Below are positions 1 to 41,830 of a DNA stretch of 41,830 nt, one piece after another; the stretch's first letter is position 1; each line of letters begins with the position of its first letter. The position numbers were made by a program, and so were the translations under genes. The notes beneath the pieces are model-generated. The model was not told the origin of the DNA, did no database searches, and saw only the letters and a program-made list of their open reading frames with translations. This DNA comes from an uncultured Bacteroides sp. (GTDB taxonomy: Bacteria > Bacteroidota > Bacteroidia > Bacteroidales > Bacteroidaceae), in NCBI GenBank assembly GCA_947074275.1, contig CAMTPA010000023.1, positions 1 through 41,830 on the forward strand, read 5' to 3'.

Positions 1-77
1 TGACTAAAGAATTGATCTTTTATTTTACGTCTAGTGACAGCAAGATCTGCAAAGCTGATGTGTTTTTCTTTTTCCAT
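1..77 (-). CDS. N-terminal fragment of a CDS running off the window edge (MEKEKHISFADLAVTRRKIKDQFFS...)
   Basis: Open minus-strand frame from ATG at 77 to the window edge; resembles a nitroreductase-type N-terminus but too short to assign. Confidence 0.45.
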   Translation of the reverse strand, partial: MEKEKHISFADLAVTRRKIKDQFFS

Positions 78-122
78 ACTTAAATATAAGCATAAATAGC
101 CACTTATGCAACTAAATATCAA

Positions 123-1313
123 TTATATACATATTATTTTGCTTTGCAACGGTCTCGTTATTTTTTTAAAAACCTTCGAAAAAGTAGAAAGGTCAGAAAA
201 TCCTGATAAAGAAGCAATTTCTGATACATTTAGCAGCTCATTTTCTTTCATTGCCTGTTTACTCTCTTCTATACGCAAAGTGTTTATCCAAGTGTTAAAG
301 TTCATCTGCATAGAGTGGTTCAGAACAAATGAAAGTTGCACTTCTGTAATTCCCAGTTCACAAGCTACGTCGGCTATAAGTATGCTATCTTTAAGAAAAG
401 GTTTATCCCTTCGTGCTTGCCAATCGCAAATCATTTTCATTATCTCAGATTCTCCTACCTCCTTTGTTTGTACAAGAGAAGTATTCTCATTTTTCACTGC
501 AGCAAATTTGCTTCTATTTAAAGCTTTCAGTTTATCAATCTTGAATGTGTCCAATTGCATTGTAGAAAGATATACATCCTGCAAATTGCATACAGTAATC
601 ACAAATAATATAAAGATCAAGGTATTGATTGCCATAAACAGCGAATCGAGTGTATCGTTGGAAAGAATGAAGTCGATAGCAGCAAGAAAGAAATAGGCAA
701 AAAAGCAATATGAAATGCGAATCATTCGTTCACCGTTGATTACCTCATTGCCTGAGTAGAAGTTGTTCAGCTTGTTTAAGTAACTTTTTGTTCCTGCCCA
801 TACCTTATATAGGCATATCGCCAACTCTACAAACACTACCCCATAAAGCAGGTATGAGCATATACTTGCCCACGGAGTTGTATTATACGACACATACTCA
901 CGAAGTGAAAAGATGGAAGAACCTTTTTCTAAACCATAATATATATATCCGCCTAAATAGAATAGCGTAATCAAAGTTAATGGAGTAAAACACAGCAGAT
1001 TATAAAACTGCACTTTTTCCACATTGTGCATCAGCCCCACTATCGCTCTTGTCATCAGATATAAATGCAACGAATAAGACAGTGGAACGATGAATGCGTC
1101 TAATACAAAAAAACTCTCTCCACAAGCAAGCAATGTCAACACACAAATATCTACAAACACCTCTATCAAAGCACTATATGCCAAGAAAAGCTTGATGCGC
1201 CTGTATGCAGCGTTTACAGGAAATGAATCAAATTTGATAAAAATAAGTATCACCGCCATCGCCAGGCAGATGCTACCACCAGCGGAATAAGATATTGTTT
1301 CTAAAAATGTCAT
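123..1313 (-). CDS. AraC-family transcriptional regulator with N-terminal multi-TM region
   Basis: Several hydrophobic segments followed by C-terminal HTH (LLNVSEIASLSGFSDLSTFSKVFKKITRPLQSK). Confidence 0.85.
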   Translation of the reverse strand: MTFLETISYSAGGSICLAMAVILIFIKFDSFPVNAAYRRIKLFLAYSALIEVFVDICVLTLLACGESFFVLDAFIVPLSYSLHLYLMTRAIVGLMHNVEKVQFYNLLCFTPLTLITLFYLGGYIYYGLEKGSSIFSLREYVSYNTTPWASICSYLLYGVVFVELAICLYKVWAGTKSYLNKLNNFYSGNEVINGERMIRISYCFFAYFFLAAIDFILSNDTLDSLFMAINTLIFILFVITVCNLQDVYLSTMQLDTFKIDKLKALNRSKFAAVKNENTSLVQTKEVGESEIMKMICDWQARRDKPFLKDSILIADVACELGITEVQLSFVLNHSMQMNFNTWINTLRIEESKQAMKENELLNVSEIASLSGFSDLSTFSKVFKKITRPLQSKIICI

Positions 1314-1342
1314 TTGCAGTTTTATCAGTATTCAAACGTAAA

Positions 1343-1378
1343 TTGATACAAAAATACATTTTTTATCAAATCCACAAA
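1343..1378 (-). promoter_or_regulatory. Promoter of the AraC-type regulator with overlapping palindrome
   Basis: Minus strand TTTG (1375-1378) N18 TATTTTTG (1349-1356); overlapped by near-perfect dyad TTGATACAAAAAT-AC-ATTTTTTATCAA (1343-1369). Confidence 0.55.
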
Positions 1379-1423
1379 ATAAAGAGGAGTATTATTTTGA
1401 AACAAGTGCCGCTAAAACGAATC

Positions 1424-2518
1424 TCAGCGGAAAGGCGGTCGCACCACTTTTGCTTTCAGTTTCCTGCCACGCACATCTACATAAATTTCGGTATCGAGCT
1501 TGGTATACGAAGGCGACACATAGCCCATCCCAATGCCAACCTTGCGCACAGGAGACATTGTGCCCGAAGTGACTACTCCAATCTTCTCGCCTGCTGCGTT
1601 CTGCAACTCGTAGCCTTGACGAGGAATGCCTCGATCGAGCAATTCAAAACCGATGAGCTTGCGCAAAGTGCCCTCTTTTTTTTGTTGTTCCAAGCGCAGA
1701 CGGTCGATAAACTCTTTTCCGTCGGCAAATTTTGTAATCCATCCCAACCCCGCTTCGATGGGCGAAGTGGTGTCATCTAACTCGTGACCATAAAGGCAAA
1801 AACCTGCTTCGAGTCGAAGCGTATCACGCGCGCCAAGTCCCACGGGTTTGATACCAAACTCTTCGCCTGCTTTGAACACAGCATTCCAAATCTGCTGCGC
1901 ATCATTTGGGTGAAAATAGAGTTCAAAACCTCCCGCACCCGTATAGCCTGTGTTGGAGATAATCACCTCTTTCACTTCGGCCAATCGGCCTACCGTAAAA
2001 GTGTAGTAAGGCACAGTAGAGAGGTCTATATCGGTCAGTTTTTGCAAAGTGGCCTGCGCTTTAGGTCCTTGCACAGCAAGTTGAGCAATGTTGTCTGACG
2101 AGTTTTCGAGAATCGCTCCCATCGGATTGTGGTTGAAACACCAAGCCCAATCTTTCTCTATGTTGGCAGCATTCACTACGAGCATATATTTGTCATCGTC
2201 GTATTGGTAGACCAGTAAATCGTCTACAATGCCTCCTTCGCCATTGGGGAAACAGGTGTATTGCACCTTACCGGGCGACAGTGCAGCCACATTGTTGGAC
2301 GTGATGTGTTGAAGAAAAGCCAGCGCATTGGGACCTTTCACCCAAAATTCACCCATATGCGACACATCGAACACACCCACCGCATTGCACACGGTGAGAT
2401 GTTCGTCGATGATTCCTGTATATTCTATCGGCATATTGTAGCCGGCAAACTCGTGCATCTTTCCTCCCAAAGAGATGTGATTCTGAGTAAATGGAGTGGT
2501 TTTCATAATTGTATTCAA
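1424..2518 (-). CDS. gcvT: Glycine cleavage system T protein (aminomethyltransferase)
   Basis: Full-length GcvT signature: [58 protein letters not shown]. Start may be the internal MKTTPF. Confidence 0.96.
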
Positions 2519-2533
2519 GTTGTTAAGGTTTTC

Positions 2534-3763
2534 TTATTTCGCTTTTTGTTCTACCAATTCGGCTATTTTCACTATCACGCTCATAGCCTTTTGCATATTC
2601 TGCACAGGCACAAACTCGTATCTACCGTGAAAATTGAGTCCACCAGCAAATATATTGGGGCAGGGTAATCCTTTGAACGATAATTGAGCACCGTCTGTAC
2701 CACCACGGATAGGTTTCACGTTGGGCTTCACTCCCACAGCTTCCATCGCCTCAAAAGCGGTGTCGATGATGTGCATCACCGGTTCTATTTTCTCACGCAT
2801 GTTGTAGTATTGGTCTTTGAGTTCGAGCGTAGCCGTTCCATCACCATACTCAGCGTTTATCTTGCGCACCAAATGAGCCACTTCGTGCTTACGGCTTTCA
2901 AAGCGGGCACGGTCGTGGTCGCGAATGATGTACGACACGGTAGTCTCCTCCACCGTTCCTTGCATACCTATCAGATGATAAAATCCTTCGTAACCCTCGG
3001 TGTGTTCGGGGGTTTCATGTCGAGGCAGCATCCCGATAAATTGATTGGCCACACGGAGGGAGTTTATCATTTTGTGCTTTGCATATCCCGGATGCACATT
3101 CCTACCTTTGAATGTAATCTTGGCTCCTGCTGCGTTGAAGTTCTCAAACTCCAACTCGCCCACATCGCCACCATCCATTGTGTAGGCCCATTCACAGCCA
3201 AATTTATCCACATCAAATTTGTGCGCTCCAAGTCCAATCTCCTCATCGGGATTGAATCCGATGCGAATTTTTCCATGTTTTATTTCGGGATGATTTTTCA
3301 AGTACTCCATAGCAGAGATGATTTCGGCAATCCCCGCTTTGTCATCTGCTCCAAGTAGCGTAGTGCCATCGGTCACAATCAGGTCTTCTCCCTTGTGTTC
3401 GAGCAGTTCGGGAAACTGCTTCGGACTAAGCACAACGTGTTGCCCGGCATTGAGCGTAATATCCGACCCATCGTATTGCGCCACAATACGCGGTTTCACA
3501 TCTTTGCCACTCATATCGGGGCTGGTATCTATATGCGCAATAAAACCAATGGTAGGCACTTGCTTTTCAGTATTGGCTGGGAGTGTAGCAAAAAGGTATC
3601 CATTCTCATCCAATGAAATATCTTCCAGTCCCAAAGACTCAAGTTCTGTTTTCAGGTATTGAGCAAACACCATTTGTCCAGGAGTGCTGGGCGTGACCTG
3701 AGTAGCCTCATCGGCTTGCGTATCAAAGGTCACGTACTTTAAAAAACGTTCTACTAATGTCAT
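2534..3763 (-). CDS. pepT: Peptidase T (tripeptide aminopeptidase, M20)
   Basis: [64 protein letters not shown]. Confidence 0.96.
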
Positions 3764-3793
3764 ATCCTTCTTTGTATTTACAATTAAACGATT

Positions 3794-3817
3794 GCAATAA
3801 CTATTGCCGTAAAGATA
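3794..3817 (-). promoter_or_regulatory. Candidate pepT promoter and short palindrome
   Basis: Minus-strand TATCTTTA (-7-like, 3810-3817) followed by perfect dyad GCAATA-AC-TATTGC (3794-3807) upstream of the pepT ATG. Confidence 0.3.
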
Positions 3818-3966
3818 GAAAATGAGCCATTGATAGACAAATTATTTTCAGTTATATTTTATAAAGAAGAGCAAACAACGCTTCAGAGCTTTCATATTGT
3901 CAGCAGAACGAGGGTATCCTACCATAGAAAACACAACATTAAAGTTTCACATAGTTTCAATGCGAT

Positions 3967-4037
3967 GAAACTTTTGTTCCAAGGCCGTGAAACTTTTGTT
4001 TCAAGAGCGAGAAACTTTTGTTTCAAGGCCGTGAAAC
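3967..4037. repeat. 22-bp tandem repeat, 3 units plus partial fourth
   Basis: Units at 3967-3988, 3989-4010, 4011-4032 (GAAACTTTTGTTTCAAGGCCGT consensus) then GAAAC; each has a TGAAAC-TTTT-GTTTCA-type dyad. Confidence 0.85.
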
Positions 4038-4050
4038 TAAATGGGCTTTG

Positions 4051-4286
4051 TAATAACCTGAAATGGGTTGTCACATAAACAGCCTTATCCCTATTATCGG
4101 TTGACAAGATTTATTTTAATCCCTGTTTTTGGTTGTCTGCTTTATACCTTATTCCTAAGCGCGGTTGTCTTTTTATTGATAATCTCACAAACGCTGTATG
4201 ATAACCTGAATTAGGTTGTCACAGTAATAGCCTTAGTCCTATTATTGATTGACAGGGCTGTGTTTTAACTATTTTAGTTGGCCACA
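4051..4286. repeat. Degenerate direct repeats (CCTTAtyCCTAttaycGGTTGaCA-like core x3)
   Basis: AATAACCTGAAATGGGTTGTCACATAAACAGCCTTATCCCTATTATCGGTTGACA (from 4052) versus GATAACCTGAATTAGGTTGTCACAGTAATAGCCTTAGTCCTATTATTGATTGACA (from 4200); third weaker core near 4147. Confidence 0.75.
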
Positions 4287-4300
4287 TTCCTCTTCGAGAG

Positions 4301-4332
4301 TTTGCTTTCTGCGAAATATATTTCTACATTTG
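4301..4332 (+). promoter_or_regulatory. Bacteroidetes-type promoter
   Basis: TTTG (4301-4304) N20 TACATTTG (4325-4332). Confidence 0.6.
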
Positions 4333-4347
4333 TGAAAAGCATTGATT

Positions 4348-4593
4348 ATGAGTGAAAGAAGAGAGACAATATTCGACCATAACCCTACCGATTTAGAACT
4401 AACGAGATTTGGAGGAAGAAAAGCATTTGATTTTTTGAAAGAAAGAGGTGTTGACTTGTTTAATTGTCAAGATACTAATTATTATCAAATTGGACTTCTG
4501 TATTCGATGCGTGGAGACGACACTAAGGCTAATGAATATTGGTCGCAAATCGAACATAAAGAAATGCTTATGACTTTATGGCAAGATTTCTAA
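4348..4593 (+). CDS. Small hypothetical protein (~81 aa)
   Basis: ORF directly behind a consensus promoter; start likely MSERRETIFDHNP. No recognised family. Confidence 0.65.
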   Translation: MSERRETIFDHNPTDLELTRFGGRKAFDFLKERGVDLFNCQDTNYYQIGLLYSMRGDDTKANEYWSQIEHKEMLMTLWQDF

Positions 4594-4638
4594 ATAATTA
4601 GTGAGTGCTACTTTTTGATGTAGAGGTACCTATATAGA

Positions 4639-4679
4639 AATCTTCCTGACCTCGCAGGAATTGCGAGAGCAGGAAGATT
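4639..4679 (-). terminator. Intergenic hairpin, likely terminator for the TonB/DUF4374 operon (possibly bidirectional)
   Basis: AATCTTCCTG-ac-CTCGCA-ggaat-TGCGAG-ag-CAGGAAGATT; 16 bp of stem interrupted by a 2x2 internal loop. Confidence 0.6.
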
Positions 4680-4721
4680 GTGGTGCAAATAAAAAAAACG
4701 AACCGTCGAAACGTTTTATCT

Positions 4722-6113
4722 TCAGTTTCTGTGGGTAAGTTTACCTACGGCTGTTACAGCATCCGCCTCTACCACCAAGCCTTTGGTAGCAACTGCCGTT
4801 GCAGGGTCTATTTCGTAAATAGCAGGTTGGTTTGCATCGGTTGTAGCAACGGTCACATAAATCTTACCATCTTCTACGTATGGAGTATTACCAAAGCCCG
4901 ACAATACATCGGCTGAAGGCAAACCAGAAACGTAGCTTATTTTTTTAGTAGAACCTTTGAATACAGCCATTTCGGTAGCCACAAAACCTGTTTCAGACAA
5001 AGGTCTGTCATACATCAACATCAAAAAGTAATCTTCGGCGATGTGCCAGCAGCGAAGAAACGACTTACCATTGGTCTGCTCTTCAAGATTGCAATAGTAA
5101 TCAGCGTCAAACTCTTCGGTGCCCGCATTGATGCGAACCACACCCGCAGGCAAAGTAGTTTGCTGCACAGTGGCAGTCATTGTTTTGGCGTAGCTTGGAG
5201 AGAACACATAAAGGTCGCCATTGTCGGCTGCCCAAATCGTTTGGTAATATTGCGAACGGTAGCGACCGCAAGCGTGGCTGATTTTGTCAGTCTTGATAAG
5301 TTTGGGATTCTTAAATTCGATGCCGTCGTAGATGGCTATCCACGCTTCGTTGGGATGTTGCGACCATTGCAATTCGCCCTCTACATAAGCACTACTTGCA
5401 CTACCTCCCGACTCTGTTTTCACCAATTCAGGATAGACTACATACTCGCCATTGTTGGCCTTCACACCATATTGGCTCAAGCCCATTGGGATGGGAGCGG
5501 TAAACACCTTAGTGCCTACTTGCACGTAGCCAGCCAAAGTAACATACTCACCATTGCCTAAGTAGTTTTCCGACAAGATTGTTTCGCTGTTGGTGCGCAA
5601 TGTTTCTGTGTCAACATTCAAGTAAGAGAACAGAAAACCTTTTGGCAAATAGCCATTCTCGTCGGCATATTGCGAACTTAAATCGCCTGTTGATGAGGTG
5701 ATGATGTAGTTATCGTAGATACCGTTTGCCGTGAAGCGTGGTATCTCGTAAGTATAGTCGCGCTCTTCGATAGCACCGCCAGCAGTCATTTCGTAAGACG
5801 AAGACAAACCAGCATTGCCTTGATTATAAACCAAGCGATAGAGATATTGGTCTTTGTAGAAAATCCAAGTGGTTCCCAAATCGGTGATTCTACCATCGTT
5901 GTTTGCCGAGATTGTTCCGCTGTTGAGCACATCGCTCTTCAATAGCTTATTTGCTTCGCCCACCGTGGCCGCCACCACAAAAGCAGTTGCGTTGTCGGTG
6001 TTGCCGTTGTTGTCATCAATGCCACCATCGAGCGTAGCGTCGTTGCTACAAGCAGCTGTCAAACCAAGTAGGCATAGCCCAAAAATCCCAAAGTGTAATT
6101 TTCTTTTTTTCAT
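4722..6113 (-). CDS. DUF4374-type surface lipoprotein paired with TonB receptor
   Basis: Lipoprotein signal [17 protein letters not shown]; architecture and position downstream of a TonB receptor fit the DUF4374 family. Confidence 0.8.
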
Positions 6114-6137
6114 TTAATGTATCTATTTATTGTATTA

Positions 6138-8531
6138 TTATTTACTTCCAAAGTAGACTCTTACCTTGCCATAAAATGCTCTTCCAGCTTTTTGCAGACT
6201 GAAATTATCGTATAGCTTTTCGCCGGTAAAGTTCTGACACTCGAAAGAGAAGTTGTATCGATTGTTTTTAATGCCATAAGAAATTGTGAGATTGTGCGAG
6301 AATTGAGTAGGAACCAAAAATTCAGACTCATTGCCCAAAACCTCCGAATAGAGAGGGAAATTGTGCATATAATTATTGTCATACGTCACAGTCAACTTAT
6401 TCCCCTTTGCGCCCAAATCGTTCCAAAAAAATGAAGCAAACATATTGGCAAACTGATAAGGTATGTTGGGAATACGAGCTTTGTAAGTCAAGCTCTCTTG
6501 GCTTGTACCAGTCACCGTTCTCACATTATCACGAATATTCATCAAAGTGAAGTTTCCCCCTACACTCAGCCAATGCGAGTAGTTGTAATTGGCAGAGATG
6601 TTGCATCCCAAAGTCTTCACTTTGCCGTGGTTGATGTAGGTAGCTCCATACTTGCCCCCACTCAAACTGGTGATGTTGCGCTGTATGTAGTCTTTGGTGC
6701 TACGAAACACAAGCCCCGTTTCGAGATAAATGGCATTCTTACCAAAGTTTTTGGTATAGCTCAAATTCACATTCATATTATCGCTATTCTCAGGCTTCAA
6801 AGCAATGTCGCCCGACTCCAAATCTTCGTCGCCAAACATCTCATCGTTGGTAGGCAGGCGGTAGGCCTTTTCGTAAGAAAACTTAGCTTGCAAACCTTTC
6901 ACTATAAAATAAGTTCCTGCGATGCCATAACCAAAAGCATCGATAGACTTTGAAGTGCGTACATATTCATCCAATGCACTCGAAGTGGCCATAGGCCCCG
7001 ATATATGTTGGTTGTAATACTTGCCAAACACAGAGGCGTTCCAACGCTCGTTGGGCATCAAGCGATAAGAGAGTCCGCTGATATTCTTTCTTGTTTCCTT
7101 GGCTATTGCGTTGGCTGCCGACTCCGAATCGACCAAAAGAGAGCGGTTGTTGCGATGAAAGATATTCATCACGTGATTGAACGTGATGCTTTGTATCGGA
7201 CTAATGCGATAAGTGGCCGTAGCCGTTGCATTCCAGTTCGTGTTGTTCGACTCTACGTGTTGATACGACTGCTCGCCCGGCAGGCGCAATTCACGCTTTT
7301 CGCCACGCCAGTTGTATTCATAGGTGGCCGTGTCAACATTCTGCGTGATGTTTCGGTTGTAATTGGCAGTCAGAGACAAATCCAACCCCTTTACTATCAG
7401 GTCGCGCTTGCTATACTCCACAGAAGGCATCAGTGAATGACCCTTACGGTGCTTCTCGCCAAAAACAATCTCTTGGCGCACCCCCGTTTGAATCTCTTTA
7501 TACATATTAGACCACGTGAAGCCAAACATCAGCCTATCGGCCCATACTTTGTCTTTGATACCAACTTTAGCCACAATAGCTTCGTTGTGATAGGTATCGT
7601 TGAAACGCTTCACACGTTCAATTAATCTTTTATTGATAGCACCCGTCTCAAAATCTTTCACCGATGTATCGACATAGTAATTGTTGTCCGAGTAATTTTG
7701 GAAAGCGTTCAGTTCGTAGAAAAAACCATTCTTGAACGTTTGACCGAAATTTATATTGGTGCGATGGGTATTGAATGAACCATACGAGTAAGAAGCATCC
7801 AAAAACCAGCGATTGTGATTTTTTTTGGTAACAATATTGATAACACCACCAATGGCATCGGTGCCAAAACCTACGGGCACCACACCTTTATATACCTCTA
7901 TGCGCTCGGCATAACTCACAGGAATGTTGTTCAAACTAAAAGAGCTACCGACTCCTTCTTGCGGCACACCATCGATAAAAACTTTGATGTGCTTTCCGTT
8001 GAAACCATCCATCGTCAGCTGCATATCCGACCCTACACCACCCGATTCGCGTATCTTCATACCCGGTGCTTGAGCCAATGCCTCACTCAAACTACTGGTA
8101 GAGTTCTGCAACGCTTTTGCATCGATAGCAAGGGCATTGTAGGCCGAACGATTCAGACGACTAACCCCATTGGCTACCACCACTACTTCGTCCAACTCTT
8201 CGGATGCAGGTGCAATCACGATATTCTCTTTGATGCGCATACCCCGATTTAGTTGAATTTCTTTTTCGACGGTGTTGAATCCTAATATAGAAACAACCAA
8301 AGTATATTTACCTGCTGGCGCAGAGAGTTCGTACAATCCCTTCTCGCCCGTTACTGCACCAAAAGAAGTTCCTTTCAGATGAACAGTAGCATATTCTATC
8401 ACCTCTTTGTCTGTAGAAATAACTCTACCAAAAACAGAACCTTTTTTTTCCGCCCCACATACAGTGAGGGTGAACAACAACAGAAAAGACAAAAAACAAA
8501 TCTTCTTATAGCTTTGTGCGTACAATTTCAT
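6138..8531 (-). CDS. TonB-dependent outer-membrane receptor with CarboxypepD_reg-like N-terminal domain
   Basis: Signal peptide, VFGRVISTDKEVIEYATVHLKGTSFGAVTGEKGLYEL, plug domain (IDGVPQEGVGSS..IERIEVYKGVVPVGFGTDAIGGVINIVTKK-like), C-terminal beta-barrel ending aromatic-rich. Confidence 0.92.
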   Translation of the reverse strand: MKLYAQSYKKICFLSFLLLFTLTVCGAEKKGSVFGRVISTDKEVIEYATVHLKGTSFGAVTGEKGLYELSAPAGKYTLVVSILGFNTVEKEIQLNRGMRIKENIVIAPASEELDEVVVVANGVSRLNRSAYNALAIDAKALQNSTSSLSEALAQAPGMKIRESGGVGSDMQLTMDGFNGKHIKVFIDGVPQEGVGSSFSLNNIPVSYAERIEVYKGVVPVGFGTDAIGGVINIVTKKNHNRWFLDASYSYGSFNTHRTNINFGQTFKNGFFYELNAFQNYSDNNYYVDTSVKDFETGAINKRLIERVKRFNDTYHNEAIVAKVGIKDKVWADRLMFGFTWSNMYKEIQTGVRQEIVFGEKHRKGHSLMPSVEYSKRDLIVKGLDLSLTANYNRNITQNVDTATYEYNWRGEKRELRLPGEQSYQHVESNNTNWNATATATYRISPIQSITFNHVMNIFHRNNRSLLVDSESAANAIAKETRKNISGLSYRLMPNERWNASVFGKYYNQHISGPMATSSALDEYVRTSKSIDAFGYGIAGTYFIVKGLQAKFSYEKAYRLPTNDEMFGDEDLESGDIALKPENSDNMNVNLSYTKNFGKNAIYLETGLVFRSTKDYIQRNITSLSGGKYGATYINHGKVKTLGCNISANYNYSHWLSVGGNFTLMNIRDNVRTVTGTSQESLTYKARIPNIPYQFANMFASFFWNDLGAKGNKLTVTYDNNYMHNFPLYSEVLGNESEFLVPTQFSHNLTISYGIKNNRYNFSFECQNFTGEKLYDNFSLQKAGRAFYGKVRVYFGSK

Positions 8532-8849
8532 TACACCTATTAAAAACGTTTATAACTCCGATCAATGGTCTTTTTTTGAAACCATATCTCTGTTTCTTAT
8601 TTGCGATGCAAAATTGGATATAATTCAAAAAATATGAGATCGCCTTTTATAGGTATTTACACAAGAACCGCCTACCGATTCATAGCTACCTTTAGGTACT
8701 AACTCTAACGAGCACCAATAAAACGACTTTTCATACATCCATTTCTCAGCAAAAAACTGGGTACAAATCGCCTTAAAAACAGTCTTTAATGGCAGAGTAC
8801 TTTTATCATATCGACAACTCAAGAAAATAAATAATATATAGAATAAACT

Positions 8850-9758
8850 ATGAATGCAAAACAGCTGTATAGAGGCGTGGTAGTGCCTATGGTGACTCCC
8901 GTGACCAACGAATTTAAACTCGACAAAGAGGCAGTAATCAAAATCGCACAATCGTTTGTAGACAACGGCATCCATCCGCTACTGATGGGCACCACAGGCG
9001 AAGGACAGTCGGTAGGCTTTGAAGATGCCATCGAACTGATAAAAACCGTAAAAACAATAGCCAGCGGAAAGGTGACTGTATATGTGGCTCTGACGGGTAC
9101 AGTGGTGGCAGAGCAATACAAAGCAATGCAACCCTACGTAGAGGCTGGTGCCGATGTGTTGGTGTCTACATTGCCTTCGTATTATGCGCTTACCGAAGAG
9201 CAAATGTATCGCTACTATGCCGATATAGCAACAGCTTGCCCCGTGCCATTTATGCTCTACAACATTACACTCACCACACATATGTCTATCCCCGTGGAGA
9301 CTGTAAAACGCCTTGCCGACCATCCAAACATCGTAGGAATAAAAGACTCCGAGAACAACGACGAACGTATGAAACAAGTAATGGATTTTGCGGCACAACG
9401 CGAAGATTTTGTCTATTTTTGCGGATGCGCAGCCAATTCGGCCATCGCATTGGAACGCGGCGCAGTAGGCATCGTGCCAAGTGGTGGAAACTACATTCCC
9501 GACCTGTACAATCGGCTGTTTGCGGCAGCCACTTCGGGCGATATGAACACGGCCAACGAACTACAACAAAAGACCAACACCATCTGCCAAGTATATCAAA
9601 AAGGATTCACACTGGGCGATTCGCTTGCAGCGTTGAAATACTTGCTGCAAATGAAAGGTATTTGTCAGCCCTGTATGCTTCCACCACTCACCGAACTATC
9701 GGAAAAGCAAAAAGAGACGATACGAGAAAGAGTTGACCAATTGATACAATCATCTTAA
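8850..9758 (+). CDS. DapA/NanA-family aldolase (dihydrodipicolinate synthase-like)
   Basis: GVVVPMVTPVT, GTTGEGQSV, PFMLYN, NIVGIKDS (Schiff-base Lys). Confidence 0.9.
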   Translation: MNAKQLYRGVVVPMVTPVTNEFKLDKEAVIKIAQSFVDNGIHPLLMGTTGEGQSVGFEDAIELIKTVKTIASGKVTVYVALTGTVVAEQYKAMQPYVEAGADVLVSTLPSYYALTEEQMYRYYADIATACPVPFMLYNITLTTHMSIPVETVKRLADHPNIVGIKDSENNDERMKQVMDFAAQREDFVYFCGCAANSAIALERGAVGIVPSGGNYIPDLYNRLFAAATSGDMNTANELQQKTNTICQVYQKGFTLGDSLAALKYLLQMKGICQPCMLPPLTELSEKQKETIRERVDQLIQSS

Positions 9759-9773
9759 AAAAGCAGCGTAGAT

Positions 9774-11399
9774 ATGGAAAACACAGGGTTGCATTGGATT
9801 GATTATGGCATTGTAATTGCGTCTATTTTATTCGCTATCGGTATAGGATATTATTTTGCTCATCGCCAAAAAGGCACAGAGCAATATTTTGCAGGTGGAC
9901 GGAACATCCCTTCGTGGGCTATCGGAATGTCTATCTTTGCCACACTTATCAGCAGTGTCACATTTTTGGCTTATCCCGGTTCGGGCTATGCAGGCGACTG
10001 GATTCTGCTGGTGCAAGGAATGATGGTGCCACTTGTGCTGATTTGCATCATCGGTTTTATTGTGCCGCTGTTTCGCAAAGTCATCCGGCTTAGTGTATAT
10101 GAATATTTTGAAAAGCGATTCGGGCTATTCGCTCGTTTCTATGGTTCGTCGGCCTTTGTGTTAGGGCACTTTGCAAAAATGGGAACTGTACTCTTTTTGG
10201 TGAGCCTTGCAATGAGCCGTTTTATGGATATGGATATTATGCTCATCATCTTGGTGCTGGGCATTGCCATCACTGCTCTTACATTGTTAGGTGGTATAGA
10301 GGCAGTTATCTGGATGGATGTAATACAAGGGTTTATGCTTATTTTGGGAGGAGTGATCTGTATCTCTATCTTATTGATGCGTCCCGACAATGGCTTAGCC
10401 AACGTAGGTACAGAAATTGTGTCACAAGTGAAATCGGCCAATTATTCGTGGGACTTTGCCGAAGCCACCTTTTGGGTGTTAGCATTCAACGGTGTGTTTT
10501 ATGCCATTCAGAAATATGGTACCGACCAAACCATCGTGCAACGCTACATCACCGCCAAAGATGACAAATCGGCTAAGCGCGCTGCATACATAGGCGTGTT
10601 TACGAGCTTGCCTATTTGGACACTGTTTATGATTATTGGCATCGCTTTGTTGGTGTTCTATCGTTCGAACGTAGAGCCAGGACTGCCCGATGGACTGAAA
10701 GCAGACGAAATATTTCCTTATTTCATCTCTACTCAGTTGCCCGTAGGCATCAAAGGATTGATTATTGCAGCATTGGCGGCAGGGGCAATATCAAGTTTAG
10801 ACTCAGACATCAACTGCTTGGCAGCAATCGGTGTACAAGACTATTATTTGAAACTAAAACCGAAGACCGAAGACAAAAAGCAATTGAGAGTGGGCAGATA
10901 CATTGTGTTCATAGCTGGAATTGCTGCAATGGGCGTATCGATGCTGTATGCAATGTGGGAAGGCGAAGGCGTGCTTGGAGTGGTGTTTCAGATTTATGCT
11001 ATATTTTCGGCTGGTATCGTAGGTATCTTGCTTTTGGGGCTTTTCTCGAAACGTGCCAACAAACAAGGTTTGTATTGGGGCATCGGTGCAGCCATCCTAT
11101 TCACCGCTTATGCTATGCTCACCTCTACACCCATCGGCGTAGGTACATCCAAACGCATCTTGCTCGATTTGGGCAGCTGGAACTACACGCACCACAAATT
11201 GATGTTGGGTGTATATAGCCACATCATCTTATTTGTAGTGGCCTACGTAGCCAGTCTGTTTTATTTTAAAGAGTACGCCTCGGATGAACTGACCATTCAC
11301 GGCTATCTGAAGATGAAGAAAGAAGAAAAACAAACTGCTTTGGGCAATCAGCAAGTAGAAAACACGCTGGCTTGCGAAGCGGAAATAAATACTAAATAA
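9774..11399 (+). CDS. Sodium:solute symporter (SSS family)
   Basis: FAGGRNIPSWAIGMSIFATLISSVTFLAYPGSGYAGDW, multi-TM, GTDQTIVQRYITAKD. Confidence 0.93.
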   Translation: MENTGLHWIDYGIVIASILFAIGIGYYFAHRQKGTEQYFAGGRNIPSWAIGMSIFATLISSVTFLAYPGSGYAGDWILLVQGMMVPLVLICIIGFIVPLFRKVIRLSVYEYFEKRFGLFARFYGSSAFVLGHFAKMGTVLFLVSLAMSRFMDMDIMLIILVLGIAITALTLLGGIEAVIWMDVIQGFMLILGGVICISILLMRPDNGLANVGTEIVSQVKSANYSWDFAEATFWVLAFNGVFYAIQKYGTDQTIVQRYITAKDDKSAKRAAYIGVFTSLPIWTLFMIIGIALLVFYRSNVEPGLPDGLKADEIFPYFISTQLPVGIKGLIIAALAAGAISSLDSDINCLAAIGVQDYYLKLKPKTEDKKQLRVGRYIVFIAGIAAMGVSMLYAMWEGEGVLGVVFQIYAIFSAGIVGILLLGLFSKRANKQGLYWGIGAAILFTAYAMLTSTPIGVGTSKRILLDLGSWNYTHHKLMLGVYSHIILFVVAYVASLFYFKEYASDELTIHGYLKMKKEEKQTALGNQQVENTLACEAEINTK

Positions 11400-11412
11400 A
11401 CAAAGAAAAGAA

Positions 11413-12558
11413 ATGAAAAGTATCAAACTATTGCAGCCCTCTAAAATAGAGTTCGGAACTGGCTGCATCGAGCGTTTTGTTGAAGACTTTACAACTTTGC
11501 CCTATAAGAAGCTGATGATATTGACAGCTCCTCCTATTCTGCCATTGATTCAGCCAACCATCGAGAAGCTTGTGGCCAACGGTGTAACGGTATCTGTCTA
11601 CGACCAAATTCTGGCCGAACCGACGTTGAGCGATTTCAATTCTATTTTAGAGAAAGCGCGCGAACTACAAATAGATAGCGTGGCAGGTATCGGAGGTGGA
11701 AGTGTGCTCGATGTAGCCAAACTGCTTGGTGCATTGGTTTATAGCGACCAAAAAGCATCCGACGTTTTTGGTATTGGCTTTATCAAGAAAAAAGGCATTT
11801 GGATGGCTTGCATCCCCACCACCGCAGGCACAGGTAGCGAAGTGTCTCCAAACTCCATATTACTTGACGAGGAAGAGCATCTGAAAAAAGGAATTGTATC
11901 TCCTTATTTGGTTGCAGACGTGGTATATATTGACCCTAAACTCACCTGCACTGTGCCTCCTAAAATAACAGCCGAAACGGGAATGGATGCACTTTCGCAT
12001 TGCATCGAAGCGTATACTAATAAGTTTGCTCACGAAGTGATAGATTGCTATGCGCTCGAAGGAATTCGCCTCATTGCAGCCAATCTTGCCAAAGCGGTGA
12101 AAAACGGCAACGACATTGAAGCACGCGAAGCACTTTGCTTAGGAAGCTACTATGGAGGTTTGTGTTTGGGGCCTGTAAATACAGCGGCAGTTCACGCATT
12201 ATCTTACCCTTTGGGCGGTGAATACCACATCTCACACGGTTTGTCGAACGCTATTTTATTGCCCCCCGTTATGGCATACAATATAGAAACCAACATTGGC
12301 AAATATGCCAACATCGCTCGTGCGTTTGGTGTGGCCGATCAAGGCAGCGAAAAAGCAACAGCCGAAGCAGGTATCGAGTTTATTACACAATTATCCAAAG
12401 ATTGCGGTATTCCTACCACACTATCCGAAATTGGTATATCGTCCGATAAGGTAGATGAATTGGCAGCTTCGGCTATGAAGGTGACACGCCTATTAGTGAA
12501 CAACCCACGAGAAATGACCGTAGAGGCAGCCACAGAGATTTACGAACAACTGTTTTAA
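11413..12558 (+). CDS. Iron-containing alcohol dehydrogenase
   Basis: GIGGGSVLDVAKLLG, IPTTAGTGSEVSP, TGMDALSHCIEAYTNK, HALSYPLGGEYHISHG. Confidence 0.94.
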   Translation: MKSIKLLQPSKIEFGTGCIERFVEDFTTLPYKKLMILTAPPILPLIQPTIEKLVANGVTVSVYDQILAEPTLSDFNSILEKARELQIDSVAGIGGGSVLDVAKLLGALVYSDQKASDVFGIGFIKKKGIWMACIPTTAGTGSEVSPNSILLDEEEHLKKGIVSPYLVADVVYIDPKLTCTVPPKITAETGMDALSHCIEAYTNKFAHEVIDCYALEGIRLIAANLAKAVKNGNDIEAREALCLGSYYGGLCLGPVNTAAVHALSYPLGGEYHISHGLSNAILLPPVMAYNIETNIGKYANIARAFGVADQGSEKATAEAGIEFITQLSKDCGIPTTLSEIGISSDKVDELAASAMKVTRLLVNNPREMTVEAATEIYEQLF

Positions 12559-12581
12559 ACACCCCACACACAAGATTGACT

Positions 12582-13622
12582 ATGATTTTACCAATATTAG
12601 CCATTACAATGGGCGACCCCGCTGGCATAGGTCCAGAGATTGTAGCCGAAGCATTTTGCAACGATATTACCTATCAGCAATGTCGCCCCGTGGTGACAGG
12701 CGATGCAGCGGTGATGAGAAAAGCAATCAAACTTTTGAATCTTCCGTTGAATGTCAATGCAATAGACAACGTATCGGAAGCCAAGTTCGAGAAAGGCACT
12801 ATGGATGTCATCGACTTGAAGTTGATTGATATAGACCGACACGAGTTTGGACAAGTATCGGCACAATGCGGAAATGCCGCTTTTCAATCGGTAGTAAAGG
12901 CCATTGAGCTGGCTATGAGCAATGAAGTAGACGGCACTGTCACTGCACCACTCAACAAAGAATCGCTCAATTTGGCTGGACACCACTTTTCGGGGCATAC
13001 AGAAATATATGCACACTACACCCATACCAAAAAGTATGCGATGCTACTGGCTGATGAGTTTTTGCGCGTGATTCACGTCTCTACCCACGTGCCACTGCGT
13101 GAAGCCTGCGATTTAGTGAAAAAAGAGCGTATTATAACAGTTGCTTTGCTGCTCGAAGATGCGTGTCGCCAGTTTGGTATCGACAAACCCAAAATTGGTA
13201 TCGCAGGCCTCAACCCTCACTCCAGCGACAATGGTTTGTTTGGCTACGAAGAGGCACAAGAGATTATCCCTGCCGTAGAGGAGCTGAAAGCGCAAGGACA
13301 CTTGGTAGAAGGCCCTGTGCCTCCCGATACTCTTTTCGCCAAAGCCAAAGGCGGATTCTTTGACGGCTGTGTAGCTATGTATCACGACCAAGGACATATT
13401 CCATTCAAAGTAGTTGGGTTCAACTGGAATCGTGAAACTAAGAAAATGGAGAGCGTAAAAGGGGTGAATATCACACTCGGTTTGCCAATCATACGTGTGT
13501 CGGTAGATCACGGCACAGCATTCGATGTAGCGGGCAAAGGCATAGCAAGTCCCGAAGCACTACTGTTATCAATAGATTATGCCAGCAAAATGGCAGAAAA
13601 CCGCAAAAAGGATTTAAAGTGA
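12582..13622 (+). CDS. PdxA-family 4-phospho(hydroxythreonine/threonate/erythronate) dehydrogenase
   Basis: ITMGDPAGIGPEIV, TAPLNKESLNLAGHHFSGHTE, GLNPHSSDNG, MYHDQGHIPFK. ORF track begins at a TTG (12576); ATG is at 12582. Confidence 0.93.
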   Translation: MILPILAITMGDPAGIGPEIVAEAFCNDITYQQCRPVVTGDAAVMRKAIKLLNLPLNVNAIDNVSEAKFEKGTMDVIDLKLIDIDRHEFGQVSAQCGNAAFQSVVKAIELAMSNEVDGTVTAPLNKESLNLAGHHFSGHTEIYAHYTHTKKYAMLLADEFLRVIHVSTHVPLREACDLVKKERIITVALLLEDACRQFGIDKPKIGIAGLNPHSSDNGLFGYEEAQEIIPAVEELKAQGHLVEGPVPPDTLFAKAKGGFFDGCVAMYHDQGHIPFKVVGFNWNRETKKMESVKGVNITLGLPIIRVSVDHGTAFDVAGKGIASPEALLLSIDYASKMAENRKKDLK

Positions 13623-14752
13623 TTGCCGTTATAGCCGACGATATAACAGGAGCTGCCGAAATTGCAGGTATCGGTTTCGATTATGGCTTGAAGGTGATAC
13701 TTACGCAATCGATAGAAACGGAAATTGCACCGTGCGATGTGTTGGTGTGTATCACCAACACACGCTCTATGCGTCGCGATGATGCCATCAACGAATCGCT
13801 ACGGGTGGGTAAAAGGCTCACCCAAATAGGCGTTGAGCATATCTTCAAAAAAACAGATTCGGTGCTGCGTGGACACGTGGCAGCCGAACTGAAAGCATTG
13901 ATGGATGCCACAGGAAAAACATCCGCTTTGCTACTCCCGGCCAACCCTGCTCTTGGACGACAGATTATAGATGGGATTTACTATGTAAATAAAGTGCCTA
14001 TTACGCAAACATCATTTTCTTACGACCCTGAATTTCCTGCAAAAAGCGATGAGGCCATAAAATTATTGGGTGAAGGCATACTAATAAACCCACACGAAAC
14101 TTTGCCTACCTCCGATTGCTCCATCGCAATAGGAAACATAGCAACCGAAGAAGATTTTATAGATTATTGCAAGCTACTAAACAACACCTTATTGCCAGCA
14201 GGTGGAGGTAGTTTTTTTAAAGCGTTCTTGAAACAACAGTTTCCACACGCACTATTTAAACAGATTGAGAAAAAGATAAAACTTGGTAAGTTGTTGTTGA
14301 TTTGTGGAAGCACTATCAAACACAACGCACTACTCTGCGAACTCGAAGCAGCCAAAGTGCCTATCGAGTCGATGCCAACAGAGGTATATCACGGAGAAGT
14401 ATCGAGCGAAAAGTGGATTGAATATCTTAACACACAATATGCACTACACGGCAACTTGGTAGTAATTATTAATCAACCCATCTCGCACGATCCAGCCTAT
14501 GCAATGCGTCTAAAGCAAATTATGGCAAAGGTATGTCAATCGGTCGTCAGCCAACACGCTGTAAAAGAACTTATTATAGAGGGAGGAGCAACAGCCTACG
14601 AAGTGATAAGTGCAATGCAGTGGCAAGCCTTTGAGGTAGTAGGCATTATGACTACAGGTGTTATAAAGCTAAAGCCTCAAAACAGTACAGAGCTACAACT
14701 CACGCTAAAACCTGGTAGCTATCAGTGGCCAGAGGAAGTGTTGATATTATAG
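13619..14752 (+). CDS. Four-carbon acid sugar kinase family protein (DUF1537/OtnK-DtnK type)
   Basis: IAVIADDITGAAEIAG, HIFKKTDSVLRGHVAAEL, LLPANPALGRQIIDG, LIIEGGATAYEV; GTG start overlapping the upstream stop. Confidence 0.9.
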   Translation: MIAVIADDITGAAEIAGIGFDYGLKVILTQSIETEIAPCDVLVCITNTRSMRRDDAINESLRVGKRLTQIGVEHIFKKTDSVLRGHVAAELKALMDATGKTSALLLPANPALGRQIIDGIYYVNKVPITQTSFSYDPEFPAKSDEAIKLLGEGILINPHETLPTSDCSIAIGNIATEEDFIDYCKLLNNTLLPAGGGSFFKAFLKQQFPHALFKQIEKKIKLGKLLLICGSTIKHNALLCELEAAKVPIESMPTEVYHGEVSSEKWIEYLNTQYALHGNLVVIINQPISHDPAYAMRLKQIMAKVCQSVVSQHAVKELIIEGGATAYEVISAMQWQAFEVVGIMTTGVIKLKPQNSTELQLTLKPGSYQWPEEVLIL

Positions 14753-14792
14753 ATTGTATCTATTAAGCCTCAATATATCTTATTAAAGAAAT

Positions 14793-17318
14793 ATGAAACA
14801 CCTTGTCATTTTTGTCATTCTCTATTTTTTCCAAACATCTTTGTTGTTTGCTCAGCAATATCGTTCTTTGGATTCGACTGATCCTATTTCATTCAAAGGA
14901 GACCAAATAGAATATCAAGAAAAAACGATTGCACTTGGCGAGAGGTGTTTTTTTGTTGATGGCAACCTTTCCGCCGAAGAAGCTGCCAAACATCCGTTTG
15001 TATTCAACAGTTTTCAGGAAGCAGCAACACAGTTGGTAGCTGGAACAGAAAAGGAGCCTATGCAACTATACATAGCCCCGTATGTGTACTGGATAGACAA
15101 CCCCGATGACACCGAAGTGCGCAAAGGAAAAAATGGGCGAGAACCATTTGGGATGATTATCGAATGCCCCTACTTGCAACTGATAGGCTTGAACAAGAAC
15201 CCGGCCAATGTAGTGCTTGCCGCCAACAGAGGGCAAACACAAGGAGCAGTGGGCAATTTTACAATGTTCGACTTTTGGGGCGATGGGCTTTTAGTGAAAG
15301 ACTTGACAATGGGCAATTACTGCAATGTAGATTTGGATTTTCCATTAAAGCCGCAATTAAGTAGAGAAAAACGAATGTCGGCCATCACGCAAGCACACGT
15401 GGCCTATTGCCACGGCGACAAAGCGGTAGCAGAAAATGTTCGATTCATCAGCCGCCTCAATATGAATCCACTGAATGGAGCAAAGCGTATCTTATTCAAC
15501 AACTGCTATATGGAGTGTACCGACGATGCGCTAACGGGCACGGGAGTTTACTTAAACTGTACATTGGAGTTTTATGCACCGCGTCCTTTTTGGCGCAGCG
15601 ATATGGGAGGTGCTGTATTCTTGAATTGCGATTTCAACATTCGTCACAATGGCGATAAGCAATATTTTTGCAAAGCAGTAGGCCCGCTTAGCATCATCGA
15701 TTGCCGTTATCACTCCGAAAAGCCAATCTATGCAGGGTGGACAGCAACGCCTACCAACTGGCTACGCTGCTATCAATATAATGTGACACTCAACAGTAAA
15801 CCTTATACCATTGGAGCAGACAAACCACAAAACACCATTTGCTTGGACAGTCAAGAGGGGTTGTCGGCCTACCGAATTATACACAACGAAAAGTTGATTT
15901 ACAACACCTACAACTTGCTGCGTGGTGATGACGACTGGGATCCGCTGGACATAAAGCAAATCATAGAAACCGCCAGTGAAGAACAACAGAAAGATTATAG
16001 CAACATACCCACTTGCTTGGCTATCGAGCCACTGGTGGTTACTATCCAAACGGGCAATGAACCCATAAAACTAAGGGCTACCACGAAAAAGCACGGCAAC
16101 TACACAATGACCAATAAGCTGGTGAAGTGGCGCATACAAAACGGTTGCGAAACAGATGTAAAACTGTCGACTACCGAAGGATATGAGTGCGTAGTAGCCG
16201 CCACCAACCACGATGACCAAACCAAGCAACTCACTGTGATTGCTTATACCGATGATGGGTTGGAGTGTGCTGCCGAGCTTACAGTGATACCCAATTACAT
16301 CAATGCGCCTACTTTTGCCAAATTGCCTTCGCTTTCTATAGATAAAGGATTGGCAACCCTACACTACGAGCTAAATTTAGAAGGCAGGAGTGATGAATCG
16401 CTGGTGACGTGGTATCGCTGCACAAACGCCAAGGGAGAAGAAGCGATTCCTGTTTATGTATCGCGATTTAACACGCCACAACTCACCTATCCATTGCACA
16501 AAGAAGATATAGGATATTATCTGAAAGCAGTTGTTGAACCAAAGCACCTTAGATGCGAGGCTGGGAAGGCTATACAGATAGTTAGCTCAAAACCAATACA
16601 TCGAAAACAGATAAACCAAAGCAATATTCTTGAAACTAATTTTCTGAACTTCTCAACACTAAACCAGCCAAAGATTATTCCTGGCTTTTGGACAATAGAT
16701 GGATACAAACCCATAGACACGGAAGAGTATGATTGGCAGATATATCCTGAAAAAGAATACTGGTATTATGGAGAAGGCATCAATGGAGCCATTGGCACAG
16801 GGCTTTTGCAACAGCAACGAGGCGCACGATTGCTATACACGCCAATCAATGATACCTATCAAGATATGAGTATCACACTACAAGTAGACCCGTGCAAAAC
16901 AGCAGGACAAGGATTTGGAAGTGCCACAGGACAATATCTCGATTTGTATATTAAGTTCGACACTCAAACATTGACAGGATATGGACTTCGCGTCACACGT
17001 ACTACCAAATACAGCAATGCGGTAGACTTTTTACTAATGGAATACAAAGACGGAGTTGCAACTCCCATCAGCAAGCCCGTTTCTGCCATCTGCTATCGCA
17101 CCAATTGTACAATTTCTCTCAAAACAATCGGAAACAAACTAATTGCACACGTAGAGACAGCCACTCCTTTATTGCCTCCCAAAGACACGAACTTAAAAAC
17201 AGAGGTAGATTTAGAAGCTGATATTCAGTCAAACACTTTTGGCGGTACAGGTATTCAGCATACAGGCAGCTGGGGAGAAAATGCCACGATGCTTCATCGC
17301 TTGAAAGTAGAATGGTAA
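14793..17318 (+). CDS. Large secreted multidomain protein with pectin-esterase/lyase-like beta-helix N-terminus
   Basis: Sec signal peptide; repeated beta-helix-like strands (LLVKDLTMGNYCN..AENVRFISRLN..ILFNNCYMECTDDALTGTGVYLNCTLEFYAPRPF..AVFLNCDF); Ig-like middle; LamG-like C-terminus. Confidence 0.7.
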   Translation: MKHLVIFVILYFFQTSLLFAQQYRSLDSTDPISFKGDQIEYQEKTIALGERCFFVDGNLSAEEAAKHPFVFNSFQEAATQLVAGTEKEPMQLYIAPYVYWIDNPDDTEVRKGKNGREPFGMIIECPYLQLIGLNKNPANVVLAANRGQTQGAVGNFTMFDFWGDGLLVKDLTMGNYCNVDLDFPLKPQLSREKRMSAITQAHVAYCHGDKAVAENVRFISRLNMNPLNGAKRILFNNCYMECTDDALTGTGVYLNCTLEFYAPRPFWRSDMGGAVFLNCDFNIRHNGDKQYFCKAVGPLSIIDCRYHSEKPIYAGWTATPTNWLRCYQYNVTLNSKPYTIGADKPQNTICLDSQEGLSAYRIIHNEKLIYNTYNLLRGDDDWDPLDIKQIIETASEEQQKDYSNIPTCLAIEPLVVTIQTGNEPIKLRATTKKHGNYTMTNKLVKWRIQNGCETDVKLSTTEGYECVVAATNHDDQTKQLTVIAYTDDGLECAAELTVIPNYINAPTFAKLPSLSIDKGLATLHYELNLEGRSDESLVTWYRCTNAKGEEAIPVYVSRFNTPQLTYPLHKEDIGYYLKAVVEPKHLRCEAGKAIQIVSSKPIHRKQINQSNILETNFLNFSTLNQPKIIPGFWTIDGYKPIDTEEYDWQIYPEKEYWYYGEGINGAIGTGLLQQQRGARLLYTPINDTYQDMSITLQVDPCKTAGQGFGSATGQYLDLYIKFDTQTLTGYGLRVTRTTKYSNAVDFLLMEYKDGVATPISKPVSAICYRTNCTISLKTIGNKLIAHVETATPLLPPKDTNLKTEVDLEADIQSNTFGGTGIQHTGSWGENATMLHRLKVEW

Positions 17319-17372
17319 TAGAATAAAATGAACCAAAGAAAAAGTAATTGTGTTTATTCAAATAAAACAATT

Positions 17373-17807
17373 ATGAAGTTCGATGTAGCACATATCCACC
17401 CAATGTTGGTTCATTTTCCTATCGCCCTTACTTTGTTGGGAGTTTTACTATCCGCTTTTAAAACTTTCAAACCCAATAAGTTTAAATATCCTTGTGGAGA
17501 AATAATTCTCTATTTTGCCACATTCTCGGCCATACTTGCTTTGATAGCGGGCAATAATTTTACTCCGCATTTCACCAATCCCATATTGGCGCAAGCAAAA
17601 AGTATCCATAGCACTTTTGCAGGAATTACGCTCACTTTGCTTTGCATAGCCTCAGCAGGATATTTAGCGCGCTACATATTCAAAAGCCACTCATCATTAT
17701 TCGAGAAGTTAGGATGGGCGTTTTATCTATTAGCAGCCATATCGGTAGCTATCACAGGATTTTTAGGAGGTTCTTTGGTTTATAACGATTTATTGCATTT
17801 ACAATAA
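17373..17807 (+). CDS. DUF2231-type small membrane protein
   Basis: MKFDVAHIHPMLVHFPIALTLLGVL plus further TM segments; internal ATG 17373 matches the family N-terminus. Confidence 0.75.
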   Translation: MKFDVAHIHPMLVHFPIALTLLGVLLSAFKTFKPNKFKYPCGEIILYFATFSAILALIAGNNFTPHFTNPILAQAKSIHSTFAGITLTLLCIASAGYLARYIFKSHSSLFEKLGWAFYLLAAISVAITGFLGGSLVYNDLLHLQ

Positions 17808-17830
17808 CATACTAAAAACGAAATATACCT

Positions 17831-17908
17831 AAAAGACGAAGGCTACTCATCACGAGCAGCCTTCGTCTTTTATCGTTAACCTTAAAATCTAATACTTATG
17901 AAAAAACA
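17831..17908 (-). ncRNA. Candidate small RNA A (minus strand)
   Basis: Minus-strand TATATTTG at 17914-17921; transcript ends in a perfect 14-bp stem hairpin AAAAGACGAAGGCT...AGCCTTCGTCTTTT (17831-17871). 5' region shared with candidate B. Hairpin also sits behind the DUF2231 gene and may terminate it. Confidence 0.5.
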
Positions 17909-18141
17909 CAATGCAAATATATAGATTATCAAAGCATTACCCACAAAACCATCTTTTTAAATATCGATTTACAACATTGTTTAATAAGCACAATCCATCA
18001 GTTAACTATTAACACACTAACAGTTAACTATTAACTATACTAATAAACATTTGACGCAGAAACAAAAGAAAGAAATAGAAGTATTACAAAGAAAAGAGAA
18101 GCAATTGATTCATTTTGAAATACAAGCAAACTTATGGGCAT

Positions 18142-18207
18142 AAAAAAAGGCTATCTATCCCAGACAGCCAATCTTTGTTAACCTTAAATCTAATACTATG
18201 AAAAACA
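18142..18207 (-). ncRNA. Candidate small RNA B (minus strand)
   Basis: Minus-strand TTG-N19-TATATTTG (18213-18242); terminator GGCTGTCT-GGGAT-AGATAGCC followed by TTTTTTT (18142-18169). Confidence 0.6.
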
Positions 18208-18538
18208 CAGTGCAAATATATAGACTTATCGTGTATATCCAACACTTTATCGAATAAAACTCATTGATTATAACACTGTTTAATACCACAAAACCAGCTG
18301 TTAACAGTTGAACCCATAACCGTTAACAGTTAGCAAGAAAAAGTAACAAAGTTGAGAAAAGCTTGATTCGTTTATAAATGCACACTTACTTATCAACTAT
18401 ATTTTAGATTAAAATCAACTGTTAACAGTCAATCTCTCAATAGTGAACAGTTATCCCATCAACAATTAACAATCAATCGAACATCTGTTAACTACTGACT
18501 TCGCCTATACAAACCAGTAACACTGCGCTTATTTATGA

Positions 18539-18814
18539 CTATTCGACAATATCATTTAGTTCGGGATGACGCTGAAGCCAACGCACAGCAAAACTACACG
18601 TAGCTTTGGGTTTCAATCCATTTTCCAAAGCATAATTGTAGGCCGCAGTAACAAGTGCAGCAGCAATACCTTTCCCTTCCAAAGGACGTGGAACAATCGT
18701 ATGAATAATATCCAAACTACCATTTAGTATGCGATATTGAGCAAAGGCTGTTCGTCCTTCCACTTCAGTTTTAAACATCCGCTGTGCGGGTTGATGAACA
18801 ATTTCGTAATCCAT
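18539..18814 (-). CDS. GNAT-type N-acetyltransferase (short YjdJ-like)
   Basis: IIHTIVPRPLEGKGIAAALVTAAYNYALENGLKPKATCSFAVRWLQRHPE. Confidence 0.88.
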   Translation of the reverse strand: MDYEIVHQPAQRMFKTEVEGRTAFAQYRILNGSLDIIHTIVPRPLEGKGIAAALVTAAYNYALENGLKPKATCSFAVRWLQRHPELNDIVE

Positions 18815-18823
18815 AAGCCTAAT

Positions 18824-19696
18824 TTATTTATTCAATTCAAAAAAACGCTTCACTGTGGGTGCAATAAAGTGAAACCCCGCTTCTATCATCCGGCTGGGAA
18901 ACACGTGCTGCCCAGTAGTGAGAAAAGAAGCACCTTCACCATAGAAAATATGAAACCAAGATGCAGGAATTGGAATAGTGCCCAAAGCGCCGTAATATTT
19001 TGCCATAATACGAGTGAATAAATATTGTGTCACCGAATCGGGTGAAACCAAATTGACGACCCCTTGCAATTCGGGATGCTTGATAATAAACTCCATAGCC
19101 CTACACACATCGCGAATATCAACCCACGGAAATGGTTGGCTTCCCGAACCAATAGCAACCGCTATTTTCATAGACTTCAATGGCTTTAGCATCTTGGGCA
19201 ACGCACCACCATCGGGCGACAACACAATGCCCAAACGAGTAATCACCAGCCGAACCTGTGCAGGACAATTGCGAGCCTCCAACTCCCACGCATAACAAAG
19301 ATCGGCCAAAAACCCTTCACCCCTTTTATCACTGTATTCATCAAAATCGCCATCATTAGGATAATAACCCACAGCCGAAGTAGATATAAACAAACGCGGT
19401 TTACATTGCGCCCCTTTAATAGCATTTACCAATTTTCGTGTCACCTGAATACGACTATCCATCATTTCAACCATCGTTTCGGCAGTCCATTTTCTATTGA
19501 TGGGAGCACCAGCAAGATTTATCACTACATCACAATGTTCAATTGTTTGTACCAGTTCACCAAAAAACTCATCCCGAAACAAAGGTCGCCCCAATGGAGT
19601 AACCCGATGGCCCAATGCCATAAAGTAATCCATTAAATGTTTTCCGATAAAACCACTTGCACCGCTGATAGCTATATTCAACATACAAAAACACAT
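18824..19696 (-). CDS. TIGR01777-family NAD-dependent epimerase (SDR39U1-like)
   Basis: IAISGASGFIGKHLMDYF, VVINLAGAPINRKWT, STSAVGYYPNDGD, RLGIVLSPDGGALPKML, PFPWVDIRDV. Confidence 0.92.
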   Translation of the reverse strand: MCFCMLNIAISGASGFIGKHLMDYFMALGHRVTPLGRPLFRDEFFGELVQTIEHCDVVINLAGAPINRKWTAETMVEMMDSRIQVTRKLVNAIKGAQCKPRLFISTSAVGYYPNDGDFDEYSDKRGEGFLADLCYAWELEARNCPAQVRLVITRLGIVLSPDGGALPKMLKPLKSMKIAVAIGSGSQPFPWVDIRDVCRAMEFIIKHPELQGVVNLVSPDSVTQYLFTRIMAKYYGALGTIPIPASWFHIFYGEGASFLTTGQHVFPSRMIEAGFHFIAPTVKRFFELNK

Positions 19697-19737
19697 TAAA
19701 ATATAATATGAAAACGAATGAAAAGCACTAAAAGTTC

Positions 19738-19768
19738 TTTGACACTTACAAAATGAGCATTATCTTTG
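19738..19768 (+). promoter_or_regulatory. Promoter of the lytic transglycosylase gene
   Basis: TTTG (19738-19741) N19 TATCTTTG (19761-19768). Confidence 0.6.
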
Positions 19769-19826
19769 CAGTACACTCACTTAGAATGTTTGTAATATAA
19801 ACCCACTCATATACAATAGCATCGTT

Positions 19827-20804
19827 ATGAAAAAAGCCCCACTCCGCTATCTATTCAGCATACTTTTATTTCTTTGCATCAGCACAAGTATTCCTATGTT
19901 GATTGGTAGCAGCACAATTCATACCACACAACCTTCGCCAAACGACTCTCACTATACAATTGTCGCACCTACCATTCCCAATGAATTGGAGTTTGACAAT
20001 GAGGTTATCGACCTTCGCCGCTATGATCGTCGCGAGCGAATTGACAGAGAGCTAATGGCTTTTATGTTTATGCACTCCAGCACCACACAGTTGCTTAAAA
20101 AGGCAAATCGATATTTTCCTATTGTAGAACCGATTTTAAAAGAGAACGGCATCCCCGACGATTTTAAGTACCTGATGACAATAGAAAGTAATTTGAATGT
20201 AGGAGCACGCTCGCCAGCTGGAGCAGCAGGCCTGTGGCAAATCATGCCACAAACAGCCAGAGAATTGGGTTTGGAGGTAAATGACCAAATAGACGAACGG
20301 TACGATGTAGAAAAATCGACACGTGCAGCTTGCAAATACTTAAAACAAGCTTATGCAAAATATGGAGATTGGATGTTGGTTTCCGCCTCTTACAACGCAG
20401 GGCAAGGACGCATTTCGACCCAATTAAACAAACAACAGGTAGACGAAGCTATGGATTTGTTTTTAGTTGAAGAGACATCTCGATATATGTATCGTATCTT
20501 GGCAGTTAAGGAGATATTCAAATCACCGCGCAAATATGGCTTTATGCTAAAAAGCGAACAGCTTTATCCTGCCATCTCTTACCAAAAAGAAATAGTAAAC
20601 ACAACCCTTCCCGACTTAGTGGCTTATGCCAAATCGAAAGGTATTACTTACGCTCAGCTACGTGATGCGAACCAATGGATTCGTGGTTATACACTACCCA
20701 ACAAGAGTGGAAAACGATACACCATCAACATCCCTACGCAGGATGGGATGTATTATAACCCAAAATCGATAAAACCACACAACAAACATTGGGTGGTAGA
20801 CTAA
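19827..20804 (+). CDS. Lytic transglycosylase (SLT/MltD-like)
   Basis: YLMTIESNLNVGARSPAGAAGLWQIMPQTARELGL, VSASYNAGQGRI. Confidence 0.93.
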   Translation: MKKAPLRYLFSILLFLCISTSIPMLIGSSTIHTTQPSPNDSHYTIVAPTIPNELEFDNEVIDLRRYDRRERIDRELMAFMFMHSSTTQLLKKANRYFPIVEPILKENGIPDDFKYLMTIESNLNVGARSPAGAAGLWQIMPQTARELGLEVNDQIDERYDVEKSTRAACKYLKQAYAKYGDWMLVSASYNAGQGRISTQLNKQQVDEAMDLFLVEETSRYMYRILAVKEIFKSPRKYGFMLKSEQLYPAISYQKEIVNTTLPDLVAYAKSKGITYAQLRDANQWIRGYTLPNKSGKRYTINIPTQDGMYYNPKSIKPHNKHWVVD

Positions 20805-20832
20805 AGCGTACGAATGAAATAAACAAAATACT

Positions 20833-21696
20833 ATGGGACCAATAGAAGCAGTAAAGCATTTTTTTCACAATAAGCCATTAAAGAAAAAGCTATATAGCAT
20901 TATTTTCGAATCGGAAACCAAGGCAGGAAAGGCCTTCGACATCATTTTAATTGTATGTATCGTTTTAAGCATCGCATTGGCTATCATCGAAAGTATCGAA
21001 GGGTTGTGGCCCGAACATACACGCTTGTTTATCCTGTTTGAGTTTATCTTCACCGCATTCTTCACGTTCGAGTATCTCACACGCATCTACTGCTCGCCCA
21101 AACCCTTAAAATATATACTAAGTTTTTTTGGAGTTGTCGACCTATTGGCCACATTGCCTTTGTATTTAGTATTCTTTCTACCGAGTATGCGTTATTTATT
21201 GGTCATTCGCGCTTTTCGCATCATTCGTGTCTTTCGTATATTCAAATTGTTCAATTTTTGGATTGAAGGCGAACTGCTACTCACTTCTATACAGAAAAGC
21301 AGCAAAAAGATTGCTGTATTCTTTGTGTTCGTAGTCATTATAGTTATCTCGATAGGCACATTGATGTTTATGATTGAAGGAACGCAAGAGGAAAGCCAAT
21401 TCAACAACATCCCAAACAGCATTTATTGGGCGTGTGTCACAATGACTACGGTAGGTTATGGAGATATTACCCCAGCCACTGCGATGGGTAAATTCTTGTC
21501 GGCTTGCGTAATGTTGATAGGTTACACCATCATTGCAGTCCCTACGGGAATCGTTTCGGTGTCGATGATGAAAGAGCAAAAGAAGTTTGATAATTTAAAG
21601 TGCCCTAATTGTGGACAAAAAGGTCACGAATTGGGTGCTAAATATTGCAATCATTGTGGAAAGAAGCTAAACGATTCGCAGCAAACCACATCTTAG
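20833..21696 (+). CDS. Voltage-gated potassium-channel-like protein with C-terminal zinc ribbon
   Basis: S4-like RYLLVIRAFRIIRVFRIFKLF, filter TMTTVGYGDITP, C-terminal CPNCGQKGHELGAKYCNHCGKKL. Confidence 0.93.
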   Translation: MGPIEAVKHFFHNKPLKKKLYSIIFESETKAGKAFDIILIVCIVLSIALAIIESIEGLWPEHTRLFILFEFIFTAFFTFEYLTRIYCSPKPLKYILSFFGVVDLLATLPLYLVFFLPSMRYLLVIRAFRIIRVFRIFKLFNFWIEGELLLTSIQKSSKKIAVFFVFVVIIVISIGTLMFMIEGTQEESQFNNIPNSIYWACVTMTTVGYGDITPATAMGKFLSACVMLIGYTIIAVPTGIVSVSMMKEQKKFDNLKCPNCGQKGHELGAKYCNHCGKKLNDSQQTTS

Positions 21697-21700
21697 ATAG

Positions 21701-22477
21701 TTATTGCTTTTCAGTCATATACTTCCAGTACCGCACAGGCATATCTTGTCTGTGTTTACGAGGGTTAGCCCGTTCTTTTATGGATACAGCTTTAAAATAG
21801 GTTCGCCATAAATTCTGAAACAGTTGTTCGTCTTTGTCCATTAAGCTTTCATCGAGTATCCCCGTAAACAAGTGCGTCACCTGCGCACGCTCATTCTCAT
21901 CAAAAGTGATGCGATGTACCTCCTTCAAATCGTAATAATAACCATAACGCCTTTTTATATCATAAATAATCCATTTCTGATCGGCAAAGCGATTTTGAAA
22001 GTGGTCGATTGTAAGAGATAGAGCATTGATTTGTGGTTCGATAGCAGCAAAATAAGTACCATCAGCAGCTTTCTGAAAACGCAAGAATTGCAAGATACGT
22101 AGGCGTTCCCAGTTTACTTGTTTCCACACCTTAGAAACTTCCAATACATCGGAATCTCCAAAATTGACCTCAATACTCCGAGGTACATCAATGGCTTTAC
22201 GAATGTAGCGAAACAGAAGCATATCTACTTCAGGTAGTTCCGATAGCCAGCACCACGTCAATGCACGTAAAGCACCGTTTGATAGTTTTTTCTCTAACCC
22301 GTTCCATACCCGCTGCGCTTTCTTTTCATCGGTCACGCTATGCACCAATAGATCGTGAAACAAAGGAAGCTGATCTCCTTTTTCAACCAGCGCATCGGGA
22401 AACGATTTGCGTGAGTAGGCATCGAACACGACTGTAAGAAGTCCCTCGAAAGTTTTATCGTATTCAAATACAATCAT
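21701..22477 (-). CDS. TIGR03915-family (DUF4130) SAM-linked DNA metabolism protein
   Basis: FEYDKTFEGLLTVVFDAYSRKSFPDAL N-terminus, adjacency to TIGR03916-type radical SAM gene. Confidence 0.85.
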   Translation of the reverse strand: MIVFEYDKTFEGLLTVVFDAYSRKSFPDALVEKGDQLPLFHDLLVHSVTDEKKAQRVWNGLEKKLSNGALRALTWCWLSELPEVDMLLFRYIRKAIDVPRSIEVNFGDSDVLEVSKVWKQVNWERLRILQFLRFQKAADGTYFAAIEPQINALSLTIDHFQNRFADQKWIIYDIKRRYGYYYDLKEVHRITFDENERAQVTHLFTGILDESLMDKDEQLFQNLWRTYFKAVSIKERANPRKHRQDMPVRYWKYMTEKQ

Positions 22478-22482
22478 CGTTT

Positions 22483-23745
22483 TTAATCTTCAAAAAGTAG
22501 GGTTAACTGATTTTCGTCTATCTTTTTCTTATTGGGCTTTGGCAAAAACAATTTTCGCAATCCTTGTGGTGTCATTTCGTGAATGGTATTCATCGGTAGT
22601 TCGTGACAAGTAATAAAGTATTGAGCTTTTTTCATTACCACACCAATCTTTTTTAACTGATAAAAACCCAGCTTGGAATACCGACGTGAAGCAACTATCA
22701 ATCGGGCAGATTTCACTCCAATACCAGGCACTCGCAAAATCAATTCATAATCGGCTCGGTTTATATCAACAGGAAAGGCTTCGGGGTGTCGCAATGCCCA
22801 CGCCAACTTAGGATCAAGTTCCAAATCTAAATTCGGGTAGGCATCATCCACAATTTCATCGACTTTAAATTGATAAAAACGCATCAACCAGTCGGCTTGA
22901 TAGAGACGATTTTCACGCACTAATGGAGGCTGTTTAGCGGGTAAACGATCGTCGTATGTATTTACAGCTACATAGCCCGAATAATAGACCCGTCGCATCG
23001 TAGGACGCTGATAAAGTGCCGACGACAGGAACAATATATCCTTATCACTTTCGGAGGTTGCTCCTACTATCATCTGTGTGCTTTGGCCTGCTGGAACAAA
23101 CCGTGGTGCATTTCTGAACTTCTTTCTATCTTCCTTGTTCTCCAACACACCTTGCTGTATAAACTTCATCGGGGCAAACACACTTTGATGATCTTTTTCA
23201 GGAGCCAGAAGTTTTAAGTTCTCTTCTTTGGAGATCTCTACATTCACACTCAATCTATCAGCATACAGTCCTGCTTCGTTCACCAACTCTCTGCTGGCAC
23301 CAGGAATACTTTTTAAGTGAATATAGCCGTTGAAACGGTGCAACTGTCGCAAATCTTTCACCACACGCACCAATCGTTCCATTGTATAATCGGGGTTGCG
23401 CACCACACCCGAACTCAGAAAAAGCCCTTCGATATAGTTGCGACGATAAAACTCAATGGTCAGATTTACCAGTTCGGACACCGACAAGGTAGCGCGTGAC
23501 AAATCGTTGCTACGCCGATTGATGCAATAAGCACAATCGTAAATACAATGATTCGTGAGCATTATTTTCAGAAGCGAAATGCAACGTCCATCTTCCGAAA
23601 AGCTATGGCAGATACCCATACCTCCTACGGTATTACCAAGCATACCTGCTTTATTGGAACGCACTGTTCCACTCGATGAACAAGACACATCGTACTTGGC
23701 AGACTCGGTCAATATTTTTAGTTTAGCTATTACATTCTCGTTCAT
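22483..23745 (-). CDS. TIGR03916-family putative DNA modification/repair radical SAM protein
   Basis: Radical SAM motif CIYDCAYC (Cx3Cx2C) plus C-terminal helix-hairpin-helix ILRVPGIGVKSARLIV. Confidence 0.92.
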   Translation of the reverse strand: MNENVIAKLKILTESAKYDVSCSSSGTVRSNKAGMLGNTVGGMGICHSFSEDGRCISLLKIMLTNHCIYDCAYCINRRSNDLSRATLSVSELVNLTIEFYRRNYIEGLFLSSGVVRNPDYTMERLVRVVKDLRQLHRFNGYIHLKSIPGASRELVNEAGLYADRLSVNVEISKEENLKLLAPEKDHQSVFAPMKFIQQGVLENKEDRKKFRNAPRFVPAGQSTQMIVGATSESDKDILFLSSALYQRPTMRRVYYSGYVAVNTYDDRLPAKQPPLVRENRLYQADWLMRFYQFKVDEIVDDAYPNLDLELDPKLAWALRHPEAFPVDINRADYELILRVPGIGVKSARLIVASRRYSKLGFYQLKKIGVVMKKAQYFITCHELPMNTIHEMTPQGLRKLFLPKPNKKKIDENQLTLLFED

Positions 23746-24004
23746 ATCACACCACTGGGTTCAACATCAATCTATCAAACAAAAGTAGAAACAATATGCG
23801 AAATACAGAGCGTGCTATAACAATATTTTAGAGCTATAATGATAGCTTGTGTTTATCAATTTTAAACAAGCACCCACCTTGACACAGCGCATATTAACTT
23901 TACCTTGATTTAATAAATAAGTAAACAAGCATTTGAGCCTATATCCTAAGTTAATGATTTAAGTCAATTAGTAATTATCGCATACAAAACATTACTGTTA
24001 TTTT

Positions 24005-24034
24005 TTTGTTGTTAACTTAAAACTATTATTTTTG
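24005..24034 (+). promoter_or_regulatory. Promoter of the tandem kinase operon
   Basis: TTTG (24005-24008) N18 TATTTTTG (24027-24034). Confidence 0.6.
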
Positions 24035-24067
24035 CAAATAGATACATCTCAATCTTACAACATACCA

Positions 24068-25171
24068 ATGAAACGACTTATTATGTTACTTTGCTACACA
24101 ATAGGCTGGCTATGTGCATATTCTCAATCACAAGATAGCATCACGCAATCAGCAGACTCTGCCACTTGGGAAAGAGCACAAAAGTTATTGGATAATAAAC
24201 ATTATAAGCAAGCAGCACAGATATATAGTGATTTAATAGATTGGACACGTGCCCAACACGCAGAGATAAATAGCGAAAAGGTGGAAGATTTACGAAAAGA
24301 GTACTCGATAGATGAATTGAAGCTACAAGAAAATATCGAAAAAAACAATTTCCTACGTATTCTTACAATAATCACTGTATCACTACTCCTGTTTGGAGTA
24401 GTATGTTGTTTTTATCTTAGATGGGAGAAAAGAAAACTTCAACTTGTGAAAAAGGAGCTTGAAAAAGCCACCGAGCTTGAAAAAGTTTCGATGCGGAATA
24501 AAAGCATATTCTTATCTAACATGAGCCACGAAATAAGAACCCCACTCAATGCTTTGTCGGGTTTTGCAGAGCTACTGACCGAAACTGATATTGATAATGA
24601 GACTCGCAAACAATGCTATGAGATTATTCAGTTAAACTCAGACTTGCTTTTGAAGTTAATAAATGATGTAGTAGATATTTCTTGTTTAGATATTAGTAAG
24701 TTAAGTTTTCACATCGAAAAATACAACGCTATCGAGTTGTGTCAAAACGTAATACAAACCGTATCAGCGATAAAAACAACGTCTGCGAATCTATCTTTTG
24801 AGACAAATCTAACAGCTTTGACACTCGATACAGATCCATCGAGGTTGCAACAAGTACTGATTAATTTGCTGGTGAATGCCACAAAGTTCACAAAAGATGG
24901 AAGAATCACCTTGTTTGTAGAAAAAATAAATAGCGAAACAGCTGAATTTTCAGTAACCGACACAGGGTGCGGTATTCCCTTAGAGCAGCAAACCAATTTA
25001 TTCAACCGATTTGAGAAGTTGAATGAAAAAGAGCAAGGAACAGGACTGGGGTTATCTATCTGTCAACTGATAGTAAAACGCCTGAATGGAAATATTTGGA
25101 TTGATCCACTTTACACTCGTGGAGCAAGATTTGTGTTTACTCACCCACTAACACAAAAAACAAAAAGATGA
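24068..25171 (+). CDS. Sensor histidine kinase with minimal N-terminal sensor region
   Basis: Signal, ~70-aa TPR-like remnant, one TM, H box FLSNMSHEIRTPLNAL, N box INLLVNATKF, DTGCGI, GTGLGLSI. Start placed at MKRLIML because ORF-track start overlaps the predicted promoter. Confidence 0.9.
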   Translation: MKRLIMLLCYTIGWLCAYSQSQDSITQSADSATWERAQKLLDNKHYKQAAQIYSDLIDWTRAQHAEINSEKVEDLRKEYSIDELKLQENIEKNNFLRILTIITVSLLLFGVVCCFYLRWEKRKLQLVKKELEKATELEKVSMRNKSIFLSNMSHEIRTPLNALSGFAELLTETDIDNETRKQCYEIIQLNSDLLLKLINDVVDISCLDISKLSFHIEKYNAIELCQNVIQTVSAIKTTSANLSFETNLTALTLDTDPSRLQQVLINLLVNATKFTKDGRITLFVEKINSETAEFSVTDTGCGIPLEQQTNLFNRFEKLNEKEQGTGLGLSICQLIVKRLNGNIWIDPLYTRGARFVFTHPLTQKTKR

Positions 25172-27135
25172 AAATCACACCAAAAAGATATATCATCATT
25201 TTGTTTGCTCTGTTTAGTATCCCTCTATTTTCGACCATACCAAACTCCAAAAGCAAACAGCAGCGCGACAGCGTGTTTGTGCAATATTACGTGGCCGAAA
25301 CCGACTCGGACAAAATGATAATCGTGCGCAATGCTTATAGAATGTTTGGAAAACAGGAGTGGACCTTTGAATTACTGGATAGTATGCTGGCCGTATGTAC
25401 ACGAGCAAGTCTTTATTCCGAAGAATTGTTGACCCATCAATTACGATACCAATACTATCGAGAGCAAGACAATAGAAATCATCTGGAACAAGAGTTTGAA
25501 CATATCAAAACCAAAGCCAAACGATATAAAACTCAAGCGTGCTATGATACCTATTTCACTGTATGGGAAAAACATCTGACCGATAGACTTTTGGAAGGTG
25601 ACAGCGAATATGTGCGTCTTCAAGCTCAGGCGATGCGTCAAGAGGCTGAGGAATATAACAATCAGGTAGGTATTATTAAATCTTACATTACATTGGGGTC
25701 GGCTCTAAAAAGCAATGCAATAAAAAAAGACTCGGATAAGGCTATTGAGGTTTTCAATGAAGCACTGCAATTGCCATTTATCACTTTGACCAATAAAATA
25801 AGTATCCAATACCGCATCTTCTCCATCTATCAAAATCACAAGGAGTATGATAAAGCCATCGAAGTACTGGATACTATAAAAGCAATTCGCCAACGGCAAA
25901 TAAGCGAAGATACAAGCGGGGAAAGAAGCTATAACAATCAACTACTTGATGATGAGTTGAGTTATTGTGCTGTTTATTCGGCAATAGGAGATATTAAAAA
26001 TTTAAAGAAGTATTTAGATAGAGCCTCACAATTCTATAAAGAAGATGTTTTTTACTCATATTATATGAGTTATCATAACCAATGGGCAAAATACTTTTAT
26101 CAAACTAAGCAATGGAACAAATGCTTGGAGCACTACGACTTGGCTATAAATCGAGTAACCAATGCCACCTCGCAGCCTTTTTACCGATGGGCAATAATGA
26201 TATCGAAAGCTCGCGCACTGACAGCTATCGGAAAAGACGAAGAGGCTGTTTTAATTTATCGCTCCATTGCTTTCAAAAGCGACTCTATCAACCAAAATAT
26301 ATTGCAAAAACACGAAGAAGCCAATAAAGCGAACTATACCATTAAAAAGAATTTACTCGACAGAGAAATTCGGGAGAATCGAATTCGAGAAATCTCGATA
26401 TCCGCTATGTTGATCTTATTGATAGGGGTAATAATACTGGTACGTAAACTTTCAACAATCAGAACCAAGCTCAATGAGTCTAATAACAAGATCAGCCACT
26501 CTTATCTTGCCATTGAGACTGCAAACAAGCTAAAAGAGGTATTCCTCCGAAATATCATCAACGAAATTAAAAAACCTCTTAGCAAAGTGATTAACTTATC
26601 AGAAAAACTATATAACAATAGCGAGCAGACACAAGAACAGTTAACAGAATATTCAACCGAAATAAAATTAAATGCAGAGAGCTTATTAACCATTATATCA
26701 AATGTGCTCGACCTCTCACGCTTGGAGTCGGGAATGATGAAATTTGATATACAGGAGCAAAACTTAGTAGAATTGTGCAATGAGATGATTATGACAATCA
26801 ATTCGTCTCTTCCAAACGAACAGCATATTGTCTTTAAAACAGATATTGCATCATTATCTGTTAATATAGACATTGATCGTTTCAAGAAACTCTTACTATC
26901 TATATTAAACGCAGCGCAAATTATTAATGGACAAAACAAAGTAACGCTTGAGCTGCAAAAAGAATCATCCTATCTGCAAATCACGATATGGAATAGTCCA
27001 TTATCCATAGAAAAAGGAGAAAACACACAAATTATTCACGAGATAAATCGTCTCTATCTGAACACATTCTTAGGAGATTATGAAGTCATCAATAACGAGC
27101 AGGAATCTAAAATCATTATCAAATATCCATTATAA
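25168..27135 (+). CDS. TPR-sensor histidine-kinase homologue lacking the phospho-acceptor His (putative pseudokinase)
   Basis: Long TPR region, TM, then FLRNIINEIKKPLSKV (His replaced by Asn) and no recognisable DxGxG or GTGLGL boxes. Confidence 0.85.
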   Translation: MKITPKRYIIILFALFSIPLFSTIPNSKSKQQRDSVFVQYYVAETDSDKMIIVRNAYRMFGKQEWTFELLDSMLAVCTRASLYSEELLTHQLRYQYYREQDNRNHLEQEFEHIKTKAKRYKTQACYDTYFTVWEKHLTDRLLEGDSEYVRLQAQAMRQEAEEYNNQVGIIKSYITLGSALKSNAIKKDSDKAIEVFNEALQLPFITLTNKISIQYRIFSIYQNHKEYDKAIEVLDTIKAIRQRQISEDTSGERSYNNQLLDDELSYCAVYSAIGDIKNLKKYLDRASQFYKEDVFYSYYMSYHNQWAKYFYQTKQWNKCLEHYDLAINRVTNATSQPFYRWAIMISKARALTAIGKDEEAVLIYRSIAFKSDSINQNILQKHEEANKANYTIKKNLLDREIRENRIREISISAMLILLIGVIILVRKLSTIRTKLNESNNKISHSYLAIETANKLKEVFLRNIINEIKKPLSKVINLSEKLYNNSEQTQEQLTEYSTEIKLNAESLLTIISNVLDLSRLESGMMKFDIQEQNLVELCNEMIMTINSSLPNEQHIVFKTDIASLSVNIDIDRFKKLLLSILNAAQIINGQNKVTLELQKESSYLQITIWNSPLSIEKGENTQIIHEINRLYLNTFLGDYEVINNEQESKIIIKYPL

Positions 27136-27261
27136 TCCATAAATTGTAATACTTTTGTAATAGGTGTTTCACCACAACGTAATAAAGAAACAAGAAATTT
27201 GCATCATTGAAAGATATATTTTAATCATTGCGCTAATACCGCTATCAATAAAGCAATTACA

Positions 27262-27951
27262 ATGAACAATTATCGTATTTTAGTAGTAGACGACGAAGAA
27301 GACCTTTGTGAAATCTTAAAATTCAACCTCGAAAATGAAGGATATGAAGTAGACACAGCCAACTCAGCAGAAGAGGCTTTAAAAATGGATCTTAGCAGAT
27401 ACAGCCTATTACTTTTGGACGTAATGATGGGAGAGATTTCAGGTTTCAAAATGGCGAATATACTAAAGAAAGATAACAAAACTTCGCATATCCCCATCGT
27501 ATTTATTACAGCCAAAGATACCGAAAACGATACGGTGACGGGGTTCAACTTAGGAGCAGACGATTACATCTCAAAGCCATTCTCGCTCAGAGAGGTTATA
27601 GCACGCATCAAAGCAGTGCTCAGACGAACCTCTACCAACTCAACCGACATTGCTGTAGAACAAATCGCTTATCAATCCTTGATACTCGACATCACCAAAA
27701 AGAAGGTAAGCATAGACGAGATAGAAGTAACACTCACGAAAAAAGAGTTCGAGATACTCTCTCTATTACTCCAAAACATAGGACGCGTATTCTCTCGCGA
27801 GGATATATTGGCACGGGTATGGAGTGACGAAGTGTATGTATTGGACCGTACTATCGACGTAAACATCACTCGCCTACGAAAAAAAATTGGAGTGTATGGC
27901 AAACGTATAGTAACACGTTTGGGCTATGGCTATTGTTTTGAAACAGAATAA
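27262..27951 (+). CDS. OmpR/PhoB-family response regulator
   Basis: ILVVDDEEDLCEIL, LLLLDVMMGEISGF, GADDYISKPFSLRE; winged-helix VLDRTIDVNITRLRKKIG. Confidence 0.96.
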   Translation: MNNYRILVVDDEEDLCEILKFNLENEGYEVDTANSAEEALKMDLSRYSLLLLDVMMGEISGFKMANILKKDNKTSHIPIVFITAKDTENDTVTGFNLGADDYISKPFSLREVIARIKAVLRRTSTNSTDIAVEQIAYQSLILDITKKKVSIDEIEVTLTKKEFEILSLLLQNIGRVFSREDILARVWSDEVYVLDRTIDVNITRLRKKIGVYGKRIVTRLGYGYCFETE

Positions 27952-27959
27952 AAACAGCT

Positions 27960-29735
27960 ATGATTTCACCTGATATTCAAAAACATTTTTTCACATTCAG
28001 CCGCAGATTATTTCTTTCGGTTATTTCCTTGTTTATAGCTCTTGCTGTTTGCTTTATCATTTATCAATATCAACGCGAAAAAGAATTTAAGATAGAGTTA
28101 CTGCACGCACAATTACAAAAATACAACGCATTGCTGGAAAACAGCATAGATTCCGTCGATGTAGCCTATGAGATAAATAAACACATCAACAATCAAAACA
28201 CACAAGAAATAAGAGTTACAGTTCTTGACCTAAATGGTAAAGTACTATACGACTCATACAAAGACAACTCTCCATTGACAGAGAACCACTTAAACAGGTC
28301 GGAAGTACAAGCTGCTTTAAAAAATGGTGATGGATTTTCGGTGAGACGCACTTCGGAAACCACTGGACTACCTTATTTTTATTCGGCCACTCGATACGAC
28401 AATCACATTATTCGGTCGGCTTTACCATATAATATCAGTCTCAAAAAAACATTAAGAGCCGACTCACACTTCTTTTGGTTTTCGGTAGCAATCACTCTTT
28501 TATTACTTGCTTTTTTCTTGAAATTCACTCAGAAGACAGGGGCTTCAGTGAAACGATTGCGTGAATTTGCAATGCGTGCCGATAGAAATGAAGCAATAGA
28601 ACAAGACTTAGAATCAGAGTTTCCTCACAACGAACTGGGTGAGATTTCACAACACATTATTCAGATATACAAAAGACTTCACGAAACGAAAGAGGCACTA
28701 TATATAGAAAGAGAAAAACTTTTTACTCATCTACAAATATCACACGAGGGCTTAGGCATCTTTACCAAAAATAAAAAAGAGATTTTAGTAAATAATTTAT
28801 TTACACAATACAGCAATCTAATCTCAGACTTCAATCTTGAAACTGCCGAAGAGGTATTTGATATAAAAGAATTTAAAGAAATTACCGATTTCATCAATAA
28901 AACACCGCAGCGTACCCCTGTAAAAGGTGAAAAACGTATGTCAATATCCATCAACAAAAACGGGCGTTTTTTTGTAGTGGAGTGCATTATATTTCAAGAT
29001 CTAAGTTTTGAAATCAGCATCAACGATATTACAACCGAAGAAGAGCAAGTGCGTCTAAAAAGACAATTGACACAAAACATTGCACACGAACTTAAAACTC
29101 CTGTGAGTAGCATTCAAGGCTATTTGGAAACAATGGTAAGCAATGAAAATATCGCTCACGACAAGATGATGACTTTTATCGAAAGATGCTATGCACAAAG
29201 CAATCGCTTGAGTCGATTGCTAAGAGATATATCCGTACTTACTCGTATGGACGAAGCTGCCAATATGATAGATCTGGAAAACATTGACATCACCCTTTTA
29301 GTGTCTAATATCATCAATGAAGTATCTTTAGAGCTTGAGAAGAAACACATCACAGCCATCAACTCTCTCAAGAAGAATATTCAGATACGTGGCAATTACT
29401 CATTGCTCTATTCTATCTTCCGCAATTTGATGGACAATGCAATAGCTTATGCTGGAAACAACGTACAAATCACCGTAAACTGCTTCCGAGAAGATGATAA
29501 GTTCTATTATTTTAGTTTTGCCGACACTGGTGTTGGCGTATCTCCCGAACATCTAAATCGTATATTCGAACGTTTTTATCGCATCGACAAAGGACGTTCG
29601 CGCAAATTGGGGGGAACTGGTTTAGGGCTTGCTATCGTCAAGAATGCAGTATTAATACACGGTGGAACGATTTCTGCCAAGAATAATATGACTGGTGGAC
29701 TGGAGTTCGTGTTCACACTGGCAAAAGGCAAATAA
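27960..29735 (+). CDS. PhoR-like sensor histidine kinase
   Basis: Two TM, NIAHELKTPVSSIQGYLET, DNAIAYAG, DTGVGV, GGTGLGLAIV. Confidence 0.95.
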   Translation: MISPDIQKHFFTFSRRLFLSVISLFIALAVCFIIYQYQREKEFKIELLHAQLQKYNALLENSIDSVDVAYEINKHINNQNTQEIRVTVLDLNGKVLYDSYKDNSPLTENHLNRSEVQAALKNGDGFSVRRTSETTGLPYFYSATRYDNHIIRSALPYNISLKKTLRADSHFFWFSVAITLLLLAFFLKFTQKTGASVKRLREFAMRADRNEAIEQDLESEFPHNELGEISQHIIQIYKRLHETKEALYIEREKLFTHLQISHEGLGIFTKNKKEILVNNLFTQYSNLISDFNLETAEEVFDIKEFKEITDFINKTPQRTPVKGEKRMSISINKNGRFFVVECIIFQDLSFEISINDITTEEEQVRLKRQLTQNIAHELKTPVSSIQGYLETMVSNENIAHDKMMTFIERCYAQSNRLSRLLRDISVLTRMDEAANMIDLENIDITLLVSNIINEVSLELEKKHITAINSLKKNIQIRGNYSLLYSIFRNLMDNAIAYAGNNVQITVNCFREDDKFYYFSFADTGVGVSPEHLNRIFERFYRIDKGRSRKLGGTGLGLAIVKNAVLIHGGTISAKNNMTGGLEFVFTLAKGK

Positions 29736-29836
29736 CATCCGATTAATCAATGGCAAATGTTGTATTGTGGAATTTAAAAATTCTATAATGCAACATTTTT
29801 CTATTATCAAATGCAGTAATTAGAAAAGAATATTCA

Positions 29837-29844
29837 TATCTTTG
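29837..29844 (+). promoter_or_regulatory. -7 element upstream of cobalamin riboswitch
   Basis: TATCTTTG just 5' of the aptamer; -33 element weak. Confidence 0.45.
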
Positions 29845-29848
29845 CGGC

Positions 29849-30031
29849 GTATTGGTTTGCTTATACTCTATCTCAGAGTATGCAATTAAAAGGGAATCAG
29901 GTGAAAATCCTGAACAGTCCCGCTGCTGTAAGTTCCATACAAGGTTATAGACAAAACACTGCTTAAAGCCACTGATTGAAAACAATCGGGAAGGTAGTCG
30001 ATAACTGGAACAAGTCAGAAGACCTGCCATA
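29849..30031 (+). promoter_or_regulatory. Cobalamin riboswitch aptamer
   Basis: AAAAGGGAATCAGGTGAAAATCCTGAACAGTCCCGCTGCTGTAA ... GCCACTGATTGAAAACAATCGGGAAGG ... GTCAGAAGACCTGCC: classic B12-box architecture. Confidence 0.95.
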
Positions 30032-30165
30032 CAATCTTTTTTCATTGCTTTCGAGGAAAAAGCGTTGAATCTAATGAGTGGATACTACTCTTATCCCACA
30101 TCATTTCATTCACACTAAGACTTATAGAAAGTAACATCTCAAATAAACTCTGCCAAGTTTATTTT

Positions 30166-30200
30166 ATGTCCGGTCGAAGTGATTCGCCCGGACATTTTAA
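30166..30200 (+). terminator. Candidate riboswitch-controlled intrinsic terminator
   Basis: ATGTCCGG-t-CGAA-GTGA-TTCG-c-CCGGACAT followed by TTTT; preceded by a second hairpin AAATAAACT-CTGCCA-AGTTTATTT (30141-30164). Confidence 0.6.
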
Positions 30201-30225
30201 GTGTGTTATTAATTTAAACAATTGT

Positions 30226-32256
30226 ATGGAGCGTATGCACTTCATTATTAAACTTGCATTATTTGCAATATACTGCTTTTTGTTCTCGTGCTCTATGTGG
30301 GCACAAAAACAAAAGGTAGACACTACGCATATATACAGTATACCCGAGATTATTGTCTCCAATCCTTATCAAACAAAAGAACTTCGTTCTGCTACTCCAA
30401 CACAAACTTTTTCGAGAAACGAGCTTCAGAGAATGCAAGCTTTGCAATTATCGGATGCCGTGAAGCACTTTGCAGGTGTTACAGTAAAAGATTATGGAGG
30501 CATTGGTGGACTGAAAACCGTATCGCTACGTAGTTTAGGTGCCGAACATACTGCGATTGGCTACGACGGAATAGCTGTGAGCAATAGCCAAACTGGACAG
30601 ATAGATATTGGACGTTTTTCACTCGAAAATGTTGATCAGCTTTCGCTAAGCAACGGACAAAATGATTATCTGTTTCAATCGGCTCGTTTCTTCGCATCGG
30701 CTGGATTACTCAACATACAAACTTTAGCTCCACAGTTTAAAGACAAAGAGAAACTACACGCCACAGGTATGATAAAAGCAGGTTCGTGGGGACTAATCAA
30801 TCCTGCGTTGTGGCTAAATATGAAACTATCTAAAAAATGGTCGATAGGCATCAATGGCGAATGGATGTCGGCAGATGGACATTATCCATATACCCTCTAT
30901 TACAGCGATGAGAACGGACTAAGTTCTAAAGAAAAGCGAAACAATACTGAAATAAAATCGGGACGTGTAGAGGCTGGACTTTACGGACAGCTAACCGATA
31001 AAGAGGAGCTGCGCATCAAAGCGTATTATTATGAATCGTCGCGCGGTCTACCCAATGCCACTACCTATTATTACGATTATGCTTCGCAGCATTTGTGGGA
31101 TAAAAATGTGTTTGTACAAGCACGATATAAAAAGGAGTTTTCGCCCAAGTGGGTATTCGAGACTTCGGGAAAATGGAATTGGAATTACCAACGCTATCTT
31201 GACCCCGATTATAAAAACACAGAGCAAAAGCAAGATAGTCGCTATTACCAACAAGAGTATTATGTTTCCGCTATCGCTCTTTACCGTGTGTTGCCCAATC
31301 TCTCATTTTCGGGCACTACTGATGGTAGCATTCAAACGCTGGATATAAATAGCAACAACTTTGCTAAACCCCTTCGCTATTCGTGGCTTACAGCTGTTGC
31401 TGGCAAATATGTAAATCATTGGCTTACACTTTCGGCATCGGGGCTATTTACCTTTGTAAATGAGCACACGAAAAACGGAAGCAGTGGAAAAAACCATCGT
31501 AGAGTCACTCCTTTTGCAAGTGCATCTTTCAAGCCATTCGGGAGTGAGGAGTTTCGTGTACGCCTATTTTACAAAGAAATATTCCGCCTGCCCACTTTCA
31601 ATGACTTATATTATGGGCAAATAGGAAACACGGCATTACATCCCGAAAAGGTTTATCAATACAATATCGGTATTACGTATAGCAAATCAATCAATCGATT
31701 ATTGCCCTATTTTTCATTGACAGCGGATGCTTACTACAATCGGGTGAATGATAAGATAATAGCTACTCCTACTAAAAATCTATTCATTTGGAGTATGGTA
31801 AATTTAGGCAAAGTAGATATTAAAGGCATAGACGTGACTGGAAATGTACAATTACAACCTTGTGAGAAGTTACGCATCAACTTATCGGGAAACTATACGT
31901 ATCAAAGAGCACTGGATGTGACCGATAAAGAAGGTAAAACCTATAAACATCAAATAGCCTACACGCCTCGGGTATCGGGTTCGGGTCAGATAGCTATCGA
32001 AACCCCGTGGATCAACTTCTCTTACTCGATGCTGTATGCAGGAAAACGCTATTGTTTGGGACAAAACATCAGCGAAAACAGGCTGCCGAGCTATACCGAT
32101 TTAAGCTTGTCGGCATACAGAGACTTCAACATACGCAAACTGCGCCTTACCGCCAACGTGGAAGTGCTCAATTTGCTAAACAAGAATTATGAAATCGTAA
32201 AGAACTTTCCAATGCCAGGACGCTCGGTACGAGGAACATTAAAAATCAGTTATTAA
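30226..32256 (+). CDS. btuB: TonB-dependent vitamin B12 receptor (BtuB-like)
   Basis: TBDR plug/barrel motifs (GGIGGLKTVSLRSLGAEHTAIGYDGIAVSNSQTGQIDIGRFSLENVDQLSL; LRLTANVEVLNLLNKNYEIVKNFPMPGRSVRGTLKISY) behind a B12 riboswitch. ATG 30226 or 30235; ORF-track start 30166 lies in the terminator hairpin. Confidence 0.9.
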   Translation: MERMHFIIKLALFAIYCFLFSCSMWAQKQKVDTTHIYSIPEIIVSNPYQTKELRSATPTQTFSRNELQRMQALQLSDAVKHFAGVTVKDYGGIGGLKTVSLRSLGAEHTAIGYDGIAVSNSQTGQIDIGRFSLENVDQLSLSNGQNDYLFQSARFFASAGLLNIQTLAPQFKDKEKLHATGMIKAGSWGLINPALWLNMKLSKKWSIGINGEWMSADGHYPYTLYYSDENGLSSKEKRNNTEIKSGRVEAGLYGQLTDKEELRIKAYYYESSRGLPNATTYYYDYASQHLWDKNVFVQARYKKEFSPKWVFETSGKWNWNYQRYLDPDYKNTEQKQDSRYYQQEYYVSAIALYRVLPNLSFSGTTDGSIQTLDINSNNFAKPLRYSWLTAVAGKYVNHWLTLSASGLFTFVNEHTKNGSSGKNHRRVTPFASASFKPFGSEEFRVRLFYKEIFRLPTFNDLYYGQIGNTALHPEKVYQYNIGITYSKSINRLLPYFSLTADAYYNRVNDKIIATPTKNLFIWSMVNLGKVDIKGIDVTGNVQLQPCEKLRINLSGNYTYQRALDVTDKEGKTYKHQIAYTPRVSGSGQIAIETPWINFSYSMLYAGKRYCLGQNISENRLPSYTDLSLSAYRDFNIRKLRLTANVEVLNLLNKNYEIVKNFPMPGRSVRGTLKISY

Positions 32257-32260
32257 CAAG

Positions 32261-34234
32261 ATGCGTATCAAACAAATTATCTACATCGTACTTATTGGAC
32301 TATCGGCAGTTTTATGGAATGGTTGCGACGATATGCACGATCGGCCACTAACCTCTACGGGTGGCGTGATGGGCGAAGAGAGTACCGCAGAAATGTACAT
32401 ACTAAGCGAAGGGTTGTTCAATCAAAACAACAGCACATTGGCTCGCCACTCTTTTACATCCAACACCACTACCCCTAACTACTTTGAAGCACTCAACAAA
32501 CGTGGTTTAGGAGATACCGCCAACGATATGGCACTCTATGAAGATTGTCTCTACATTGTGGTAAATGTATCGAGCCAAATAGAGGTGATTGACTGGAAAA
32601 CAGGACTCTCTATTACACATATTTCCGTGTTGCAAGAAAATGGAAGTTCTCGGCAACCACGCAGCATTGCCTTTTTTGGGGAAAAAGCTTATGTTTGCTG
32701 CTTCGATGGAAGTGTGGTAAGAATCGACCTCAACACGCTTGTCATAGATGCAACTTTGCAGGTAGGCAGAAATCCCGATGGAATTTGCGTGCAAAATGGC
32801 AAGCTCTATGTTTCCAATTCGGGTGGTTTGGACACAGATGGCATAGGCCCCGACAACACAGTGAGCGTGATAGACATAGCAACATTTAGCAAAATCAAAG
32901 AGGTTGTAGTGGGCTACAATCCTGGGAAAATAGTGGCTGGATGGGGTGAAACCGTGTTGCTCATCACAAGAGGAAGCAATGTAGAAGAGGGAGATTATAG
33001 ATTGATAGAGATAGATGCTACATACGATGTGGTGAACCATACGTTTGAAGAAAAAGCACTCAACTTTGCGGTAAACGATGAGTTAATCTATTTGTATGAT
33101 TATCAATACAGCACCAATCAAACAGATTATAAGGTATTGAATCAGCGCACACGTCAAGTCGTATCAGACAGCTTCATAGCCGACGGCACATCCATATCTA
33201 CCCCTTATGGCATATTTGTGAATCCCTATAATGGAAATGTGTACATCACCGATGCTTATAGTTACAACGTAAAAGGCGATGTGCTGTGTTTCAACCCACA
33301 CGGACAGTTGCAATATAGAATTGACAACGTTGGGATGAACCCTAACACCATTGTTTTTAGCGATCGCAACTCACAAAGCCAAATAGACCCAACACCTGAG
33401 GAGGAAAACAAATCCAATGCTTTTGCCAATCGGGTATTGGAATATATGCCTGCTCCCGGTCAATATATGAACACTACCACAATGGCGTATAAAACAGGAT
33501 TTAACGCCGATGAGGTTTTAGAATATGCAACCGAACGAATCAGGAATCGATACATCATCTCTTTGGGTGCTTATGGAGGCTATATCACGTTAGGATTTCA
33601 TTCGCCTGTTGCAAATCGTGCAGGAGAGTATGATTTCAAGGTGTATGGAAACGCCTCGTACAATATGTTTGGCACTGCAACAGGAGCCTTAGGAGGTAGT
33701 TCCGAGCCGGGTATTGTGTTGGTGTCGAAAGATACAAACGGCAATGGGCTTCCTGATGACGAGTGGTATGAGTTGGCAGGCAGCGAATATGGCACTTCAA
33801 ATGAAACAAGGGGGTATAAAATCACCTACCACCGTCCTACCCCGCTCGATGCAAATGTGCGTTGGACAGACAATCAGGGAGAAGAGGGTTACGTGTTCAG
33901 AAATAGCTACAATACACAAGAATCTTATTATCCACTGTGGATAGACGAAGAAGAAATCACCTTTAGCGGAACCCGCCTGAAAGACAACGCTATACTCGAA
34001 AATGGTATGTGGGTGGGCTACTGCTACGAATGGGGATATGCCGACAACCACCCCAACAGCACCGAGATGTCTAAATTTAAGATAGACTGGGCAGTAGACG
34101 CAACAGGAAATCGTGTACACTTAGACGAAATAGATTTTGTACGCATCTACTCGGCAGTAAATCAGAGCGCAGGCGTTATGGGCGAAATATCGACTGAGGT
34201 GATGACCGTAGAAAACTTACATTACAACAATTAA
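32261..34234 (+). CDS. BtuG-like surface lipoprotein: beta-propeller (YncE/DUF5074-like) fused to a C-terminal cell-surface domain
   Basis: Lipoprotein Cys in LWNGCDDMHD; propeller-type repeats (VYITDAYSYNVKGDVLCFNPHGQLQYRIDNVGMNPNTIVF); operon position after btuB. Confidence 0.8.
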   Translation: MRIKQIIYIVLIGLSAVLWNGCDDMHDRPLTSTGGVMGEESTAEMYILSEGLFNQNNSTLARHSFTSNTTTPNYFEALNKRGLGDTANDMALYEDCLYIVVNVSSQIEVIDWKTGLSITHISVLQENGSSRQPRSIAFFGEKAYVCCFDGSVVRIDLNTLVIDATLQVGRNPDGICVQNGKLYVSNSGGLDTDGIGPDNTVSVIDIATFSKIKEVVVGYNPGKIVAGWGETVLLITRGSNVEEGDYRLIEIDATYDVVNHTFEEKALNFAVNDELIYLYDYQYSTNQTDYKVLNQRTRQVVSDSFIADGTSISTPYGIFVNPYNGNVYITDAYSYNVKGDVLCFNPHGQLQYRIDNVGMNPNTIVFSDRNSQSQIDPTPEEENKSNAFANRVLEYMPAPGQYMNTTTMAYKTGFNADEVLEYATERIRNRYIISLGAYGGYITLGFHSPVANRAGEYDFKVYGNASYNMFGTATGALGGSSEPGIVLVSKDTNGNGLPDDEWYELAGSEYGTSNETRGYKITYHRPTPLDANVRWTDNQGEEGYVFRNSYNTQESYYPLWIDEEEITFSGTRLKDNAILENGMWVGYCYEWGYADNHPNSTEMSKFKIDWAVDATGNRVHLDEIDFVRIYSAVNQSAGVMGEISTEVMTVENLHYNN

Positions 34235-34271
34235 TTTCAAATTTATAAATCACTAATTTAAAATCAAGAAA

Positions 34272-34985
34272 ATGAGAAAATTATCTTTATTAATGCTGTT
34301 ATCAGTATTTGTATTTTGTGCTTGTAACGACGATAAAACAGACGTAATCATCGAAAAAAGTGCGAGCTTTGAAGGGTTATTGACCGAACCTGAAAGTGAG
34401 TTTACCACAACCGATGGAGAAACTTATAATGAATATTATGATGTAGCAAAATTCAATGATGCTAATCAGCTAATAGAGTGTACTCACTACTACTCGCCAG
34501 CGTGGGGATTTGGTGGTGGCTTTGTTTACACAAACAAGACCGACGTAACCAATCCTGGATTTACAAACAACAGTGCAATCACTGGCAAAGGACTCAAAGG
34601 AAGTGTTTATTTAACTTGTGCAACTTCCAATCCTCCCGTACTTTCTGTTATCGAAAGCAACAAATATAGCATAAAGGAAGTGTGGATTACCAACTCCACT
34701 TATGCTTATCTGGCAATGCAAGATGGTGACGGAATGACTGAAGGTGGCTTTGGAGATGGAGACTGGTTTAAGCTAACTATCTACAACCAAGATAAAAGCA
34801 AAAGTATAGATGTTACATTGGGCGAAGGTACTAATTTGCTGAAGGAGTGGAAGCAAGTAAACTTGCAAGGTATGGGCGACGTGACTTCGTTGCAATTTGA
34901 AATGTCATCTTCTCGCAACAACGATTGGGGTATGACAACTCCAGGTTACTTCTGTATGGACGGCATCACACTTATTGAAAAATAA
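34272..34985 (+). CDS. DUF4465-type surface lipoprotein, BtuH-like
   Basis: Lipoprotein FVFCACNDDKTD; domain pattern and position in B12-riboswitch operon. Confidence 0.75.
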   Translation: MRKLSLLMLLSVFVFCACNDDKTDVIIEKSASFEGLLTEPESEFTTTDGETYNEYYDVAKFNDANQLIECTHYYSPAWGFGGGFVYTNKTDVTNPGFTNNSAITGKGLKGSVYLTCATSNPPVLSVIESNKYSIKEVWITNSTYAYLAMQDGDGMTEGGFGDGDWFKLTIYNQDKSKSIDVTLGEGTNLLKEWKQVNLQGMGDVTSLQFEMSSSRNNDWGMTTPGYFCMDGITLIEK

Positions 34986-35022
34986 AGTCCCAATCCACAG
35001 GCTACTTAGCAGCCTATAAGCC

Positions 35023-35094
35023 GTTTGGTAGGTAGCCCTTGCTACCAAGCTGGATAGGCCTTGCTACCAAGCTGGCAAGGCTTACCTACCAAAC
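35023..35094. repeat. 22-bp direct repeat pair enclosed by 12-bp perfect inverted repeats
   Basis: CCTTGCTACCAAGCTGG at 35037-35053 and 35059-35075; GTTTGGTAGGTA (35023-35034) versus TACCTACCAAAC (35083-35094). Confidence 0.85.
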
Positions 35095-35124
35095 CCCAAA
35101 GGCCTATCTACTTAAAACAGCAAT

Positions 35125-35162
35125 AAAAAGTAGTCGAATGATTGTGTTCGACTACTTTTTTT
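35125..35162 (+). terminator. Rho-independent terminator of the B12 operon
   Basis: AAAAAGTAGTCGAA-tgattgtg-TTCGACTACTTTTT + TT. Confidence 0.88.
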
Positions 35163-35165
35163 GTT

Positions 35166-35173
35166 TACTTTTG
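35166..35173 (+). promoter_or_regulatory. -7 promoter element for the ABM gene
   Basis: TACTTTTG abutting the preceding terminator; -33 not convincing. Confidence 0.35.
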
Positions 35174-35206
35174 CTATCATAGTTTTTACCTAATTCAAAT
35201 AATGTT

Positions 35207-35482
35207 ATGATTAGAATCAATGTATTTATACAAGTATCCGAAGCCAATCGTGCTGCGGTGATTGAAGCTGCCAAATCGTTGACAGCCGATTCGGTAAAAG
35301 AAGATGGCTGCATCGCTTACGATGTATTTGAAAGTGCGACTCGCACCGATGTATTGATGATTTGTGAAACGTGGGCAGACGAAACAGTTCTTGCCGCACA
35401 CGAAAAAACAGTTCATTTTGCCACACAGGTAGGCAAAATACAACAGTTGGCTGTTTTGAAACTGGAGAAATTCAGCTTCTAA
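35207..35482 (+). CDS. ABM-domain protein (putative quinol monooxygenase, YgiN-like)
   Basis: IRINVFIQVSEANRAAVIEAAKSLTADSVKEDGCIAYDVFESAT..ETWADETVLAAHEKTVHF. Confidence 0.9.
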   Translation: MIRINVFIQVSEANRAAVIEAAKSLTADSVKEDGCIAYDVFESATRTDVLMICETWADETVLAAHEKTVHFATQVGKIQQLAVLKLEKFSF

Positions 35483-35502
35483 CATAAAAATCTATTCTTA
35501 AT

Positions 35503-35546
35503 CACGCCCTAATGTTTCCCTCCCGAAACGTTGGGGTGTGTTTTTT
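35503..35546 (+). terminator. Rho-independent terminator of the ABM gene
   Basis: CACGCCCTAATGTTTC-cctccc-GAAACGTTGGGGTGTG + TTTTTT; 16-bp stem with three G-U wobbles. Confidence 0.88.
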
Positions 35547-35752
35547 ATACCAACTATTCAATGTTTATTCCTTCAATGTTAACAATTCACATCTCACTTG
35601 TGCATATTTCAGAGATGGATAGTTAACATCTATCATATACATTCTATCTCTATTGGAATTCAGAGCCAACTAATAACAAAAAGTCAAGAAAAACATTGTA
35701 TATTTAAAAGTAAAAGTATAAATTCGTCGAACTAAACCAATGTTTAACCCTT

Positions 35753-37126
35753 ATGGAATTACCTTTTGCTGAATCTTGGAAAATTAAAATGGTAGAGCCT
35801 ATCCGCAAAAGCACACGCCCCGAACGTGAGCTTTGGATGAAAAACGCTCACTACAATGTATTTCAACTCAAGTCGGAACAGGTGTATATCGACCTTATCA
35901 CCGATTCGGGCACAGGTGCGATGAGCGATCGCCAATGGGCGGCTATGATGATGGGCGACGAAAGCTATGCGGGAGCTTCTTCATTTTTCAATTTGCAGAG
36001 CACGATTCAAAAACTCACTGGGTTCGAATACGTCATTCCTACCCACCAAGGCAGGGCTGCCGAGAATGTGCTTTTCTCATATCTCGTTCACGAGGGAGAC
36101 ATCATCCCCGGAAACTCTCACTTCGACACCACCAAAGGACACATTGAAGGACGCAAGGCCACGGCATTGGATTGTACTATCGACGAAGCACGCAACACGC
36201 AACTGGAACTACCGTTTAAAGGAAACGTAGACATAAAGAAGCTGGAGAATGCTTTGAGCAAACACCAAGAGCGTATTCCTTTCATCATCGTCACCATCAC
36301 CAACAACACGGCAGGCGGACAGCCCGTGTCGATGGAGAATATGCGCCAAATAAAAGAGCTTGCCAATCGGTATAGGAAACCTGTTTTATTCGATTCGGCT
36401 CGCTTTGCCGAAAATGCTTACTTCATCAAAACTCGCGAAAAAGGGTATGCAGATAAAAGCATCAAGGAGATAACAAAAGAGATGTTTGCCTTAGCCGATG
36501 GAATGACTATGAGCGCAAAAAAGGACGGAATAGTGAATATGGGTGGGTTTATAGCTACACGCCTACACAATTGGTATGAAGGAGCCAAGGGATACTGCGT
36601 GCAGTTTGAGGGGTATTTGACTTACGGTGGAATGAATGGACGTGATATGAACGCACTTGCCACTGGGCTGGACGAAAACACGGAGTTCGACAATTTAGAA
36701 ACCCGCATCCGTCAGGTACAATATTTGGCACAAAAATTGGACGAATACAACATTCCTTACCAACGTCCAGCAGGTGGACACGCCATTTTTGTAGATGCGA
36801 GCCAAGTGTTGCCCCTTGTTCCAAAAGAGGAATTTCCAGCACAAACCCTCACCATTGAGCTTTATTTGGAGGCAGGAATACGTGGTTGTGAAATAGGGTA
36901 TATCCTTGCAGACAGAGACCCTGTGACGCGCGAGAACCGTTTCGGAGGCTTAGACTTATTGCGACTTGCCATTCCGCGCCGTGTGTATACCGATAATCAT
37001 ATTAACGTAGTTGCCGCAGCTCTAAAAAATGTATTCGAGCGTCGAGAAACAATTACACGTGGGGTTCGCATTGCGTGGGAGGCACCCTTGATGAGACACT
37101 TCACTGTGCAGTTGGAGCGATTGTAG
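35753..37126 (+). CDS. tnaA: Tryptophanase
   Basis: Beta-eliminating lyase family (YIDLITDSGTGAMSDRQWAAMM, PTHQGRAAEN, MSAKKDGIVNMGGF); Asp in HFDTT and EIG instead of the tyrosine phenol-lyase Thr/Arg favour tryptophanase. Confidence 0.93.
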   Translation: MELPFAESWKIKMVEPIRKSTRPERELWMKNAHYNVFQLKSEQVYIDLITDSGTGAMSDRQWAAMMMGDESYAGASSFFNLQSTIQKLTGFEYVIPTHQGRAAENVLFSYLVHEGDIIPGNSHFDTTKGHIEGRKATALDCTIDEARNTQLELPFKGNVDIKKLENALSKHQERIPFIIVTITNNTAGGQPVSMENMRQIKELANRYRKPVLFDSARFAENAYFIKTREKGYADKSIKEITKEMFALADGMTMSAKKDGIVNMGGFIATRLHNWYEGAKGYCVQFEGYLTYGGMNGRDMNALATGLDENTEFDNLETRIRQVQYLAQKLDEYNIPYQRPAGGHAIFVDASQVLPLVPKEEFPAQTLTIELYLEAGIRGCEIGYILADRDPVTRENRFGGLDLLRLAIPRRVYTDNHINVVAAALKNVFERRETITRGVRIAWEAPLMRHFTVQLERL

Positions 37127-37138
37127 ACGATTCTAATT

Positions 37139-38020
37139 TTACTCTGTCACTTTAACTTTTTCTTTGTTCACAAGCGAATCAGGATGTTCTACCGCATAAA
37201 GCTCGTAAGCAACTGGTTTGCCAATCTTATCGGCTCCTAAAAAAAGAGTAGGTAAAACGGGAATGAACTCTTCATCGGGAATGTAAAGGCTAAACCGCAA
37301 GTGAGAACCTATTTTGTAGTTTTCACCACCTGCCACACCGATAATCTGCCCGGCATAGACTGTGTCTCCCGCCTCTACGAACACGCCACGCTGACGAAAC
37401 AATTTATATTGTGCCAGAGTGCCGTCTTGGTGATATATTCGCACGAAGTTTTCGGCATCCGTAGCTCTGTGTTCTTCTTTCAACGTAACCGTATCAATAG
37501 CCTCTACCACCACCCCACTACGAGCGGCTACTACTGTATCACCCACATTGGTAGAAAAAGTGACTCCTATATTCACCGTCTCCTCTTGTCCTGTTGTTTT
37601 ATTCGTTCTAATCGCTCTCAAAGTATTCAACCGAGTAGATTTACCTTCGTTCAATGGCATCAGATAAACATAATTTGTATCAGGCTTTATACGATAATCA
37701 CCGATATGGGTGGTGTATCGATATGAAAAGGAGATGGGCTGATTTTCTGAAACTGGAATCAGAGTAAGTAATTTATTGTTGCCGTGATAGGCTATGGTAT
37801 TATAAACTGTTGAATCATTGACGGTGTACGTGCCCGATAAGTGGGGGAAACTCAATGAAACAGTATAGGGTATATAAGAGGAGTTGGCAGCGGATACTTC
37901 AACCTCACCCGTAGGCAAACGAGTGTATGAAACCGTGAGAAATTCATTGCTATTTTGAGCTAAAAGCGAATTGCTACATAGTGCAACAAAACACACAAAC
38001 AAAGCATAACAGATTTTCAT
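37139..38020 (-). CDS. M23/LytM-like protein, apparently without zinc ligands
   Basis: Signal peptide and LytM-like core (VVAARSGVVVEAID, NFVRIYHQDGTLAQYKLF, VEAGDTVYAGQIIGVAG, GSHLRFSLYI). Confidence 0.8.
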   Translation of the reverse strand: MKICYALFVCFVALCSNSLLAQNSNEFLTVSYTRLPTGEVEVSAANSSYIPYTVSLSFPHLSGTYTVNDSTVYNTIAYHGNNKLLTLIPVSENQPISFSYRYTTHIGDYRIKPDTNYVYLMPLNEGKSTRLNTLRAIRTNKTTGQEETVNIGVTFSTNVGDTVVAARSGVVVEAIDTVTLKEEHRATDAENFVRIYHQDGTLAQYKLFRQRGVFVEAGDTVYAGQIIGVAGGENYKIGSHLRFSLYIPDEEFIPVLPTLFLGADKIGKPVAYELYAVEHPDSLVNKEKVKVTE

Positions 38021-38033
38021 AATAAAACTTGGT

Positions 38034-38657
38034 TTATTTGATTTGCCAAGTTAGCACAAATTCAGGATTCAGCAAATAGTTGATATGGAATTTATATTGA
38101 TTAACAGTCTTATACTCAATGGATTCGAATGAGCCAGTGTCGTTCACATTAAAAGGTAGAATATGCAAATGTTTGCGAAAATCAATCTCACAATCATCTA
38201 TCGATTTAAACATTGTTTCTTTGGCAGACCAGTGAAGCAACAGACTCCAAGTAGAATCTTCCTTGTAAGTGACAGTAACTTCATCATCGCGCATAAATTT
38301 GGTAGCCACCTTATGCACACGTCTACTATATTGTTCTATATCAATTCCTACTTCTGCATTACTACTCACTATCACAGCAACATAGCCTTTGGTATGCGAA
38401 ATACTAATATACTGATTATCAAGATAGGGTTTTCCAGTAGAGAGGTATTTCACTGGTTGATGTGTTTTGAGCAAAGTATAAAGCAGTGCCCTCACCGATA
38501 GCCATTCGTGAATGCGATGGGAGGCTTTAAAGCGTTTTATTTCTTCTTCATAATAAGTCTTTTCGGGCAAAAACTCAAGAAGTTGCTCAATGGTTTCATC
38601 CATCTTCCACACCCCCAATTGGTAGGTTGATTCGTTGCGATGTATCAGCAAAGCCAT
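38034..38657 (-). CDS. 4'-phosphopantetheinyl transferase superfamily protein
   Basis: ISISHTKGYVAVIVSSNAEVGIDIEQYSRRV, WSAKETMFK. Confidence 0.9.
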   Translation of the reverse strand: MALLIHRNESTYQLGVWKMDETIEQLLEFLPEKTYYEEEIKRFKASHRIHEWLSVRALLYTLLKTHQPVKYLSTGKPYLDNQYISISHTKGYVAVIVSSNAEVGIDIEQYSRRVHKVATKFMRDDEVTVTYKEDSTWSLLLHWSAKETMFKSIDDCEIDFRKHLHILPFNVNDTGSFESIEYKTVNQYKFHINYLLNPEFVLTWQIK

Positions 38658-38664
38658 AACAATG

Positions 38665-40008
38665 CTACTCCTCGTCGGGTTCAGTAGGCTCTTGAATAGT
38701 GAATTTCACTTTCAATATTCGCCTATTATCCATCTCAAGCACTTGAAAATCAAAATTGGAGTAAACCACCACTTCATTGAGTGCCGGGAACTCACCTTTA
38801 ATTTCGAGCACCAAACCAGCCAAAGTGTCGGCTTCTCCCCAAACCTTTTCAAATTCTTCTTCGTCAACTTTGGTCACTTTAAAGAAATCGGTAAGCAGTG
38901 TTTTGCCTTCAAATATCCAAGTATGGTCGTTCACCACAGTGTAGGTATGCTCTTCGTCATCATACTCATCGTGAATTTCGCCAACTATTTCTTCAATAAT
39001 ATCTTCCATCGTGACTATTCCCGATGTTCCACCAAATTCATCCACCACCACTGCAATGTGTATTTTATTTGTTTGAAAATCACGAAGCAGGTCATCAATC
39101 ATCTTTGTTTCGGGCACAAAATAAGCTGGACGAAGCAAAGACTGCCAACGAAAATTATCGCCTTTAGTGACGTGTGGAAGCAAATCTTTTATATAAAGAA
39201 TCCCTTTAATGTTGTCTTGTGAATCAGCATAAACAGGTATTCTGGAGTAAGCATTTTCCACAATACACTTCATCACCTCTTTAAAAGAAGTGCGAATATC
39301 CAAATCGACTATATCCAAGCGTGAGGTCATCACCTCTTTTGCTGTTTCGCCACCAAAACGAATGATGCCTTCGAGAATGTTATTTTCTTCTGAAAGTTCA
39401 GTTTTGTCAGTCAGTTCTAAAGCCTGCGACAGCTCATCAACAGAAATATTGTGACGCTTACGTGCAAAATATTTATTTAGAAAAGCAGTAGAACGAACCA
39501 ATAGAAACGAAAGCGGCTTGAACACCTTGCGCAATACGTAAATACCTGGTGCGGCGAATCGACAAAACTTCAAGGTTTTTTGGGTAGAGTATATTTTAGG
39601 CATTATCTCACCAAAAAGCAGAAGCAAAAAAGTCAATACCACAGTTAATATCAAAAACTCTGCAATGATAGAATGAAAAACAAACACGTTCATAAAAAAG
39701 AAATTGCAAAGCATAATGATAGTTACATTCACAAAGTTATTTGTGATGAGTACCGTAGCAAGCAAGCTTTCGGAGTTGTCTAATAAACTACTTATTTTTT
39801 CGTCGGAAGGATGTTTGCGCTCTTCAATATCACTCAAATCGGATGGCGATAGTGAGAAGAAAGCTATTTCGGAAGCGGAGGCAAAACCCGATGCAAGCAA
39901 AAGTACACCGGCTGCAACAATGGCAAATATTGCCGAGACAGAAGGAGGGTTTACAGTAATACTGCTAAAGATGTCAGCCAAATGGCTTAAATAATCGTCG
40001 GAATCCAA
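38665..40008 (-). CDS. gldE: GldE-type CNNM/CBS/CorC-HlyC membrane protein
   Basis: DUF21 TM region, CBS domains (SRIPVYADSQDNIKGILYIKDLL), VVDEFGGTSGIVTMEDIIEEIVGEI; neighbours ssb and mutY as usual in Bacteroidetes. Confidence 0.9.
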   Translation of the reverse strand: MDSDDYLSHLADIFSSITVNPPSVSAIFAIVAAGVLLLASGFASASEIAFFSLSPSDLSDIEERKHPSDEKISSLLDNSESLLATVLITNNFVNVTIIMLCNFFFMNVFVFHSIIAEFLILTVVLTFLLLLFGEIMPKIYSTQKTLKFCRFAAPGIYVLRKVFKPLSFLLVRSTAFLNKYFARKRHNISVDELSQALELTDKTELSEENNILEGIIRFGGETAKEVMTSRLDIVDLDIRTSFKEVMKCIVENAYSRIPVYADSQDNIKGILYIKDLLPHVTKGDNFRWQSLLRPAYFVPETKMIDDLLRDFQTNKIHIAVVVDEFGGTSGIVTMEDIIEEIVGEIHDEYDDEEHTYTVVNDHTWIFEGKTLLTDFFKVTKVDEEEFEKVWGEADTLAGLVLEIKGEFPALNEVVVYSNFDFQVLEMDNRRILKVKFTIQEPTEPDEE

Positions 40009-40080
40009 AACAATCTTTTTTAATTAAACAATTATTTCCGAAACTACCGATAAAACAGTTGTTTCGGAAATGTTTTTATA

Positions 40081-40527
40081 TTAAAACGGTAAATCGTCTG
40101 CCGTAGGGCTATCTTGCGAAGAAGATGCTTGTGGCTGAGTTGAAGCTGCTTGCTGTTGCACAGTCTGAGTTGCCGTGGCTGAAGTTCCTGCACCTTTAGG
40201 CGTAAGCATTTCCATATTGTCTGCGAAGATTTCAGTAATGTATCGTTTGGCACCTGCTTGATCATCGTAAGATCTACTTCTAATCTTACCTTCTATGTAA
40301 AGTTTATCGCCTTTATGAACGTACTTTTCTGCCACTTCTGCCAGCCCACGCCACAATACGATGTTGTGCCACTCAGTGCGATCGGGCACCTGAGTTCCAT
40401 TCGATAATGTATAGCCTTTTTCAGTAGTAGCCAATGAGAATGTAGCCACAGCAATACCCGAATCCAAATATCTCACTTCTGGGTCTTTGCCTACATTACC
40501 TAACAAAATAACTTTATTTACAGACAT
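40081..40527 (-). CDS. ssb: Single-stranded DNA-binding protein
   Basis: MSVNKVILLGNVGKDPEVRYLDSGIAVATFSLATTE, TEWHNIVLWRGLAE, acidic tail DSPTADDLPF. Confidence 0.97.
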   Translation of the reverse strand: MSVNKVILLGNVGKDPEVRYLDSGIAVATFSLATTEKGYTLSNGTQVPDRTEWHNIVLWRGLAEVAEKYVHKGDKLYIEGKIRSRSYDDQAGAKRYITEIFADNMEMLTPKGAGTSATATQTVQQQAASTQPQASSSQDSPTADDLPF

Positions 40528-40555
40528 ATCGTTCTTTTTTATTAATATTTTGTGC

Positions 40556-40587
40556 CAAAAATAATCAGAAATACAACATAAAACAAA
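40556..40587 (-). promoter_or_regulatory. ssb promoter
   Basis: Minus strand TTTG (40584-40587) N20 TATTTTTG (40556-40563). Confidence 0.6.
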
Positions 40588-40590
40588 TAT

Positions 40591-41631
40591 TTACATATAT
40601 TTTTCCAAGAACGAATGAGTAAGTTTAGCAACAGGAAAATCATTTATTTCATTGAGATGAATTCTTGTATACCCATCAAGAAAAACGTCTATATCGCTTA
40701 AAACTACTTCATAGAATGTGGCGTAAATAGTGCGATGGGAAAGTTGATGTTTCACATTGGAACAAACACATTGCACCGAGTGAATAGATGAAGCTGGAAA
40801 CAACTGATGAAACCCGGTTTGTGTAAGTATTTCCTCATACAATAGACTTGAATCACTTTCAACCAAAGGCAACTCATATAAGTTTTGCCAAATGTCTTTG
40901 CCAGTCCGCTTACGCAGATAGGTATATTCATCCTGTCGCACGAAGAAGTAATTTAGATAACGATTGGTGACTTTTGTTTTTCCCACCTTTACAGGCAAAG
41001 TCGCAACCGAGTTGTTTTTATATGCAGCACAGGTTTCTACAAGCGGACACTGGAAGCAACTGGGCGATTGCGGCACACACTGCAAAGCACCAAAATCCAT
41101 AATAGCCTGATTGTATATTGCAGGTTGCATTCGGTCGAGCATTTCATCTGCTAAGTAAGAAAACTGCCTCTTGCCCAATGCCGAATCAATAGGAGTATCG
41201 ATACCCAAATAACGCGCTAACACACGGTAAACATTTCCATCCACTACCGCATAGGGCATATTATAAGCAAACGAGCAAATAGCTGCAGCCGTATAATCAC
41301 CTACCCCTTTCAATGCGCGCACTTCGGAATAAGTTTTAGGAAACTCAGCCCCAATGCTTTGAGCTGCAGCGTGCAGGTTGCGTGCCCGAGAGTAATATCC
41401 CAGACCTTGCCAATATTTCATCACTTCATCTTCGGGCGCATCAGCCAATGTTTTCACATCAGGAAAACGCTTCATAAACCGCATAAAATAGTGGTATCCC
41501 TGTACCACACGAGTCTGTTGAAGTATGATTTCTGAAATCCAAATCTGATAAGCGTCTGTAGAGTCACGCCAAGGCAAATCTCGCTTATATGTTTCATACC
41601 ATTTTATTATAGAACTACTAAATACACTCAT
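40591..41631 (-). CDS. mutY: A/G-specific adenine glycosylase
   Basis: WRDSTDAYQIWISEIILQQTRV, HhH LKGVGDYTAAAI, VVDGNVYRVLAR, FeS motif CVPQSPSCFQCPLVETC. Start placed at MSVFSSS. Confidence 0.95.
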   Translation of the reverse strand: MSVFSSSIIKWYETYKRDLPWRDSTDAYQIWISEIILQQTRVVQGYHYFMRFMKRFPDVKTLADAPEDEVMKYWQGLGYYSRARNLHAAAQSIGAEFPKTYSEVRALKGVGDYTAAAICSFAYNMPYAVVDGNVYRVLARYLGIDTPIDSALGKRQFSYLADEMLDRMQPAIYNQAIMDFGALQCVPQSPSCFQCPLVETCAAYKNNSVATLPVKVGKTKVTNRYLNYFFVRQDEYTYLRKRTGKDIWQNLYELPLVESDSSLLYEEILTQTGFHQLFPASSIHSVQCVCSNVKHQLSHRTIYATFYEVVLSDIDVFLDGYTRIHLNEINDFPVAKLTHSFLEKYM

Positions 41632-41830
41632 TATACTATAAAAGAAACATTGAAATGTAGCAACCGTAAAGTGAATCGAGCTTTTAGCTCTCAGCATCAA
41701 ATACGTGTCACTGCCATACCCAAACCATCACATAAAAATAACACCATAATGGCAAAAGCAGTTGTTTGCATATCCACTGATTAAACAACCCAATAAAGCT
41801 GCCAATGTAGCTAACCTGCTGAATTACAGA

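Follow-up and report, generated by a model that had tools for sequence, protein, structure and literature searches.

The window (the whole stretch of 41,830 nucleotides that was analysed) holds two complete small RNA (sRNA) units, A and B, both on the minus strand of the intergenic region between the gene for a DUF2231 membrane protein (17328-17807, plus strand) and an acetyltransferase gene (18539-18814, minus strand). The two lie about 300 bp apart and are built alike. Each is made of a promoter box TATATTTG, four nucleotides (CATT in unit A, CACT in unit B), a G start, a common A/U-rich and unpaired 5′ stretch of 32-35 nt, a hairpin, and a T-rich tail (Table 1). Elsewhere in the window there is a cobalamin riboswitch (29836-30045, plus strand, 103 bits) ahead of a gene for a 696-aa product, as well as a cluster of genes on the plus strand (9774-14752) for an SSF symporter, an iron alcohol dehydrogenase, a PdxA-like protein and SBD_N/NBD_C proteins, which we take to resemble a pathway of four-carbon sugar-acid catabolism.

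Table 1. Features of sRNA units A and B and of their upstream regions (window coordinates)
Feature	Position	Strand	Evidence
sRNA B, canonical FopS, predicted length ~66 nt	18143..18208	-	Rfam RF04319 match 18139-18208
B unpaired 5′ region with R1/R1′ seed, GTGTTTTTCATAGTATTAGATTTAAGGTTAAC	18177..18208	-	predicted pairing with susC start regions
B terminator hairpin, then TTTTTTT	18149..18169	-	fold and terminator-like site
B -7 promoter box TATATTTG; TTG 19 nt upstream fits a -33 box	18213..18220	-	sequence
B conserved upstream element ATTAAACAGTGTTATAA, -76 to -60	18268..18284	-	top score in 2.3 Mb of genome
B GTTAAC-rich repeat block with TGTTAA boxes	18290..18332	-	sequence comparison
sRNA A, FopS-related variant subtype, predicted length ~78-80 nt	17830..17909	-	Rfam RF04319 match 17828-17909, below cut-off; kept in 7 genomes
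A unpaired 5′ region GTGTTTTTTCATAAGTATTAGATTTTAAGGTTAAC, three single-base insertions relative to B	17875..17909	-	sequence
A terminator hairpin, core GGCTGCTCGTGATGAGTAGCC, A/T-flanked on both sides	17830..17872	-	fold, terminator-like site, conservation
A -7 promoter box TATATTTG	17914..17921	-	sequence
A conserved upstream element ATTAAACAATGTTGTAA, -76 to -60	17969..17985	-	second-best score in 2.3 Mb
A GTTAAC-rich repeat block, 299 bp from the block of B	17991..18033	-	sequence

FopS was introduced in 2025 as a “family of paralogous sRNAs” with 14 copies in Bacteroides thetaiotaomicron, four of them divergent, where these RNAs are bound by RbpB, induced by bile, and repress the translation of SusC through base pairing at its start codon (Ruttiger et al., PMC11697453). 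Against the FopS model of Rfam release 15 (RF04319, curated cut-off 56 bits), unit B scores 78.9 bits (E = 4e-10 over the whole window) and unit A 49.5 bits (E 5.9e-6, searched in 1.2 kb). As this second score is below the cut-off, A is termed here a FopS-related variant; its orthologue in L053 reaches 55.0 bits. The preliminary description had proposed a tandem pair of minus-strand sRNAs with promoters, a common 5′ region and separate hairpins; all of these read as described, and the Rfam E-values exclude chance. It had also left the choice between a paralogous Bacteroides sRNA family and a new one. The Rfam match and the further FopS copies found in the same genome settle this in favor of the former, and the latter is not supported. 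Judged by sequence, A and B are thus a pair of sRNAs of the known FopS family.

The window's genome is a 3.3 Mb draft in 161 contigs, of which 2.3 Mb (~70%) was read. In addition to the FopS copies, it encodes two RRM_1 proteins and true members of two other sRNA families, GibS (144 bits) and BTnc231 (123 bits, C87:4049-4120, minus strand). The 5′ region of the latter is FopS-like, so that FopS, GibS and BTnc231 may belong to a single superfamily built on one seed. Four of the FopS matches in this genome are cut by contig ends (C59:2-46, C44:27821-27877, C104:10546-10585 and C96:1-50) because near-identical repeats break short-read assembly, and FopS copy numbers in draft genomes are therefore uncertain.

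One TAnnTTTG promoter box stands ahead of A and one ahead of B, with TATATTTG ending 4 nt before each start. Both promoters are of the canonical sigma-ABfr type rather than PM2, and a search for sigma-70 promoters returned none of relevance. For the preliminary description, a conserved core present equally without promoter and hairpin context would have spoken against the proposal; the box is in fact found 3-5 nt before the start in 90 of 92 FopS copies. Taking the start of the Rfam model as a reference, the 5′ ends fall at 17909 and 18208, one base away from the 17908 and 18207 first proposed. Each predicted RNA carries the R1′ seed at its unpaired 5′ end (exact in B, with three single-base insertions in A) and a single intrinsic terminator hairpin, for total lengths of ~66 nt (B) and ~78 nt (A) compared with the 65-70 nt expected of FopS. 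Four terminator-like sites were observed for 1.0 expected. Compared with shuffled sequences, the fold of A is very stable (z = -6.4) and that of B moderately so (z = -2.0); in the predicted minimum-energy fold, the A seed is unpaired and the B seed weakly paired.

The two hairpins had at first been called unrelated. This holds when A is compared with B, but not if it is taken to mean free variation, as each hairpin is conserved across species and the A stem has compensatory changes. The terminators differ between paralogues and are conserved between orthologues. The A hairpin lies 23 bp past the convergent DUF2231 gene, with an A-run on one side and a T-run on the other. Flanked in this way on both sides, it may be a two-way terminator that also serves this convergent gene.

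The three one-base insertions of unit A (TTTTTT, CATAAG and GATTTTAAGG) recur together with the hairpin core GCTCGTGA in 7 of 160 Bacteroides genomes, with no near-misses of up to three mismatches in these 160 genomes. In six of the seven, a canonical copy on the same strand precedes the A-type copy, which follows ~300-480 bp downstream. The hairpin core is paired in 100% of cells, two of the pairs being changed on both sides. An intermediate form carrying CATAAG only is found in a further 28 genomes out of 151, almost always with the same type of hairpin, and 17 of the 30 loci read have, within ~1.4 kb upstream and in the same orientation, a canonical copy. The intermediate is present in none of the seven A-type genomes, as expected if the two forms are orthologues. 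Restriction of A to the DUF2231 locus was considered and rejected: the pair is beside another gene in G004, and in G122 the A copy is on a contig apart from that genome's DUF2231 gene. In this genus, FopS copies often stand in tandem or in clusters; G003, for instance, has three of them 244 bp apart. On these comparisons, A is a conserved FopS subtype with a re-spaced seed.

What could such RNAs pair with? Their 5′ region is complementary to translation starts of the usual Bacteroides type (TTAAATCTAATACTATGAAAAA and similar). Targets were predicted over 1,647 genes in the 2.3 Mb read, with start codons taken from the longest ORF and a susC set made of the 17 of 28 homologues above the NCBIfam cut-off that are whole within this sequence. 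In this setting, complementarity favors susC start regions over those of all other genes for both B (AUC 0.871, p 7e-8) and A (AUC 0.834, p 1e-6), and the preference persists against signal-peptide-like genes (0.85 for B and 0.80 for A). None of 60 shuffled seeds attained either AUC, the maximum being 0.61 for B and 0.67 for A. Pairing at susC start regions, the published FopS target class, is thus reproduced in silico in another Bacteroides. Among the top 50 predicted targets of each RNA, 17 are common to both (1.5 expected), and the differences track the bases around the AUG. Since the insertions in A change the spacing of its seed, its predicted target set overlaps that of B without being identical to it.

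The region upstream of FopS genes is also conserved. An element ATTAAAC-NN-TGTTATAA (ATTAAACCATGTTATAA, up to 5 mismatches) precedes 78 of 92 non-redundant FopS copies, in 76 of these 78 exactly at -75 or -76. With at most 2 mismatches, it is found in 60 real copies and never in shuffled upstream regions, 8% of which have a site with up to 5 mismatches; because the FopS copies share ancestry, they do not count as independent samples. When the 2.3 Mb were scanned with a profile of the element, the best two sites were those of the window copies (23.7 and 22.1). The next one (16.8) is below the best reversed-control score (18.7), so that within this 2.3 Mb the element exceeds background only at the two FopS genes of the window. 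Copies with a CATGG seed mostly lack the -75 element and have instead a TATGTTNNATAACATA palindrome at about -36 (L003, L021, L039, L040, L043 and L044). The palindrome is present in 6 of 10 CATGG copies versus 4 of 82 others, these four having it at a different position, and this suggests two classes of regulation.

FopS also extends beyond the genus. Matches above the cut-off were found in 20 of 119 Bacteroidales genomes from 17 families besides the window's own, and the family is therefore wider than the Bacteroidaceae named in its original description (PMC11697453). Exact FopS cores occur in 19 viral contigs (IMG/VR), whereas a search of viral contigs for A-type copies gave none. Bacteroides phage BX-TP2 carries an intact FopS (L059:974-1043, 78.9 bits) complete with promoter and -75 element. 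Genes for a DNA methyltransferase and a thymidylate synthase are located near this phage copy.

Taken together, these data are best explained, with a probability of about 0.9, by two separate transcription units giving FopS-family sRNAs that pair at susC starts, the pair having arisen by local duplication and the seed of A having been re-spaced. Each RNA would be transcribed from its own promoter to its own terminator, and its unpaired 5′ 30-35 nt would then pair across the AUG of mRNAs encoding susC-like importers, thereby blocking ribosomes. The RRM protein RbpB, which antagonizes FopS in B. thetaiotaomicron, presumably does the same here. The duplication probably took in the upstream control region, the GTTAAC-rich blocks being spaced like the RNAs themselves, so that the duplicated unit would be RNA plus control region. 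B would have retained the family seed, and A would have gained three insertions that alter the spacing of the seed.

Could A be simply a decaying duplicate, a pseudogene under drift whose promoter and terminator are remnants, beside a B copy that may be functional? Its score under the Rfam cut-off and its three seed insertions are what such decay might leave behind. Yet seven genomes have these insertions and the CTCGTGA hairpin intact amid diverging flanks, the stem keeps its full pairing through compensatory changes, and the seed still prefers susC starts, which together make decay very improbable. Even harder to credit is that the conserved stretch is coding sequence for a short peptide on the plus strand (ATGAAAAA...) rather than a minus-strand RNA. 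Opposite the seed, the plus strand of both A and B does have an ATG with a leader of Bacteroides type, but this is to be expected of an RNA antisense to start regions. The plus-strand frames range from 6 to 45 aa, have the first residues alone in common, and differ between copies, as the preliminary description had already argued from their shifts; moreover, the bases conserved past the ATG are those of the minus-strand TAnnTTTG box. With no common peptide to be found in these frames, the coding explanation was rejected.

The duplicated FopS pair being the preferred reading, a distinct question is whether its -75 element and TGTTAA boxes are mere leftover similarity from recent duplication, which would bear on the control region and leave the identity of the RNAs untouched. 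Being mostly related as paralogues or orthologues, the copies are not independent samples; we nevertheless consider this explanation rather unlikely. When the members of 16 tandem pairs of paralogues are compared, the 17-bp element shows 93% identity versus 58% and 53% in the 25-45 bp flanks; apart from it, only TGTTAA at about -96 and the -33 box have been preserved as blocks. For FopS, a regulator at work during bile exposure has been postulated (PMC11697453), and the ATTAAACNNTGTTATAA element at -75/-76 is a candidate site for it; A and B would then probably be switched together. A broader proposal, tentative and in our view somewhat short of an even chance, is that FopS genes make up a single regulon under an operator of their own (TGTTAA at about -96 plus ATTAAACNNTGTTATAA at about -75), which would be read by a possibly bile-responsive regulator and carried even by phage-borne copies, with the re-spaced seed of tandem partner A shifting repression to another subset of PUL importers.

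FopS is among the few Bacteroides sRNAs whose mechanism has been worked out. The -75 element offers a concrete site to delete and a bait for the regulator, and the A subtype a natural case where one-base seed insertions may split the targets of adjacent paralogues.

Among known systems, BTnc231 (RF04180) has a 5′ stretch that is FopS-like, but the true BTnc231 of this genome is on contig C87, and membership was rejected for both A (21.3 bits) and B (17.6 bits) against a cut-off of 80.4. GibS (RF04182; Ryan et al., 2020, PMC7366714) has the R1 5′ seed in common with A and B, and its hairpin CUGCUUGUGAUAAGUA is similar to the A hairpin CUGCUCGUGAUGAGUAG, a likeness that may hint at a shared origin. 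Contrary to GibS, which is defined by more than 115 bits, two hairpins plus a terminator, and an R2 seed, the two units have no second hairpin and a canonical promoter instead of PM2; with B at 49.6 and A at 39.0 bits for a cut-off of 115, they were rejected as members, the true GibS being located elsewhere in the genome. The likeness to FopS (RF04319, PMC11697453) covers the 5′ seed, the sigma-ABfr promoter, the single terminator hairpin, a length of ~65-80 nt, the multicopy character, and the complementarity to susC-type start regions. A differs in its three conserved one-base seed insertions and sub-cut-off score, and is slightly longer than the published length clusters of 65 and 70 nt (PMC11697453). 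The main text of that article contains neither the tandem order, the -75 element nor the subtype hairpin, and the words “tandem” and “operator” are absent from it. What this locus adds to the known family is thus threefold: A with its variant seed, a tandem arrangement that recurs, and a dedicated upstream element.
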